This document shows positions 1 through 64,000 of a stretch of 64,000 nucleotides of DNA, piece by piece (the stretch's first letter is position 1; the number at the start of each line of letters is the position of its first letter). Made by a program: the position numbers and the translations under genes. The notes beneath the pieces were generated by a model. It searched no databases, was not told the DNA's origin, and saw only the letters and a program-made list of their open reading frames with translations. This DNA comes from Meridianimarinicoccus sp. MJW13 (GTDB lineage: Bacteria > Pseudomonadota > Alphaproteobacteria > Rhodobacterales > Rhodobacteraceae): assembly GCF_014901205.1 (NCBI RefSeq), contig NZ_JACNMU010000002.1:248001-312000 (forward strand), read 5' to 3'.

Positions 1-958
1 GGTTGCCCAGCTGCGACAGCACGTCCTCGGGGATGTCGTCGGGCAGTTGGCTGACGAAATAGACCCCCACGCCCTTGGAGCGCACCAGCCGCACCACCTG
101 TTCGATCCGTTGCAGCAGGCTTTTCGGAGCGGTGTCGAACAGCAGATGCGCCTCGTCGAAGAAAAAGACCAGCTTCGGCTTGTCGGGGTTGCCGACCTCG
201 GGAAGCTCTTCAAAGAGTTCCGACAGCAGCCAGAGCAGGAACATGGAATACAGGCGCGGCGTGGTGATCAGCTTGTCGGCCATCAGGATGTTGACCTGGC
301 CGCGCCCCTGGGCGTCGGTGGTCATCAGGTCCGACAGTTGCAGTGCCGGTTCGCCCAGAAACCCGCGCACACCCTGGTTTTCCAGCACCAGCAGCGCCCG
401 TTGCACCGCCCCCAGAGAGGCACGGGCCACATGGCCATAGTCGTGTTGCACCGCCTCGGTGTTGTCACCGATCCAGTTCAGGACCGCCCGCAGATCGTCA
501 AGATCCAGCAGCGCCAGCCCCTGATCGTCGCAGATGCGGAAGGCGATGTTCAGAACTCCTTCCTGCACATCGGTCAGGTCCAGCATCCGGGCCAGAAGCA
601 CTGGACCAAGTTCGCTAACCGTGGTGCGCACGGGATGGCCGGACTGGCCGAAGATGTCCCAGAACACGACAGGGCAGGCGGCGGGGGCATAGTCGGCCAG
701 CCCGATCTGCGTTGCACGTGCGGCGATGCGATCGCTGGGCGCGCCCGGCTTGCCAAGGCCGCTGACGTCGCCTTTCACATCCGCCATGAACACCGGGACG
801 CCGGCGGCGGAAAACCCTTCGGCGAGGATCTGCATGGTCACGGTCTTGCCGGTGCCGGTTGCACCCGCGATCAGCCCGTGACGGTTGGCCAGATCCAGTT
901 TCAGCACCTGCGGTTCGCGATAGTCCGTGCCGCCCCCGCCGATGAAAATGCCCGACAT
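1..958 (-). CDS. HerA-like ATPase, DUF853 family (3' part outside window)
   Basis: The frame opens at an ATG at 958 and runs off the left edge, giving about 319 N-terminal residues. A Walker A motif (GATGTGKT, residues 32-39) follows a short beta-rich start, and a Walker B-type stretch ([10 protein letters not shown]) lies near residue 270. Together with the phrase [15 protein letters not shown] these are typical of the DUF853/YjgR branch of HerA/FtsK-like P-loop ATPases, usually about 500 residues long. The family is thought to be a hexameric nucleic-acid motor; the cellular role of this branch is poorly defined. It is separated from the upstream operon on the same strand by a terminator at about 1076-1103. 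The C-terminal third is not visible. Confidence 0.85.
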
Positions 959-1059
959 GTCCTGCTCCCTCTGTTGCCCCGATCATGTCGGCGCGGGCGC
1001 GGTGCGGCAAGGGCATCGCGCGGCGTATTTGCGCAACCGGCCGGAAATTCCGCGGTGTC

Positions 1060-1070
1060 GGGGGGGGGGG
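1060..1070. repeat. 11-base G homopolymer
   Basis: Eleven consecutive G residues lie about 100 bases upstream of the HerA-like ATPase start and just beyond the terminator of the transporter operon. Such a tract could slip during replication or be a sequencing-length artefact. Confidence 0.9.
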
Positions 1071-1075
1071 CAACG

Positions 1076-1103
1076 AAAAACCGCGGCCACAGGGGCCGCG
1101 GTT
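1076..1103 (-). terminator. Rho-independent terminator of the polyamine-type ABC operon
   Basis: A GC-rich stem (CCGCGGCC pairing with GGCCGCGG, extended by two A-T pairs) is followed on the minus strand by five T residues. It lies about 26 bases past the stop codon of the last permease gene. Confidence 0.8.
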
Positions 1104-1128
1104 TCCGCAGGTCAGCCGTGAGGGGACG

Positions 1129-2307
1129 TCAGCCCGGGCTCATGCCGCGCAGCCGTTCCGACCGGCGGCGCAGAACCTCCAGCGTGGCCAGCAGCGCGAT
1201 GGAAATCCCCACAAGCAGCGTCGCCACCGCAAGGATGGTCGGGCTGATCTGTTCGCGCAGGCCGATGAACATCTGCCATGGCAGGGTCTTCTGCCCGGCC
1301 GAGCCCACGAAGAGCACCACCACCACCTCGTCGAATGAGGTGATGAAGGCAAACAGCCCGCCCGAGATCACGCCGGGAAGGATCAGCGGCATCTGCACCC
1401 GGAAGAAGGTGGTCACCGGGTCGGCGCCCATGTTGGCCGCCGCCCGCGTCAGCGAGTTGTCGAAGCCCACCAGCGTGGCGGTCACCGTGATGATGACGAA
1501 GGGAATGCCAAGCGCTGCATGGGCCAGAACCACGCCCAGGTAGGTGCCTTGCAGGCCGATGCGCGAATAGAAGAAATACATCCCCGCCGCCGAGATGATC
1601 AGCGGCACGATCATTGGCGAGATCAGGATCGCCATGATGGCCCGGCGTCCGGGCACATGCGGCTGGCTGAGGCCGATGGCGGCCAGCGTTCCGAAACTGA
1701 CCGACAGCAGGGTCGCCACCGGGGCAATGGTCAGCGAGTTCCACAACGCCGATTGCCAGTCCGAATTGGTGAAGAAGTCCTGATAGTGCTTCAGCGAATA
1801 GCCTTCGGGCTTCAGGGCCAGCATCTCGGGGGTGAAGGTGAAGAAATCCTCGGCGTTGAAGCTGAGCGGCATCACCACGATGATCGGCGTGATCAGGAAG
1901 CCGAAGATCACCCCGCAGATTACCCGGAAGGTAAAGTGCCACAACACCTGTCCAGGGGTCAGATAGGGGGCCAGGTTTGCGCGATAGCGGCCATCGGCCA
2001 GCCAGAAGGTCAGGTTGCCGAAGAGCCAGCCCGCCAGGGCGCTGATGATCCCGCCGATAGTGCCGCCGACCATCAGGCCGATGATGGCGAAGATCACCAC
2101 CAGTCCCAGCCGCACCGACCGGCGCGGCAGTTTCAGATGCATCAGCGCAAAGGCCATGCCGGCCATCAGGATGGCGCCCAGCACCAGGCCCAGCAGGCCC
2201 GAGCCCTGCGCCGTGCCCACGAGCAGCCCTGCCAGGGCACCGAAGGCGCCGACGATGGGGCCGACGAAACTGAAGGGCTGCGGTTTCAGGTCAATGATGG
2301 TTGCCAT
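1129..2307 (-). CDS. ABC transporter permease, polyamine-type (PotC/PotI-like), N-terminally extended
   Basis: This is a 392-residue inner-membrane permease of the MetI-like fold. The second half holds the transport domain with the EAA loop that docks the ATPase (LTRAAANMGADPVTTFFRVQ, residues 286-305). The relatives PotC/PotI are about 260-280 residues. The extra 110 or so residues at the N-terminus form three or four hydrophobic segments (about residues 12-100) before the usual first helix. It is the last gene of a five-gene operon, starting four bases after the stop of the first permease. Spermidine, putrescine or another cationic amine is the likely substrate by family; the exact ligand cannot be read from the sequence. 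Confidence 0.85.
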   Translation of the reverse strand: MATIIDLKPQPFSFVGPIVGAFGALAGLLVGTAQGSGLLGLVLGAILMAGMAFALMHLKLPRRSVRLGLVVIFAIIGLMVGGTIGGIISALAGWLFGNLTFWLADGRYRANLAPYLTPGQVLWHFTFRVICGVIFGFLITPIIVVMPLSFNAEDFFTFTPEMLALKPEGYSLKHYQDFFTNSDWQSALWNSLTIAPVATLLSVSFGTLAAIGLSQPHVPGRRAIMAILISPMIVPLIISAAGMYFFYSRIGLQGTYLGVVLAHAALGIPFVIITVTATLVGFDNSLTRAAANMGADPVTTFFRVQMPLILPGVISGGLFAFITSFDEVVVVLFVGSAGQKTLPWQMFIGLREQISPTILAVATLLVGISIALLATLEVLRRRSERLRGMSPG

Positions 2308-2310
2308 GGA

Positions 2311-3984
2311 TCAGCCCCCCAGTTTCACGTTGTCGATGCCGACGATGCGATCATAGGCCCAGTACAGGATCAGGACCGCGGCCAGAAGGATCGCGCCAAG
2401 TGCGGCCGCCAGACCCCAGTTCAGCGAGCTGGAGATATGATAGGCGATCCGGTTCGAGATGAATGTCCCGGTGGTACCGCCGACGATCTCGGGCGTGATG
2501 TAATAGCCGATGGCGAGGATGAAGACGAGGATAGAACCCGCCCCGATTCCCGGCACCGACTGCGGGAAATAGACCCGCCAGAACGCCGTCCAGTTGGTTG
2601 CGCCCAGTGATTTCGCGGCGCGCAGGTAGCTGGGGTTGATGGTCTGCATCACCGAGTAGAGCGGCAGGATCATGAAGGGCAGCAGGATGTGGGTCATCGC
2701 CACGATGGTGCCGAACTGGTTGTTGATCATGATCAGCCGGTTGGCGTCATCGACCAAACCCAGCCAGACCAGCACGTCGTTGATCACGCCTTGCTGTTGC
2801 AGCATGACCTTCCAGGCCGAGGTGCGCACCAGCAGCGAGGTCCAGAACGGCAGCAGCACCAGGATCATCAGCAGGTTCGCGGTGCGCATCCGCAAGTTGG
2901 CCAGCAGCCACGCCACCGGATAGCCCAGAAGGATGCAGCTGACGGTGATGACCATCGACATGAACAGGGTGCGTTTGAACAGCATGATGTAGATCTGCTG
3001 GTTCTCGGGCTGGTCGGTGATCCCGTCCGGACCCAACTGTTTGTCTACTGCGTTCAGGAAATAGCCCGGCGTGTAGCGCGGGGCATAGACGCGGATGGTC
3101 TGCCAGACGCCAACGTCACCCCAATCCTCGTCCGCTTCCAGGAATTGCGCCTTCCGGCTGGCACTTTCGAAGGTGGCGACGGCCGCCTTTGCCTCTTTCA
3201 GCAGATCGGCCTGCGGGCCGGAATAGGCCGCGATGCCGGCCTCGGACGCGGCTGTCAGATCATTGTAAAGCGCGGTGTAGACCAGCGTCCAGGGTTCGTC
3301 GTCCAGCGCTGTTTCTTCTTCTTCCGTGCGCATGAAATCGGCGAACTGGCCGAAGGCCTCGGCGGTCTGGGGCAGCAGGTCGCCAATGCCGGGGGCCGGT
3401 TCAAACGCCGGGGGGGCCTTGGTAAACGCTTGTCCGGCCTTCTTGGCCGCGTCCTGCTCGGCCAGCCAGCCGGTGGCGGCCTGCGCATAGGCGGGGCTGG
3501 CCATCAGGGCGACCCAGGTGGTTTCCTCGCCCCAGGCGTCGTTCAGATCCTCGAACTGGTCGACGTAAAGATCGCCCATCTTTTCCACGGCCCGACCGCT
3601 CTTGCGGAACAGCGACGACATACCGACGTTTTCATAGTTCAGCCGGCTGCCGACACGGGTGTGGATCTTCTGTTCCTGGGCGACAAACATATCCTTGTAG
3701 AGCGCGTCGAACACCTGCTCATCGGGAACCTCGCCGCTTTCGGGATCCCAGTCTTTCAGGGCGGCCACCGTGCGCGGCAGCGTGTCGGACACGATCTGGT
3801 TTTCTACCGATCGGAACAGCATGTCCGCGATGGGCGCGATGAAGGTCACGAGCACGAAGATCAGAAGCGGAGCGATCAGCGCCAGCGCCCGCATTTTCTG
3901 AACGCGAAGGGCGCGGTTCAGGCTCTTTTTAAGTGGCGTTCCGTCCGCGGAGAGAACACGGCCAGTCTCGGTTGCGTCGCTCAT
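2311..3984 (-). CDS. ABC transporter permease, polyamine-type (PotB/PotH-like) with large periplasmic insert
   Basis: At 557 residues this protein is almost twice the usual PotB/PotH length. A first membrane helix (about residues 32-55) is followed by about 270 mostly polar, Ala/Asp/Glu-rich residues (about 60-327). The canonical permease core then begins near residue 328, and the EAA loop (YLRAAKSLGATNWTAFWRV) is at about 453-471. The topology of the family places the insert outside the cytoplasm, where it could contact the binding protein. The ATG overlaps the stop of the upstream DUF1330 gene (ATGA), so translation is probably coupled. The partner permease is also enlarged, so the two extensions may have evolved together. 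Confidence 0.85.
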   Translation of the reverse strand: MSDATETGRVLSADGTPLKKSLNRALRVQKMRALALIAPLLIFVLVTFIAPIADMLFRSVENQIVSDTLPRTVAALKDWDPESGEVPDEQVFDALYKDMFVAQEQKIHTRVGSRLNYENVGMSSLFRKSGRAVEKMGDLYVDQFEDLNDAWGEETTWVALMASPAYAQAATGWLAEQDAAKKAGQAFTKAPPAFEPAPGIGDLLPQTAEAFGQFADFMRTEEEETALDDEPWTLVYTALYNDLTAASEAGIAAYSGPQADLLKEAKAAVATFESASRKAQFLEADEDWGDVGVWQTIRVYAPRYTPGYFLNAVDKQLGPDGITDQPENQQIYIMLFKRTLFMSMVITVSCILLGYPVAWLLANLRMRTANLLMILVLLPFWTSLLVRTSAWKVMLQQQGVINDVLVWLGLVDDANRLIMINNQFGTIVAMTHILLPFMILPLYSVMQTINPSYLRAAKSLGATNWTAFWRVYFPQSVPGIGAGSILVFILAIGYYITPEIVGGTTGTFISNRIAYHISSSLNWGLAAALGAILLAAVLILYWAYDRIVGIDNVKLGG

Positions 3985-4271
3985 GCATATCCCTCGACAA
4001 TTGTGAAATCTGTTTCAGCGCAACTCTGCCGGATGGCGGCTGCGTCCTGGTATTCCGGGCTGCGATAGCAGGCGCGCGCGGTGGCCAGATCGGGAAAGGC
4101 GACGACCACATGGCGGGGGCGCGCCTCGCCTTCGGTCACATCGCTTTCGCCGCCGCGCACCAGGTACACGCCGCCGAAGGCCTCGATCACGGGCTGGGCC
4201 TTGCGCACATAATCCGGATACGGGGCCGGGTCGGTGACCTTGATATGGACGATCCAATACCCTTTGGGCAT
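3981..4271 (-). CDS. DUF1330 family protein
   Basis: A 96-residue protein that starts MPKGYWIVHIKVTD and carries the DUF1330 pattern (PYPDYVRKAQPVIEAFGG, then VVAFPDLATARACYRSPEYQ). The family folds as a small dimeric ferredoxin-like alpha-beta barrel; its biochemical role is generally unknown. It sits inside the transporter operon between the binding-protein gene and the first permease, and overlaps the permease start by four bases. The operon position suggests a link to metabolism of the imported amine, but nothing in the sequence shows a catalytic residue for that. Confidence 0.85.
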   Translation of the reverse strand: MPKGYWIVHIKVTDPAPYPDYVRKAQPVIEAFGGVYLVRGGESDVTEGEARPRHVVVAFPDLATARACYRSPEYQDAAAIRQSCAETDFTIVEGYA

Positions 4272-4297
4272 GGGTGGTCTCCTTTCCGGCTGGGTAA

Positions 4298-4319
4298 GAC
4301 GGGGCCAGAAGGCCCCGTC
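4298..4319 (-). terminator. Intercistronic hairpin after the binding-protein gene
   Basis: A nine-base-pair stem (GACGGGGCC / GGCCCCGTC) with an AGAA tetraloop and no T-run lies between the binding-protein gene and the DUF1330 gene. Hairpins in this position in ABC operons usually protect or partly terminate the message so that the binding protein is made in excess. That is inference here. Confidence 0.6.
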
Positions 4320-4337
4320 CGAGGCTTGTATCGGCGG

Positions 4338-5450
4338 TTACTTCGCCAGCCAGGCCTGGAAGCGGGCTTCCACGTCGTCCTGGTTGTCGGCCCACCATTC
4401 GATGTTGTTCACCAGGAAATTCTTCTGGTTGGCAGGGTTGGTCGGCATATGCGGCGCCATCTCGATGCCCAGTTCGGCATGGGTCGACACCAGCGGCTGC
4501 GACGAAGCGCGGGCCGGACCGTAAGAGATATAGGCTGCCTGATCGGCCAGACGCTGGGTGTCGGTCGCGTACTTCACGAAGTCCAGGACACGGGCCAGAC
4601 GGTCGTCCGGCAGATCCGCAGGGATGACCCAGCCGTCGAAATCAAAGACCTGCCAGTCCCACAGCATCGCGACCGGCTGGCTCTGTTCCTCGATCACGCT
4701 GAACAGGCGGCCGTTGTAGGCGGAACCTATGACGATTTCGCCATCCGCCAGAAGCTGCGGCGTGTCGGCGCCCGACGACCACCAGATCGTTTCGTCCTTG
4801 ATGGTGTCCAGTTTCGCCAGCGACTGCTCGAGCCCCTCGGGGGTTTCCAGAACGTCATAGAGGTCTTCCTGGGCCACGCCGTCGCACAGAAGCGCCCACT
4901 CCAGGTTCTTCTTGGGGCGTTTTTCAAGCGCGCGCTTTCCGGGGAAATTCTCCAGATCGAACACGTCGCAGAGGCTGGTCGGGGTTCTTCCGTCCCATTC
5001 CTCGACATCGGTCCGGTACCCGAAGGTGGTCGAGAACACGATCTGCGGGATGAAGCAGTCGTTGATCAGGGTCGGGCCGAAGTCGTCTTCGACATCGGAG
5101 CCGTCGTCGCCTTGGGCCAGCACGTCGTCAAAGTCGATCTCCATGGCCAGGCCTTCGTCGCACAGACGCTGGCTGTCGGGGCCCTCCACGTCCACGAGAT
5201 CCCAGGTCACGTTGCCGGCTTCGTTCATGGCGCGCAGCTTCGACACGGCTTCGTTCGAGCTTTCGTCCCAGGTCACCGAAACGCCTTCATTGGCAGCCAT
5301 GTAAGGCTCGGTATAGGCCTTCTGCTGGCTGGTCTGATAGGCGCCGCCCCAGGATACCAGCGTCATGTCCGAAGCCATGTGGTCATTGGCAAAGGCGCTG
5401 CCTGCTGCGACCAGTGCACTGCCGGTCAGAAGCGTTGTTAGCAGTTTCAT
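4338..5450 (-). CDS. Polyamine-type ABC transporter periplasmic binding protein
   Basis: A 370-residue PotD/PotF-type extracellular binding protein. The start chosen (MKLLTTLLTG) gives a Sec signal peptide of about 21 residues ending SAFA; an upstream in-frame ATG would bury the signal. After the signal comes MTLVSWGGAYQTSQQKAY, the characteristic opening of spermidine/putrescine-type binding proteins, and later WWSSGADTPQLLADGE and GWVIPADLP, both typical of the family. The message has an A-rich unstructured leader with AGGGGAG before the ATG. It is second in the operon, after the ATPase gene. Confidence 0.88.
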   Translation of the reverse strand: MKLLTTLLTGSALVAAGSAFANDHMASDMTLVSWGGAYQTSQQKAYTEPYMAANEGVSVTWDESSNEAVSKLRAMNEAGNVTWDLVDVEGPDSQRLCDEGLAMEIDFDDVLAQGDDGSDVEDDFGPTLINDCFIPQIVFSTTFGYRTDVEEWDGRTPTSLCDVFDLENFPGKRALEKRPKKNLEWALLCDGVAQEDLYDVLETPEGLEQSLAKLDTIKDETIWWSSGADTPQLLADGEIVIGSAYNGRLFSVIEEQSQPVAMLWDWQVFDFDGWVIPADLPDDRLARVLDFVKYATDTQRLADQAAYISYGPARASSQPLVSTHAELGIEMAPHMPTNPANQKNFLVNNIEWWADNQDDVEARFQAWLAK

Positions 5451-5518
5451 ATAGTACTCCCCTTGGATTTGTTTTCTTTGGTTTGTTGACCGCGAGGATG
5501 GACCCGCGGCGGTTGTGC

Positions 5519-6619
5519 TCAGGCGTCCAGCGCCCGGCAGTCTTCCGGCAGCCACCCGATCTCGATGGTTTCGCCGGGGGTGAGCCGGACGGTATCGGGG
5601 GCGTTGCGGGTCTTGACGATGAAATCGTCATTGCCCGCCACCCGAAGTCGTGTGCGGAAGATATCGCCCATGTAGATGAACTCCAGCACTTCTGCCTTCA
5701 GCAGGTGGGCGTCGGGGTTCAGGCGTTCCTTTCTGGTTTCCACCCGCTCGGGGCGGATCGAAACACGGGTGCGTTCGCCGGGCTTGGAAACATTGACCGG
5801 CATGCAGTCGATCAACTCGCCATCGTCCAGCTCCACCAGCGCGATCTTGTCGTTGATCTCCTTGACGGTGCCTTCCAGCGTGTTGTTCTCGCCGATGAAT
5901 TGCGCGACGAAGCTGTTGTCGGGATGCTCATACAGGTCGTCGGGCGGCGCAAGCTGCTGGATGCGGCCATCGTTGAACACCGCGACCCGGTCCGACATGG
6001 TCAGCGCCTCGGTCTGGTCGTGGGTCACATAGACCACCGTGATGCCCAGATTGTCGGCAATGCGCTTGATCTCGAACTGCATGTGTTCGCGCAGCTGCTT
6101 GTCCAGCGCGCCCAGCGGTTCATCCATCAAAACCAGTTCGGGTTCGAACACCAGCGCGCGGGCCAGCGCGACGCGCTGCTGCTGGCCGCCCGAAAGCTGT
6201 GCCGGCCGACGTCCGCCGAAGGCCCCCATCTGCACCATGTCCAGCGCGCGTTTGACCTTGGCCTCGCGGTCGGACTTGCCCAGCTTGCGCACTTCCAACG
6301 GGAAGGACAGGTTTTCCGCAATGGTCATATGCGGGAACAGCGCATAGTTCTGGAACACCATGCCGATGCCGCGCTTGTGCGGCGGGATGTTGTTGATGGG
6401 TTTGCCGTCCAGCAGGATCTCGCCATGGGTGGCGGTTTCAAACCCGGCCAGCATCATCAGGCAGGTGGTCTTTCCGGACCCTGACGGGCCCAGCATGGTC
6501 AGAAATTCGCCCTTGGGCATCGACAGATTGAGATCCTTCACCACAAGGGTCTCGCCGTCATAACTTTTCTGCACACGTTGAAATTCGACGAAGGCGTCGT
6601 TTGTCTGGTCTAGTGCCAA
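5519..6619 (-). CDS. Polyamine-type ABC transporter ATP-binding protein (PotA-like)
   Basis: A 366-residue ABC ATPase with Walker A GPSGSGKT (44-51), signature LSGGQQQRVALARAL, Walker B LVLMDEP and a C-terminal TOBE-type domain (from about 270). This size and layout match PotA rather than a short two-component ATPase. The start codon is TTG at 6619, supported by a GGGAG ribosome site eight bases upstream; the next in-frame ATG would remove the first beta strands. It is the first gene of the operon, so the promoter should lie in the 458-base gap upstream. Confidence 0.88.
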   Translation of the reverse strand: MALDQTNDAFVEFQRVQKSYDGETLVVKDLNLSMPKGEFLTMLGPSGSGKTTCLMMLAGFETATHGEILLDGKPINNIPPHKRGIGMVFQNYALFPHMTIAENLSFPLEVRKLGKSDREAKVKRALDMVQMGAFGGRRPAQLSGGQQQRVALARALVFEPELVLMDEPLGALDKQLREHMQFEIKRIADNLGITVVYVTHDQTEALTMSDRVAVFNDGRIQQLAPPDDLYEHPDNSFVAQFIGENNTLEGTVKEINDKIALVELDDGELIDCMPVNVSKPGERTRVSIRPERVETRKERLNPDAHLLKAEVLEFIYMGDIFRTRLRVAGNDDFIVKTRNAPDTVRLTPGETIEIGWLPEDCRALDA

Positions 6620-7077
6620 GAACTCGGCTCCCTGTTTTTGTCCGTTCGTGTCGTGCCGACCGGTATCCCCAAATCAAAACGCGTCCCGGTCCAAGTTACA
6701 ACCAAAGAACCGGATGCGTTGGGAAAAAGCTGTTCAGGAAGAGGCATGAGCGCTTTCCCGGCGTTCTGAAAACGCCGTGAGCCTTGCATGACACCGGCGC
6801 GGTTTCGCGATTCGAATCATCATGCGGCGATCGTATCGGATGCCGCTGAGGTAAAGGGCAGCGGGGCCTTCTGGCCGCTATGGCTGCTGAAGAAACGGGG
6901 GTGGTCGGAAAGGTCGGGCAAGGCGTATTGTCCAGGTCAAACCCCGATCTGCGACGGGAATGGATATCCCGGCGTGCAGGACTGAACTGCAAGGCGCGCG
7001 GCCCTGATCAGCGACGCCATCGCTGACGACGGAAACTTAAGCGTGCGGGTGTCCTTGCGTCAACCCCCCCCGTGCTG
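6620..7077. other. Gene-free interval upstream of the ABC operon
   Basis: This 458-base gap must hold the end of the ygfZ transcript and the promoter of the transporter operon. One small hairpin (CGGCGTT / AACGCCG, 6759-6777) is visible without a T-run. I see no convincing small gene, riboswitch or clear -35/-10 pair. Confidence 0.5.
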
Positions 7078-7830
7078 TCAGATTTCCAGCAGCCTCAACC
7101 GCGCCGCCCCGGCCTGCATTTCGCCCTGCGCGCGGTCAAAGCGCAGATGGGCCAGCGCCTCGCCCTCCGACTGGGTGAACAGGCGGCCCACCGGTTTGCC
7201 GTCCGCGGTAATCTCGCTGCCCACAGGGGCGGTGCCGTCGATGGCCACGCGGGCCAGACCCTTGCGCAGTTCGGTCTTGTGTTTCATCCGGGCGGTGACT
7301 TCCTGGCCCACATAGCAGCCCTTCTTGAAATCCACCCCGTGCAGGTGTTCGAATCCGGCTTCCAGGATATAGGTCTCGTCGGGGATCAGCTCGATCCCGC
7401 TTTCGGGGATGGCATGGGCCACACGCAGCCGGTCCCAGGCTGCCGGGGCGATGCCATCCGTCGGCGTTGCCCGATAGGCCCGCCACCCCAGCGCCGGGTG
7501 GCGCGGGTCGGACCAGCCATCCTCGGGGGCCGTGCCAAGCCCCTGCGCGACGACCAGCGGTGACGGCGTGATCTCCACCGCCGCGCGCAGCTTGTACATG
7601 CTCAGGCGCTTCAGCAGGCCTGGTGCCAGCCCGGCGGCCACATCCAGCAAGATGGCCCCGCCCTGCCGCGCCAGGAAGAAATCGGCCAGGTATTTGCCCT
7701 GCGGGCTCAGCAGCGCGGCATAGATCAGGCCCTGTGCCAGCCCGGACAGATCATTGGTCACCAGCCCTTGCAGGAATGGCTCTGCATCCTGGCCGGTCAC
7801 CTCAAGGATTTGACGGTCTGTGATGGTCAT
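7078..7830 (-). CDS. ygfZ: Folate-binding protein YgfZ (Fe-S cluster repair/assembly factor)
   Basis: A 250-residue protein related to glycine-cleavage T-protein. The family signature KGCYVGQE is at residues 170-177, followed by TARMKHKTELRKGL. YgfZ/IBA57 proteins bind tetrahydrofolate and help maintain certain [4Fe-4S] enzymes such as MiaB. Start MTITDRQIL at 7830 was preferred; an in-frame ATG at 7860 would add ten residues. It is divergent from the glycosyltransferase gene at 7895, with only 64 bases between them, so the two probably share a promoter region. Confidence 0.85.
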   Translation of the reverse strand: MTITDRQILEVTGQDAEPFLQGLVTNDLSGLAQGLIYAALLSPQGKYLADFFLARQGGAILLDVAAGLAPGLLKRLSMYKLRAAVEITPSPLVVAQGLGTAPEDGWSDPRHPALGWRAYRATPTDGIAPAAWDRLRVAHAIPESGIELIPDETYILEAGFEHLHGVDFKKGCYVGQEVTARMKHKTELRKGLARVAIDGTAPVGSEITADGKPVGRLFTQSEGEALAHLRFDRAQGEMQAGAARLRLLEI

Positions 7831-7894
7831 CGGCTTTCCCCTGTCCTGCGCCCCCGTCATATAGGGGAACGGCAAACAGAAGAAAGAGCCTGCG

Positions 7895-8593
7895 ATGCGC
7901 GCACCGATCTCGGTGGTGATCCCGACCCTGAACGCGGCAGACCAACTGCCCGACACGCTGCGCCACCTGATGCCCGGCCTGGGTGAAGGCTTGATCCGCG
8001 AGCTTGTGATCACCGACGGTGGCTCGACCGATGCCACGCAACGGCTGGCGGCGGAAGCGGGCACCATCTGGCTGGATGGTCCGGCGGGGCGCGGGGGGCA
8101 GTTGCGGCGCGGGGTTGCGGCGGCCAGCGGCGACTGGCTGTTGGTGCTGCATGCCGACACACATCTGGGCGACGGCTGGACACAAGCTGTCGTCGCGCAT
8201 CTGGAATCCTGCCCAGACAAGGCCGGGTATTTCCAGCTCGGCTTCCGGGCGCGCGGGCTGGCCCCGCGCCTGGTGGCCGGGGCGGCAAACCTGCGCGCGC
8301 GCCTGTGCGACATGCCGTTTGGCGATCAGGGTCTGCTGATCTCCCGCGCGCTCTACCAAAGGGTCGGCGGCTACCCGGATATTCCCCTGATGGAAGATGT
8401 GGCACTGGCCCGTGCCCTGAAAGGCCACTTGCGCCCGCTGCCCGCCGTCGCCCTGACCGGGGCAGAGCGCTATCGCGAGAACGGCTGGATCGGCCAATCG
8501 GTCCGAAACCTCTGGCGCCGCGCCCGGTTTCGCCACGGCGCCGATCCGGCGGACCTGGCGCGCGGCTACGATCCGGGCCGGAACAACCCGTAG
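7895..8593 (+). CDS. Family 2 glycosyltransferase, TIGR04283 type
   Basis: A 232-residue GT-A fold transferase. ISVVIPTLNAADQLP opens the nucleotide-binding fold, DGGSTD is at 41-46 and the metal-binding HADT at 87-90. The compact size and the motif MPFGDQGLLISRALYQRVGGYP match TIGR04283, a subgroup often annotated as arsenosugar biosynthesis glycosyltransferases. No other arsenic gene is nearby, so that role is only a family-level guess. The gene stands alone, followed by a dispersed repeat at 8653. Confidence 0.82.
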   Translation: MRAPISVVIPTLNAADQLPDTLRHLMPGLGEGLIRELVITDGGSTDATQRLAAEAGTIWLDGPAGRGGQLRRGVAAASGDWLLVLHADTHLGDGWTQAVVAHLESCPDKAGYFQLGFRARGLAPRLVAGAANLRARLCDMPFGDQGLLISRALYQRVGGYPDIPLMEDVALARALKGHLRPLPAVALTGAERYRENGWIGQSVRNLWRRARFRHGADPADLARGYDPGRNNP

Positions 8594-8652
8594 ATGAGCG
8601 AGACAGTTGCGGCTCCGCCGGGGCGCGCTTGAACTGCGCGTCGCACCATTTT

Positions 8653-8688
8653 CAAGACGGCGCTCATTCTTCTTGGCACAAATACTCC
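8653..8688. repeat. 36-base dispersed repeat, copy 1
   Basis: An exact 36-base match, in inverted orientation, occurs at 24011-24046. The core reads CTCATTCTTCTTGGCACAAA. Both copies are intergenic, close to stop codons. Confidence 0.9.
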
Positions 8689-8729
8689 CGCCGGAGGCAC
8701 GAAATCCCGGCACCCGCAGGGGGCCGGCC

Positions 8730-9419
8730 CTAGCCGTCCTCCCCGCGCGAGGCTTTCCAGCTGGCGGTCAGGGCCTTGTGGTCATAGCGGGTGCGCAACC
8801 AGTCCTCCAACCCGATGGGGGTCTGGGCGGCCTCGGCTTCATAGACGTCGAAGACGTGATCCAGAATGCCGGTGTCGGTGCTGGACAGATGCAGGTATTT
8901 CCAGTGCAGCTGCCGCCGCGCCTCGGCCACGGGCCGCCCGTCGATCACCGCCAGATACAGCGCCGAGGCAAACCCGGCGCGGTCCGAGCCGGACTTGCAA
9001 TGCATCACGAAGGGCCGTTCGACCGTGCGGAACAACTCCAGCAGCGCCAGGATATCCTTGCGCGGCGCCAGCTTGCGGGCGCTCAGGGTGATGTTGTGCA
9101 GGGTCAGGCCCAGCTTGGCACAGGCTTCCTGCTCGAACAGGAAGGGGCTCTGCCGGTTCCGGCCGCGCAGGTTGATGACACTGACGATGCCGCGCTTCTT
9201 GTAGATGCGCAGCCGCTTCGGCGACGGTTGGTTCGAACGCCAGACTCCCGGCGCGATTTCCTCAAGGTTCCACCACACAGTGCGCAGAAAGGCATGGTCC
9301 AGAAGCTGGAAATGCCACCACGCGTGCCGCCGTGCCTTGGGGGTCGAGATATCCCGGCCATAGCGGTCGCGCAGGGCGCGTTCGACCTTCTGGAACTTCG
9401 ACTTCAGGCTGTTTGTCAT
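8730..9419 (-). CDS. Dual-specificity/tyrosine protein phosphatase family protein
   Basis: A 229-residue protein with a cysteine-phosphatase P-loop HCKSGSDRAG (residues 140-149, Cys141 and Arg147 catalytic). An upstream beta strand pair contains RSNQPSPKRLRIYKKRGI, the typical entry region of the DSP/PTP-like family. The N-terminal 50 residues are basic (KSKFQKVERALRDRYGRD). ATG at 9419 is preferred; an in-frame ATG 12 codons upstream is possible. The substrate is unknown. It is divergent from the aminotransferase gene. Confidence 0.82.
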   Translation of the reverse strand: MTNSLKSKFQKVERALRDRYGRDISTPKARRHAWWHFQLLDHAFLRTVWWNLEEIAPGVWRSNQPSPKRLRIYKKRGIVSVINLRGRNRQSPFLFEQEACAKLGLTLHNITLSARKLAPRKDILALLELFRTVERPFVMHCKSGSDRAGFASALYLAVIDGRPVAEARRQLHWKYLHLSSTDTGILDHVFDVYEAEAAQTPIGLEDWLRTRYDHKALTASWKASRGEDG

Positions 9420-9496
9420 CTTGTCTCTCAACTCGCCACTCGGGGACTCTTGCATGCGCGGCCCGGTCCGGGTCCGCGGCTGTGGCTGCGGGCAAA

Positions 9497-9525
9497 TTGA
9501 CCTTGGGGATGCGCCCGCTTACCTG
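9497..9525 (+). promoter_or_regulatory. Candidate sigma-70 promoter of the aminotransferase gene
   Basis: TTGACC and TACCTG are separated by 17 bases, about 30 bases upstream of the ATG at 9554. The -35 box fits the consensus well, the -10 box only in part. Confidence 0.4.
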
Positions 9526-9553
9526 TTTTCAGACGCGTTTGAAAGGTTTTCCA

Positions 9554-10762
9554 ATGTCTCTGTCGCAGGGTCGTTCCTATCTGGCCATCCCCGGGCCGTC
9601 CGTCTTGCCCGACCGCGTGCTGCAGGCCATGCAGCGCCCCGCACCCAACATCTATACCGGAGAACTGGTCGGACTGGTCGACAGCCTGCTGCCCGATCTG
9701 AAGGCCGTGGCGCGCACCGAAGGGAAGGTGGCGATCTACATCTGCAACGGGCATGGGCTGTGGGATGCCACGCTGGCCAATCTGGTAACGCCGGGCGATC
9801 GGCTGCTGGTGTTGAGCACCGGACGGTTTGCCGTCGGCTGGGGCGATGCGGCCCGCGCCATGGGGGCCGAGGTCGACGTCATGGACTTCGGGTTGCGCGG
9901 GGCGATGGATCCCGAGCGGGTCGAGGCCGCGTTGCGGGCCGACACCGGACACCGGATCAAGTCGGTGCTGGTGGCGCATGTGGACACCGCCACCTCGGTG
10001 CGCAACGACATTGCCGCCCTGCGCCGGGCCATGGACGCGGCGGGCCATCCGGCATTGCTGTTGGTGGATTGCATTGCCAGCCTTGGCTGCGATCCCTTCG
10101 AGATGGATGCCTGGGGTGTCGATGTGATGATCGCCGCCAGCCAGAAGGGGCTGATGACGCCGCCGGGGCTGGGATTTGTCTTTTTCAACGACCGCGCCGA
10201 CCTTGTGCGCAAGGGGCTGGACCGCGTGCCGCGCTACTGGGACTGGACCCCGCGCACCGAGGCCGCGCTGTTCTACCAGTTGTTCTGCGGCACCGCCCCG
10301 ACCCATCACCTGTTTGCCCTGCGCGAGGCGCTGACCATGCTGGTGCACGAAGAAGGGCTCACCCACGCGCTGGCGCGTCATGCCACGCTGGCCCGCTGCG
10401 TCTGGGCCGCGGCCGAGGCGTGGCAGGCCGGGGGCGGGCCGATGCTGAACATTGCCGAACGCGGCGCGCGCAGCCATGCGGTGACGGCGCTGACCACGGT
10501 CGCGGTCGCGGATGGCACGCGTCTGCGCGACTGGATGGAACAGCAGGCGGGGGTGACGCTGGGCATCGGGTTGGGCATGGTGGCGCCGGGCAACCCGGAG
10601 TGGCACCGGTACTTCCGAATCGGGCATATGGGGCATGTGAATGCGCATATGGTTCTGGGGGTGCTGGCCAGCCTTCAGGCCGGTCTGGTGGCGCTGGACA
10701 TTCCGCATGGAACCGGCGCGCTGGACGCTGCCGCGCGGGTCTGTGCCGGGGCAAGCGGTTAA
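9554..10762 (+). CDS. Class V aminotransferase (alanine/serine-glyoxylate aminotransferase family)
   Basis: A 402-residue PLP enzyme. The Schiff-base lysine is Lys198 in ASQKGLMTPPGLGFV, preceded by LLLVDCIASLG with the cofactor-binding Asp. The phrase AIPGPSVLPDRVLQAM is the usual start of alanine-glyoxylate and serine-glyoxylate aminotransferases. The start follows GAAAGGTTTTCCA; longer in-frame extensions upstream lack a ribosome site. The enzyme could feed glyoxylate and serine metabolism, which would suit an organism with the ethylmalonyl-CoA pathway, but the amino donor cannot be assigned from sequence. Confidence 0.82.
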   Translation: MSLSQGRSYLAIPGPSVLPDRVLQAMQRPAPNIYTGELVGLVDSLLPDLKAVARTEGKVAIYICNGHGLWDATLANLVTPGDRLLVLSTGRFAVGWGDAARAMGAEVDVMDFGLRGAMDPERVEAALRADTGHRIKSVLVAHVDTATSVRNDIAALRRAMDAAGHPALLLVDCIASLGCDPFEMDAWGVDVMIAASQKGLMTPPGLGFVFFNDRADLVRKGLDRVPRYWDWTPRTEAALFYQLFCGTAPTHHLFALREALTMLVHEEGLTHALARHATLARCVWAAAEAWQAGGGPMLNIAERGARSHAVTALTTVAVADGTRLRDWMEQQAGVTLGIGLGMVAPGNPEWHRYFRIGHMGHVNAHMVLGVLASLQAGLVALDIPHGTGALDAAARVCAGASG

Positions 10763-10764
10763 GA

Positions 10765-11094
10765 TCACTTCAGAAACTTGCGTCGGGCTTCCTGCGCGAT
10801 GGCGTGTTTCAATTGCAGGTCCGCGACCTTTGACATCGCTGTCTTGCGATCTTCGGGGGCCGCGTTGGCCAGTTCGGTCAGGGCCTGATCAAGGGCCTGC
10901 TTGAGGCGGATTTCCTCGGGCAAGGCGCCGGCTTCGGCCATCAGGCGATGGCCCACTGCGGTGCCGGCGTCGATCAGCGCGTCGCCGGGACGATAGGGCA
11001 GGGGCTTGCCCGCGCCGGACAGGTCAGAGAACTGGCCTTCGGCCTCGGCGCGGCGAATGCGGCTTTCGGTGAGGGTGGCGAGCGAGCGGATCAT
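10765..11094 (-). CDS. DUF1992 family protein
   Basis: A 109-residue protein containing the DUF1992 core (ESRIRRAEAEGQFSDLSGAGKPL), a family also found as a C-terminal module of some DnaJ-type proteins. The remainder is helical and charged. It converges tail-to-tail with the aminotransferase gene, with two bases between the stop codons, and lies 40 bases downstream of valS on the same strand. Function is unknown. Confidence 0.82.
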   Translation of the reverse strand: MIRSLATLTESRIRRAEAEGQFSDLSGAGKPLPYRPGDALIDAGTAVGHRLMAEAGALPEEIRLKQALDQALTELANAAPEDRKTAMSKVADLQLKHAIAQEARRKFLK

Positions 11095-11134
11095 GCCCCC
11101 AAGATGGGTCTGATCCGCCTGTTTTTCAAGAGCC

Positions 11135-14100
11135 TTAGCCCAGTTCGGCCAGACGCGTCAGCGCCGCTTTCACACGGGTTTCCTCGTCTTCCTTGACGGC
11201 CAGCAACTCGCGGGTTTCGACGATCACCTCTTCGGGGGCGCTTTCGACGAACTTGGGATTGTTCAGTCGACCACGCAGGCCACCCAGATCCTTGGCCAGC
11301 TTGCCGAGGGTCTTTTCGAGCCGGGCCTGTTCCTCGTCCACGTCGATGACATCGGCCACCGGCAGCGCGAAGGTGCCGCCTTCCACGGCGACGGTCACAC
11401 ATCCCTTGGGCAAGTCACTGACGGTGCTGATCTTTTCGATCCGCGCCAGTTTCTGGATCAGGGCGGCGTTGCGCGACAGGGCCTGGCCCCCGGTTGGGTC
11501 CAGTTCCAGTTGCAGCAATTCCAGCTTCAGACCGGCGGGCACATGCATCTGGGCCCGGACCGAGCGGATTTCGTCGATCAGGGAGATCACCCAGTTCATC
11601 TCGCGATCTGCGGATTTGTCCAGCAATTCCGAGGTCTTGTAGGTCGGCCAGTCCGAAACCACCAACAGATCGTCGCGCTTGGCCGTCAGGCCCCAAAGCT
11701 CTTCGGTGATGAAGGGCATGATGGGATGCAGCAGGATCATGCACTGGTCCAGAACCCAGCCCATGGTGGCGCGGGTTTCGGCCACCACGGCAGGATCGTC
11801 CGAGGCCAGCAGCGGCTTGGCGAATTCGACGTACCAGTCGCAGACCTTGCCCCAGACAAAGCCGTACAGCGCATGCGCCGCGTCGTTGAACCGGTAGCTG
11901 TCCAGCGCCGCATCGACGGTTTCCAGCGTGCGGGCGGTTTCGCCGATGATCCAGATATTGGCGGTCTGGATGGCGTCTGGTGCGTGTATGGCGGGCGTAT
12001 GGCTGCCGTCGGCGCCGTAGACCTCGTTCATCTCGGCGTAGCGCACGGCATTCCACAGCTTGGTGCCGAAGTTGCGATAGCCGGCGATGCGATCCTTCGA
12101 CAGTTTCAGCACCCCACCCAGCGAGGCCATGGCGGTATTGGTGAAGCGCAGCGCATCGGCGCCGTATTCATCGACGATGTCCAGCGGGTCGATGACGTTG
12201 CCGGTGGTCTTGGACATCTTCTTGCCCTTCTCGTCCCGCACCAGCCCGTGCAGATAGACGGTGTGGAAGGGTTCGGTGTCCATCACCGCGAGGCTCATCA
12301 TCATCATCCGGGCGACCCAGAAGAACAGGATGTCCTGCCCGGTGATCAGCACCGAGGTCGGGAAATACCGCGCCAGTTCCGGCGTCTTCTGCGGCCAGCC
12401 CAAAGTGCCAAAGGGCCACAGACCGGACGAGAACCAGGTGTCGAGCACATCCGGGTCGCGCCAGACCGGGTAGACCAGATGGGTCGGGTCGTCGCTGACA
12501 TTGTATTCGGCCAGGCTTTCGGCCAGCAGATGCACGGCTGCCTGATAGTCCTTAACCTCGACGATGCGGGCCACATGCAGCGGCGTCGGCAGGTTGGCAA
12601 GATCGCGGCGGAACTTTTCTGACACGGCCTCCAGATCGGCAGCGCAATGGTGCGTGGGGGCGGCGTGGTTGTAGCTGCCCTCGCGCAGCAGGCGGAACAG
12701 TTCGACGTCGTCGAGATCGCCCTCCTCGGGGCCAAGCTCGCTGGGTTCGGGCCAGATGTTCAGGCCGTACCAGACCGGGATCTGGTGGCCCCACCAAAGC
12801 TGGCGCGAGATGCACCACGGCTCGATGTTCTCAAGCCAGTTGTAATAGGTCTTCTCGCCGCTTTCGGGCATGATGACCGTGCGGCCTTCGCGCACCGAAT
12901 CCAGCGCCGGGCCGACGATCTTGTCGGCATCCACGAACCACTGGTCGGTGAGCATCGGCTCGATCACCACCTTCGAGCGGTCGCCATAGGGCTGCATGAT
13001 CGGCTTGGCTTCCACCAGCGGCACCTGCGTGACCTCTTCGGCTTCGGCGCCTTTCTTTTTCTTCGGCGTGCCCAGGCGCGGATCGTCCGAGGTGGTCATC
13101 ACGGCCAGACCTTCGGCGGTGATGTCGGCCACCACCCGTTCGCGTGCCTCGAACCGGTCCAGCCCGCGGTATTCCTCGGGGACGAGGTTCATGGCGGCGA
13201 TGGAGGCCTCGGTGAACTCGGCCTCGCCGTTGGCGATACGCTGGGCTTCGGCGGCTTCCTCGGCATAGGGGCGGCCATCGGCACGCAGGTGTCCCCTGGT
13301 GTCCATCAGGTTGTACATCGGGATGCCGCCGCGTTTGGCAACCTGATAGTCGTTGAAGTCATGCGCCCCGGTGATCTTCACTGCGCCCGAGCCGAAGGTC
13401 GGATCGGGGTAGTCGTCGGTGATGATCGGGATCAGGCGGCGGTGGTCTTTCGGGCCGACCGGGATCTCGCACAGCTTGCCAATGATCGGCGCATAGCGGG
13501 CGTCCGAGGGATGCACCGCGACCGCGCCATCGCCCAGCATGGTTTCGGGCCGGGTGGTGGCGATGGAAATATAGTCGCGGGTCTCGCGCAGGGTGACGGT
13601 GCCGTCCTCGTCCTTCTCGACGTATTCATAGGTTTCACCGCCCGCCAGCGGGTACTTGAAGTGCCACATGTGGCCCGGCGTCTCGACGTTCTCGACCTCA
13701 AGATCCGAGATCGCGGTTTCGAAATGCGGGTCCCAGTTGACCAGCCGCTTGCCGCGATAGATCAGGCCCTTTTCGTACATGTCCACGAAGACCTTGATGA
13801 CGGCATCGTGGAAATCGGGCGAGTTTTCGTGCCCGACACGCGGATCGCCCGGCGCACCGGCCATGGTGAAGGCGTTGCGGTCCCAGTCGCAGGAACAGCC
13901 CAGACGCTGCAGCTGCTCGATGATGGTGCCGCCGGATTCGGCCTTCCATTCCCAGACCTTGGCGATGAAATCCTCGCGCGACAGATCGGTGCGGCGCAGG
14001 TTGCTTTCCGCCTTCAGCTTCTTTTCGACCTGAAGCTGGGTGGCAATGCCGGCGTGATCCTGTCCGGGCTGCCACAGGGTGTCGAAGCCGCGCATCCGGT

Positions 14101-14305
14101 GCCAGCGCACAAGGATATCTTGCAACGTGTTGTTGAACGCGTGGCCGACATGCAGCGCACCGGTCACATTGGGTGGCGGGATCATGACGCAGAAGCTGTC
14201 ATCGCGTGAGCGGTTGGCCCCGGCCCGGAATGCGCCGGTGTCTTGCCACGCCTGGCTGATCCGCGCTTCGGCCTCGGCCGCGTTGAAGGTCTTTTCCATT
14301 GCCAT
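11135..14305 (-). CDS. valS: Valyl-tRNA synthetase
   Basis: A 1056-residue class I synthetase that charges tRNA-Val. The HIGH box appears as HVGH (residues 52-55, within [14 protein letters not shown]) and the KMSKS loop as KKMSKTTGN near residue 695. An editing domain with [12 protein letters not shown], a C-terminal anticodon-binding domain and a final coiled coil (about 980-1056) are in the expected order. It is about 100 residues longer than the E. coli enzyme. Part of the extra length is a segment in the catalytic insert (around [20 protein letters not shown]). ATGs at 14305 and 14299 are both possible. Confidence 0.95.
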
Positions 14306-14534
14306 GCGTCTGGTCCCCGAGTTCAAGCGTTGCGCGTCGGCATAGCGAATGCGCGGGCCAAGGCCAAGGGGGCGGTGGCATTGGCTGTGTGCACCGTGTG
14401 TTGCATCGGGGCTGTGTGCAGCGCCTGTTACAGCCCCTGCACAATTTGTGAGGGAAAATGATGGGCCGGGGCATCGCTTGTTAAGCGGTTGCGACCTATC
14501 TTTGATTTGGAATGCCAACGGATGGAGGGTCAGC

Positions 14535-15572
14535 GTGACAGGGCGCGCATCACGGTACATCACCACACAACGGCGGGCGGGGGATGCTCCGCGCACGCAT
14601 GTGGTAATTCTGGATGGCACGCTGAGTTCGCTGGACGCCGGCCGCAGCACCAATGCCGGGCGCATCTTCAAGCTGCTGATGGACCTGCCCGCCGCCGACC
14701 GGCCTTCGGTCTATTACGAGGAAGGCATCCAGTGGCGGCAATGGCGGTCCTGCACAGATGTGATGACCGGGCGCGGCATCAACCGGCAGATCCGCCGCGC
14801 CTATGGGTTCCTCGCCTCGCGCTATCAGCCCGGTGACCGGATCTTCCTGTTCGGCTATTCGCGCGGTGCCTTCGCCGTGCGCTCTTTGGCCGGGGTCATC
14901 GACCGGGTCGGGCTGCTGAAACCGCATCGCGCCACCGAGCGGATGATCCGGCAGTTGTACCGCCATTATGAAACCGATCCCCATGGCCGCCACGCCCGCC
15001 TGTTCGCCGAGAAATTCTGCCGTCCAGGGGTGGAGATCGAGATGGTGGGCGTCTTCGACACGGTCAAGGCGTTGGGCTGGCGGTTCCCGATACTGGCCGA
15101 ACTGACCGACAAGGCGCATGACTTCCATTCGACGCATCTGGGCCACACGATCCGCCACGGCTTTCACGCGCTGGCCCTGCACGAGACCCGCGAGGCCTTC
15201 GAGCCGCAGCTGTGGACATGTCCCAAAGGCTGGACCGGCCATGTAGAGCAGGTCTGGTTCCGGGGCACCCATGGCGATATCGGTGGGCAGTTGTCGGGGT
15301 TCGATGCAGCGCGGCCGCTGGCCAATATTCCGCTGGTCTGGATGCTGGAAAAGGCCGAGGCCTGCGGGCTGACGCTGCCCACGGACTGGCGTGCGCGCTA
15401 TCCGATGGATCCGCAAGCGCCCAGTTGCGGCTGGCGCGGCTGGTCGCGGATATTTCCGCTGCGCAAGCGCCGGGTGGTCGGGCGCGACCCGTCCGAAAGC
15501 CTGCATCCCACCGCGCGCAACACCCGCAAGGTGCCCGGCGCCGAGGATTTGCCGCTGGCACAGGCAGGATAA
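14535..15572 (+). CDS. DUF2235 alpha/beta hydrolase (Tle1-like catalytic fold)
   Basis: A 345-residue protein of the DUF2235 family, the fold of the T6SS phospholipase effector Tle1 and of many uncharacterised hydrolases. The nucleophile elbow GYSRG is at 107-111. [12 protein letters not shown] supplies the likely acid and [11 protein letters not shown] the likely histidine. There is no signal peptide. The start is GTG at 14535, chosen because GGAGGG lies six bases upstream. It is divergent from valS and followed 89 bases later by a membrane-protein gene on the same strand. No T6SS structural gene is in the window, so an effector role is not supported here. Confidence 0.82.
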
Positions 15573-15661
15573 CCCGAAGACCACCGGGGGTCGGACCAAG
15601 TTTCCGTTGCGGCACCGGTCGGAGGCGCGCAAGCTGACTCCGGAAATCGGAGGGTATTGCA

Positions 15662-16819
15662 ATGGAAATGCTGGAAGTCGGGCTGGCGTTTACGGTCGCC
15701 ATGATCCTGTTTTCATCCGTGGTCTCGGCCCTGGTTGAAACCATTCTGCGCAGCCTGGCGTTGCGGCGGCGCTATGTCGCCAACAGCGTGCGGAGCATGT
15801 TGCAGGATCTGATTGCGCGGCATGCGGGCGAGACCTTCCTCGCAGCCGCCCCGGCCAAGGCCAATCCAGAGGAACAGGCGCAGGCCACGGACGCCTGGAT
15901 CGAGGATCTGACAGACGATCTGACCTGCAACCGGTCCAAGTGGGATCCGAAGGTCAACAACCAGATCAAGGGCAAGGACTACAAGCGGGTCGAGAACCTG
16001 TCCCTGACCGGGCTGGCGACGCGGCTGGTGGAAAACCCGCTGGGCGAGGCCATCAAGGCCGGGGCGCCGGGCGACATTGCCAGACAAAGGGACCAATGGA
16101 ACATCGTGCTGCGCTGCTATGCCCGGCACAAGGCGCTGACTTCTGAACGTCACCGGATCGTCGCCAATCGCACGGCGGTTCTGGTGGCGATCGTCTTTGC
16201 CTTTGTGTTCAACGTGCACGCCGGGCGTCTGGTCGCGCATTTCAGCACCAGCGTGGATGTGCGCGAGAAACTCATCGCCAACCCTGAGCAGATCATAGAG
16301 GACGCGAATGATGCCGTGGAGGCGCTGAATGCACTGGGCGCGGAGGCGTCACCAGAGGAAAAAGAAGTCGTGGAAGCGTTTCAGGTGGCCGCCGGAAGCC
16401 TGGAACCGCTGACTGCCGACGGCACCCTGCCGATCGGGGTCAAATACTATCCCTATTGCGATGTGTTCGCCAAGGAAGGGGAGCCCCGGATCTGCCCGCC
16501 GGACAACAACGGCCTGGTGCTGTGGATCGTGAACGTGCTTCTGGCCGGGATCCTGATCGGCCTGGGCGGGCCGTTCTGGTATCGCGTGTTCGACGGGCTT
16601 TCAAACCTGACCAAGATCCTGAGCAGTTGGAAAGGAACCTCCAAGAACCGCGAAACCCTGCAACCCCCGACCCAGGCGGAAAGCAATCGCGCCGGAAATG
16701 AGGTCAGTGCGGTTGTGGAAGAGATCCTGCAGGTCACCAATGGCGAAGCCTACACGTTGCCGCCGGATTGGAGGGCCGCGCCGTCTTCGAAACCAGCATC
16801 GGACAGGGCCACGACCTGA
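15662..16819 (+). CDS. Membrane protein of unknown function
   Basis: A 385-residue protein I do not recognise. Three hydrophobic segments are visible at about 5-27, 170-188 and 283-303. A soluble stretch of about 140 residues lies between the first two. A second of about 95 residues, with Cys266 and Cys278 and an acidic helical part, lies between the last two. The tail after 305 is polar. The start has GGAGGG nine bases upstream (CGGAGGGTATTGCA). It follows the DUF2235 gene with an 89-base spacer and may be cotranscribed with it. It ends in a convergent junction with metF. Confidence 0.75.
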   Translation: MEMLEVGLAFTVAMILFSSVVSALVETILRSLALRRRYVANSVRSMLQDLIARHAGETFLAAAPAKANPEEQAQATDAWIEDLTDDLTCNRSKWDPKVNNQIKGKDYKRVENLSLTGLATRLVENPLGEAIKAGAPGDIARQRDQWNIVLRCYARHKALTSERHRIVANRTAVLVAIVFAFVFNVHAGRLVAHFSTSVDVREKLIANPEQIIEDANDAVEALNALGAEASPEEKEVVEAFQVAAGSLEPLTADGTLPIGVKYYPYCDVFAKEGEPRICPPDNNGLVLWIVNVLLAGILIGLGGPFWYRVFDGLSNLTKILSSWKGTSKNRETLQPPTQAESNRAGNEVSAVVEEILQVTNGEAYTLPPDWRAAPSSKPASDRATT

Positions 16820-16826
16820 ACGCAAT

Positions 16827-16877
16827 TGGGCCACCTGTGGCGGGTCCGGACGCTCCGAACCTGCCGCAGGTGGCCCA
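16827..16877. terminator. Long near-perfect hairpin between convergent genes
   Basis: Twenty-four bases (16827-16850) pair with 16854-16877 around a three-base CGC loop, with one mismatch and two G-T pairs. Outer arms are TGGGCCACCTG and CAGGTGGCCCA. It fills the 74-base gap between the membrane-protein stop and the metF stop, the place for a bidirectional terminator, but there is no T-run on either side. Confidence 0.7.
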
Positions 16878-16893
16878 TGCATTCTGGCTGGTC

Positions 16894-17760
16894 TCAGGCG
16901 ACTTTTTCCAGCGAGCTTTCCTGCGTCACGCCCAGGGCATGGCAGATGTCGCGGGTCAGATGCGGCTTGTTCAGGGTGTAGAAGTGCAGGTCTTCGACCC
17001 CTTCCTCCAGCAGATCGCTGCACAGTTCTGTGCACAGTGCGGTGGCCAGAAGCTCTTCACGGTCATCGCGCTTGGCGGCGGCAAAGGCCGCGTCCAGTTC
17101 CGCGGGCACATGGGTGCCGCAGCGCTGGGCAAACTTGCGCACTCCGTTCCAGTTTTCGATGGGCAGGACGCCGGGGATGATCGGGGCGTTGATGCCCGCA
17201 GCCGCGCAGCGGTCGCGGAAGCGCAGGAAGGTTTCGGCCTCGAAGAAGAACTGGGTGATGGCGGAATGGGCGCCGGCGTCGATCTTGCGCTTCAGCCAGT
17301 CCACATCGGCCTGAGCATCGGAAGCCTCGGGGTGCGGATCGGGATAGGCGCCGACGCGCAGCTTGAACTTGCCGGTGTCGGCCAGCGCCGAGATCAGCTC
17401 GCACGAATTGGCAAACCCGTCCGGGTGCGGCACGAAGGCATCGGATCCCTGGGGCGGGTCGCCGCGCAGGGCGACGATCTCGGTCACGCCGGCCTGGGCA
17501 TAAGCCTCGGCAATCTCAAGGGTTTCGGCGCGGGTGGCATCGACGCAGGTCAGATGTGCTGCGACGTTCAGGCCGTAATGCTTGTGGATCGTCGCCACCG
17601 CTTCATGGGTCAGCTTGCGGGTGGTTCCGCCGGCGCCATAGGTGACCGAGACGAAATTCGGGGTCAGCGGGGCCAATGTCTGGACCGTATCCCACAGGCG
17701 GAACGCGGCATCCAGCGACTTCGGCGGGAAGAATTCGAAAGAGATTCGCGGCTGTGTCAT
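16894..17760 (-). CDS. metF: 5,10-methylenetetrahydrofolate reductase
   Basis: A 288-residue flavoenzyme that reduces methylene-THF to methyl-THF for methionine synthesis. It opens with ISFEFFPPKS, the family start with the catalytic Glu. Further on are VSVTYGAGGTTR, HLTCVDATRAE, VALRGDPPQGSD and ITQFFFEAETFLRF, all standard MetF motifs. ATG at 17760 is chosen; an upstream in-frame extension would read through the regulatory region. It is divergent from a MetR-type regulator gene, with a matching operator between them. Confidence 0.92.
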   Translation of the reverse strand: MTQPRISFEFFPPKSLDAAFRLWDTVQTLAPLTPNFVSVTYGAGGTTRKLTHEAVATIHKHYGLNVAAHLTCVDATRAETLEIAEAYAQAGVTEIVALRGDPPQGSDAFVPHPDGFANSCELISALADTGKFKLRVGAYPDPHPEASDAQADVDWLKRKIDAGAHSAITQFFFEAETFLRFRDRCAAAGINAPIIPGVLPIENWNGVRKFAQRCGTHVPAELDAAFAAAKRDDREELLATALCTELCSDLLEEGVEDLHFYTLNKPHLTRDICHALGVTQESSLEKVA

Positions 17761-17805
17761 CACATGTCCTTTACGTTTGATCGTGACATGCCATGGATTT
17801 GGTGG

Positions 17806-17818
17806 TGAAACAAATTCA
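17806..17818. promoter_or_regulatory. MetR operator
   Basis: TGAAACAAATTCA matches the MetR consensus TGAA-N5-TTCA exactly. It lies 46 bases upstream of the metF ATG and 34 bases upstream of the metR ATG, so one regulator dimer could control both genes. Confidence 0.75.
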
Positions 17819-17851
17819 TAATCCTCAACAAGGTTATGAAGGATCTGCATA

Positions 17852-18757
17852 ATGTATCTGGAGCTGAAGCATCTGCGCGCCGTGCGGGCCATCCACGAGG
17901 CCGGCGGGCTGGCGCGGGCCGCCGATACGCTGAACATGACGCAATCGGCCCTGTCGCATCAGATCAAGGCCATGGAAACGCTGGCCGGGGTCGAGTTGTT
18001 CGTGCGTCGGGCCAAGCCGATGCGGCTGTCGCCGTCGGGGCAGAAGCTGCTGCGGCTGGCCGAGCGCGTGCTGCCCGAGATCGAGGCCGTCGAGGAGGAA
18101 CTGCGCGGCGACGAGGCCGGGCGCAGCGGGCGGCTGCATATCGCCATCGAATGCCACGCCTGTTTCGACTGGCTGCTGCCGGTGCTGGAAAGTTTCCGAC
18201 GCGCCTGGCCCGATATCGACGTGGATATCCGCCCCGGCCTGTCGTTCAACGCGCTGCCGGCGCTGCAGAAGGCCGAGGTCGATCTGGTGGTATCTTCGGA
18301 CCCCGAGGATCTGGACGGCATCACCTTCGCGCCGCTGTTCGACTATGATCCGGTGTTCATCTGCGCGGCCCAGCATCCGCTGGCCGAAAAGCCCTGGGTC
18401 GAGGCCGGGGATTTTCGTGGCGAGACGCTGATCACCTATCCAGTGGATGCCGCGCGGCTGGATGTGTTTACCCAGTTGCTGACCCCGGCGGGAGTGACCC
18501 CGCGCGCGGTGCGTCAGGTAGAGCTGACGGCGGTGATCCTGATGCTGGTGGCGTCGAATCGCGGGGTGGCGGTGCTGCCCGACTGGGTGGTGCGGGCGGT
18601 GCGGGCCCATCCCGATTACGCCATTCGTCCCCTGACCGCGACCGGCGTCACGCGCCGCCTGTATGCGGCCACCCGGACCGAGGATCTGGCCCGCCCCTAT
18701 ATGGCGCATGTGCTGCGGCTGGCGCGCAGCGAGCCGGTGAAACTGCTGCGGGTGTGA
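17852..18757 (+). CDS. metR: LysR-family regulator MetR
   Basis: A 301-residue LysR-type activator. The winged-helix N-terminus includes LARAADTLNMTQSALSHQIKA (about residues 21-41) and the effector-binding domain begins near residue 90. The phrase RGRLHIAIECHACFDWLLPVL-like core (IAIECHACFDWLLPVL) is typical of MetR, whose co-inducer is homocysteine. It is divergent from metF with a consensus MetR box in the 91-base gap, which supports the assignment strongly. Autoregulation is likely by family precedent. Confidence 0.88.
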   Translation: MYLELKHLRAVRAIHEAGGLARAADTLNMTQSALSHQIKAMETLAGVELFVRRAKPMRLSPSGQKLLRLAERVLPEIEAVEEELRGDEAGRSGRLHIAIECHACFDWLLPVLESFRRAWPDIDVDIRPGLSFNALPALQKAEVDLVVSSDPEDLDGITFAPLFDYDPVFICAAQHPLAEKPWVEAGDFRGETLITYPVDAARLDVFTQLLTPAGVTPRAVRQVELTAVILMLVASNRGVAVLPDWVVRAVRAHPDYAIRPLTATGVTRRLYAATRTEDLARPYMAHVLRLARSEPVKLLRV

Positions 18758-18842
18758 GGGCCGAACAGTTTTTCACCGCCGTTGACTGGACGCTGTTGGG
18801 CACGGCGACTATACGCGGCGTTTGAAGCAACGGAGCGCGATC

Positions 18843-19634
18843 ATGCAGGGCAGTGCCAACCTCAATGTGATGATCAAGGCGGCCCGCAAGGCAGGGCGGT
18901 CGCTGGTCAAGGATTTCCGCGAGGTCGAGAACCTTCAGGTCTCGATGAAAGGCGCCGGTGACTTCGTGTCGAAGGCCGATATCGCCGCGGAAGAGATCCT
19001 GAAGGAAGAACTGCTGGGCGCGCGGCCGACCTATGGCTGGCTGGGCGAGGAAGGCGGCGGTCAGGACGGCGAAGATCCGACCCGGCGCTGGATCGTCGAT
19101 CCGCTGGACGGCACCACCAACTTCCTGCACGGGATGCCCCATTGGGCGGTCTCGGTGGCGCTGGAACACAAGGGCCAGATCGTGGCGGGCGTGGTCTTCG
19201 ATCCGGCCAAGGACGAGATGTTCTATGCCGAGAAAGGCAAGGGCGCCTGGCTGAACCAGAGCCAGCGTCTGCGCGTCTCGGGCCGCAGCCGGATGATCGA
19301 GGCGGTGTTCGCCACCGGCCTGCCCTTCGGCGGCCGCGACACGCTGCCGGCGTCGCTGCAGGATCTGGCGCGGGTGCTGCCGGTCTGTGCCGGGGTGCGC
19401 CGTTGGGGCGCTGCGGCACTGGACCTGGCCTATGTGGCGGCGGGCCGCTACGACGGCTATTGGGAGCGCGGGCTGAACGCCTGGGACATCGCGGCGGGCC
19501 TGCTGATCGTGCGCGAAGCCGGCGGCTTCGTCGAGCCGATCCGCGAGGGCCAGAGCCTGCTGGACTCCGGCAGCCTGATCGCCGTCAACGATCCGCTCAG
19601 CCAGCCCTTCATCAAGGCCATTCGGGGCACCTGA
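18843..19634 (+). CDS. suhB: Inositol monophosphatase family protein
   Basis: A 263-residue Mg-dependent phosphatase. The metal-binding motif WIVDPLDGTTNF covers residues 83-94, the upstream GEE is at 69-71, and the second motif WERGLNAWDIAAG lies near 215. Proteins of this kind hydrolyse inositol-1-phosphate; the E. coli relative also acts in rRNA antitermination. ATG at 18843 has GGAGCG upstream and is preferred over a TTG seven codons earlier. The gene ends seven bases before the convergent rhomboid gene. Confidence 0.88.
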   Translation: MQGSANLNVMIKAARKAGRSLVKDFREVENLQVSMKGAGDFVSKADIAAEEILKEELLGARPTYGWLGEEGGGQDGEDPTRRWIVDPLDGTTNFLHGMPHWAVSVALEHKGQIVAGVVFDPAKDEMFYAEKGKGAWLNQSQRLRVSGRSRMIEAVFATGLPFGGRDTLPASLQDLARVLPVCAGVRRWGAAALDLAYVAAGRYDGYWERGLNAWDIAAGLLIVREAGGFVEPIREGQSLLDSGSLIAVNDPLSQPFIKAIRGT

Positions 19635-19641
19635 GCCGGCC

Positions 19642-20436
19642 CTAGCCTTTGCGCCGCCGCACCGGCGGCACGCGCGTCGCCTTGGGTGGCGCGCGGCGGC
19701 GGGGCACTTTCGGCACCGAACTGCGGGCAAAGCGATAGGTTGCCTCGGGGTTGTCGGGATGGCCGTGGGTGCGCGCCCAGAACGCCGGGCCGCCCGACCG
19801 GATCCAGGCCGGAACCATCAGCACGATGCCCAGTACAAAGCCGCCCGCATGGGCCCAATAGGCCACCCCGCCCACATCCGAGGGCGTGCCCAACCCGTTG
19901 AACACCTGCAAGCCGAACCACAGCCCCAGCATGGCCCAGGCCGGCACCGGGATGATCCGCACCAGCACGATCAGGAACACGAAAATGTCGATGCGGGCGC
20001 GCGGGAACATCAGCAGGTAACCGCCCATCAGCCCGGCGATGGCGCCCGAGGCGCCCACCACCGGCACCGTCGATCCCGGATCGGCCAGCACCTGCATCAG
20101 CCCCGCACCCAGCCCGCAGGCCAGGTAGAACAGGCCGAACCGCAGGTGGCCCAGCCGATCCTCAAGATTGTCGCCGAAAATGTGCAGAAACAGCATGTTG
20201 CCCAGCAGATGCATCCAGCCGCCGTGCAGGAACATCGAGGTGAGCAGCGTGCCATAGCCCAACCCGGCCTGGATCTGCGCCGGGATGATGCCATAGGTCA
20301 GGAAGAACCCGGTCAGGCGGCGCGGGTCCGAGAACATCGGCACATAGGCCAGGAAGATCACCACGTTCAGCGCCAGCAGCCCGTAGGTGACATAGGCCGT
20401 GCGCGTGGCCGGGTTGTGATCGCGGATGGGGATCAT
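19642..20436 (-). CDS. Rhomboid family intramembrane serine protease
   Basis: A 264-residue membrane protease with about six hydrophobic helices. The conserved HGGWMHLLGN is at 71-80, the catalytic serine is Ser130 in GASGAIAG, and the catalytic histidine is His196 in AHAGGFVLG. All residues needed for activity are present, in contrast to the second rhomboid-like protein at 63175. The C-terminal 45 residues are cytoplasmic-type, strongly basic and proline-rich (VPRRRAPPKATRVPPVRRRK). The substrate is unknown. Confidence 0.88.
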   Translation of the reverse strand: MIPIRDHNPATRTAYVTYGLLALNVVIFLAYVPMFSDPRRLTGFFLTYGIIPAQIQAGLGYGTLLTSMFLHGGWMHLLGNMLFLHIFGDNLEDRLGHLRFGLFYLACGLGAGLMQVLADPGSTVPVVGASGAIAGLMGGYLLMFPRARIDIFVFLIVLVRIIPVPAWAMLGLWFGLQVFNGLGTPSDVGGVAYWAHAGGFVLGIVLMVPAWIRSGGPAFWARTHGHPDNPEATYRFARSSVPKVPRRRAPPKATRVPPVRRRKG

Positions 20437-20519
20437 GTCTTTTGACGTGCGCCGTGCCGCCGCAGAAATCAAGCCGCCTTGGCCGCGCACCGCGCAGCGC
20501 CGCACCCCGCCGCCCGGTC

Positions 20520-20548
20520 TTTACACCGCTGCCCGCGCCGCTTACCTC
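20520..20548 (+). promoter_or_regulatory. Candidate promoter of tRNA-Leu
   Basis: TTTACA and TACCTC are separated by 17 bases. The -10 box ends 15 bases before the mature tRNA 5' end, a normal distance for a tRNA transcription start. Confidence 0.45.
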
Positions 20549-20563
20549 AAACGGGCTGATCTG

Positions 20564-20648
20564 GCCCGCGTGGTGGAATGGTAGACACAGGGGACTTAAA
20601 ATCCCTAGGCAATGCGCCGTGCCGGTTCGAGTCCGGCCGCGGGTACCA
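20564..20648 (+). tRNA. tRNA-Leu (UAA anticodon)
   Basis: The acceptor stem GCCCGCG pairs with CGCGGGT (first pair G-U), followed by discriminator A and an encoded CCA. The anticodon TAA sits in the loop of GGGACTTAAAATCCC. A long variable arm and the TTCGAGTCC T-loop are present, as expected for an 85-base class II tRNA. Confidence 0.95.
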
Positions 20649-20871
20649 GTGACAGCAGCAGCCTTAACAATTGATCGCCAGGATGGGTCACGCCTGTGTC
20701 TGCCATCGGCTGGGCTGCTTTGGGAGGGCTGGCAGCGCCTGTTCAATTGACAGCGTGCCCTGACGGGGAGAGCATCGGGGTCAGAGGTGCGGCGGGATCA
20801 ACGGCGCGCGGTCACGGCAACGTGCCCCGCGCCGCGCCGGGCAAAACCGAGCTTTGGGAAGGAAACAGACG

Positions 20872-21867
20872 ATGATGTCACTTGGAAGCAAGGTAATGGC
20901 CCTGTTGCCCCTGGTTGCCGCCACGGCGATTGCATCTCCGGTACTGGCGCAGACCGATCCGCTGCCGTCCTGGGCCGAGAGCACGTCGAAGGCGGCCATC
21001 GTGGATTTCGTCGCGCGGGTGACCGGTGAAGGCTCTCCCGACCTGGTGCCGGAAGCCGAGCGTATCGCGGTCTTCGACAATGACGGCACGCTTTGGGCCG
21101 AACAGCCGAACTATGTGCAACTTGCCTTTGCCCTGGATCGCATCCGCGCATTGGCGCCCGAACATCCCGAGTGGGCCTCCACCGAACCCTATGCCTCGGT
21201 CCTCAAGGGCGATGATGCGGCCGCACTGGCTGGGGGCGAAAAGGCGCTGATGCAGATCATCGCCGACAGCCATTCCGGCATGACCACCGAGGAATTCGCC
21301 AAGGTCGTGCACGACTGGATCACCACCACGCCGAACCCGGTCACCGGCCGGTTGAACACCCAGATGATCTATCAGCCGATGCTGGAGTTGCTGGACTATC
21401 TGCGCGCCAACGGTTTCGAAACCTACATCGTGTCCGGCGGCGGCGTCGAATTCATCCGGGTGTTTGCCGACGCGACCTATGGCGTGCCGCCCGAGAACAC
21501 CGTCGGCACGGTCGGCAAGCTGAAATACGACGTGATCGATGGCCAGCCGGTGCTTCTGAAAGAGCCGGGTATTGCTTTCGTGGACGACGGGCCGGGCAAG
21601 CCGGTGGCGATTTCAACCCACATCGGCCGCCGTCCGATCGCGGCGTTCGGCAATTCCGACGGCGATCTTCAGATGTTGGAATACACCTGCCTGCAACAGA
21701 CTCCGCGCCTGTGCGCCTTCGTGCATCACACCGATGCCGAGCGGGAATGGGCCTATGACCGCGATTCGCATATCGGCAAGCTGAACAAGGGGCTGGATGC
21801 CGCCGCGACTTTCAACTGGACCCTGATCGACATGGCGCAGGACTGGACGACGGTGTTCCCGCAATAG
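20872..21867 (+). CDS. Secreted HAD-family phosphatase
   Basis: A 331-residue haloacid-dehalogenase-type phosphatase with a Sec signal peptide of about 26 residues ending SPVLA. HAD motif I is FDNDGTL (68-74, nucleophile Asp69), motif II is IVSGGG around residue 185, and motif IV is IAAFGNSDGDLQML. The likely role is periplasmic phosphate-ester hydrolysis; the substrate is unknown. ATG at 20872 follows GGGAAGGA and gives a clean signal peptide, whereas a TTG at 20854 would add six polar residues. It is an isolated gene between two tRNA genes. Confidence 0.82.
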   Translation: MMSLGSKVMALLPLVAATAIASPVLAQTDPLPSWAESTSKAAIVDFVARVTGEGSPDLVPEAERIAVFDNDGTLWAEQPNYVQLAFALDRIRALAPEHPEWASTEPYASVLKGDDAAALAGGEKALMQIIADSHSGMTTEEFAKVVHDWITTTPNPVTGRLNTQMIYQPMLELLDYLRANGFETYIVSGGGVEFIRVFADATYGVPPENTVGTVGKLKYDVIDGQPVLLKEPGIAFVDDGPGKPVAISTHIGRRPIAAFGNSDGDLQMLEYTCLQQTPRLCAFVHHTDAEREWAYDRDSHIGKLNKGLDAAATFNWTLIDMAQDWTTVFPQ

Positions 21868-21963
21868 GCGCTTGGGCGGGCAGGGACGCAGGTGTCTGCG
21901 CCCGTCACAACACCACAAACGGCCTGTTGCCGAGCGCTTCGAAACTTCATGCAGGGGGGATTT

Positions 21964-22039
<76 letters not shown>

Positions 22040-22068
22040 AAGCGTATGGCCAACCGGCCATGGCGCGT

Positions 22069-22097
22069 CTTTTATGAAAGCCTGCGGGGGGCTGCAA
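22069..22097 (-). promoter_or_regulatory. Candidate promoter of tRNA-Ala
   Basis: Reading the minus strand, TTGCAG and TAAAAG are separated by 17 bases. The -10 box ends 29 bases upstream of the mature tRNA. Confidence 0.5.
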
Positions 22098-22117
22098 GCG
22101 AAAAAGCCACCCCCATC

Positions 22118-22429
22118 TCAGCTTTCGTCGTCGTCTTTCGCGACGTCAGCAATATCGTCCAGCGAGACGTCATCGCTGTCGTCATCGTCTTCCAGAACAT
22201 CATCGCCCAGATCGACATCGGTGTCGTCATCGTCTTCCAGCACGACTTCCTCGACCTCGGCGGCTTTCTCGGGCTTGGCTTTCTCGGCGATCAGGGGACG
22301 CGACTTGCCGGTGTCGATCTGCACGACATCGCCGGTGTAGGGGCTGACCGGCGGGGTGCGGTTCAGGTCATAGAAGCGTTTGCCGGTGGTCGGGCAGAGC
22401 CGTTTGGTTCCCCATTCTTCCTTGGGCAT
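22118..22429 (-). CDS. TIGR02300 family protein (FYDLN acid domain)
   Basis: A 103-residue protein with the defining N-terminal pattern WGTKRLCPTTGKRFYDLNR (6-24), which resembles a zinc-ribbon half, followed by a very acidic tail (runs such as LEDDDDTDVDLGDD). The family is confined to alphaproteobacteria and its function is unknown. It is a single gene upstream of tRNA-Ala on the same strand. Confidence 0.9.
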   Translation of the reverse strand: MPKEEWGTKRLCPTTGKRFYDLNRTPPVSPYTGDVVQIDTGKSRPLIAEKAKPEKAAEVEEVVLEDDDDTDVDLGDDVLEDDDDSDDVSLDDIADVAKDDDES

Positions 22430-22593
22430 GGTCTTGCGTCCTTTTGTTCGTCATGATGGCGGCACGGGTGCCAAGGGCGCGCGCCGCGTAAAGCCAATAG
22501 TGGGCTGTGCCATAGGGGCAAAGTCATGTCAAAGGCTTTCGCGGCGGGGCGGTCCGGGGCGCGGAACCGGGGCAACAGGCGGGTATCGGGCGC

Positions 22594-23277
22594 ATGGGCG
22601 AACGGGTGATGCTGGAGGGGGATCCTCCGATCGAAATTCTGGTGCGCCGGTCGGATCGGGCGCGGCGGCTGACGCTTCGGGTGTCGCGGCTGGACGGGCG
22701 GGTGACGCTGTCGCTGCCGCAGCGGGTGCCTGCGGGGGCTGCCGAGCGCTTCCTTGCCCAGAAGGCCGACTGGGTGCGCCAGAATGTGGCGCGCGGGCCG
22801 GTGGCGCATGGGCTGGCGATGGGCGACACGATCCCGGTCGAAGGCATCGGCCGCCGGATCGTCGAAGGCCGTCCCGGCCTGCACCCCGGCGTGGTACAGG
22901 TGCGCGGCGCGCGCCCGGTGGGCGCGCAGGTGGCCGGTCTGCTGAAGGAGCTGGCGCGGGACCGCCTGGCCGAGGCCTGTGACCGCTATGCGGCGGCCGT
23001 GGGGCGGCCCTATGCCCGGCTGACCCTGCGCGACACCCGCAGCCGCTGGGGCTCCTGCACCAGCGCCGGCAACCTGATGTTTTCCTGGCGGCTGGCGATG
23101 GCGCCGCCGCAAGTGCTGGACTATGTTGCCGCCCATGAGGTCGCGCATCTGGTGCACATGAATCATTCCAAGACATTCTGGCGGCAGGTCGGGGCGCTGT
23201 GCCCGGACTATGACCGCCACCGCGCCTGGTTGCGTGGACCCGGGCGGGAGCTGCACGCCGTGCAGTTCATGGCATGA
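22594..23277 (+). CDS. YgjP-type zinc metallopeptidase (DUF45)
   Basis: A 227-residue protein with the DUF45/YgjP layout. RRLTLRVSRLDGRVTLSLP forms the N-terminal strands, RSRWGSCTSAGNLMFSWRL (149-167) precedes the active site, and HEVAHLVHMNHS (181-192) provides the zinc ligands. No signal peptide is present, so it should act in the cytoplasm. Its stop overlaps the start of the following GntR gene (ATGA), indicating one transcript and coupled translation. Confidence 0.88.
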   Translation: MGERVMLEGDPPIEILVRRSDRARRLTLRVSRLDGRVTLSLPQRVPAGAAERFLAQKADWVRQNVARGPVAHGLAMGDTIPVEGIGRRIVEGRPGLHPGVVQVRGARPVGAQVAGLLKELARDRLAEACDRYAAAVGRPYARLTLRDTRSRWGSCTSAGNLMFSWRLAMAPPQVLDYVAAHEVAHLVHMNHSKTFWRQVGALCPDYDRHRAWLRGPGRELHAVQFMA

Positions 23278-23960
23278 CCCGCGAGATGGACATGCTGCGC
23301 GCCGCCAGTGCCGCCTCGCGGGCAGCGCAGCCCGAAAGCAACACGGCGCTGCACGACCGGCTGTACCGTACCTTGCGCACCCGCATCATGCATGGCGCGC
23401 TGGTGCCCGGCGAGGCGCTGACCCTGCGCGGGCTGGGAGCGGAGTTCGGCGTGTCGATGACGCCCGCCCGCGAGGCGGTGCGGCGGCTGGTGGCCGAAGG
23501 GGCGCTGACCCTGTCGCCTTCGGGCCGGGTCTCGACGCCCGAGTTGAGCAACGAACGCATCGAGGAACTGGCCTCGATCCGGGCGCTGCTGGAGCCGGAG
23601 CTGAGCTCGCGCGCCCTGCCACGGGCGCATCCGGCGCTGATCGACCGGCTGGAGATGATCAACGACCAGGTGGCGCAGGCCATCGCGCAGCGCAGCGCGC
23701 AGGGCTATATCCGGACCAACCTGGATTTTCACCGCACCCTGTACCTGCGGGCGCAAGCACCGGCGATGCTGGCGATGCTGGAAACCGTCTGGCTGCAACT
23801 GGGGCCAACGATGGCCAAGCTCTATGGCCGGTTGAACCGGACCGAGCCGCCGCGCGGGCATCGGCTGATCGTTGCGGCGCTGCGGGCGGGGGATGAGCCG
23901 GGGCTGCGGCTGGCACTGCGCAGTGACGTGACCCAGGGGTTGCGGATGCTGTTGAGCTGA
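23274..23960 (+). CDS. GntR-family transcriptional regulator with FCD domain
   Basis: A 228-residue FadR-subfamily regulator. The N-terminal winged helix contains LHDRLYRTLRTRIMHGALVPG and VSMTPAREAVRRLVAEGAL (about 20-85), and a helical FCD ligand-binding domain follows from about 90 (DFHRTLYLRAQ). FCD regulators usually sense small carboxylates. It is translationally coupled to the YgjP peptidase gene and no metabolic gene adjoins it, so the target is unclear. A remote role at the TCA genes is possible but unsupported. Confidence 0.87.
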   Translation: MTREMDMLRAASAASRAAQPESNTALHDRLYRTLRTRIMHGALVPGEALTLRGLGAEFGVSMTPAREAVRRLVAEGALTLSPSGRVSTPELSNERIEELASIRALLEPELSSRALPRAHPALIDRLEMINDQVAQAIAQRSAQGYIRTNLDFHRTLYLRAQAPAMLAMLETVWLQLGPTMAKLYGRLNRTEPPRGHRLIVAALRAGDEPGLRLALRSDVTQGLRMLLS

Positions 23961-24010
23961 GGAGGGCGAGGGGGCGCTGCCCCCTCTGCGCCTGCGGCGC
24001 ATTCACCCCC

Positions 24011-24046
24011 GGAGTATTTGTGCCAAGAAGAATGAGCGCCGTCTTG
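24011..24046. repeat. 36-base dispersed repeat, copy 2 (inverted relative to copy 1)
   Basis: Exact reverse complement of 8653-8688, with core TTTGTGCCAAGAAGAATGAG. A degenerate third unit is suggested by AGCCGTCTTGGAAACGGTG at about 24093-24111, which resembles the flank of copy 1 in reverse complement. Confidence 0.9.
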
Positions 24047-24047
24047 C

Positions 24048-24068
24048 AAACGATCCGGGGGATCGTTT
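24048..24068. repeat. Perfect palindrome
   Basis: AAACGATCC and GGATCGTTT flank a GGG centre. It directly follows dispersed repeat copy 2 and overlaps the start of the first 34-base direct repeat. Confidence 0.85.
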
Positions 24069-24091
24069 GAGGCGCGAATGGGCGGAGCCCC
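24058..24091. repeat. 34-base direct repeat, unit 1
   Basis: Identical to 24156-24189, 98 bases apart start to start; contains GGATCGTTTGAGGCGCGAAT. Confidence 0.9.
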
Positions 24092-24122
24092 AAGCCGTCT
24101 TGGAAACGGTGAGGCGGAAACG

Positions 24123-24146
24123 AAAACGCGCCAGTGGCGCATTTTT
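24123..24146. terminator. Terminator-like hairpin inside the repeat cluster
   Basis: AAAACGCGCC pairs with GGCGCATTTT (one mismatch) around an AGT loop, with A-rich and T-rich ends, so it could terminate transcription in both directions. It lies about 160 bases past the GntR stop. Confidence 0.5.
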
Positions 24147-24155
24147 CCGCCGAAC

Positions 24156-24189
24156 GGGGATCGTTTGAGGCGCGAATGGGCGGAGCCCC
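24156..24189. repeat. 34-base direct repeat, unit 2
   Basis: Identical to 24058-24091, without the palindromic left half seen at unit 1. Confidence 0.9.
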
Positions 24190-24300
24190 TGCCGCCGCGC
24201 AAATGATCCCAAGGCTCGAATCAAGCAGCGGCCGGGCAGGCCAGCAACGGGCCCGCCCGGCCAAATCTCAGTTCCGGAGGCTGCGTTGCGTCCGGGGGAC

Positions 24301-24417
24301 TCAGGCGGTGCGGCGGCCGATCGAGAACAGGCGGAAAATGTTCCAGCAGTTCAGGCGCGGACGGGCGGCGCGGGGTTCGGTGGGTTTCGGGTCGAAGTTC
24401 ATCAGGTTCGGATGCAT
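24301..24417 (-). CDS. Possible 38-residue small protein
   Basis: A 39-codon open frame (ATG at 24417, TGA at 24301-24303) encodes a proline- and arginine-rich N-terminal half followed by LNCWNIFRLFSIGRR, an amphipathic aromatic and basic stretch. The ribosome site is weak (GAGTGATCC). It lies downstream of the lpd terminator, so it would need its own promoter; a TTGCAT-17-ATAGCT pair on the minus strand is a weak candidate. It is too short for statistics alone to support it. I do not recognise it. Confidence 0.4.
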   Translation of the reverse strand: MHPNLMNFDPKPTEPRAARPRLNCWNIFRLFSIGRRTA

Positions 24418-24550
24418 TGGATCACTCTGTCATCAGGGACTGGCCACAGGGGCCTTGGATGACCGGGAGCTACGACGGGTCCAGCTATTGTGCAACTGCA
24501 GAAAGATGCAATGCCGCCATGCAGAAACTGCCATGTTCACGGCAGGCATG

Positions 24551-24577
24551 AAAAAGGGCGCGGGGAAGGCCGCGCCC
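24551..24577 (-). terminator. Rho-independent terminator of the sucA-sucB-lpd transcript
   Basis: GGGCGCGG pairs with CCGCGCCC around a six-base loop, followed on the minus strand by five T residues, 29 bases past the lpd stop. Confidence 0.85.
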
Positions 24578-24605
24578 TGTCTGGTCTTGGGGTCCGAGCG
24601 TCCGG

Positions 24606-26000
24606 TCAGGCGTGGATGGCACCGTCGCCGCAGGCCAGCGCCGCTTCGCGGACGGCTTCCGAATAGGTCGGATGGGCATGGCAGGTCAGCGCCAGATCCT
24701 GCGCCGAGGCGCCGAATTCCATGGCCACGCAGACCTCGTGCACCAGATCGCCGGCACCGGGGCCGATGATGTGCACGCCGAGGATACGGTCGGTTTCCTT
24801 GTCGGCCAGCAGTTTCACGAAGCCGTCGCCCTGATGCACGGCCTTGGCACGGGCGTTGCCCATGAAGGAGAACTTGCCGACCTTGTAGGCGCGGCCCTCG
24901 TCCTTGAGCTGGATCTCGGTCTTGCCGACGGTGGCGACCTCGGGCGTGGTGTAGATCACGCCGGGGATCACGTCGTAGTTGACGTGGCCATGCTTGCCGG
25001 CCAGTACCTCGGCCACGGCCATGCCTTCATCTTCGGCCTTATGCGCCAGCATCGGACCGGCAATCACGTCGCCGATGGCGTAAAGGCCGGGGACATTGGT
25101 GGCCCAATGGGCATTGGTGACAATCTGGCCCTGCTTGCTGAGTTCGACGCCCAGCGTGTCGAGACCCAGCCCTTCGGTGAAGGGTTTGCGCCCCGTGGCG
25201 ACCAGCACCGTGTCGGCGTCGATGGTGTGTTCGCTGTCATCCTTGCGCAGCTTGTAGGTGACCTTGGCCTTGGTCTTCAGCGTGTCGACCTTCTGCACCG
25301 CCGCGCCAAGGACGAAGTTCAGCCCCTGCTTGGACAGGATCTTCTGGAAGGCGCGCTGCACGTCCGCATCCATGCCCGGCGTGATGTGGTCGAGGAATTC
25401 CACCACGGTGACTTCCGTACCCAGGCGGGCATAGACCGAGCCCATTTCCAGCCCGATGACACCGGCGCCGACCACGACCATCTTCTTGGGGATCTTCGGC
25501 AGGTCGAGCGCGCCGGTGGAAGTCACCACGATCTTCTCGTCGATGGTCACCTCGGCACCGGGGATCGAGGCCGCTTCGGAGCCGGAGGCGATGACGATGT
25601 TCTTGGCGTTGTGCACCTCGTCGCCGACCTTGACCTTGCCGGCCTCGGGAATCGAGCCCCAGCCCTTGAGCCAGTCGATCTTGTTCTTCTTGAACAGAAA
25701 CTCGATACCGCCGGTGTTCTGGCCGACCACAGTGGCCTTGTAGCCTTTCATCTGCTCCCAATCGACCGAGGGGGCTTTGCCCTTCAGGCCCATGTCGGCG
25801 AAATTGTGTTCGGCTTCGTGCAGGGAGTGGGTGGCGTGCAGCAGCGCCTTGGAGGGGATGCAGCCGACGTTCAGGCAGGTGCCGCCCAGGGTCTCGCGGC
25901 CTTCCACGACAGCGGTTTTCAGGCCCAGCTGGGCGCAGCGGATGGCGCAGACATAGCCGCCGGGGCCGGCGCCGATTACGATGACGTCATAGTCAGCCAT
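24606..26000 (-). CDS. lpd: Dihydrolipoyl dehydrogenase (E3)
   Basis: A 464-residue flavoprotein that reoxidises the dihydrolipoyl groups of the 2-oxoglutarate dehydrogenase complex. The FAD-binding [11 protein letters not shown] is at 10-20, the redox-active disulfide is Cys42/Cys47 in [13 protein letters not shown], the NAD-binding [17 protein letters not shown] lies near 180, and the C-terminal [10 protein letters not shown] contains the active-site His. It is the last gene of the sucA-sucB-orf-lpd group, with a terminator just downstream. Confidence 0.95.
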
Positions 26001-26111
26001 GGGGAGACTCCTTCAGGTCGGTCTTGCGGGCAGGGCGCAACGCGCGCCCGCGTGTTCTGTGAGTGTCAGGTGGCAAACGGCCCGCCCGATCAGGGGGCGG
26101 GCCAGCCGCGT

Positions 26112-26381
26112 TCAAACGGCTTCCAGCAATTTCATCTGCACATGTGCGACGCCGCCGCGTTCCAGGTGCATGGCCAGATCGTCGGACTTCAGGAAGGCCT
26201 TGGCCTTGTCGCGGTCGGACACCGCGAACAGCACCAGCGCGTGGTTGGGCTGTTCGGGATCCTTCCAGACGTGCAGGGTGGTCAGCCCGGCGGCATGCTG
26301 GGCCTTCCGGTCTTCCTGGAACACCGCGTGCCAGGCGTCGAAGTCGGCCACATCGGCCTGCCAGAGAAGGTGGATCGCCAT
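26112..26381 (-). CDS. Small protein of unknown function between sucB and lpd
   Basis: An 89-residue soluble protein starting MAIHLLWQADVADFDAWHAV and later HALVLFAVSDRDKAKAFL. The strand-helix pattern resembles dimeric alpha-beta barrel proteins (DUF1330 or antibiotic-monooxygenase-like folds), but no signature makes a firm family call. Its ATG lies one base after the sucB stop and it is followed by lpd on the same strand, so it is made with the 2-oxoglutarate dehydrogenase subunits. A helper role for that complex is inference only. Confidence 0.78.
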   Translation of the reverse strand: MAIHLLWQADVADFDAWHAVFQEDRKAQHAAGLTTLHVWKDPEQPNHALVLFAVSDRDKAKAFLKSDDLAMHLERGGVAHVQMKLLEAV

Positions 26382-26382
26382 C

Positions 26383-27873
26383 TTACAGGTCCATCAGCAG
26401 GCGGCGCGGATCCTCAAGGGCTTCCTTGACCCGCACCAGGAAGGTCACGGCGCCCTTGCCGTCCACGATGCGGTGATCATAGGACAGCGCCAGGTACATC
26501 ATCGGGCGGATCACGATCTCGCCGTTCACCACCATCGGACGATCCTGGATCTTGTGCATGCCAAGGATGCCCGACTGCGGCGGGTTCAGGATCGGCGAGG
26601 ACATCAGCGAGCCATAGACGCCGCCGTTCGAGATGGTGAAGGTGCCGCCCTGCATTTCCGCCATCGACAGCTTGCCGTCCCGGGCGCGCTTGCCCTTCTC
26701 GGCAATGGCCTTTTCGATCTCGGCAAAGGACATCTGGTCGGCGTCGCGGATGACCGGAACCACAAGGCCGGTCGGCGTGCCTGCGGCGATGCCCATGTGC
26801 ACGAAGTTCTTGTAGACGATGTCAGTGCCATCGATCTCGGCGTTGACTTCGGGCACTTCCTTCAGGGCGTGGCAGCAGGCCTTGGTGAAGAAGGACATGA
26901 AGCCCAGGCGGGCACCGTGTTTCTTCTCGAACAGATCCTTGTATTCCTTGCGCAGCGCCATGGTCGCCGACATGTCCACCTCGTTGTAGGTGGTCAGCAT
27001 GGCGGCGGTGTTCTGGCTGTCCTTCAGGCGCTTGGCGATGGTCTGGCGCAGGCGGGTCATCTTGACCCGTTCCTCTCGGGCCGCATCATCGGCCGGAACC
27101 GGCGCGCGCGGGGCAGCGGCGGTGGCGGCAGGCGCTGCCGGGGCGGCCATCGCGGCCAGAACGTCACCCTTCATCACGCGGCCATCGCGGCCCGAGCCCG
27201 AAACCGACGCGGGATCAATGCCCTTTTCGGCCATCAGCTTGTTGGCCGAAGGCGCGTTTTCCACGTCCTTGCCACCCGAGGCGGCGGGCGCTGCAGCCGG
27301 GGCCGCTGCGGGGGCGGCAGCAGAGGCACCGGCGCCGCCCAGAACCGCCAGCTTGGCGGTGGCGTCCACGGTGGTGCCCTCGGGCGCCAGGATCTCGGTC
27401 AGCACGCCGGCGGCGGGGGCCGGAACCTCGACCGACACCTTGTCGGTTTCCAACTCGCACAGCATCTCGTCCTGCGCGACGCTGTCGCCCACCTTTTTGA
27501 ACCAGGTGGAAACGGTGGCCTCGGTGACGGATTCGCCCAGGGTGGGCACCATCACATCGACACTGTCGCCGCCGCCGTCGGCCGGGGCCGCTGCGGGGGC
27601 GCTCGCCGCTTTCGGGGCGGGCGCTGCCGCGGCGCCTTCCGCCGCGATCGAGGCCAGCAGGGCATCGACGCCAACGGTGGTGCCTTCGGGTGCCACGATC
27701 TCGGCCAGGGTGCCGGCAGCCGGCGAGGGAACCTCGACGGTCACCTTGTCGGTTTCCAGTTCGCACAACATCTCGTCAACAGCGACGGTATCGCCGGGCT
27801 GCTTGAACCAGGTTGCCACGGTGGCCTCGGTGACGCTTTCGCCAAGGGTGGGGACACGGACTTCGGTGGACAT
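26383..27873 (-). CDS. sucB: 2-oxoglutarate dehydrogenase E2, dihydrolipoamide succinyltransferase, with two lipoyl domains
   Basis: A 496-residue E2 subunit. Two lipoyl domains are present in tandem, each with the ELETDKV motif (lipoylated Lys43 and Lys145) and separated by an Ala/Pro linker. A peripheral-subunit-binding domain ([18 protein letters not shown], about 210-245) and the acyltransferase domain follow, ending with the catalytic DHRIVDG (His467). Most SucB proteins, including that of E. coli, have one lipoyl domain and about 405 residues. The gene sits three bases after the sucA stop and is clearly cotranscribed with it. Confidence 0.95.
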
Positions 27874-27876
27874 GGG

Positions 27877-30840
27877 TTATTTCCCTTCGATCGTCAGCGC
27901 TTCGTTCACGAGCGCGGCTTGCTGTGCTTTGTGTTGGCTGGCCAGACCCGTTGCCGGGGAGGCGGAGGCGGCGCGTCCGACATAGGACGGGCGCGAGTTC
28001 TTGGCCTTGATGCGGCGCAAGACCCATTCGATATTCGGTTCGATGAAGGTCCATGCGCCCTGGTTCTTGGGCTCTTCCTGGCACCAGACCATCTCGGCCC
28101 CCTTGAAGCGCTCCAGCTCCTTGACCAGCGACAGCGCCGGGAAGGGATAGAACTGCTCGATCCGCAGGATATAGACATCGTCCAGACCTCGCGCGTCGCG
28201 TTCTTCCAGCAGATCGAAATAGACCTTGCCCGAGCACATGACAACGCGCTTGATCTTCTTGTCCGCCACCAGCTTGGTGGGCGAACTGCCCAGTTCGGCA
28301 TCGTCCCACAGCACGCGGTGGAAGGACGAGCCTTCGAGGAAGTCCTCGCGGCGCGACACCGCCAGCTTGTGACGCAGCAGCGATTTCGGCGTCATCAGCA
28401 CCAGCGGCTTGCGGAAGCTGCGGTGGATCTGGCGGCGCAGGATGTGGAAATAGTTGGCCGGCGTGGTGCAGTTGGCCACGATCCAGTTGTCTTCCGCCGA
28501 CATCTGCAGGAACCGCTCAAGACGGGCTGAGCTGTGTTCCGGTCCCTGGCCTTCGAACCCATGCGGCAGCAGGCAGACAAGACCCGACATCCGCAGCCAT
28601 TTGCGCTCTCCCGAGCTGATGAACTGATCGAACATGATCTGGGCGCCATTGGCGAAATCGCCGAACTGGGCTTCCCACAGGGTCAGCGCGTTGGGTTCGG
28701 CCAGCGAATAGCCGTATTCGAAGCCCAGCACCGCGTATTCCGACAGCGCCGAGTCGATGACCTCGTAGCGGGCCTGACCTTCGCGGATGTTGTTGAGCGG
28801 ATAGTAGCGCTCTTCGGTTTCCTGATCGATGAAGGCCGAGTGGCGCTGCGAGAAGGTGCCGCGCGTACAGTCCTGACCGGACAGGCGCACCGGGTAGCCC
28901 TCGGTTGCCAGCGAGCCGAAGGCCAGCGCCTCGCCCGTGGCCCAGTCGAAGCCTTCGCCGCTTTCGAACATCTTGCGCTTGGCGTCCAGAAGGCGGTCAA
29001 CGGTCTTGTGGACCTTGAAGTCGTCCGGCTTGCGGGTCAGGGCGGTGCCGACCTCGTCAAAGACCTCGTCCTTGATCCAGGTCTGACCGCGATCGTATTC
29101 TTCCTGACGCGGGTCCAGATGCGACCAGCGCCCGTCCAGCCAGTCGGCCTTGTTGGGCTTGTACTCGGTGCCGGCGTCGAACTCTTCGTTCATCTTGGCC
29201 TGGAAGGCGGCCTTCATGTCCTCGATCTCGCCCTCGGGGATCAGCCCGTCGGCGACCAGACGCTCGGTATACAGCTGAAGCGTGGTCTTGTGCTTCTTGA
29301 TGGTCTTGTACATCGCCGGGTTGGTGAACATCGGCTCGTCGCCTTCGTTGTGCCCGAAGCGACGGTAGCAGAAGATGTCCAGAACCACGTCCTTGTGGAA
29401 CTTCTGGCGGAACTCGGTCGCGACCTTGGCGGCGTGGACCACGGCCTCCGGATCGTCGCCGTTGACGTGGAAGATCGGGGCTTCGACCACCAGCGCGTTG
29501 TCGGTCGGATAGGGCGACGAGCGCGAGAAATGCGGCGCAGTGGTAAAGCCGATCTGGTTGTTGACCACGATGTGCATGGTGCCGCCGGTCTTGTGGCCGC
29601 GCAGGCCCGACAGGGCGAAACATTCGGCCACGACGCCCTGGCCCGCGAAGGCCGCGTCGCCGTGCAGCAGCACCGGCAGAACCGCCGTCCGCTCGGTGTC
29701 GCCCAGCTGATCCTGCTTGGCGCGGGCCTTGCCCAGAACCACCGGGTTCACGGCTTCAAGGTGCGAAGGGTTGGCGGTCAGCGACAGGTGGACCGTGTTG
29801 CCGTCGAACTCGCGGTCCGACGAGGCGCCGAGGTGATATTTCACGTCGCCGGAGCCATCCACGTCCTCGGGCTTGAAGCTGCCGCCCTGGAATTCGTTGA
29901 AGATGGCGCGGTAGGGCTTGCTCATCACGCTGGCCAGGATGTTCAGACGGCCACGGTGCGGCATGCCGATCACGATGTCCCGCAGGCCAAGCGCACCACC
30001 GCGCTTCACGATCTGTTCCATCGCCGGGATCAGGCTTTCGCCGCCGTCGAGACCGAACCGCTTGGTGCCCATGTACTTGACATGCAGGAATTTCTCGAAG
30101 CCCTCGGCCTCGACCAGCTTGTTCAGGATGGCGCGGCGGCCTTCGCGGGTGAAGGCGATTTCCTTGCCATAGCCTTCGATGCGTTCCTTCAGCCAGCCGG
30201 CCTGCTCGGGGTCCGAGATGTGCATGTACTGCAGCGCGAAGGTACCGCAATAGGTGCGCTTCACGATCTCGACGATCTGGCGCATGGTGGCCATTTCCAG
30301 CCCCAGCACCTTGTCGATGAAGATCGGGCGATCCATGTCGGCCTCGGTGAACCCGTACGAACGCGGGTCAAGTTCCGGGTGCGGGGTCTGGTCGTGCATC
30401 CCCAGCGGGTCCAGGTCTGCCACCAGGTGACCCCGGATCCGGTAGGCGCGGATGATCATCAGGGCGCGGATCGAATCCAGCACCGCGCGCTTGATGGTGT
30501 CGTCGCTGACCTCGACGCCCAGTTCCTGCGCCTTGGCCTTGATCTTGTCGCCCGCAGCTTTCTGTTCCTTGACCGGATCGGACCATTGCCCGTCCAGCGC
30601 GGCGGTCAGTTCGTCATTGGGCACCGGCGGCCAGTCGGCGCGGGCCCAGGACGGACCGGAAGCCTCGGCCCGCACGTCGCTTTCGGCATCCCCGAGCGCG
30701 CGGAAGAATTCAGCCCAGGCCGCGTCGACGCTGGCCGGATCGGTCGCGTAACGGGCGTAGAGTTGTTCCACATATTCGGCGTTGTGTCCCTGCAGGAAGG
30801 ATGACGCATGAAAGAGGTCGTTGGGGGATTGATCGGTCAT
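27877..30840 (-). CDS. sucA: 2-oxoglutarate dehydrogenase E1 component
   Basis: A 987-residue thiamine-diphosphate enzyme that decarboxylates 2-oxoglutarate in the TCA cycle. The N-terminal segment FLQGHNAEYVEQLYARYATD is the E2-docking region. IGMPHRGRLNILASVMSKP and the ThDP motif region from GDDPEAVVHAAKVA to YRRFGHNEGDEP lie in the middle, and LPHGFEGQGPEHSSARLERF near the end. It is the first gene of the sucA-sucB-orf-lpd transcript and is preceded by a 322-base gap after sucD. Confidence 0.96.
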   Translation of the reverse strand: MTDQSPNDLFHASSFLQGHNAEYVEQLYARYATDPASVDAAWAEFFRALGDAESDVRAEASGPSWARADWPPVPNDELTAALDGQWSDPVKEQKAAGDKIKAKAQELGVEVSDDTIKRAVLDSIRALMIIRAYRIRGHLVADLDPLGMHDQTPHPELDPRSYGFTEADMDRPIFIDKVLGLEMATMRQIVEIVKRTYCGTFALQYMHISDPEQAGWLKERIEGYGKEIAFTREGRRAILNKLVEAEGFEKFLHVKYMGTKRFGLDGGESLIPAMEQIVKRGGALGLRDIVIGMPHRGRLNILASVMSKPYRAIFNEFQGGSFKPEDVDGSGDVKYHLGASSDREFDGNTVHLSLTANPSHLEAVNPVVLGKARAKQDQLGDTERTAVLPVLLHGDAAFAGQGVVAECFALSGLRGHKTGGTMHIVVNNQIGFTTAPHFSRSSPYPTDNALVVEAPIFHVNGDDPEAVVHAAKVATEFRQKFHKDVVLDIFCYRRFGHNEGDEPMFTNPAMYKTIKKHKTTLQLYTERLVADGLIPEGEIEDMKAAFQAKMNEEFDAGTEYKPNKADWLDGRWSHLDPRQEEYDRGQTWIKDEVFDEVGTALTRKPDDFKVHKTVDRLLDAKRKMFESGEGFDWATGEALAFGSLATEGYPVRLSGQDCTRGTFSQRHSAFIDQETEERYYPLNNIREGQARYEVIDSALSEYAVLGFEYGYSLAEPNALTLWEAQFGDFANGAQIMFDQFISSGERKWLRMSGLVCLLPHGFEGQGPEHSSARLERFLQMSAEDNWIVANCTTPANYFHILRRQIHRSFRKPLVLMTPKSLLRHKLAVSRREDFLEGSSFHRVLWDDAELGSSPTKLVADKKIKRVVMCSGKVYFDLLEERDARGLDDVYILRIEQFYPFPALSLVKELERFKGAEMVWCQEEPKNQGAWTFIEPNIEWVLRRIKAKNSRPSYVGRAASASPATGLASQHKAQQAALVNEALTIEGK

Positions 30841-31162
30841 TTGATTGCCTCTTGCGGGTTAGGACCGGATTAGGGGCTGCCCAAAACGGGCGGGCAGGCG
30901 CGCCGGGGGAAGCGCGGGAAAATTCAGGGGCGCGGTCGATGACCACGCGTCGGGCACAGACCCGATCATGCCAGTTGCCCCGGACCGATCAACAGCCAAT
31001 CCGGCCGGAAGGCCCGGCAGGTGGCGTGAAACGGAAGGAAACACTGCGATCATGGTGGCCTAAACATGTCGGGCGAGGGCCCGAAGTCCGGTTGCAGGGC
31101 GAGGGCGCGGCGGGACCGCACCCTCGGGTATCATTCGGGCGCCACGGGGGCGCGAAGCGGGC
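30841..31162. other. Gene-free interval between sucD and sucA
   Basis: A 322-base gap long enough for a separate sucA promoter. An imperfect hairpin (GAGGGCGCGG / CCGCACCCTC, 31101-31125) lies shortly after the sucD stop but has no T-run. The GTGATCAC motif found before sucC and sdhC is absent here. I see no small gene. Confidence 0.5.
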
Positions 31163-32050
31163 TCAGCCCAGTTCGATGGCCTTCAGCACGGCTTCGCCCA
31201 GACCGGCGGGGCTGTCCGCCACGACGATGCCAGCGGCTTGCATGGCTTCGATCTTGTCCTCGGCGCCGCCCTTGCCACCGGCAACGATCGCACCGGCATG
31301 GCCCATGCGGCGGCCCGGAGGCGCGGTGCGGCCGGCGATGAAGCCCGCGGTCGGTTTCCAGCGGCCCTTTTTCTTCTCGTCCGCCAGGAACTGCGCGGCT
31401 TCTTCTTCCGCCGAGCCACCGATTTCACCGATCATGATGATCGAGGTGGTTTCCGGGTCGGCCAGGAACATTTCCAGCACGTCGATATGCTCGGTGCCCT
31501 TGATCGGGTCGCCGCCGATGCCCACGGCCGTGGACTGGCCCAGACCGGCGTCGGAGGTCTGCTTGACCGCCTCGTAGGTCAGGGTGCCCGAGCGCGAGAC
31601 CACGCCGACCGAGCCACGCTTGTGGATGTGGCCGGGCATGATGCCGATCTTGCAGGCGTCCGGGGTGATGACACCGGGGCAGTTCGGGCCGATCAGGCGC
31701 GACTTGGAGGTTTCCAGCGCTTTCTTGACCTTCATCATGTCCAGCACCGGGATGCCTTCGGTGATGCAGATGATCAGTTCCATCTCGGCGTCGATGGCTT
31801 CCAGGATCGAATCCGCAGCAAAGGGCGGCGGCACGTAGATCACCGAAGCATTGGCCGCGGTCACGTCCTTGGCTTCATGCACGGAGTTGAACACCGGCAG
31901 GTCAAGGTGGGTCGATCCGCCTTTGCCCGGCGTCACGCCGCCCACCATCTTGGTGCCATAGGCGATGGCCTGTTCGGAGTGGAAGGTCCCCTGCGAGCCG
32001 GTGAAGCCCTGGCAGATGACCTTGGTGTTTTCGTCGACAAGAACAGCCAT
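31163..32050 (-). CDS. sucD: Succinyl-CoA synthetase alpha subunit
   Basis: A 295-residue subunit that binds CoA and carries the phosphohistidine. The CoA-binding fold includes [19 protein letters not shown] near the N-terminus. [20 protein letters not shown] is central, and the active-site histidine is His251 in [18 protein letters not shown]. It starts four bases after the sucC stop and forms one transcriptional unit with it. Confidence 0.96.
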
Positions 32051-32054
32051 TTTC

Positions 32055-33248
32055 TTAACCCTTCACCGCTTTCACGATTTTCTCGGCGCCATCGGACAGG
32101 TTGTCTGCCGCGATCACGTTCAGGCCGGAGGTGTTGATGATCTCCTTGCCTTTTTCCACGTTGGTCCCTTCCAGTCGGACAACCAGCGGCACCTGAAGAC
32201 CGACTTCCTTGACCGCGCTGACCACGCCTTCCGCGATCACGTCGCAGCGCATGATGCCGCCGAAGATGTTCACCAGGATGCCTTTGACGTTCGGGTCGCT
32301 GGTGATGATCTTGAAGGCTTCGGTCACTTTCTCGGTGGTGGCGCCGCCGCCGACATCAAGGAAGTTGGCGGGCTCGGCGCCGTACAGCTTGATGATGTCC
32401 ATGGTGGCCATCGCCAGGCCGGCACCGTTGACCATGCAGCCGATCTCGCCGTCCAGGGCGATGTAGTTCAGGTCGAACTTGGAAGCGGCCAGTTCCTTGG
32501 GGTCTTCTTCGGTCTCGTCGCGCAGGGCGGCGATATCGGCGTGGCGGTAGACCGCGTTGCCGTCAAAGCCGACCTTGGCGTCCAGAACCTTGAGGTTGCC
32601 CTCGTCGGTGACGATCAGCGGGTTGATCTCCAGCATCTCCATGTCCTTCTCGACGAAGGCCTTGTAGAGAATGCCCATCAGCGCCACGCACTGCTTCACC
32701 TGCGGGCCTTTCAGACCCAGCGAGAAGGCGATGCGGCGGCCGTGGAACGGCTGGTAGCCGGTGGCGGGATCGACCGAGAACGACAGGATCTTCTCGGGGG
32801 TGGCTGCGGCCACTTCCTCGATGTCCATGCCGCCTTCGGTGGAGCACACGAAGGAAATGCGCGAGGTCTGGCGATCGACCAGCAGCGCCAGGTACATCTC
32901 GGTCTCGATGCCCGAGCCGTCTTCGATGTAGATGCGGTTGACTTGCTTGCCCGCCGGGCCGGTCTGATGGGTCACAAGGGTGCGGCCCAGCATCTTCTTG
33001 GCTTCCTCGGCGGCTTCTTCCACCGATTTGGCCAGGCGCACGCCGCCCTTTTCGCCGGCGTCAGCTTCCTTGAACGAGCCCTTGCCGCGTCCGCCGGCAT
33101 GGATCTGGGCTTTCACGACCCACAGCGGGCCGTCCATCTCGCTGGCAGCAGTCTTGGCATCTTCGGCCTTGAGAACGACGCGGCCGTCAGACACCGGAGC
33201 GCCGTAGTCGCGGAGGAGGGCTTTCGCCTGGTATTCATGAATGTTCAT
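32055..33248 (-). CDS. sucC: Succinyl-CoA synthetase beta subunit
   Basis: A 397-residue ATP-grasp subunit starting [19 protein letters not shown]. It contains [18 protein letters not shown] (nucleotide-binding), [20 protein letters not shown] with metal ligands, and [20 protein letters not shown] near residue 260. It forms the heterodimer with SucD and makes ATP or GTP from succinyl-CoA. The 249-base upstream gap contains a double GTGATCAC palindrome, so this gene probably has its own regulated promoter rather than relying on the mdh transcript. Confidence 0.96.
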
Positions 33249-33356
33249 GAAACTGTCCCGTCTTGGTTCATGTGATGCGCCTGACTAACCACAGGTCATT
33301 CACAGTCGGAAACACCATTTGGTCGCACTGACGGGGTTTTAGCGGGTTTTCCGGCG

Positions 33357-33391
33357 TTTGTGATCACAGCCAAAAAATTAGTGATCACAAA
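33357..33391 (-). promoter_or_regulatory. Paired GTGATCAC palindromes upstream of sucC
   Basis: TTTGTGATCAC (33357-33367) and GTGATCACAAA (33381-33391) form two palindromes 21 bases apart centre to centre, about two helical turns. The pair is itself a dyad. It lies 109-143 bases upstream of the sucC ATG. A closely matching pair precedes sdhC. Confidence 0.7.
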
Positions 33392-33497
33392 TCAATTCCC
33401 GATGCGCGGGATGATAGCGGAAACACGCATTTTCTGGCGAATCACCCAGGGGGCGTGCGGCTGCCCGGGGTTGGGGGTACGGGCCGCGTGGGTGGTT

Positions 33498-34325
33498 TCA
33501 GCCGCGCCTGATCCGGAACAGGTTGCCCAGCCTGCCACCCAGATCATAGGGACGGGGCACATAGCCGGTGGCGTCCGGGTTCAGGGTCCGGTCCTCGGCC
33601 AGCAGGTTTTTCACATGGCGCATGAAGGCGCGGCCATACAGCTGTTCGGGCGTGATCGGCTTGCCGTTCTTGAACCGCATGAAGCGGCTGGCGTGCAGCA
33701 CGCGGGGCGCGGTCAGGCGGGAGCTTCCGTGCTGCCACAAAGCCCGGTCGCGGGAGTTGTATTCCGGCGGCAGGGTCGCGACGCGCAGGCTGCTGTCATA
33801 GATCAATTCACGCAGGACCGGTTGGTCCTTGGGCGCGCCCGCCTCCAGCGCGGCAATGCACTCCATCAGCATTTCGGTGACTTCAGGGCTGCGCCGGATG
33901 CCCAGAAGCCCGCCGTTGAACTGCGGAAAGGCATTCGGGATCGGCTTGCGCCAGGTCTTGCGCGCGAACTTCTGGTTGCGGTTCTGCACATGGGCCAGCG
34001 CCACGTCGAACCGTTCCAGAACGTCGAAGATGTCCGAGATATCGCCGACAACCACGATGTCCACATCAAGATAGACCGTGCGTTCGAACCGCGAACGCAG
34101 CAGCGCCTCGAACTTCGGCCGGAACCAGCTTTTGCCCAGGGCGTGCACCATGTCATAGGCGCTCTCGTCCACGGGACTGTCGGTATAGATGTCGATGGGG
34201 ATGCCAGGAGAGGCTGCGCGCAGTGAGCGCGCAGCCCGGTCCGCGACCTTGGCAAACCGATCGCCCGAGGCTCCGAAAACGAAGCCGCAAGGGGCCGTGG
34301 CAGGTGTGCCGGTCGCGGTGGTCAT
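33498..34325 (-). CDS. Putative nucleotide-diphospho-sugar transferase
   Basis: A 275-residue protein with a GT-A-like N-terminus (PCGFVFGASGDRFAKVADRA). The Asp-X-Asp motif DVD is at 87-89 within RTVYLDVDIVVVGD, and FPQFNGGLLGIRRS follows near 150, a pattern shared with GT8-type glycosyltransferases. Neither substrate nor linkage can be predicted. It begins three bases after the mdh stop, so it is cotranscribed with malate dehydrogenase and separates mdh from sucC. Confidence 0.75.
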   Translation of the reverse strand: MTTATGTPATAPCGFVFGASGDRFAKVADRAARSLRAASPGIPIDIYTDSPVDESAYDMVHALGKSWFRPKFEALLRSRFERTVYLDVDIVVVGDISDIFDVLERFDVALAHVQNRNQKFARKTWRKPIPNAFPQFNGGLLGIRRSPEVTEMLMECIAALEAGAPKDQPVLRELIYDSSLRVATLPPEYNSRDRALWQHGSSRLTAPRVLHASRFMRFKNGKPITPEQLYGRAFMRHVKNLLAEDRTLNPDATGYVPRPYDLGGRLGNLFRIRRG

Positions 34326-34328
34326 GGC

Positions 34329-35309
<981 letters not shown>

Positions 35310-35452
35310 CTATGGATTGTGCGGGGTGCGTAGTCCTATTGCGACGTTGGTGCAAGTATCGCAGACGCGGCGAACCGCAGCAGTTAGCGCTCGCGTCCGG
35401 CAATAATTCCAAATAATCCGGGGGCAGTGACACACATCCGTTCGGTGGACCC

Positions 35453-36205
35453 ATGCAATTCGACCTGTTCTTTCTTACGGTGGCCTCGGTCGGGGTGTTG
35501 GTGGCCGCGGTGTCGAAGACCGGGTTCGGCGGCGGAGCCTCTTTCGCGGCAACGCCGATCCTGGCGTTGGTGCTGGAACCGGGACTGGCGCTCAGTGTGA
35601 TGCTGCCGCTTCTGATGCTGATGGATGTGACCGGGCTGAAAGCCTATTGGGGCAAGTGGAGCCTGCGCGAATTCCGCATCCTGATTGCCGGGGCGATGCC
35701 GGGCATCTTCCTGGCCGCCGCCGTCTATGGCTTTGCCGACCCGGATGTGTTCCGCTTTCTGATCGGGACCATCGCGCTGTTGTTCGTCGGATTCCAGCTG
35801 GCGGTGGCGCTGGGCTGGGTCAAGGCGCGGACCGAGCCGCTGCCGCCGCGGATCGGTCTGCTCAGCGGGCTGGGCGCCGGCTTCACCAGTTTCGTGGCTC
35901 ATGCCGGCGGGCCGCCGACGCTGATGTACCTGTTGTCGCAGGGGCTGCCCAAGGTGATGTTCCAGGCCACCACCGTGGCGATGTTCTCGGTGGTCAACGC
36001 GGTCAAGGCGGCGGTCTATACCGGGCTGGGCATGTTCACGCTGGAAGGCATGACCATCGTGGTGTGGCTGGCGCCAGTGGCGGTTCTGGGCGCTGTTCTG
36101 GGGGTGTTCGCCAACCGTGTGATGCCTGACCGGCTGTTCTTCGGCATCACCTATGTTCTGCTGACCATCGCCGGGTCAAAGCTGATTTGGGATGCACTCA
36201 CGTAG
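35453..36205 (+). CDS. TSUP (TauE/SafE) family permease
   Basis: A 250-residue integral membrane protein with eight hydrophobic segments in two similar halves, the TauE/SafE arrangement. SKTGFGGGASFAATPILALVL-type glycine-rich start (TGFGGGASFAATP) and GFTSFVAHAGGPPTLMYLL at mid-protein are family hallmarks. Members export sulfite, sulfoacetate or other organic anions; the substrate here is unknown. It is divergent from mdh and upstream of mcl2. Confidence 0.85.
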   Translation: MQFDLFFLTVASVGVLVAAVSKTGFGGGASFAATPILALVLEPGLALSVMLPLLMLMDVTGLKAYWGKWSLREFRILIAGAMPGIFLAAAVYGFADPDVFRFLIGTIALLFVGFQLAVALGWVKARTEPLPPRIGLLSGLGAGFTSFVAHAGGPPTLMYLLSQGLPKVMFQATTVAMFSVVNAVKAAVYTGLGMFTLEGMTIVVWLAPVAVLGAVLGVFANRVMPDRLFFGITYVLLTIAGSKLIWDALT

Positions 36206-36239
36206 TGGCTAAGTAAAAATCCTTCGGAAAACACGGTCC

Positions 36240-36278
36240 TTGCGCATTTTTGTTGCGCACCCCCTTTGCAGTTGCGGC
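36240..36278 (+). promoter_or_regulatory. TTGCGCA/TTTGCA repeats upstream of mcl2
   Basis: TTGCGCA occurs at 36240 and 36253, followed by TTTGCAG at 36265 and TTGCGGC at 36272, all on the plus strand within 80 bases of the mcl2 ATG. Similar words (TTGCGAAGTTGCGCAAA) precede ccr at 47842. They resemble the TTTGCAA-type half-sites bound by RamB/ScfR-family regulators of acyl-CoA metabolism. Confidence 0.4.
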
Positions 36279-36316
36279 ATAAATATGGCATGGCGCAGAA
36301 AACGAATGAGGGAATC

Positions 36317-37189
36317 ATGGATAATCTCGCGCGCCCCTACCGGTCCGTCCTTTACATCCCCGGCTCGAACGAGCGGGCACTGGAAAAGGCCAAGACACTG
36401 CCGGTGGATGCCATCATTTTCGATCTGGAAGACGCGGTCGCCATCGACGCCAAGGACAGCGCCCGCGACACGCTGGCCGCGGCCCTGAGCGCGGGTGGAT
36501 ATGGTCAACGTTATCAGATCGTTCGCCTGAACGGCATGGACACGGACTGGGGCCCGAAGGATCTTGAGGTGATTGCCGCCGTCGGCCCGCAGGCGGTGCT
36601 GCTGCCCAAGGTCGGCTCGGCCGCCGAGATCGCGGCAGTGGCGGCCAGGCTGGACGCCATTCCGGCCTGCGCCGAGACCCGCATCTGGGCGATGATGGAG
36701 ACCCCGCAGGGCATCCTGAACGCCGCCGATATTGCTGCGGCGCCGCGTATGGGCGGCTTCGTTATGGGCACCAACGATCTGGCCAAGGAGCTGATGACCC
36801 GCTTCCGCGCGGATCGCGAACCGCTGCTGACCTCGCTGCAACTGTGCCTGCTGGCAGCGCGTGCCGCTGGCATTGCCATCGTCGATGGTGTCTACAATGC
36901 CTTCAAGGACGAAGACGGGCTGAAGGTCGAATGCGATCAGGGCCGCGATATGGGGTTTGACGGCAAGACCCTCATCCACCCGGCGCAAGTGGCCGTCGCC
37001 AACGCTGCCTTCGCCCCGTCCGAGGCCGAGATCGACCTGTCGAAACGGCAGATCGAAGCCTTCGAGGCCGCCGAGGCCGAAGGGAAAGGTGTTGCCGTCG
37101 TCGATGGCAAGATCGTTGAAAACCTACATATCGTCACCGCCCGCCAGGTACTGGCGAAGGCGTCGGCGGTTGCAGCTCTGGAGGGCTGA
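36317..37189 (+). CDS. mcl2: (3S)-malyl-CoA thioesterase (Mcl2-type, CitE/HpcH fold)
   Basis: A 290-residue protein of the CitE-like (beta/alpha)8 family starting MDNLARPYRSVLYIPGSNER. Metal- and CoA-site motifs are FDLEDAVA (35-42), RLNGMDTDWG (70-79), AMMETPQGI (125-133) and GFDGKTLIHPAQV near 215. The size and the position beside mch and sdhC match (3S)-malyl-CoA thioesterase Mcl2, which releases malate in the ethylmalonyl-CoA pathway. The alternative is a malyl-CoA lyase. ATG at 36317 follows GAGGGA; an earlier in-frame ATG at 36290 lacks a ribosome site. Confidence 0.78.
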   Translation: MDNLARPYRSVLYIPGSNERALEKAKTLPVDAIIFDLEDAVAIDAKDSARDTLAAALSAGGYGQRYQIVRLNGMDTDWGPKDLEVIAAVGPQAVLLPKVGSAAEIAAVAARLDAIPACAETRIWAMMETPQGILNAADIAAAPRMGGFVMGTNDLAKELMTRFRADREPLLTSLQLCLLAARAAGIAIVDGVYNAFKDEDGLKVECDQGRDMGFDGKTLIHPAQVAVANAAFAPSEAEIDLSKRQIEAFEAAEAEGKGVAVVDGKIVENLHIVTARQVLAKASAVAALEG

Positions 37190-37191
37190 TC

Positions 37192-37737
37192 ATGTTCCTT
37201 CTTATCCTGGGTCTGGCGCTGTGGATCGGCGCCCATGTGTTCAAACGGGTCGCGCCCGATCGTCGGGCTGGCCTGGGGGAGAAGGGCAAAGGTATGGTGG
37301 CGCTGGCCATCGGCGCCGGTCTGGTGCTGATGATCCTTGGCTATCGCGGCGCGGATTACATCGAAGTCTGGTCGCCGCCGACCTTTCTGACCCATGTCAA
37401 CAATTTGCTGATGCTGATCTCGGTCTACTTTTTCGGCATCGGCTCGTCCAAGGGCCGGCTGGCGCAGATCGTCCGGCATCCGATGCTGACGGGCGTCAAG
37501 ACCTGGGCGTTTGCGCATCTGCTGGTGAATGGCGATCTGGCCTCGATCCTGCTGTTCGGCGGGATTCTGGGCTGGGCGGTGGTGCAGGTCGTGCTGATCA
37601 ACAAGGCCGAGCCGGAGTGGACCCCGCCCGCCGAGATCAGGCCGCGCGGCGACCTAGTCAACATCGGCATCTCGCTGGTGATCTATGCGGTGCTGGCCTG
37701 GGCGCACACTCTGTTTGGTCTTTCTGTTTTCGGGTGA
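37192..37737 (+). CDS. NnrU family membrane protein
   Basis: A 181-residue protein with about five membrane helices, carrying the NnrU features LWIGAHVFKRVAPDRRAGLG and IVRHPMLTGVKTWAFAHLLVNGD. NnrU was first linked to denitrification, but the family is common in organisms without it and its biochemical role is not settled. It starts two bases after the mcl2 stop and is followed three bases later by the DUF1737 gene, so it is embedded in an ethylmalonyl-CoA operon. No nitrogen-oxide gene is nearby. Confidence 0.85.
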   Translation: MFLLILGLALWIGAHVFKRVAPDRRAGLGEKGKGMVALAIGAGLVLMILGYRGADYIEVWSPPTFLTHVNNLLMLISVYFFGIGSSKGRLAQIVRHPMLTGVKTWAFAHLLVNGDLASILLFGGILGWAVVQVVLINKAEPEWTPPAEIRPRGDLVNIGISLVIYAVLAWAHTLFGLSVFG

Positions 37738-37740
37738 TCC

Positions 37741-37944
37741 ATGAAAATCTATCGGTTCCTCAGCGAGGATGACACGAGCGCCTTCTGCCACAAGGTGACG
37801 GCGGCGCTGAACAAGGGATGGATGCTGCACGGCGATCCGACCTATGCCTTCGACGCGGCGCGTGGCGTGATGCGCTGCGGGCAGGCGGTCGTCAAGGATG
37901 CGCCGGGCGACTACACCCCCGACATCAAGCTGGGAGCGCAGTGA
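37741..37944 (+). CDS. DUF1737 family protein
   Basis: A 67-residue soluble protein (MKIYRFLSEDDTSAFCHKVT, then LNKGWMLHGDPTYAFD), matching the small DUF1737 family of unknown function. Its TGA shares one base with the ATG of mch (TGATG), so the two are translationally coupled. That suggests a role close to mesaconyl-CoA hydratase, or simply compact packing; nothing in the protein shows which. Confidence 0.85.
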   Translation: MKIYRFLSEDDTSAFCHKVTAALNKGWMLHGDPTYAFDAARGVMRCGQAVVKDAPGDYTPDIKLGAQ

Positions 37945-38978
37945 TGGGCAAGACCAATCCGGGCCGGTTTTTCGAAGACTACCGCGTCGGCGAGGTAATC
38001 GCCCACGCGGTGCCGCGCACCGTGGCCGAGGGCGAGCGGGCGCTGTACCATGCGCTGTATCCGGCGCGGCATGCACTGTATTCCTCGGACATGTTCGCGC
38101 AGGATTGCGGGCTGGAAAGCGCACCGCTGGATGATCTGGCGGCTTTCCATGTGGTGTTCGGCAAGACTGTCCCCGACATTTCCCTGAATGCCGTGGCCAA
38201 CCTTGGCTACGCCGAGGGCCGCTGGCTGGCGCCGGTCTGGCCCGGCGACACGCTGAATTCAGTGTCCGAGGTCATCGGGCTGAAGCAGAACTCCAACGGC
38301 AAATCGGGCGTGGTCTATGTGCGCACCACCGGCCTGAACCAGAATGGCGAGCCGGTGCTGGAATACGTGCGCTGGGTGATGGTGCGCAAACGCGACCCGG
38401 ACGCCCCGGCGCCGGAAACCGTGATCCCCGCGTTGCGCACCGTGGTGGACCCGGCCGATCTGGTGATCCCCGAGGGGCTGGATTTCACCGGCTACAACTT
38501 CGCGCTGGCCGGAGAACCGCACCGCTGGGGCGACTACGAGATCGGCGAGAAGATCGACCACGTGGATGGCGTGACGCTGGAAGAGGCCGAGCACATGCTG
38601 GCCACGCGTTTGTGGCAGAACACGGCCAAGGTGCATTTCGACGCCACCTTCCGCCCCGATGGCCAGCGCCTGATCTATGGCGGGCACATCATCTCGCTGG
38701 CGCGCGCGCTGTCGTTCAACGGGCTGGCCAACGCGCAGATGATCGTCGGCCTGAACGGCGGCGCCCATGCCAACCCGGCGTTCTCGGGCCTGACCGTCAA
38801 GGCGTGGTCCGAAGTGCTGGACAAGGCCGAAACTTCCGCCCCCGGCGTCGGTGCCCTGCGCCTGCGTCTTGTGGCCACCAAGGACGGGGCCGAGCCCTTC
38901 GCGCTGAAGGGCGATGACGGCAAATACAAGCCCGAGGTCCTTCTGGATCTGGACTATTGGGCGCTGATTCCCATCTGA
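37944..38978 (+). CDS. mch: Mesaconyl-CoA hydratase
   Basis: A 344-residue protein made of two MaoC-like hot-dog domains (about 1-170 and 190-344). The N-terminal half begins GRFFEDYRVGEVIAHAVPRT. The second half contains HFDATFRPDGQRLIYGGHIISLARALSFNGL, the hydratase region, with catalytic Asp and His candidates. Length and context match the (2R,3S)-beta-methylmalyl-CoA dehydratase of Rhodobacter. It interconverts mesaconyl-CoA and beta-methylmalyl-CoA in the ethylmalonyl-CoA pathway. It is the last gene before the sdh promoter region. Confidence 0.9.
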   Translation: MGKTNPGRFFEDYRVGEVIAHAVPRTVAEGERALYHALYPARHALYSSDMFAQDCGLESAPLDDLAAFHVVFGKTVPDISLNAVANLGYAEGRWLAPVWPGDTLNSVSEVIGLKQNSNGKSGVVYVRTTGLNQNGEPVLEYVRWVMVRKRDPDAPAPETVIPALRTVVDPADLVIPEGLDFTGYNFALAGEPHRWGDYEIGEKIDHVDGVTLEEAEHMLATRLWQNTAKVHFDATFRPDGQRLIYGGHIISLARALSFNGLANAQMIVGLNGGAHANPAFSGLTVKAWSEVLDKAETSAPGVGALRLRLVATKDGAEPFALKGDDGKYKPEVLLDLDYWALIPI

Positions 38979-38995
38979 GGAGTCGCGCCCCGGAA

Positions 38996-39025
38996 CGTGA
39001 TCACAAAATTTTTCCTGTGATCACG
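38996..39025 (+). promoter_or_regulatory. Paired GTGATCAC palindromes upstream of sdhC
   Basis: CGTGATCACA (38996-39005) and TGTGATCACG (39016-39025) are two palindromes 20 bases apart centre to centre, together forming a larger dyad. They lie 128-158 bases upstream of the sdhC ATG and match the pair upstream of sucC. Confidence 0.7.
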
Positions 39026-39085
39026 TTTGCTGTCCGTTACCGCTAATTGCGCCAAAACACCGCGCCATTTGCGTGGCTTGCCGCG

Positions 39086-39113
39086 CTGACAGCTAGTGAA
39101 AAGCTGCTATCAC
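39086..39113 (+). promoter_or_regulatory. Candidate sdh operon promoter
   Basis: CTGACA and TATCAC with a 16-base spacer lie 40-70 bases upstream of the sdhC ATG and downstream of the paired palindromes. The match to sigma-70 consensus is moderate. Confidence 0.35.
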
Positions 39114-39153
39114 CTATGCAGCAAGTGTATTCGATCCCGTGAAAGGATGACCT

Positions 39154-39537
39154 ATGGCTGATGTGAACCGCGGATCCCGTCCGCTCTCGCCGCATCTGCA
39201 GATCTACCGTATGCCGCTGGCGGCCATTACTTCGATCCTGAACCGGATCACGGGCGTGGGTCTGCTGCTGGGCGCGCTCCTGTCCGTCTGGTGGCTGGTT
39301 GGTGCAGCGTCCGGGCCGGAGCATTTCGCCTTCGTCGACGGGATCGTCACAAGCTTCATCGGCGACCTGATCATGTTCTGCTCGGTCTGGGCGCTGTGGT
39401 ATCACGCGCTGGCCGGACTTCGTCACCTTGTCTGGGACGCCGGCTATTGCCTTGAGGTCGAGATGGCCGACAAGCTGGCCTATGGCATCATCGGCGGCTC
39501 TGTCCTGCTGACCCTCATCACCGCGATCGCCGTCTGA
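39154..39537 (+). CDS. sdhC: Succinate dehydrogenase cytochrome b556 subunit
   Basis: A 127-residue membrane anchor with three helices. RPLSPHLQIYRMPLAAITSILNR-type quinone-site start (SPHLQIYRMPLAAITSILNR) is conserved, and the heme-ligand region is WYHALAGLRHLVWDAG (His84 the likely ligand, His91 nearby). It is the first gene of sdhCDAB, with an AAAGGATG ribosome site, and is separated from sdhD by 12 bases. Confidence 0.93.
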   Translation: MADVNRGSRPLSPHLQIYRMPLAAITSILNRITGVGLLLGALLSVWWLVGAASGPEHFAFVDGIVTSFIGDLIMFCSVWALWYHALAGLRHLVWDAGYCLEVEMADKLAYGIIGGSVLLTLITAIAV

Positions 39538-39549
39538 GGAGACCGGAAA

Positions 39550-39921
39550 ATGGCATATCTTACCGACCGCAAGCGCGCCGTGGGCATGGGCTCGGCCAAG
39601 ACCGGCACCGAGAATTTCTGGCGGATGACCGTCAGCTCCTATGGCCTGCTGATCCTGACCCCGCTGTTCCTGTGCACCTTCGGGTCGCAACTGGGCCAAC
39701 CCTATGAAGAGGTCCTGGCCCATTTCGCCCGCCCCTATCCGGCGGTGATCACCGCGCTGATGCTGGTGGCGGGCTTTCTGCACTTCATCCGCGGCATGCG
39801 GATGGTGATCGAGGACTACTCCCACGGCATGACGCGGGAATGGCTGATCATCGCCGTCACCTGCCTTTCCTATTTCGCCATGGGCATGGGCGTCTTCGCG
39901 CTTGTGCGGCTGGCCCTCTGA
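39550..39921 (+). CDS. sdhD: Succinate dehydrogenase membrane anchor subunit
   Basis: A 123-residue three-helix protein starting MAYLTDRKRAVGMGSAKTGT, with HFIRGMRMVIEDYSHG as the conserved region around the second heme ligand and quinone site. Together with SdhC it anchors the SdhAB catalytic dimer to the inner membrane. It is followed 20 bases later by sdhA. Confidence 0.92.
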   Translation: MAYLTDRKRAVGMGSAKTGTENFWRMTVSSYGLLILTPLFLCTFGSQLGQPYEEVLAHFARPYPAVITALMLVAGFLHFIRGMRMVIEDYSHGMTREWLIIAVTCLSYFAMGMGVFALVRLAL

Positions 39922-39941
39922 TCTGACGGAGCTGACACCAA

Positions 39942-41747
39942 ATGGCTGCTTATGAATACGAATCCCACGACTATGACGTGGTTGTCGTCGGCGCCGGTGG
40001 CGCGGGCCTGCGGGCCACGCTGGGCATGGCCGAACAGGGGCTGCGCACGGCCTGTGTGACCAAGGTCTTCCCGACCCGGTCGCACACCGTGGCGGCACAG
40101 GGGGGCATCGCTGCCTCGCTGTCCAACATGGGCCCCGACAACTGGCAGTGGCACATGTACGACACCGTGAAAGGGTCGGACTGGCTGGGCGATACGGACG
40201 CCATGGAATATCTGGCCCGCGAGGCGCCCAAGGCGGTGTACGAGCTGGAACACTACGGTGTGCCGTTTTCGCGGACCGAAGAAGGCAAGATCTACCAGCG
40301 CCCCTTCGGCGGTCACACCACCGAATTCGGCGAAGGCCCCCCCGTGCAGCGCACCTGCGCCGCGGCGGACCGGACCGGCCATGCCATCCTGCACACGCTT
40401 TATGGCCAGTCGCTGAAGAACAACGCCGAGTTCTACATCGAGTATTTCGCCATCGACCTGCTGATGAGCGACGACGGTGTCTGCCAGGGCGTGCTGTGCT
40501 GGAAGCTGGACGACGGCACCTTCCACGTGTTCAACGCCAAGATGGTGGTTCTGGCCACCGGTGGCTATGGCCGCGCCTATTTCTCGGCCACTTCGGCCCA
40601 TACCTGCACCGGCGACGGTGGCGGCATGGTGGCCCGCGCCGGCCTGCCGCTGCAGGACATGGAGTTCGTGCAGTTCCACCCGACCGGCATTTATGGCTCG
40701 GGCTGCCTGATCACCGAAGGGGCGCGCGGCGAAGGCGGCTACCTGACCAACTCGGAAGGGGAGCGGTTCATGGAACGCTACGCCCCGACCTACAAGGACC
40801 TGGCCCCGCGCGACTATGTTTCCCGGTCGATGACCATGGAGATCCGCGAAGGCCGTGGCGTGGGTGCCGAGGGTGACCATATCCACCTGCACCTGAACCA
40901 CCTGCCGCCCGAAACCCTGGCCGAACGCCTGCCCGGGATCTCGGAAAGCGCCAAGATCTTCGCCGGTGTCGATGTGAACAAGGAACCGATCCCGGTTCTG
41001 CCCACCGTGCATTACAACATGGGCGGTATCCCGACGAACTATTGGGGCGAGGTTCTGAACCCCACCGCCGACAACCCCACTGCCGTGGTGCCGGGCCTGA
41101 TGGCCGTCGGTGAAGCGGGCTGTGCCTCGGTGCACGGGGCGAACCGCCTGGGCTCGAACTCGCTGATCGACCTGGTGGTCTTTGGCCGCGCTGCCGCGAT
41201 CCGCGCCGGTGATGTGGTCGACCGCGAGGCCGCGATCCCGACCGCGCCTGCGGACAAGATCCAGAAGAGCTTCGACCGGTTCGACGGTCTGCGGTACGCG
41301 CAGGGCACCATCGGCACCGCCGAGTTGCGCCTGGAAATGCAAAAGACCATGCAGGCCGACGCCGCCGTGTTCCGCACCTCGGAAACCCTGAAGGAAGGCG
41401 TCGAGAAGATGACAGCCATCGCCGCGAAGCTGGATGACCTGAAGGTCACCGACACCTCGCTGGTGTGGAACTCGGATCTGATGGAAACGCTGGAACTGAC
41501 CAACCTGATGCCGAACGCGCTGGCCACCATCACCGGGGCCGAGGCGCGTCAGGAAAGCCGTGGCGCCCATGCGCACGAGGATTTTCCGACCCGCGATGAC
41601 GACAACTGGCGGGTGCACACCGTGGCGCGTGTCGACGGCATTGCCGTGGACCTGAGCTATCGCCCGGTCGTCACTGACCCGCTGTCCACCGAAGCTGAAG
41701 GCGGCATCAGCCTGGCCAAAATCGCGCCCAAGGCGCGGACGTTCTAA
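39942..41747 (+). CDS. sdhA: Succinate dehydrogenase flavoprotein subunit
   Basis: A 601-residue flavoprotein that oxidises succinate. FAD is linked covalently to His48 in [15 protein letters not shown], the dinucleotide-binding loop is [15 protein letters not shown] (14-28), and the active-site region [14 protein letters not shown] and the later [18 protein letters not shown] are intact. The length is typical for alphaproteobacteria. It lies third in sdhCDAB, ten bases before sdhB. Confidence 0.97.
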
Positions 41748-41757
41748 GGAGGCGACG

Positions 41758-42537
41758 ATGGTACAATTTACCCTGCCCAAGAACTCCAAGATCACCACGG
41801 GCAAGACCTGGCCGAAGCCCCAGGGCGCGACCAACGTGCGCAAGTTCCAGATCTATCGCTGGAACCCGGACGACGGTCAGAACCCGCGCGTGGACACCTA
41901 TTTCCTGGACATGGACACCTGCGGTCCGATGGTTCTGGATGCGCTGATCAAGATCAAGAACGAGATCGATCCGACGCTGACCTTCCGCCGGTCCTGCCGG
42001 GAAGGCATCTGCGGCTCCTGCGCGATGAACATCGACGGGACCAACACGCTGGCCTGCATCTATGGCATGGACGAGATCAAGGGCGACGTGAAGATCTACC
42101 CGCTGCCGCACATGCCGGTGGTCAAGGATCTGATCCCCGACCTGACCCATTTCTACGCCCAGCACGCCAGCATCATGCCGTGGCTGGAAACCAAGACCAA
42201 CCGCCCGGCGAAAGAGTGGAAGCAATCCATCGAGGATCGCAAGAAGCTGGACGGTCTGTATGAATGCGTGATGTGCGCCTCCTGCTCGACCTCCTGCCCG
42301 AGCTATTGGTGGAACGGCGATCGCTACCTCGGCCCGGCCGCGCTGCTGCACGCCTACCGCTGGATCATCGACAGCCGCGACGAAGCCACGGGCGAGCGTC
42401 TGGACGAGCTGGAGGATCCCTTCAAGCTGTATCGCTGCCACACCATCATGAACTGTTCCAAGACCTGCCCCAAGGGGCTGAACCCGGCCAAGGCCATCGC
42501 CTCGATCAAGAAGATGATGGTCGAACGCCAGGTCTGA
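41758..42537 (+). CDS. sdhB: Succinate dehydrogenase iron-sulfur subunit
   Basis: A 259-residue electron-transfer subunit. The [2Fe-2S] cysteines are Cys80, 85, 88 and 100 ([16 protein letters not shown]). The [4Fe-4S] site is [15 protein letters not shown] and the [3Fe-4S] site [17 protein letters not shown]. All ligands are present. It is the last core sdh gene, followed by a hairpin at 42561. Confidence 0.97.
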
Positions 42538-42560
42538 GGGAACGGTTCGACACGGTATTC

Positions 42561-42589
42561 GGGGGACGCGGCTTGTGGCCGTGTCCCCC
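42561..42589 (+). terminator. Hairpin downstream of sdhB
   Basis: GGGGGACGCGGC pairs with GCCGTGTCCCCC (one G-T pair) around TTGTG. The following GATTT is a weak T-run, so termination may be partial and allow some reading into the small genes beyond. Confidence 0.6.
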
Positions 42590-42620
42590 GATTTCATTGC
42601 AACAAGGGGAACCGCCCGTG

Positions 42621-42818
42621 ATGATGCGTCTGGGACTGATCCTGATGATCCTGGCGGCGGCCTGCTGGGTCGCCTTCGGACTGATCGGCAGCGAGGTCGA
42701 CGAGAACGGCGTCCTGCAAGAACCCTTCTTCCTGCTGGGCGGTGGCTGGTTGTTGATGCTGGCCGGTGCCGGTCTGGTGCTGTTCGCACTGGTCACTCGG
42801 TTTTTCCGGAGAGGCTGA
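42621..42818 (+). CDS. Small membrane protein, 65 residues
   Basis: A two-helix protein (MMRLGLILMILAAACWVAFG, then an acidic turn and LLGGGWLLMLAGAGLVLFAL). The ribosome site AAGGGGA lies just upstream; a GTG one codon earlier is an alternative start. The shape recalls small DUF3955-type proteins but I cannot place it. It lies between the sdhB hairpin and another tiny gene that begins three bases after its stop. Confidence 0.65.
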   Translation: MMRLGLILMILAAACWVAFGLIGSEVDENGVLQEPFFLLGGGWLLMLAGAGLVLFALVTRFFRRG

Positions 42819-42821
42819 GCC

Positions 42822-43046
42822 ATGCCCCTTCTTCTTGTCGTCGCGGTGATCGTGCTGGTCTGGATGATCCTGACCTACAAGGCGCGCCAGCGCCTGAAAG
42901 ACTGCCGCTGGCGGGAAAACCACACCAAGGATACCCCCGAGGGGCGCTATTTCATCTGCATGAACTGCGGCGCGGAAACCTTTGCTGCCAACAACCTGCC
43001 GCCGCCCGTGTGCCTGCGCAAGGCACGGCGTACCCCGCGCCCCTAG
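42822..43046 (+). CDS. Small membrane-anchored protein with CxxC motif
   Basis: A 74-residue protein with one N-terminal helix (LLLVVAVIVLVWMILTY) and a polar C-terminus containing CRWRENHTK and YFICMNCGAET (one CxxC, plus two further Cys). The arrangement suggests a small zinc-ribbon-like cytoplasmic or periplasmic tail. It starts three bases after the previous small gene, so the two are cotranscribed. Unrecognised. Confidence 0.65.
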   Translation: MPLLLVVAVIVLVWMILTYKARQRLKDCRWRENHTKDTPEGRYFICMNCGAETFAANNLPPPVCLRKARRTPRP

Positions 43047-43159
43047 ATCCGACCGACATGCGTGGCACGCATGACGCCCTTGCCGACTTGGGCGATGACG
43101 TGCACGTCAGGCAGGCCTATCTTCATCGGCAGGGAGGATGTCTTGTTCTGGAGTTTCCA

Positions 43160-43318
43160 ATGAACAATGTATCCGTGTTTCCGAAAACGCCGGCCGACAA
43201 GGCCTTGGCCATTCTGGAAGAATCGTGGTCCTACTACATGCCGGCCCCGGTCCGGACCAACGAAGAACTGCTGCGGCGCGACGCCCGTACGTTCGAGGGC
43301 TACTACGAAGCCGCCTGA
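43160..43318 (+). CDS. Small conserved-looking protein, 52 residues
   Basis: A soluble protein, MNNVSVFPKTPADKALAILE followed by ESWSYYMPAP and a short acidic/aromatic end (FEGYYEAA). GGAG lies seven bases upstream of the ATG. Protein-like composition and the ribosome site support it, but I do not recognise the family. It is isolated between the preceding tiny gene and the DUF1989 gene. Confidence 0.6.
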   Translation: MNNVSVFPKTPADKALAILEESWSYYMPAPVRTNEELLRRDARTFEGYYEAA

Positions 43319-43406
43319 CCCTGCGCGGATTGCACTTGCAGCCGGAACCGATCCGGGGCGTTCTGGGGGAAACTTCCCTCTGGTGTCGCCCCGAAAGATT
43401 CCGCCC

Positions 43407-44264
43407 ATGCCCCAACCGCCACAGGATGCCGAGGCCCGGCGCGCCGTCGCCCCGGTGATCTGCTATCCCAACCAGACCTTGCCCCGCCCCGCCTTCCGAC
43501 CCGATGCTGCGCAGCGGGCGCAGTTGCACCCGGTCAGCAGCGTTACGGTGCCCGCGCGTGAGGCCGCCTGTTTTCACGTCCGCGCCGGACAGATCTTCCG
43601 CATCACCTGCACCGACGGGCCACAGGTTGGCGATCTGAACCTGTGGAATGCCCATGACCTGCACGAGCGCTTCTATTCCGGCAAGACCCGCGCCCTGCAC
43701 GGCAGCCATGTCAGCAACGGCGACCGGCTCTGGTCCGGCTTTCCGACGCTGCGCCCGATGGCCACGATCACCCATGATTCGCTGGATTGGTACGGCATCG
43801 ACGCCTACGGCGGTGCGGTCCACGACGTGATTGGCACCCGCTGCGATCCCTACACGCACATGCTGCTGTCGCAGGCCCCGTATCATCACTGTTGCCATTC
43901 CAACCTGACCCGCGCGCTGGCCGCCGAAACCGGCCTGTCGCTGGCCGAGGCCGAGGCGCATGTGCACGACGTTCTGAACGTCTTCATGTGCACCGGGTTC
44001 ACCCGCGACACCGGCCAGTATTTCATGAAGGCAAGCCCGGTGCGGCCCGGTGATCATCTGGAGTTCTTCGCCGAGATCGATCTTCTGGGCGCGCTGTCGG
44101 CCTGTCCGGGCGGCGATTGCGGGGCGGAGCATTCCAGCGATACGGCCGCCTGTCACCCTCTGCGCGTCGATGTCTATGATCTGCCCGGGGGGGCGCTGGA
44201 GGGCTGGGCCGAACCGCCGCTCAATCCCTATGACCGCAGCCACGGCACGGAAAGCGGCGGCTGA
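43407..44264 (+). CDS. DUF1989 (urea carboxylase-associated) family protein
   Basis: A 285-residue protein with the DUF1989 features GQIFRITCTDGPQVGDLNLW, then RCDPYTHMLL and HHCCHSNLTRAL, where paired Cys and His suggest a metal site. NVFMCTGFTRDTGQYFMK follows near 200. The family is linked to urea carboxylase and to guanidine or aminomethyl metabolism in some genomes; neither urea carboxylase nor guanidine genes are present here, so the substrate is open. It is a single gene, convergent with deoD. Confidence 0.8.
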   Translation: MPQPPQDAEARRAVAPVICYPNQTLPRPAFRPDAAQRAQLHPVSSVTVPAREAACFHVRAGQIFRITCTDGPQVGDLNLWNAHDLHERFYSGKTRALHGSHVSNGDRLWSGFPTLRPMATITHDSLDWYGIDAYGGAVHDVIGTRCDPYTHMLLSQAPYHHCCHSNLTRALAAETGLSLAEAEAHVHDVLNVFMCTGFTRDTGQYFMKASPVRPGDHLEFFAEIDLLGALSACPGGDCGAEHSSDTAACHPLRVDVYDLPGGALEGWAEPPLNPYDRSHGTESGG

Positions 44265-44293
44265 CCGGTTTCAGCCTCTGTCGTCCGAAGGGC

Positions 44294-44998
44294 TCAGGCG
44301 AAGGCGGCCTCCAGCGCGATCTCGACCATATCGCCAAAGCTGGATTGCCGGTCGGCGGCGCTCAGCGCTTCGTCGCGCAGCAGATGGTCCGAGATCGTCA
44401 CCACCGCCAGCGCCCGCACCCCGAAGCGTGCGGCGAGGTTGTACAGTTCGGCCGCTTCCATCTCGACGGCAAGGATGCCGTGGCGGGTCATGATCTCGTT
44501 CAGATCGGGGCGTTCGTCATAGAACACATCCGATGAATAGATCCCGCCCACATGGGTGGCCGCCCCGCGCGCGGCGGCGGCCTCTTCCGCGGCTTTCAGC
44601 AGGCCATAGTCAGCACATGGGGCAAAGTTGATGTCCTTGAAGAACCCGCGCGAGGGCGTCGACAGGGTGGTTGCGGTCATCGCCAGCACCACGTCGCGCA
44701 GGTTTACATGGGTCTGCATCGCCCCGGCCGAGCCGATGCGGATCAGGGTCTTTGCGCCATAGGTCGAGATCAGCTCGTTGGCATAGATCGACAGCGACGG
44801 CATCCCCATGCCCGAGCCGTGGATCGTCACCCGGTTGCCGCGCCATGTGCCGGTGAAGCCCAGCATGCCGCGCACCTCGTTGATGCAGACCGGGTCGTCA
44901 AGAAAGGTCTCGGCGGCCCATTTCGCGCGCAGCGGGTCGCCGGGCAACAGGACGGTTTCTGCGATATCGCCGGGGGCGGCGCCAATATGAACGGTCAT
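44294..44998 (-). CDS. deoD: Purine nucleoside phosphorylase, DeoD type
   Basis: A 234-residue enzyme of the hexameric NP-I family that cleaves purine nucleosides with phosphate. [20 protein letters not shown] opens the protein. [16 protein letters not shown] binds phosphate and ribose, and [20 protein letters not shown] supplies the substrate-contacting Glu. The DeoD length and motifs distinguish it from PNP trimers. It could use nucleosides imported by the BMP-type transporter at 54.4-59 kb. Confidence 0.92.
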
Positions 44999-45032
44999 CG
45001 GGGGCTCCGTGGTTCGGGAAAGAGGGGCAGGG

Positions 45033-45497
45033 TCAGTTCTGGTCAATTGGTGAGAAGAAGCGGCCTTCAGTGGCGTCCCAGACCATCGCCTCGACGCAGG
45101 CGTTGACGTTGGTGCCGCCGCAGGCGCTGCCGTGGATCTGGATCAGCACCGTGCGCAGCGGGCCCAGGTCGGTGACGTCCCAGCCCTTGGACAGGCGCGA
45201 GGTGACCACCCCGTCGACCAGAAGGTTCAGCCCGCAGCCGCCGGTGCCGCAATACAACGAGGCGGCCGAGGAGCACCGCAGGTGAAATTCATCCAGTACC
45301 CAGTCGTCTTCGCCATTGCCGGTCAGGTCGACACGCTGGATGGCGTCGGCCTCCAGTTCCAGCGTGCCGCTCTCGAATCCCTCGCAGTCGGTGACGCGTT
45401 CCGACAGCACGGCGCGCAGCGGGTCGGGCAATTCGGTTTCGGCCCGCGCAGCGGCGGCAGACAGGCAAAGGGAAAGGATCAGGGAAAGGCGGATCAT
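45033..45497 (-). CDS. Secreted protein of unknown function
   Basis: A 154-residue protein with a signal peptide (about 19 residues, ending AAARA) and six cysteines in the mature part ([32 protein letters not shown]), which implies disulfides in the periplasm. The segment [20 protein letters not shown] resembles a calcium-binding-like loop. I do not recognise the family. It lies upstream of deoD on the same strand and downstream of the ecm terminator. Confidence 0.75.
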
Positions 45498-45558
45498 GGC
45501 AGGCTCGCATCCAGAAGTGTTTGCGGCAGCTTACCGAATTCCCGGCGCGCCAAAAGCG

Positions 45559-45582
45559 AAAACCCCGCCCAGAGGGCGGGGT
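45559..45582 (-). terminator. Rho-independent terminator of ecm
   Basis: CCCCGCCC pairs with GGGCGGGG around an AGA loop, with four T residues following on the minus strand, 24 bases past the ecm stop. Confidence 0.85.
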
Positions 45583-45605
45583 CTTGCCGTGGCCGGGTGC
45601 CGGAT

Positions 45606-47573
45606 CTACTCCGCCGCGACGGCGGCCGGGTCGGCCAGTTCCACGATATCGACCATGATGCGGTTCAGTTCGAAGTCCTTGGGGGTATAGACCTTGGCCA
45701 CCCCCATCGCCAGCAGGCGCTTGGCGTCGTCGTCGGGAATGATGCCGCCGACCAGAACCGGAATGTGGGTCAGCCCTTCGGCCTTCACCTTTTCCATGAA
45801 GCTTTCGACCAACGGGATATGGCTGCCCGACAGGATCGACAGGCCGATCACATGGGGATCTTCGCGCTTGGCGGCGGCGATCAATTCGTCCGGTGTCAGG
45901 CGGATGCCCTCATAGTCGATTTCCATTCCGCAATCACGGGCGCGGAAGGCGATCTGCTCGGCGCCGTTGGAATGGCCGTCCAGTCCGGGCTTGCCCATCA
46001 GGAACTTCAGGCGGCGGCCCAGCTTGTCAGAGATCGCATCGACCGAGGCGCGGATATCGTCCAGCCCTTCGGTCTTGTTGGACACGGACCGCGACACGCC
46101 GGTGGGGCCGCGATACTGGCCAAAGACCTGGCGCATGGTTTCGGCCCATTCGCCGGTGGTGACGCCGGCCTTGGCGGCGGTGATCGAGGGTTCCATGATG
46201 TTGGTGCCATCCCTGGCCGCTGCGCGCAGGGCGGCCAGCGCGGATTTGACGGCATTGGCATCGCGCGAGGCGCGCCAGTCGTTCAGGCGACCGATCTGTT
46301 CGGCTTCGACCGCCGGATCGACGGTCATGATGCCGCCGTCCGCATCCATCAGCGGCGAGGGTTCGCCCTGCGTCCACTTGTTGACGCCCACGACGATGGT
46401 GTCGCCCTTTTCGATGCCGCCCAGCCGTTCGGCATTGGCGGTGACCAGTTGCGACTTCATGTATTCGATGGCCGAAACCGCGCCGCCCATGGCGTCGATA
46501 TTGGCCAGCTCGGCCCGCGCGCCCTGCTTCAGCTCTTCGACCTTGTTCTCGACCGCCGGGTTGTGATCGAACAGGTCGGCGTATTCCAGCAGGTCGGTCT
46601 CATAGGCCATGATCTGCTGCATGCGCAGCGACCATTGCTGGTCGAAGGGGCGGGGCAGGCCAAGCGCCTCGTTCCACGCGGGAAGCTGCACGGCGCGGGC
46701 GCGGGCCTTTTTCGACAGGGTGACGGCCAGCATCTCGATCAGGATGCGGTAGACGTTGTTTTCGGGCTGCTGTTCGGTCAGCCCCAGCGAGTTCACCTGC
46801 ACGCCATAGCGGAAGCGGCGGAACTTGGCATCGCCGACGTGGTAGCGGTGGGCGCAAAGCTCGTCCCACAGATCGACGAAGGCGCGCATCTTGCACATCT
46901 CGGTGACGAAGCGGATGCCGGCGTTCACGAAGAAGGAAATCCGCCCCACGACCTGCGGAAAATCCTCGGCTGGCACCTTGTCCTTGACGTCATCCAGCAC
47001 CGCGCAGGCGGTGGCCAGCGCAAAGGCCAGTTCCTGCTCGGGCGTGGCCCCGGCCTCTTGCAGGTGATAGGAACACACGTTCATCGGGTTCCACTTGGGC
47101 ACATTGGTATAGCAATAGGCGGCCACATCGGTGATCAGCCGCAACGACGGCTTGGGCGGGCAGATATAGGTGCCCCGGCTGAGATATTCCTTGATGATGT
47201 CATTCTGCACCGTGCCTTGCAGCTTGGTGATGTCGGCGCCCTGTTCCTCGGCCACCGCGATATACAGCGCCAGCAGCCAGGGCGCCGTGGCGTTGATGGT
47301 CATCGAGGTGTTCATCTGTTCCAGCGGGATATTGTCGAACAGGGCGCGCATGTCGCCCAGATGCGACACCGGCACGCCGACCTTGCCAACCTCGCCGCGC
47401 GCCAGTTCGTGATCGCTGTCATAGCCGGTCTGGGTCGGCAGGTCGAAGGCCACCGACAGCCCGGTCTGCCCCTTGGCAAGGTTGTTGCGGTAAAGCGCGT
47501 TCGACGCCTTGGCCGTGGAATGCCCCGCGTAGGTGCGGAAGAGCCAGGGGCGATCTTTTTTCACTTCACTCAT
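45606..47573 (-). CDS. ecm: Ethylmalonyl-CoA mutase
   Basis: A 655-residue coenzyme B12-dependent mutase. The catalytic barrel holds [37 protein letters not shown] and [18 protein letters not shown]. The C-terminal cobalamin domain has DGHSNG (Asp532, His534, Gly536; His534 the cobalt ligand), LSILSGSH and VLVGG. The single-chain layout and proximity to ccr distinguish it from methylmalonyl-CoA mutase. It converts (2R)-ethylmalonyl-CoA to methylsuccinyl-CoA. ATG at 47573 is preferred over an upstream in-frame start. It is divergent from ccr. Confidence 0.93.
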
Positions 47574-47620
47574 ATCTCGTCTCGCGTCTTGGGGTCGGTA
47601 ATTTATGTGCGTCCGCGACT

Positions 47621-47649
47621 GCATATCTGGAATTTTATGACCTTGTCAA
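47621..47649 (-). promoter_or_regulatory. Candidate sigma-70 promoter of ecm
   Basis: TTGACA (minus strand, 47649-47644) and ATATGC (47626-47621) are separated by exactly 17 bases, about 50 bases upstream of the ecm ATG. The -35 is a perfect consensus. Confidence 0.55.
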
Positions 47650-47841
47650 TTCGCTGCGTTGCGGCGGTACACGTTACCTATACGGGGAAAAATCGCTCGG
47701 TTCACGGGATTTGGCGCCGCAGTGGTGCTGCAACTGCCAAAAGGTCGAAGTTTTTGGCCAATCGCTTGCCTGCTATATGTTTTAGCTCCTCGCGACGCAG
47801 GCATGATGAGACATAATCTTTCATTTTTCGCGCGAACGGTG

Positions 47842-47870
47842 TTGCGAAGTTGCGCAAAGGGCAGTATCCC
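47842..47870 (+). promoter_or_regulatory. TTGCG repeat and possible ccr promoter
   Basis: TTGCGAA (47842) and TTGCGCAAA (47850) form a close direct repeat. TTGCGA with TATCCC 17 bases downstream could also act as the -35/-10 pair. It lies about 65-90 bases upstream of the ccr ATG. Confidence 0.4.
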
Positions 47871-47932
47871 GACCAGACACCGCCCATTGATTCTGCGATG
47901 CGGCAATTATGTGGACCAGCTTGGAGGCTTTG

Positions 47933-49222
47933 ATGGCTCTCGATACACATTCGGCGATTGCGGAATATGACGCCCCGCAGAAGGACCTGTACGAAATCGG
48001 CGAGATGCCCCCGATGGGATATGTGCCCAAGCAGATGTACGCTTGGGCCATCCGTCGCGAGCGTCACGGCGAGCCGGACAAGTCCTTCCAGGTCGAGGTC
48101 GTCGATGTTCCGGTCTTGGACAGCCACGAGGTTCTGGTGCTCGTGATGGCCGCCGGCGTGAACTACAACGGCATCTGGGCCGGACTGGGCGTTCCGATCA
48201 GCCCCTTCGACAGCCATGGTGAAGACTACCACATCGCCGGTTCCGATGCCTCGGGCATCGTCTGGGCCGTGGGCGACAAGGTAAAGAGCTGGAAAGTGGG
48301 CGACGAGGTCGTGATCCACTGCAACCAGGACGATGGCGATGACGAGGAATGCAACGGCGGCGACCCGATGTATTCGCCCAGCCAGCGGATCTGGGGTTAT
48401 GAAACGCCGGACGGATCCTTTGCCCAGTTCACCAACGTGCAGGCCCAGCAGCTGCTGCCGCGCCCGCGTCACCTGACCTGGGAAGAAAGCGCCTGCTACA
48501 CGCTGACGCTGGCCACCGCTTACCGGATGCTGTTCGGCCATCACCCGCACGAATTGAAGCCGGGCCAGAACGTTCTGGTCTGGGGCGCCTCGGGCGGTCT
48601 GGGCTCTTTCGCGATCCAGCTGGCCAATGCCGCCGGGGCCAACGCCATCGGCGTGATCTCGGACGAGGACAAGCGCGAGTTTGTCATGAGCCTGGGTGCC
48701 AAGGGCGTTTTGAACCGCAAGGACTTTGACTGCTGGGGTCAACTGCCCACGGTGAACACGCCGGAATACAACACCTGGTTCAAGGAAGCCCGCAAGTTCG
48801 GCAAGGCGATCTGGGACATCACCGGCAAGGGCAACAACGTCGACATGGTGTTCGAACACCCGGGCGAAGCGACTTTCCCGGTCTCCACCTTCGTGGTGAA
48901 GAAGGGCGGCATGGTCGTGATCTGCGCCGGCACCTCGGGCTTCAACTGTACCTTCGACGTGCGTTACATGTGGATGCACCAGAAGCGCCTTCAGGGCTCG
49001 CACTTCGCGCATCTCAAGCAGGCGGCGGCCGCCAACAAGCTGATGATCGAGCGGCGCATCGATCCCTGCATGTCCGAGGTTTTCCCCTGGGAAGAGATCC
49101 CCGACGCCCACATCATGATGCTGCGCAACCAGCACAAGCCGGGCAACATGGCCGTTCTGGTGCAGGCCCCGAAAACCGGGCTGCGCACTTTCGAGGACAC
49201 TCTGGAAGCCGGCAAGAGCTGA
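47933..49222 (+). CDS. ccr: Crotonyl-CoA carboxylase/reductase
   Basis: A 429-residue medium-chain dehydrogenase/reductase. It makes (2S)-ethylmalonyl-CoA from crotonyl-CoA, CO2 and NADPH, the key step of the ethylmalonyl-CoA pathway. MAAGVNYNGIWAGLG (72-86) and HIAGSDASGIVWAVG (100-114) are typical of Ccr, and the NADPH loop is GASGGLGS (218-225). The extended C-terminal half (KKGGMVVICAGTSGFNCTFD) is also characteristic. ATG at 47933 follows GGAGG by seven bases. It is divergent from ecm. Confidence 0.95.
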   Translation: MALDTHSAIAEYDAPQKDLYEIGEMPPMGYVPKQMYAWAIRRERHGEPDKSFQVEVVDVPVLDSHEVLVLVMAAGVNYNGIWAGLGVPISPFDSHGEDYHIAGSDASGIVWAVGDKVKSWKVGDEVVIHCNQDDGDDEECNGGDPMYSPSQRIWGYETPDGSFAQFTNVQAQQLLPRPRHLTWEESACYTLTLATAYRMLFGHHPHELKPGQNVLVWGASGGLGSFAIQLANAAGANAIGVISDEDKREFVMSLGAKGVLNRKDFDCWGQLPTVNTPEYNTWFKEARKFGKAIWDITGKGNNVDMVFEHPGEATFPVSTFVVKKGGMVVICAGTSGFNCTFDVRYMWMHQKRLQGSHFAHLKQAAAANKLMIERRIDPCMSEVFPWEEIPDAHIMMLRNQHKPGNMAVLVQAPKTGLRTFEDTLEAGKS

Positions 49223-49252
49223 GCACGCCCCCCAAATCCTGATGACATTCGC

Positions 49253-49283
49253 ACCGCCCCGGTTTCCGGGGCGGTTTGCGTTT
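49253..49283 (+). terminator. Rho-independent terminator of ccr
   Basis: ACCGCCCCGG pairs with CCGGGGCGGT around a TTT loop, followed by TTGCGTTT. It separates ccr from the quorum-sensing genes. Confidence 0.8.
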
Positions 49284-49382
49284 CCACTGAAGCGGTTTAC
49301 GGAATATCAACAGGTTAAACTCGCCAACCTCCCTATTTCTGGGGGGCACAAAGCGGTGAGTGTGTCACGATTTTCAGGCGTG

Positions 49383-49397
49383 TTACGGTGTTGTTAA
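49383..49397 (+). promoter_or_regulatory. CtrA-like site with one mismatch
   Basis: TTAC-N7-TTAA (TTACGGTGTTGTTAA) lies 30 bases upstream of the 62-residue gene that precedes luxR. It differs by one base from the TTAA-N7-TTAA consensus of the cell-cycle regulator CtrA. Confidence 0.35.
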
Positions 49398-49426
49398 TGA
49401 ATTCTTCAAGTCTTGGGGACGGATCC

Positions 49427-49615
49427 ATGGATGCAGATTGGATGATCGATGTTCTGGCAGACCTGAAGAAGTTTGCGCGCCACAACCAGTTTTTGGAGTT
49501 GGCGGAGCAACTTGATGATACCATGATGGTGGCCGCTACGGAAATTCGGCGTAACAAGGTCAGGGACGTATGTCGGGCACGGGGTCATGAAGGAAAAGCT
49601 GGAGACGCTCATTAG
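49427..49615 (+). CDS. 62-residue protein overlapping luxR
   Basis: A small helical protein (MDADWMIDVLADLKKFARHN, then LELAEQLDDTMMVAATEIRR). Its last 29 bases overlap the start of luxR in another frame, so the two are likely to be translationally coupled. GGGGAC lies upstream of the ATG. The size and helical character could suit a protein partner of the LuxR protein. I do not recognise a family and this is inference from position. Confidence 0.65.
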   Translation: MDADWMIDVLADLKKFARHNQFLELAEQLDDTMMVAATEIRRNKVRDVCRARGHEGKAGDAH

Positions 49616-50300
49616 CAGCCTGGAAGAGGCAACGACACGGGGAGATCTGCAGGATGTCGTTGTCAGGCTTCGCGATCTCTACGATGTGGATCACGTTGTT
49701 TACCATTCGGTCAACCGGGCTGGAGAACAATACGCAGCACTCACCTATGACGCCTCATGGGTGGATCGCTATATCGAGCGGGACTATGCGCGCATCGATC
49801 CGGTGGTGCAGGGCTGCTATCAGCGGTTCAACCCGGTGGATTGGAAACAGCTGGACTGGACCGGCGCCAAGGCACGGAACTTCATGGGCGAGGCTGCTGA
49901 CGCCGGGATCGGAAACCAGGGGCTTTCGGTGCCGATCCGCGGACCAAACGGACAGTTCGCCCTGTTTACGGCCTCCAGCAATGCAAGCGACAGGACCTGG
50001 GCGAATTACAGCCGGTCCAATGTATCGGATCTGATTCTCGTGGCCCATTTCATCAATCAGAAAGCCCTTGAGATCGACAACGGCACCGATGTTCAGAAAT
50101 CGGCCAGCCTGTCGCCCCGCGAGATCGACACGCTCAGCCTACTTGCAGTGGGCTACTCCCGCGCACAAGCCGCCGAAAGCCTGTGTATCTCGGAACACAC
50201 GCTGCGGGTCTATATCGAATCCGCGCGGTTCAAACTGGGAGCGCAGAACACGACCCACGCCGTCGCCCGCGCCATCGCCCGCGGCCTGATTGTCGTCTGA
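49587..50300 (+). CDS. LuxR-family autoinducer-binding regulator
   Basis: A 237-residue quorum-sensing regulator. The N-terminal ligand-binding domain carries the conserved Trp58, Tyr62, Asp71 and Pro72 (SWVDRYIERDYARIDP) expected to contact an acyl-homoserine lactone, with Trp86 nearby. The C-terminal helix-turn-helix (LSPREIDTLSLLAVGYSRAQAAESL to RFKLGAQNTTHAVARAI in pieces, about 172-230) is complete. Translation may depend on the overlapping upstream gene. luxI follows 104 bases later in the same direction. Confidence 0.92.
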   Translation: MKEKLETLISSLEEATTRGDLQDVVVRLRDLYDVDHVVYHSVNRAGEQYAALTYDASWVDRYIERDYARIDPVVQGCYQRFNPVDWKQLDWTGAKARNFMGEAADAGIGNQGLSVPIRGPNGQFALFTASSNASDRTWANYSRSNVSDLILVAHFINQKALEIDNGTDVQKSASLSPREIDTLSLLAVGYSRAQAAESLCISEHTLRVYIESARFKLGAQNTTHAVARAIARGLIVV

Positions 50301-50308
50301 ACGAAGTT

Positions 50309-50324
50309 TTAACATTTCGTTAAC
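50309..50324 (+). promoter_or_regulatory. CtrA-type site before luxI (TTAA-N7-TTAAC)
   Basis: TTAACATTTCGTTAAC is an exact TTAA-N7-TTAAC match, the CtrA consensus. It abuts the lux-box candidate at 50324. A second site with a six-base spacer (TTAACTCTGGTTAA, 50341-50354) follows on the other side of the palindrome. Confidence 0.6.
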
Positions 50325-50339
50325 GCACCGTACGGTGCG
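50324..50339. promoter_or_regulatory. Lux-box candidate before luxI
   Basis: CGCACCGTACGGTGCG is a perfect 16-base palindrome, 65 bases upstream of the luxI ATG. Its placement and dyad symmetry fit a binding site for the LuxR protein encoded next door. Confidence 0.6.
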
Positions 50340-50404
50340 ATTAACTCTGGTTAACCAGCGGTTGAACACCCTGAGCCCGTCAACACAGCGGACTGGGGAT
50401 AAAC

Positions 50405-51040
50405 ATGCTGAGATACTTGTTTTCGAACGAACTGAACCATCACCCGAAGCTGCGCGATTCCATGTTTCAGGATCGCGCCGATCAGTTCCACACGCGTTTG
50501 GGCTGGGATGTATCCATCGACGATCATGGCGAGGAGCGTGACGAATACGACGCGATAAACCCGCTCTACGTGATCTGGGAAGAGCCTGACGGCAGCCATG
50601 GCGGCTCGATGCGGTTCCTGCCCACGTCGGGGCCGAACATGCTCGACGATCACTTTCGCAACCTTCTGGACGGGGCCCGGATCCGCAATTCGCAGATCTG
50701 GGAGTGCACCCGCTTCTGCCTTGCGCGCAACGCTGCTCCTCAGGTGTCGGCAGCGCTGATGCTGGGCGGCTGCGAGGTCGGCCTGGGCTTCGATCTGACC
50801 TTCTCGATCGGGGTGTTCGATGCCCGCATGGTGCGCATCTATCGCCGCCTGGGCTGGTCGCCGCTGGTGGTGGGCACGCAAGGCGAGGGCCGCGAGGCGA
50901 TCAGCGCGGGCTTGTGGAGTTTCTCGGAAAGCCGCGCGGAAACCCTGTGTGACAAGGCCGGTATCCCGCGGGCCCAGTCGCGCCTGTGGTTCCACCTGTC
51001 GCGGCATCAGGCGCGGATCGAACTGGCGCACACCGCCTGA
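50405..51040 (+). CDS. Acyl-homoserine-lactone synthase (LuxI family)
   Basis: A 211-residue LuxI-type synthase. The invariant residues are present: Arg24, Phe28, Trp34, Asp46, Asp49, Arg70, Glu100 and Arg103 (WECTRFC). The protein makes an N-acyl-homoserine lactone from SAM and acyl-ACP; the acyl chain cannot be predicted. GGGGA lies upstream of the ATG. It follows luxR in tandem, with a lux-box candidate and CtrA-type sites in the gap, so positive feedback with cell-cycle input is plausible. Confidence 0.93.
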   Translation: MLRYLFSNELNHHPKLRDSMFQDRADQFHTRLGWDVSIDDHGEERDEYDAINPLYVIWEEPDGSHGGSMRFLPTSGPNMLDDHFRNLLDGARIRNSQIWECTRFCLARNAAPQVSAALMLGGCEVGLGFDLTFSIGVFDARMVRIYRRLGWSPLVVGTQGEGREAISAGLWSFSESRAETLCDKAGIPRAQSRLWFHLSRHQARIELAHTA

Positions 51041-51079
51041 GTGCTGGTGCCCGTCGCGGTCCCGGACTAGGGTCCGGAC

Positions 51080-52639
51080 ATGAATGCCGTGACCGATATT
51101 GTCCTGTCCGAAGATCAGGATGCCGCTTTTGCGCGGGTGACCGAAGTCCTTGCCGCCGCCGGGATTGACCTGGCAGGCGGGGGGCTTGGCCCCCCGGCGT
51201 CCAAGGGCGATCAGACGCTGGCCGTTCTGGGCAAGGCGGGTTCGGGCAAGACCGTGCTTCTGGCAAAGCTCTACCACGCCATGGAGGCCGCGGGCGTCGA
51301 GATCGTCTCGGGCGATTACGAGGGCCGGCGCCGCAAGGAGCGGCGCACCCTTGCCATTCTGGCGCCCACCAACAAGGCGGCCTCGGTCCTGCGCAACCGG
51401 GGCGTTCCGGCGACGACGATCCACCGGGTGCTCTACACGCCGGTCTATGATCCCGAATACGAGAAAATCGCCGAATGGCTGGCAGGGCGCGGCCCGCGGC
51501 CGGAAACCGAGGTTCTGGACGACACCGCGCTGGACCGCGCCAAGGCGTTTTACGACCTGCACAAGTCGGTGCCGGGGGCGCTGGCTTCGGCCGGATTGCG
51601 CGGATCGGACTTCATCACTGGCTGGAAACGCCGCGAAGAGCCGCTGGACATCGGATTCGTCGATGAAAGTTCGATGCTGGACGCGCGACAATTTGACGAC
51701 CTGAAAGAAATTTTTCCAACTTTGGTGCTGTTTGGCGACCCTGCGCAGCTGGCGCCGGTGGGACAATCGGGCGAAATGGTCTTCGACAAGCTGCCGGAAC
51801 CGCGCCAACTGGTGCTGAGTCGCATTCACCGACAGGAACGGGACAACCCGATTCTCGATCTTGCCCACGCGTTGAGTGATCCGGACGTGGGATTTGAACA
51901 GTTCGAGAGGATGATAGACGATGCCGCCCGCCGCGACGATCGCGTTGTGGTTGCGGGAAGGGTCGAGGCCGATCTGATGGCGCGCTCGCCGGTGCTGGTC
52001 TGGCGCAACGCCACCCGCGTGCGGCTGATCCAGGCGTTCCGCAAGGCGCATGACGCGCCCGACGACAGCCTGTTGCCCGGCGAACCGCTGATCTGCGACG
52101 GGCTGGAACTGCCCCTGAAGCATCGCAAGAAGCGGCTGGACCTTGAGGCACGGGGACTGATCAAGGGCGCGCAGGTGATCTACCTGGGGCAGGGGCGCCG
52201 TCCGGGGTTTTCCCGGTTGCATGTGCTGGGCGCGCCCGAGCCGCAGGTCTCGGCGGCTTCGATCATCAAGATCGAACATCCCGATGAGGAAGAACCCTTC
52301 ATCCCCTTCGCGGCCCGCATGGGGGCGGCCTTCCTGCACGGCGCGGCGGTAACCATCCACAAGGCGCAGGGCTCGCAATGGTCCGAGGTTCAGGTCTTCG
52401 GACCCGACATCTATGCCGCCTATCGCGCGGGGCGAACCGAGGCGGGGCTGCCGCTGTGGAAGCGGTTGGCCTATGTGGCGATCACCCGCGCCGAGACGCG
52501 GCTGCACTGGGTAATGCGGTATCGGCTGGGCAAGCCCACGGTGCCGCTGGGTACCGATGATCTGACGGTGCCGCCAGCGCCCGACCTGATCCGCGAGATC
52601 GACCCGACCCTATCGCTGGAACATCCGGAAGGCGGCTGA
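51080..52639 (+). CDS. RecD/Dda-like SF1 helicase or ATP-dependent exonuclease
   Basis: A 519-residue helicase with Walker A GKAGSGKT (51-58), motif Ia LAPTNKAA, Walker B as FVDESSM (instead of DEAS), motif III GDPAQLAPVG, and motifs V and VI TIHKAQGSQW and YVAITRAE near the C-terminus. This is the order found in RecD2/Dda-type 5'-to-3' helicases, without the long N-terminal extension of RecD2. Its role in repair or replication is likely but unspecified. The 3' end overlaps the convergent TIGR02186 gene by 30 bases. A small hairpin (CCGGAC/GTCCGG) lies just before the ATG, which lacks a clear ribosome site. Confidence 0.82.
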   Translation: MNAVTDIVLSEDQDAAFARVTEVLAAAGIDLAGGGLGPPASKGDQTLAVLGKAGSGKTVLLAKLYHAMEAAGVEIVSGDYEGRRRKERRTLAILAPTNKAASVLRNRGVPATTIHRVLYTPVYDPEYEKIAEWLAGRGPRPETEVLDDTALDRAKAFYDLHKSVPGALASAGLRGSDFITGWKRREEPLDIGFVDESSMLDARQFDDLKEIFPTLVLFGDPAQLAPVGQSGEMVFDKLPEPRQLVLSRIHRQERDNPILDLAHALSDPDVGFEQFERMIDDAARRDDRVVVAGRVEADLMARSPVLVWRNATRVRLIQAFRKAHDAPDDSLLPGEPLICDGLELPLKHRKKRLDLEARGLIKGAQVIYLGQGRRPGFSRLHVLGAPEPQVSAASIIKIEHPDEEEPFIPFAARMGAAFLHGAAVTIHKAQGSQWSEVQVFGPDIYAAYRAGRTEAGLPLWKRLAYVAITRAETRLHWVMRYRLGKPTVPLGTDDLTVPPAPDLIREIDPTLSLEHPEGG

Positions 52640-53368
52640 GGCCAGCCAACCCGCCGCGATGGCGATGACCAGCGACATGATCCCGTAGGCCAGTGGCCGT
52701 TCATGCGCGAGGTTGTACAGCCAGCGTTCCATCCCGACCTTGTGCACCTCGATCGTGGTGTCATAGCGATCTACGACCGCGCCGTCGCGGACAAGGAAGA
52801 TCCGCATGGAATAAATGCCTTCGACAAGGTTTGCGGGCAGGTCGAGCGAGGTGCGGAACAGCGTCTCCTGATCCAGCGCCACGCCGGTTTCATGCTGCTG
52901 ATACAGGTCGGCCTCGCTGCGAATGCGCACCAGCGCATCGGTGAACACGTCCAGTTCGGGCGCGGCATGGGCCGGGCCAACCGTGGTCATCACGTAGTCG
53001 ACCGAGATGATGTGATGCTGGTCGTCGTCCATGTTCAGGATCTGATCCAGCGGCCGGGTGCTGGCCACCGCGTAGAAGCTGGGCGCGTGCAGCAGGTGGA
53101 CCGAGTCGGTGTTGACCCAGATGCCCATGCGCCGTTCCTTGCGGCGGATATCCAGCGGGCCGGGTGGGCCGGACACGGTGATGATGACATCCAGATCGGA
53201 ATCCTGCGGCAGCGGTTCCTCGCGCTTCACGGCGCCGAAGATCAACAGCGACGAGCCGTCGAAGGTGGCGGTGATGGCAACTTCGTCCTGGCTGAGGCCT
53301 AGAACCACCTTTTCGGCGCCGGCGGGCAGTGCCCACAGCAGCGTGGCGATGATCAGCAGGCGCAGCAT
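52610..53368 (-). CDS. TIGR02186 family membrane-anchored protein
   Basis: A 252-residue protein with an N-terminal signal (about 18 residues, ending PAGA), a large extracytoplasmic domain starting KVVLGLSQDEVAITATFDGS, and one C-terminal helix (LAYGIMSLVIAIAAGWLAS). These match the alphaproteobacterial TIGR02186 family. Its ATG shares a base with the stop of the TSUP permease gene upstream, so it is translationally coupled to it. The pair probably forms a transport unit, with this protein as periplasmic partner. Confidence 0.85.
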   Translation of the reverse strand: MLRLLIIATLLWALPAGAEKVVLGLSQDEVAITATFDGSSLLIFGAVKREEPLPQDSDLDVIITVSGPPGPLDIRRKERRMGIWVNTDSVHLLHAPSFYAVASTRPLDQILNMDDDQHHIISVDYVMTTVGPAHAAPELDVFTDALVRIRSEADLYQQHETGVALDQETLFRTSLDLPANLVEGIYSMRIFLVRDGAVVDRYDTTIEVHKVGMERWLYNLAHERPLAYGIMSLVIAIAAGWLASAAFRMFQR

Positions 53369-54288
53369 CAGTGCCCGCCCTCGGTGCCGATGGAATACAG
53401 TTCGGACGGCTCGATCAGCAGGTCGAGACCCAGTTTGAAGCACACGAGCAGCACCATGCCCGCCAGCAGGATGCGCAGTTGTTCAGCCTTCATCCGGGTG
53501 CCGATGCGGGTGCCGATCTGGGCGCCGATGACACCGCCGACCAGCAGCAGGACCGCCAGAACCACGTCCACGGTATAGTTGGTGGTGGCGTGCAGAAGGG
53601 TCGAGAAGCCGGTGACGAAAATGATCTGGAACAGCGAGGTGCCAACCACCACCTTGGTGGGCATTCCCAGCAGATAGATCATCGCGGGCACCATGATGAA
53701 ACCGCCGCCGACACCCATGATCGCCGACAGCACTCCGACGAACAGGCCGACCAGAAGCGGCGGGATGACCGAGATATACAGGCCCGAGGTGCGGAACTTG
53801 ATCTTCAGCGGCAGTGCCTGCACCCAGGCCGCGCGCCGCCGTCTGGGGGCCGGGGCGCCGACCCGGCGCGCCTTGCGGATCGAGTTCAGGCTTTCGACGA
53901 ACATCAGCCCGCCGATCACGCCCAGAAACACCACGTAGCAGAGCTTCACCAGAAGATCGACCTGGCCCATTTCCTTGAGCAGGGCAAAGACCTTCACCCC
54001 CAGTGCCGCGCCGATCAGGCCGCCGGTCAGCAGCACGACGCCCATCCTCAGGTCCACCGTCTTGCGCCTGAAATGCGCCAGCACACCCGAGAAGGAGGAG
54101 GCAACGATCTGGTTCGCCTCGGTCGCCACGGCCACCGCGGGGGGGATGCCGATGAAGAACAGCAATGGTGTCATCAGAAAGCCGCCGCCGACCCCGAACA
54201 TGCCCGACAGCACGCCCACCAGTCCGCCCAGCCCAAGCAGCAGGAACGCGTTGACCGAAACTTCGGCGATGGGAAGATAGATTTGCAT
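53368..54288 (-). CDS. TSUP (TauE/SafE) family permease
   Basis: A 306-residue permease with about eight membrane helices in two repeats: GVLSGMFGVGGGFLMTPLLFF in the first and GVLSAIMGVGGGFIMVPAMIYLL in the second (each a glycine-rich TSUP signature). A basic cytoplasmic loop (RKARRVGAPAPRRRRAAW) lies between the halves. Members move sulfite, thiosulfate or organic sulfonates. It is coupled to the TIGR02186 gene downstream. It is longer than, and not a close copy of, the TSUP permease at 35453. Confidence 0.87.
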   Translation of the reverse strand: MQIYLPIAEVSVNAFLLLGLGGLVGVLSGMFGVGGGFLMTPLLFFIGIPPAVAVATEANQIVASSFSGVLAHFRRKTVDLRMGVVLLTGGLIGAALGVKVFALLKEMGQVDLLVKLCYVVFLGVIGGLMFVESLNSIRKARRVGAPAPRRRRAAWVQALPLKIKFRTSGLYISVIPPLLVGLFVGVLSAIMGVGGGFIMVPAMIYLLGMPTKVVVGTSLFQIIFVTGFSTLLHATTNYTVDVVLAVLLLVGGVIGAQIGTRIGTRMKAEQLRILLAGMVLLVCFKLGLDLLIEPSELYSIGTEGGH

Positions 54289-54365
54289 GGCGCGACAATA
54301 GTGACCCTTGCGACGGGGTCCAGTCCTTCGGGCTTCCTGCAGCGCGGCTACTCTGCAGTTTCTGG

Positions 54366-54410
54366 AAAAAAGCCGCCCGCACGACGCAAGATTGCGCGCC
54401 GTGCGGGTGG
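54366..54410 (-). terminator. Terminator of the BMP-type ABC transporter operon
   Basis: A long stem (CCGCCCGCACG / CGTGCGGGTGG with an inner CGCAA/TTGCG stem) is followed by six T residues on the minus strand. It directly follows the last permease gene. Confidence 0.8.
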
Positions 54411-54411
54411 G

Positions 54412-55377
54412 TCAGCGTTCCTTGACGTAGGGCTCGCCACCTGCGCGGGGCGGGATGGCCTTGCCGACGAACCCCGCCAGAATCACCACCGTCAGGATAT
54501 AGGGCAGGGCCTGCATCAGCTGCGTGGGCATGGTGACGCCCGCCAGTTCGAAGGTCTGGAAGCGGTTGCCCAGGGCCTCCAGAAGACCGAACAACAGGCA
54601 GGCGCCAAGCGCCGACCAGGGCCGCCACTTGGCAAAGATCAGGGCAGCCAGGGCGATGAAGCCGCGACCTGCACTCATGTCCTTGACGAAGCCCGCCGAC
54701 AGGCCGGTGGCCAGATAGGTTCCCGCCAGCCCGCACAGCATCCCGCAGATCAGCACCGCCGAATAGCGCAGCCCGACGACCGAAACACCCGCCGTATCCA
54801 CAGCGCCGGGATTCTCGCCCACGGCGCGCAGGCGCAGGCCAAACCTTGTGCGGAACAGCACGTACCAGCTGCCGAGCACGGACAAGAGGCCGACGTAGAC
54901 CAGGATCGAATGCCCTGAAAGCACTTCGGAATAGAGCGGGCCAAGGATCGGCACCGACTCAATGGTGCTGGCCAGCGGCAGGTCGATGTTCTGGAACCGG
55001 GCATCGCCCTGCAGCGGCGGGGTGCGCCCGCCCAGCTTGAACCAGTTCTGCCCGATCAGCACGGTCAGCCCGACGGCCAGAAAGTTGATCGCCACGCCCG
55101 AGATCAGCTGGTTTCCCCGGAAGGTGATCGAGGCGACCCCGTGCAGGGCTGCCAGCAACAGCGAGGCGGTACAGCCGGCCGCCAGACCGACCCAGGCCGA
55201 GCCCGACACCGCCGCTGCCGCCGCCGAGAAGAAGGCCGCTGCCAGCATCTTGCCCTCAAGCCCGATGTCGAAAATGCCCGCGCGTTCGGAAAACAGCCCC
55301 GCAAGGCAGGCAAACAGCAGCGGCGTGGCCAGACGCAGGCTGGAGTCCAGTAGCTGAAGAATCGTGTTCAGATCCAT
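54412..55377 (-). CDS. ABC transporter permease, BMP/nucleoside type, second subunit
   Basis: A 321-residue permease of the BPD-transp-2 family with 8-9 hydrophobic segments. The conserved region GIFDIGLEGKMLAAAFF (about 35-51) and RAVGENPGAVDTAGVSV (about 190-206) are typical of NupQ/YufQ-type proteins. ATG at 55377 is preferred for spacing from AAGGAG; an ATG one codon upstream overlaps the preceding stop as ATGA. It is the last gene of the four-gene operon that starts with the binding protein. Confidence 0.88.
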   Translation of the reverse strand: MDLNTILQLLDSSLRLATPLLFACLAGLFSERAGIFDIGLEGKMLAAAFFSAAAAAVSGSAWVGLAAGCTASLLLAALHGVASITFRGNQLISGVAINFLAVGLTVLIGQNWFKLGGRTPPLQGDARFQNIDLPLASTIESVPILGPLYSEVLSGHSILVYVGLLSVLGSWYVLFRTRFGLRLRAVGENPGAVDTAGVSVVGLRYSAVLICGMLCGLAGTYLATGLSAGFVKDMSAGRGFIALAALIFAKWRPWSALGACLLFGLLEALGNRFQTFELAGVTMPTQLMQALPYILTVVILAGFVGKAIPPRAGGEPYVKER

Positions 55378-56468
55378 CATGCCGCTCCTTTTCCAAAGCC
55401 CGAGAACAGCCGCGCCACGGGGGCCCGCACCATGTTGTCTAGCGCGCCGGTAAACAGGATCACCAGCGCCTGGATCACCACGATCATCTCGCGGCTGATG
55501 GCCGGGATCTCGAATTCCAGTTCCGCGCCGCCCTGGTAAAGCGCGCCGAACAGAACCGCGGCGATCAGCACGCCCACCGGGTGCGAACGCCCCATGAGCG
55601 CAACGGCAATCCCGACGAACCCGGCGCCCTGAACGCTGTCTATGATCAGGCGTTCCGCCTCTCCCTGCACGGCGTTGACCCCCATCAGACCGGCCAACCC
55701 GCCGGAAATCAGCATGGCGATCACGGTGATTTTCACCGGCTGGATTCCGGCATAGACCGCGGCCGGTTCGGACTGGCCAAAGGCGCGGATCTCGTATCCC
55801 AGCCGGGTCCGCCAGATCAGGAACCAGACCCCGACGCAGCAGGCCAGTGCCACGAAGAAGGCCACGTTCAGCGGGGCCGAGCGGGTGAACCCCAGCCACG
55901 CCCCGAAATCATAGGCCGTTGGCAGCCGCGCCCCTTCGATGAAGCGCGGGGTTTCGGGGGCCATCGAGCCGGGCACCTTCAACACGTTGTTCAGAAGGTA
56001 GACCAGCAAGGCCGAGGCAATGAAGTTGAACATGATCGTGGTGATCACGATGTGACTGCCGCGCTTGGCCTGCAGATAGGCCGGGATTGCCGCCCAGGCG
56101 GCCCCGAACAGCGCGCCACCAACCACTGCCGCGGGCAGCGCCAGCGTCCAATGCGGCCAGGGCAGTGCCAGGCAGACCAGCGCCACGCCCAGACCGCCCA
56201 GCATGGCCTGCCCTTCGCCGCCGATGTTGAACAGCCGGGCATGGAAGGCCACGGCCACCGCCAGCCCGGTGAAGATGAAGTTGGTCGCGTAGTACAGCGT
56301 ATAGCCCCAGCCATAAGCCGAGCCGACCGCGCCCTTGATCATGATCTTCATCGCCTGCACCGGGTTTTCGCCGATATAGGCAATGACCAGCGCCGAGACG
56401 GCCAGCGCAAGCAACAGGTTGATGGCGGGGATCAGGGCCACATCGGCCCACTTCGGCATCTTGTTCAT
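55377..56468 (-). CDS. ABC transporter permease, BMP/nucleoside type, first subunit
   Basis: A 363-residue inner-membrane permease with the family pattern ARLFNIGGEGQAMLGGLGVAL in mid-protein and RAFGQSEPAAVYAGIQ near residue 230. It pairs with the shorter permease encoded just downstream; the two overlap at the stop/start. Its ATG is two bases from the ATPase stop. Relatives import purine nucleosides or related compounds. Confidence 0.88.
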   Translation of the reverse strand: MNKMPKWADVALIPAINLLLALAVSALVIAYIGENPVQAMKIMIKGAVGSAYGWGYTLYYATNFIFTGLAVAVAFHARLFNIGGEGQAMLGGLGVALVCLALPWPHWTLALPAAVVGGALFGAAWAAIPAYLQAKRGSHIVITTIMFNFIASALLVYLLNNVLKVPGSMAPETPRFIEGARLPTAYDFGAWLGFTRSAPLNVAFFVALACCVGVWFLIWRTRLGYEIRAFGQSEPAAVYAGIQPVKITVIAMLISGGLAGLMGVNAVQGEAERLIIDSVQGAGFVGIAVALMGRSHPVGVLIAAVLFGALYQGGAELEFEIPAISREMIVVIQALVILFTGALDNMVRAPVARLFSGFGKGAA

Positions 56469-56469
56469 C

Positions 56470-58047
56470 TCAACCCGCCTTTCCGTCCATACCGGCCATC
56501 AACATGCCCAGTTCGGTCTCGTCGGTGTCGCCCGGCAGGCGCTCGCCCATGATGCGGCCGTCGAACATCACCGCGATCCTGTCCGACAGGGACAGGATCT
56601 CTTCCAGTTCGACCGAGACCAGCAGGATTGCCTTGCCCTCGTCTCGCAACTGGATCAGGCGCTGGTGAATGAACTCGATGGCGCCGATGTCCACGCCGCG
56701 GGTCGGCTGGCCCACCAGCAGCAGGTCGGGGTTCTGCTCCATCTCACGGGCCAGCACCAGTTTCTGCTGGTTGCCGCCGGAAAAGCTCTTTGCGGCCAGC
56801 CAGTTGTGCGGCGGGCGCACGTCGAAGCGCTCCATCTTGCCATCGGTGTCGGCGCGCAGGGCGGCGTTGTCCATGATGCCGCTGTGGCTGTATTCGGGGC
56901 GATGCTGATAGCCAAAGCCGGTGTTCTCCCACGCCGCGAAATCCAGGATCAGCCCCAGCTTGTGACGATCCTCCGGCACATGGGTGATGCCTGCGGCGCG
57001 GCGGGCGCGGCCGTCGCTGTCCGGGCCCGACAGGCTCAGCGGTTTGCCGTTCAGCGTGATTGTTCCCTTGGCGTCCGCAATGCCACCCAGCACCTGCAAC
57101 AGTTCCGACTGGCCGTTGCCGGCCACCCCGGCAATGCCAAGGATTTCTCCCGCCCGCACGTTCAGGGACACGCCCTTCAGGCGCTCGACCCCCTTTTCGT
57201 CGGTGACCCGCAAGTCGGAAACATCCAGCACCGTGGCGCCGGGATTTGCCGGGGTCTTGTCGACGCGCAGCAGCACCTTTCGGCCCACCATCAGCTCGGC
57301 CAGTTCGGTGGGCGAGGTTTCGGCGGTCTTGACCGTGGCCGTCATTTCGCCGCGCCGCATGACGCTGACGGTGTCGGTGATCTCCATGATCTCGCGCAGC
57401 TTGTGGGTGATCAGGATGATGGTCTTGCCCTCGTCACGCAGCCCGTGAAGGATGCGGAACAGGTGGTCGGCCTCGGACGGCGTCAGCACGCCGGTGGGCT
57501 CGTCCAGAATCAGGATGTCGGCCTTGCGATACAGGGCCTTCAGGATCTCGACGCGCTGCTGGTGACCGACGCTCAGGTTTTCGATCAGGGCATCGGGGTC
57601 CACGTCCAGCGCGTATTCGCGCGACAGGTTCGTCAGTAGCGTGCGGGCCTTGGCCAGTGAGGGGCGCAGGAAAGCGCCTTCTTCGGCCCCCAGCACCACG
57701 TTTTCCAGAACGGTGAAGTTCTCGACCAGCTTGAAGTGCTGGAAGACCATCCCGATGCCGGCGCGAATGGCGGCCTGGCTGTCGGGGATCTCGGTTTTCT
57801 GTCCGCCGATGAAGATCTCGCCGGCGTCGGCCTTGTAGAAGCCGTAGAGGATCGACATCAGGGTCGATTTTCCAGCGCCGTTCTCGCCGATGATCCCGTG
57901 AATCGTGCCGCGTTCGACACGGATCGCGATGTCCTTGTTGGCCTGGACCGGACCGAAGGCTTTCGAGATGCCGCGCAGCTCGATGGCGGGGGCAGCGGAA
58001 GGGGCGGCCATGTCAGGCCGCCCCCCGGTCTGTGTTTGCGAGGTCAT
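56470..58047 (-). CDS. ABC transporter ATP-binding protein with two nucleotide-binding domains (BMP/nucleoside type)
   Basis: A 525-residue protein made of two fused ABC domains, the NupO/YufO/RbsA arrangement. The first has Walker A GENGAGKST (near 54) and signature LSVGHQQRVEILKAL. The second has a degenerate P-loop AGVAGNGQSELL but a clear signature FSGGNQQKLVLARE. Only the first site therefore looks fully catalytic, as is usual in the family. A start 12 codons downstream is also possible. It lies six bases after the BMP stop. Confidence 0.9.
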   Translation of the reverse strand: MTSQTQTGGRPDMAAPSAAPAIELRGISKAFGPVQANKDIAIRVERGTIHGIIGENGAGKSTLMSILYGFYKADAGEIFIGGQKTEIPDSQAAIRAGIGMVFQHFKLVENFTVLENVVLGAEEGAFLRPSLAKARTLLTNLSREYALDVDPDALIENLSVGHQQRVEILKALYRKADILILDEPTGVLTPSEADHLFRILHGLRDEGKTIILITHKLREIMEITDTVSVMRRGEMTATVKTAETSPTELAELMVGRKVLLRVDKTPANPGATVLDVSDLRVTDEKGVERLKGVSLNVRAGEILGIAGVAGNGQSELLQVLGGIADAKGTITLNGKPLSLSGPDSDGRARRAAGITHVPEDRHKLGLILDFAAWENTGFGYQHRPEYSHSGIMDNAALRADTDGKMERFDVRPPHNWLAAKSFSGGNQQKLVLAREMEQNPDLLLVGQPTRGVDIGAIEFIHQRLIQLRDEGKAILLVSVELEEILSLSDRIAVMFDGRIMGERLPGDTDETELGMLMAGMDGKAG

Positions 58048-58053
58048 CTGCGC

Positions 58054-59049
<996 letters not shown>

Positions 59050-59069
59050 TGCAGTCTCCCAACTATTGG

Positions 59070-59127
59070 ACTTCTGCCGCGCAAAACGGCACGCCGCGCC
59101 TTGTTGCGGCGCGGTCTTGCCAGAAGT
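59070..59127 (-). ncRNA. Structured 5' leader of the BMP operon, three-way junction
   Basis: On the minus-strand RNA an outer stem (ACUUCU / AGAAGU) encloses two hairpins. The first is CCGCGCC-GCAACAA-GGCGCGG, and the second is GCCG-UUUUGCG-CGGC; both have seven-base loops. It ends 20 bases before the ATG, and CCAAUAGUUGG forms a further small hairpin beside the ribosome site. The architecture resembles a purine riboswitch, but the conserved purine-aptamer junction sequences are not present. Confidence 0.4.
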
Positions 59128-59226
59128 AGGCCGCAGCAGCGGAGAGGGGTCAACAGGTTTCTGCGGTTTGCCAAGCGGTTGCTGCCCAAAACGCCGGGGC
59201 AGGGCGGGGGCAGACACGGCGATCGC

Positions 59227-59640
59227 CTATACGATGGTCCGGGTCATCACCACCGCGTCGATCTTCGAACCATCGGGGGCAGTGTAGTACCGGGGTCGCA
59301 GCCCCACGCGGGCAAGGCCGCACCCGTCGTACAGGGCGAGCGCGGCGGCATTGTCCGCCGCGACCTCGAGAAACGCCTGTGTCGCGCCGCGCTCACGGGC
59401 CGTATCGATGAAGCGCGCCATCAGCGCCCGTCCGATCCCCGCGCGTCGGCAGGCCGGGTTGACGGCAAGGGTCAGAAGTTCGGCCTCATCCGCGATCACG
59501 CGGCCCAGGGCGAAGCCTGACGGGTGCGGTTCCAGAAACACCGCAGGCTGGGCCAGCAACCCGGCAAACTCGACCGCCCGCCAAGGGCGGGGCGTGGTGA
59601 AACATGCCGCGTGCAGATCCGCCAGCGTGTCTGGCGTCAT
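59227..59640 (-). CDS. rimI: Ribosomal-protein-alanine N-acetyltransferase
   Basis: A 137-residue GNAT-fold enzyme. The acetyl-CoA pyrophosphate loop is RRAGIGRALM (about 65-74), with ELLTLAVNPACRRAG before it and FLEVAADNAAALALYDGCGL after it, matching RimI. RimI acetylates the N-terminus of ribosomal protein S18. Its ATG overlaps the tsaB stop by four bases, and the tsaB-rimI pairing is a widespread arrangement that supports the call. Confidence 0.88.
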   Translation of the reverse strand: MTPDTLADLHAACFTTPRPWRAVEFAGLLAQPAVFLEPHPSGFALGRVIADEAELLTLAVNPACRRAGIGRALMARFIDTARERGATQAFLEVAADNAAALALYDGCGLARVGLRPRYYTAPDGSKIDAVVMTRTIV

Positions 59641-60290
59641 GAGAGGATTTTCGGGGGCGGATCGCTGGCCGGGGCCGCGTCGGCTGCCCGCAGGTACAGG
59701 GGCGACGGGCGCGGGCTGTCGGCAGGTGCGCGGGCGGCGATGGTTGCGATGGCCACCGCCAACAGGTGCGGCGGGGGGGTGATGGGCCTGTTCAGGCTTT
59801 CGGCTTGCACCGCAAGATCGACGCCCAGCAACGAAGCGTCTGCGGGAAGCGCCAGCGTGGCCAGATCTGCGGCGGTGTGCAGGGCGGGGGGGTGAGGGCC
59901 GTCCGGCAGAAACGTCTGCACATAGGCGCTGCCGCGCGGGGCCGCGACCAGCGAGACCGCCGGGCGGGGGGCGTCCAGCACCTGCGCCTCAAGACGGCTG
60001 ACCCCGATGGCTGGTATGCCCAGCGACAAGGCCAGGCCGCGCGCCGCCGAGACCGCGATGCGGATGCCGGTGAAATTGCCGGGACCGACGCCGACGCCAA
60101 GACGTGTCAGGTCGGCCCATGTCAGCCCGGTTTGGGCCAACCCGTCCTCAAGCAGGGGAAAAAGCTGTTCGGCCTGGCCGCGCGCGCCGTGCCAATCCCC
60201 CTGCCAAAGCACCTCGCCGCCCCGAAGCAGGGCGGCGGCGCAGAACGGACCTGAGGTGTCGAAGGCCAGGATCGGCCCGCTGTCGCGCAT
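59637..60290 (-). CDS. tsaB: tRNA threonylcarbamoyladenosine biosynthesis protein TsaB
   Basis: A 217-residue ASKHA-fold protein starting PILAFDTSGPFCAAALLRGG, with GVGVGPGNFTGIRIAVSAARGLA (about 63-85 in two parts) as the TsaB signature. TsaB partners TsaD and TsaE to make t6A37 in tRNA. The C-terminal part is proline-rich and less conserved. It overlaps rimI at its 3' end and starts five bases after the upstream Nfu gene stop, so three genes form one operon. Confidence 0.9.
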   Translation of the reverse strand: MRDSGPILAFDTSGPFCAAALLRGGEVLWQGDWHGARGQAEQLFPLLEDGLAQTGLTWADLTRLGVGVGPGNFTGIRIAVSAARGLALSLGIPAIGVSRLEAQVLDAPRPAVSLVAAPRGSAYVQTFLPDGPHPPALHTAADLATLALPADASLLGVDLAVQAESLNRPITPPPHLLAVAIATIAARAPADSPRPSPLYLRAADAAPASDPPPKILS

Positions 60291-60294
60291 CGGT

Positions 60295-60855
60295 TCAGAC
60301 GGCGACGGGGCGCACTTCCACCACTTCGGGGATATAGTGGCGCAGCAGGTTCTCGATGCCCATCTTCAGCGTCAGCGTGGACGAGGGGCACCCGGCGCAG
60401 GCGCCCTGCATATGCAGGTAGACGATGCCGCGATCAAAACCGTGGAAGGTGATGTCGCCGCCATCCTGCGCTACGGCGGGCCGCACGCGGGTGTCCAGCA
60501 ATTCCTTGATCTGGCCGACGATTTCCGAATCCGGACCGTCATGCGCGGCATGGCCGGCGTTCTCGGCAGCGCCGTCCAGCGTCGCGTCACCGGACTGGAA
60601 ATGCTCCATCACCGCGCCCAGCACGGCGGGCTTCAGGTGATCCCATTCGACGCCGTCTTTCTTGGTGACGGTGACGAAATCGGCGCCCAGGAAGACCGCG
60701 GTGACGCCCTCGACCGCGAAGATGCGGCGCGCCAGCGGGGATTTCGCGGCGCTGTCGGCCTCGGGGAAGTCGGCTGTGCCGCTTTCCAGAACCGCCATGC
60801 CGGGCAGGAACTTCAGGGTCGCGGGATTCGGGGTGGATTCGGTTTGAATGAACAT
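60295..60855 (-). CDS. Nfu-type iron-sulfur cluster scaffold/carrier protein
   Basis: A 186-residue protein. The N-terminal Nfu domain starts MFIQTESTPNPATLKFLPG and the C-terminal NifU-like domain carries the cluster-binding CAGC motif (Cys153 and Cys156 in GACAGCPSST), after RPAVAQDGGDITFHGF. This is the mitochondrial-type NFU layout common in alphaproteobacteria; it delivers [4Fe-4S] clusters. GGAGG precedes the ATG. An iron-control-like palindrome and a well-spaced promoter lie just upstream. Confidence 0.92.
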   Translation of the reverse strand: MFIQTESTPNPATLKFLPGMAVLESGTADFPEADSAAKSPLARRIFAVEGVTAVFLGADFVTVTKKDGVEWDHLKPAVLGAVMEHFQSGDATLDGAAENAGHAAHDGPDSEIVGQIKELLDTRVRPAVAQDGGDITFHGFDRGIVYLHMQGACAGCPSSTLTLKMGIENLLRHYIPEVVEVRPVAV

Positions 60856-60876
60856 GGCAAAGCCTCCGTTGCGCCT

Positions 60877-60905
60877 GATATGCGGCTAGAGCCGCGCGAA
60901 GTCAA
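60877..60905 (-). promoter_or_regulatory. Candidate promoter of the nfu-tsaB-rimI operon
   Basis: TTGACT (60905-60900) and CATATC (60882-60877) are separated by 17 bases on the minus strand, about 22 bases upstream of the ATG at 60855. Confidence 0.5.
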
Positions 60906-60907
60906 TG

Positions 60908-60924
60908 TTTGGAATGATTCCAAA
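60908..60924. promoter_or_regulatory. ICE/Irr-box-like palindrome upstream of nfu
   Basis: TTTGGAATGATTCCAAA is a perfect 17-base palindrome, two bases from the -35 box. It matches the iron control element of Irr (TTTAGAA-N3-TTCTAAA) except for symmetrical A-to-G changes. An Fe-S biogenesis gene is a typical Irr target. Confidence 0.55.
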
Positions 60925-60930
60925 CTGGCG

Positions 60931-61386
60931 TCAGGTCACGCTTTCCAGTTGTTCCTTGGACATGTTGCCCGGCACCACGGTGAAGGGAATGGGCACCTGT
61001 GCCGCGGATTTGGTCATATGCGAGATCAGCGGACCGGGGCCGCTTTTCTCGGTACCCGCGCCCAGCACCAGAACCCCGATTTCGGGATTGTCGTGGATCT
61101 GAGCCAGCACTTCCTTGAACAGGTCGCCTTCGCGGATTACCAGGGTCGGATCGACGCCCTGCTTGTCGCGCATCCATTTGGCAAACACCTCGAAATGCGC
61201 AGTGATCCGTTCGCGGGCTTCTTCCCGCATGATGTCGCCCACGCCGACCCAATGGTTGAACTCGTCCGGCGGGATCACCGACAGGATCTCGACCCCGCCG
61301 CCGGTCTTGGCAGCACGCATGGCGGCAAAGCGCATGGCATTAAGACATTCCTGGCTGTCGTCGAGCACGACGAGAAAGGTACGCAT
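60931..61386 (-). CDS. Universal stress protein, UspA family
   Basis: A 151-residue single-domain UspA protein (MRTFLVVLDDSQECLNAMRF). The C-terminal nucleotide-binding part (VLVLGAGTEKSGPGPLISHM, then VPIPFTVVPG) departs from the strict G-2X-G-9X-G(S/T) ATP motif, so ATP binding is uncertain. The stress or ligand it responds to is unknown. It ends six bases before the ICE-like palindrome of the next operon. Confidence 0.87.
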   Translation of the reverse strand: MRTFLVVLDDSQECLNAMRFAAMRAAKTGGGVEILSVIPPDEFNHWVGVGDIMREEARERITAHFEVFAKWMRDKQGVDPTLVIREGDLFKEVLAQIHDNPEIGVLVLGAGTEKSGPGPLISHMTKSAAQVPIPFTVVPGNMSKEQLESVT

Positions 61387-61461
61387 GATGGATCCCCTGC
61401 TATCGGCGCCATGATGCCGCCTTTGTGCGCCAAGGCAAGGGAGGGCCGGGATATTTTCCGC

Positions 61462-61941
61462 TCAATTGGCCAGCAGATCGTCCAGATCGAGACGCCGGGT
61501 GTACATGGCAAGCTGGCCATCGGCATCGCGTGGCCATTCGGCGCGCGGCCGGTCCCAGTAAAGCTCGATCCCGTTACCGTCGGGATCGCTGAGATAGATC
61601 GCTTCGCTGACGCCATGATCCGAGGCCCCGTCCAGCGGCACACCGGCATCCACCATGCGCCGCACCACGCGGGCCAGTTCGACGCGGGTGGGGTACAGGA
61701 ACGCCACATGAAACAGGCCGGTGTGCCGGACCGGCGCCGGGGTGCCACCTTCGCTGTGCCATGTGTTCAGCGCGATATGGTGATGATAGCTGCCCCATGA
61801 CAGGAAGGCGACCGTGCGCCCGTCGGTGGCCTGCACCTCCAGCCCCAGAAGATCGGCATAGAAACGCACGGCGCGCTCAAGATCCGCCACTTTCAGATGG
61901 ACGTGGCCGATGCGCGGCGTGGGAAGCGGGGCAGAGGTCAT
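61462..61941 (-). CDS. VOC family protein (glyoxalase/extradiol dioxygenase fold)
   Basis: A 159-residue protein with two beta-alpha-beta-beta-beta modules. IGHVHLKVADLERAVRFYAD starts the first and carries a His metal ligand, SYHHHIALNTWHSEGG supplies a second, and GNGIELYWDRP an acidic ligand. This matches catechol-2,3-dioxygenase-like VOC proteins. The substrate is unknown and no aromatic-degradation gene is near. Confidence 0.85.
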   Translation of the reverse strand: MTSAPLPTPRIGHVHLKVADLERAVRFYADLLGLEVQATDGRTVAFLSWGSYHHHIALNTWHSEGGTPAPVRHTGLFHVAFLYPTRVELARVVRRMVDAGVPLDGASDHGVSEAIYLSDPDGNGIELYWDRPRAEWPRDADGQLAMYTRRLDLDDLLAN

Positions 61942-62043
61942 GGCGGTCTCCTGACACTTCAGACAGCCTAGGCCGGGCGCGGGGACCGTGTATATAGCGC
62001 GTCCTGCACGCCCCTCTGTGCGGGGACGCGCAGGATATCGGGG

Positions 62044-63099
62044 TCAGGTCAGCAGGCCGACGATCTCGTAGGCGCGTTTCAGGATCGGCTGGGCGATCTC
62101 GTCGGCCCGTTCCGCGCCATCGGCCAGAATGCGGTCGATCTCGGCGGGATCCTGCATCAGCCGGGACATTTCTCCGGTGATCGGCGACAGCTTGGCAACC
62201 GCCAGTTCGGCCAGCGCCGGCTTGAATTCGGAAAATGTCTTGCCGCCATGGTCGGCCATCACCGCATCGACGGGGATATCGGCCAGACCGGCGTAGATGT
62301 TGACCAGGTTGCGCGCCTCGGGCCGCTCGGCCAGGCCCTCGGCGCTTTCGGGCAGGGGCTCGGGGTCGGTCTTGGCCTTGCGGATCTTCTTGGCGATGGT
62401 GTCGGCATCGTCGGTGAGGTTGATGCGGCTCATGTCCGAGGGATCGGATTTCGACATTTTCTTAGAGCCGTCGCGCAGGCTCATCACCCGCGTGGCCGCG
62501 CCTTCGATCACCGGTTCGGTGATCGGGAAGAAATCGACGCCATAGTCGTTGTTGAACTTCATGGCGATGTCGCGGGTCAGCTCAAGGTGCTGCTTCTGAT
62601 CCTCGCCCACGGGCACCTGTGTGGCATGATAGACCAGAATATCGGCAGCCATCAGGTTGGGATAGGCGAACAGCCCGGTCGAGGCCGCCTCGCGGTTCTT
62701 GCCCGCCTTGTCCTTGAACTGGGTCATCCGGTTCAACCAGCCCATGCGCGCCACGCAGTTGAACAGCCATGCCATCTGGGCATGGGCAGGCACGCGCGCC
62801 TGATTGAACAGGATCGACTTTTTCGGGTCCAGACCGCTGGCCAGGTATCCTGCCGCCAGTTCCCGCGTCGCGCGGGTCAGATCGGCCGGGTCCTGCCAGA
62901 CCGTGATCGCGTGCAGATCGACGATGCAATACAGGGTCTGGATGCCGCTGTCCTGCATGTCGACAAAGCGTTTCACCGCGCCCAGGTAATTGCCCAGTTG
63001 CAGGTGGTTGGTCGGCTGGATTCCCGAAAAGACCCGCGGGGTGAAGGCGGCGTTCGGGGCTTCGGCCGGGGTGGACTGCGTTTGGACCGCATCCGTCAT
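62044..63099 (-). CDS. trpS: Tryptophanyl-tRNA synthetase
   Basis: A 351-residue class Ic synthetase. The HIGH-equivalent is [13 protein letters not shown] (30-42), the KMSKS loop is KKMSKSDPS near 215, and [12 protein letters not shown] lies between. The first 18 residues are a short polar extension before [11 protein letters not shown]. It charges tRNA-Trp. It is downstream of murJ on the same chromosome strand but has a divergent rhomboid-like gene in between. Confidence 0.95.
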
Positions 63100-63174
63100 G
63101 GGGGTTCTCCGTCTGGATTTCCGTGCACGGCTCGCTTATCTGCGGGGCCGGATGCCGTCAATCAAGGAACACCC

Positions 63175-63852
63175 ATGGAACCCGCCCGCCCCGTCAATCC
63201 CTTGCCCGCAGCGGTGATCGCGCTGGCCGCCGTCGTGTTCGGCGTCGAAGTGCTGTTCACCCTGGCCGAGCGGGGTCTGCTGGGCGGCCCCGGCGGCATT
63301 GGTCTGCGCACCCGCGCGGTCGAGAATTACGCCTTCTTCGGTCAGGCGCTGGACTGGATGGTGGTCAATCTGAAGTTCCCGCCGGACCTGATGGTGCGGT
63401 TCGTCACCTATCCGCTGCTGCATCTCAGCTTTACCCACGCGATGTTCGTCTGCGTCTTTCTGCTGGCCATGGGCAAGATGGTGGGCGAGGCTTTGGGCAA
63501 CGTGGCAGTCTTTGCCATCTTCTTCGGCGCGTCGATCGGCGGGGCGCTGGCTTATGGTCTGCTGCTGAACGAGGATTTCCCGCTGGTGGGCGGTTATCCC
63601 GGCGTCTACGGGCTGATCGGCGGCTACACCTTCCTGATGTGGGTCCAGGCGAAGTTCCTGCGCCAGAACCAGTTGCAGGCGTTCCGGCTGATCGGCCTGC
63701 TGATGGCGATCCAGCTTCTGTTCGGGCTGCTGTTCGGCGGCCAGAAGGATTGGGTGGCCGATGTGGCGGGGTTTGCCAGCGGCTTCGGCCTGTCCTTCCT
63801 GCTGGTGCCGGGTGGCTGGGCCAAGCTGCGCGCGGCGTTGCGGCGGCGCTGA
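63175..63852 (+). CDS. Rhomboid-like protein lacking catalytic residues
   Basis: A 225-residue six-helix protein of the rhomboid fold (TYPLLHLSFTHAMFVCVFLL for helix 2, LIGGYTFLMW after the active-site helix). The segment that is VGASGAIAGLMGGY in the active rhomboid at 19642 reads VGGYPGVYGLIGGY here, replacing the serine with Tyr141. The histidine position (AHAGGFVLG) reads ADVAGFASG, with Asp196. It should therefore be a pseudoprotease. ATG at 63175 follows AAGGAA. It is divergent from trpS. Confidence 0.82.
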   Translation: MEPARPVNPLPAAVIALAAVVFGVEVLFTLAERGLLGGPGGIGLRTRAVENYAFFGQALDWMVVNLKFPPDLMVRFVTYPLLHLSFTHAMFVCVFLLAMGKMVGEALGNVAVFAIFFGASIGGALAYGLLLNEDFPLVGGYPGVYGLIGGYTFLMWVQAKFLRQNQLQAFRLIGLLMAIQLLFGLLFGGQKDWVADVAGFASGFGLSFLLVPGGWAKLRAALRRR

Positions 63853-63855
63853 GGC

Positions 63856-64000
63856 TCAGCGACCGCGCCGGAAGGCCGACTTCAACTCGCGCAGGGTCAG
63901 CGCGCCCAGCAGGTGGGCGGCGGCGAAATAGCTGACGATCCCGGCCCCGATCAGCAGGGCCAGCGCGCCATAGCGCAGGCCCGCGGTGTGCAATGCGCCC
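63856..64000 (-). CDS. murJ: Lipid II flippase MurJ, C-terminal end (rest outside window)
   Basis: The last 48 codons of a membrane protein are visible: a helix (GLRYGALALLIGAGIVSYFA) followed by AAHLLGALTLRELKSAFRRG. This pattern, and the location next to trpS, fit the end of MurJ/MviN, which flips lipid II for peptidoglycan synthesis. Only the tail is present, so the call rests mainly on context. It converges with the rhomboid-like gene, with three bases between the stops. Confidence 0.6.
   Translation of the reverse strand, partial: GALHTAGLRYGALALLIGAGIVSYFAAAHLLGALTLRELKSAFRRGR

Follow-up and report, generated by a model that had tools for sequence, protein, structure and literature searches.

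The window, meaning the whole 64,000-nucleotide (64-kb) stretch of DNA analysed here, belongs to the 4.02 Mb genome of Meridianimarinicoccus sp. MJW13 and carries a luxR-luxI pair on its forward strand. The luxR gene (49587-50300, +) encodes an autoinducer-binding GerE-type regulator (Pfam PF03472 and PF00196), and luxI (50405-51040, +) encodes an acyl-homoserine-lactone synthase (PF00765). The two are separated by a spacer of 104 bp. A gene of the zinc-binding dehydrogenase family (47909-49222, +) lies upstream, in the slot of the crotonyl-CoA reductase, and an AAA/UvrD-like helicase gene (51080-52639, +) follows. Roseobacter luxRI pairs with a crotonyl-CoA reductase before them and a helicase after them have been described as the 'B topology' (Cude and Buchan, PMC3824088), and the locus in the window is of this topology, with the flanking genes assigned by Pfam family. 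The table of that source places in class B1 the pairs DSHI_2852/2851 (luxR2I2) of D. shibae and RKLH11_1933/260 (ssbRI, the topology-B pair of KLH11), together with loci of P. gallaeciensis. The markers of the topology are widespread: in a short-motif check of the best 80 of 586 named relatives, 77 had the upstream marker and 78 the downstream one. We take the P. gallaeciensis B1 loci to be pgaRI. This identification is in keeping with PMC12363192, which gives the D. shibae homologue of pgaRI1 as the pair that falls in CtrA-pathway mutants. The genome containing the window encodes both CtrA (NF045991) and a ChpT-type protein (PF10090), each above cut-off.

Several short elements are packed into the spacer. 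Nine nucleotides past the luxR stop codon begins TTAACATTTCGTTAAC (50309-50324), which agrees with TTAAC-N5-GTTAAC at 11 of 11 fixed bases and, by this sequence rule, is a candidate full CtrA site. It equals the D. shibae CtrA motif given in PMC7232146, also fits the Caulobacter full-site form TTAA-N7-TTAAC, and is the sole exact TTAA-N7-TTAAC within the window. Its last base, the C at 50324, is shared with a perfect 16-bp palindrome, CGCACCGTACGGTGCG (50324-50339, centre 50331.5), which from its sequence and from shuffles is a candidate LuxR-type operator. The initial annotation had pointed to both elements, and both are present as it described them. The core of the palindrome is CGTACG (50329-50334), an instance of a CGNNCG word conserved in the family (72 anchored luxI spacers). 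For comparison, a lux box is defined as a palindromic element of 18-22 bp (PMC3907830); the palindrome of the window is perfect over 16 bp, and its symmetry outside CGNNCG is not conserved in the 72 rows. On the other side stands the pair TTAA-CTCTGG-TTAA (50341-50354, +; with the following CC, to 50356). This TTAA-N6-TTAA had been put forward as a second CtrA-type site. The pair does exist, but its N6 spacing departs from the rule that the left element follows, and as a full site on the plus strand it scores 3.9 bits; within the pair, only TTAACC (50351-50356, +), a CtrA-type half-site widespread in luxI promoters (86-spacer counts), qualifies. Further downstream, CACCCT (50367-50372, +) has the form CAnnnT and is the predicted -10 element, on the basis of spacing in the luxI rows and in ctrA promoters.

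The left site and the palindrome are both rare in randomized sequence. The spacer, together with the final 15 bases of luxR (119 bases in all), was dinucleotide-shuffled 5000 times: TTAAC-N5-GTTAAC never reached 11/11 (10 matches were reached in 16 shuffles), and a perfect 16-bp palindrome arose in four shuffles. Across the genome, TTAA-N7-TTAAC has eight matches in six distinct places compared with five for the reversed pattern, and the palindrome with at most two mismatches occurs in three places compared with six control matches per strand. That is, neither motif is enriched genome-wide over its backward control, so the unusual part is their placement. A palindrome regulon was considered and dropped, as the other near-palindromes (C15:116892 and C15:312479, two mismatches) lie inside open reading frames and suggest none. 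A further exact TTAA-N7-TTAAC of the genome (L032, G000:C12:131453-131469), readable on both strands, sits at the 3' end of an open reading frame. The frame ending there presumably encodes ribosomal protein S20 (rpsT), and rpsT often adjoins dnaA.

Conservation was read from 93 sequences: the window, the best 80 of 586 named relatives and 12 others. Removing four without an upstream LuxR helix motif (L106, L125, L008, L019) and the near-duplicates L081, L111 and L123 left 86 spacers. Each was anchored on its most TTAACC-like word 39-80 nt before luxI, which gave 73 usable rows after the exclusion of 13 of the 86 with a poor anchor; one more, with short upstream sequence, was left out of the 72-row counts. 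Since the anchor was picked by its letters, its own conservation was counted separately over the 86 spacers. Here, TTAAC falls 44-66 nt before luxI in 51 (shuffle mean 1.97) and TTAACC in 35 (shuffle mean 0.53).

In the anchored rows, CGNNCG stands at -22 (22 nt upstream of the TTAAC-like anchor) in 50 of 72, against 8 rows for the runner-up offset, and the CGTACG of the window is positioned exactly there. A -10-like TA at +15/+16 is found in 44 rows, each other offset from +6 to +29 reaching at most five. TTAA at -31 occurs in 20 rows, and every other offset from -34 to +23 (anchor excepted) in fewer than six. Outside CG-NN-CG, dyad symmetry is at chance level in the 72 rows; base pairs 8.5-12.5 bp from the centre, in particular, are complementary at the chance rate. 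To judge from these letters, the feature conserved across the spacers is the palindrome core, not the perfect palindrome. Aligning the luxI promoters of relatives, a check proposed in the initial annotation, bore out the CGNNCG core, TTAACC and the -10-like word, but neither the perfect palindrome nor the exact left site. In addition, CGNNCG at -22 was absent from all 35 ctrA promoters and all 62 luxR promoters scored, so the core is not a general companion of CtrA.

Left-type full sites with at least 10 of 11 matches occur anywhere in the spacer in seven of 86 cases (0.08 in shuffles); the luxR side holds six of these, and the one in L082 occupies the right-hand position. Exact full sites are also found in Shimia thalassica (L056) and Puniceibacterium antarcticum (L092), and in L053, L056 and L092 the left-type site incorporates the TAA stop codon of luxR. 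In some other genera, a distal CtrA half is read as TTAG at -11 (11 of 72 rows) or TGAC at -10 (six rows). Among the six genus relatives of the window, none has the exact left site (best, 9/11) or a perfect 16-bp palindrome (L046 reaches 12). The TTAA-N27-TTAA frame enclosing the core (50320-50354, +), in full TTAA-N5-CGNNCG-N16-TTAA, is kept in five of the six; L049 retains only a CGAACG core. The N6 right pair is common, within the genus, only to the window and L046 (the same genome as L002). A search for the composite at other genes had likewise been proposed. The strict form TTAA-N5-CGYRCG-N16-TTAAC has seven matches in 198 family genomes, one per genus, compared with five for its backward control, and the number of matches by itself therefore proves nothing. 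The argument is where they lie: six of the seven, the window included, have a LuxR helix motif on one side and a LuxI motif on the other, and no LuxI motif accompanies the seventh (L129).

CtrA-type sites were scored with a matrix built from 35 ctrA promoters (30 drawn from the 54 family genomes that gave a match, and five from six further genus relatives, the partial L045 being omitted), each anchored on the TTAAC having the best GTAAC before it. Their consensus is GTAAC-N5-GTTAACCAT, with C at +15 in 80%, A at +16 in 94% and T at +20 in 86%. Both strands were scanned, and the matrix gives its own sites at least 14.8 bits. Matches of at least 10 bits anywhere in the spacer occur in 25 of 86 cases (0.58 in shuffles); the best match lies at the right-hand position in 13 of these and elsewhere in 12. 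In other intergenic stretches of the same loci, without luxR upstream regions, one of 93 reaches 10 bits and none 13. An intergenic control that gave 49 of 196 at 10 bits was discarded because it included luxR upstream regions. In the spacer scan of the window, the matches over 3 bits, besides the right pair at 3.9, are the left site (7.9 bits on the plus strand, 10.1 on the minus), overlapping plus-strand readings at 50298 (7.9) and 50330 (7.7), and the right half-site (9.4 on the minus strand, 6.0 on the plus).

The distance from TTAACC to the -10-like word is nearly equal in the luxI spacers and in the 35 ctrA promoters, which favours a CtrA-type promoter and disfavours a plain -35. A sigma-70 scan of the spacer found no site. 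In sigma-70 promoters, the -35 and -10 elements lie about 17 apart. A separate promoter behind the left CtrA-type site was also considered and rejected, as neither CAnnnT nor TAnnnT follows its second TTAA at +15 or +16. As a side observation, a word resembling CAACTTTAGGTTG recurs ahead of the CtrA-type site in many ctrA upstream regions (L136-L164, L039-L044). It is an inverted repeat that seems to run over the end of the preceding gene, perhaps as a terminator or an operator.

The region before luxR holds a further conserved feature, a small ORF of 62 amino acids (49427-49615, +) that overlaps the luxR start. The core pattern of its product, DWILDVLADLKTFA..NGL..LAEQLDDT, is present in 75 of 76 loci; L056, the remaining one, carries it with a single residue changed. 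Differences by codon position (0.31, 0.22 and 0.59) speak for a coding gene. Searches against Pfam and NCBIfam returned no match at E up to 1; the product is predicted to form a helical hairpin, for which a fold search of the PDB found no match at E 0.001 or better. It is possible that the product is a modulator of LuxR. Directly before the small ORF, about 1000 nt upstream of luxI, a CtrA-type full site of at least 13 bits is found in 62 of 76 loci (L046-L125). For topology-B loci, this frequency sits badly with the published view that CtrA sites at quorum-sensing genes are scattered and evolved repeatedly across the Alphaproteobacteria (PMC4046655). Over 78 loci (505 kb), matches of at least 13 bits number 83, of which 72 lie before luxR, 11 in the spacer and none elsewhere; at 10 bits or more, the corresponding figures are 100, 27 and one. 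The luxR-side site comes immediately before the small-ORF start and behind a TAnAnT word resembling a -10, a geometry unlike that of luxI, and CtrA bound there could act, by this prediction, as a repressor. In the window, the site is degenerate (49383-49402, +; 6.1 bits), and just one of the seven loci of its genus has a site of at least 13 bits at this place.

Published orthologues are split on whether luxI is controlled by CtrA or by its cognate LuxR. Expression of D. shibae luxR2I2 drops in a ctrA mutant (Wang et al. 2014, PMC4046655), and pgaI of P. inhibens drops in a pgaR mutant (PMC5429656). On the other hand, P. inhibens pgaRI shows no change in ctrA, cckA and chpT mutants (PMC12363192), and ssbI is not activated by SsbR (PMC3907830). 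For KLH11, the link by which LuxR reaches the CtrA pathway has been described as unidentified.

How do these elements compare with known promoters? The window resembles D. shibae luxR2I2 in being a topology-B locus with predicted CtrA sites, but differs from it in that the two perfect CtrA sites of D. shibae are reported in the luxR2 promoter; the available text of PMC4046655 describes for D. shibae no operator flanked by CtrA sites before luxI. The same source mentions one CtrA site ahead of luxI in Octadecabacter antarcticus. As in Ruegeria ssaI and Rhodopseudomonas rpaI, the element lies between luxR and luxI. In rpaI, it was proposed from lux-box-like inverted repeats; in ssaI, it is required for activation by LuxR, and the required sequence is reported to be no inverted repeat and to differ from known lux boxes. 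Unlike that of ssaI, the candidate operator in the window has perfect dyad symmetry around a CGNNCG core, and CtrA-type sites lie next to it. CtrA-activated promoters of Caulobacter (PMC4287350) similarly carry a full TTAA-N7-TTAA or a half TTAA near -35, and a TTAA-N6-TTAA variant is reported at podJ. The CtrA partners named in the available text of that source are SciP, MucR, DnaA and GcrA, with no LuxR-type operator among them. More broadly, in the openly licensed literature, to the extent of its available excerpts, we found no account in which CtrA sites flank a LuxR operator at luxI.

We propose that luxI has a promoter of its own that joins a LuxR-type operator with a CtrA input, a prediction from sequence that we hold to be about evenly balanced between right and wrong. 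The 104-bp spacer would be this promoter, with CACCCT as its -10 and a transcription start that we infer near 50379. The palindrome, centred some 47.5 bp upstream of the start, would be bound by a regulator of the GerE family, most probably the cognate LuxR carrying its acyl-homoserine lactone, which would probably activate luxI rather than repress it. CtrA would act through TTAACC (about -28 to -23), whose distance to the -10 is close to that seen in ctrA promoters. In this species, a second entry for CtrA would be the exact full site that borders the operator on its upstream side (about -70 to -55). The distal CtrA half of some other genera overlaps the right arm of the operator, and there LuxR and CtrA would be expected either to compete or to cooperate. 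The idea of the initial annotation, that LuxR autoinduction and CtrA control merge in one element, is upheld to the extent that candidate sites for both meet in what looks like a conserved luxI promoter. Against it stand the lack of the perfect palindrome and the exact left site in the genus relatives, dyad symmetry at chance outside CGNNCG, the low score of the right pair as a full site, the 12 of 25 spacer matches away from the right-hand position and the disagreement among orthologues.

Other readings share parts of this evidence. One retains LuxR-type control alone, with TTAACC and the flanking TTAA words serving either as AT-rich pieces of the promoter or as the operator's outer arms, and no direct role for CtrA. 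We regard it as possible, if on the doubtful side. The constancy of P. inhibens pgaRI in CtrA-pathway mutants (PMC12363192) speaks for it, as does the poor score of the right pair as a full site. Moreover, TTAA at -31 mirrors -8 around the core, as operator arms would; yet complementarity at 8.5-12.5 bp from the centre does not exceed chance, and on this ground we set aside outer arms as the main reading of these words. Nor does the spacing suit a sigma-70 -35: the end of TTAACC and the -10-like TA are 9-10 bases apart, which is too short for such an element and nearly the spacing of ctrA promoters. Finally, this reading has to accommodate a left site with all 11 fixed bases, unmatched in 5000 shuffles, and a D. 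shibae luxR2I2 pair that requires CtrA (PMC4046655).

The opposite reading gives control to CtrA alone. CGNNCG would then be bound by another protein, such as a SciP-like partner of CtrA or a GerE-type orphan regulator, and luxI would not respond to its cognate LuxR. It fits the report that SsbR does not activate ssbI (PMC3907830), the lack of conserved dyad symmetry at the operator and the position of Caulobacter SciP sites upstream of CtrA sites (PMC4287350). We consider it unlikely, however: a general CtrA partner should mark ctrA and luxR promoters too, where the core is missing at -22, the Caulobacter SciP motif GCGNC is, by eye, unlike the core, and pgaI drops in the P. inhibens pgaR mutant (PMC5429656). 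Even less probable, in our view, is that the arrangement in the window arose largely by chance, the perfect palindrome and the exact TTAA-N7-TTAAC being accidents of substitution in an ordinary luxI promoter. Both exact features are indeed missing from the genus relatives, neither motif is enriched genome-wide, and some left sites elsewhere make use of the luxR stop codon. The shuffle tests argue against it, as do the positional conservation of core, TTAACC and -10, and the excess of full sites over shuffles in the 86 spacers, luxR-side in six and right-hand in L082.

Going beyond the composite promoter that we favour, and with considerable doubt, we suggest a history for it. The ancestral topology-B luxI promoter of the Roseobacteraceae may have been one in which the overlap of LuxR operator and CtrA site acted as an AND or an either-or gate of cell density and CtrA. 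The CtrA input before luxR would have weakened in the genus, as the single strong site among its seven loci suggests, and would have been restored in this species by a full site next to the luxI operator, with the conserved small ORF as a third, dedicated layer.

Wiring between CtrA and quorum sensing is already known in the Rhodobacterales, and the candidate composite luxI promoter is a variant of it. If the promoter binds both proteins, it would provide a direct, testable junction of LuxR and CtrA. The small ORF ahead of luxR may offer a second handle on LuxR control. If our reading is true, a family-wide motif would be available for finding this junction, and turnover of its sites could explain why orthologues differ in their dependence on CtrA.
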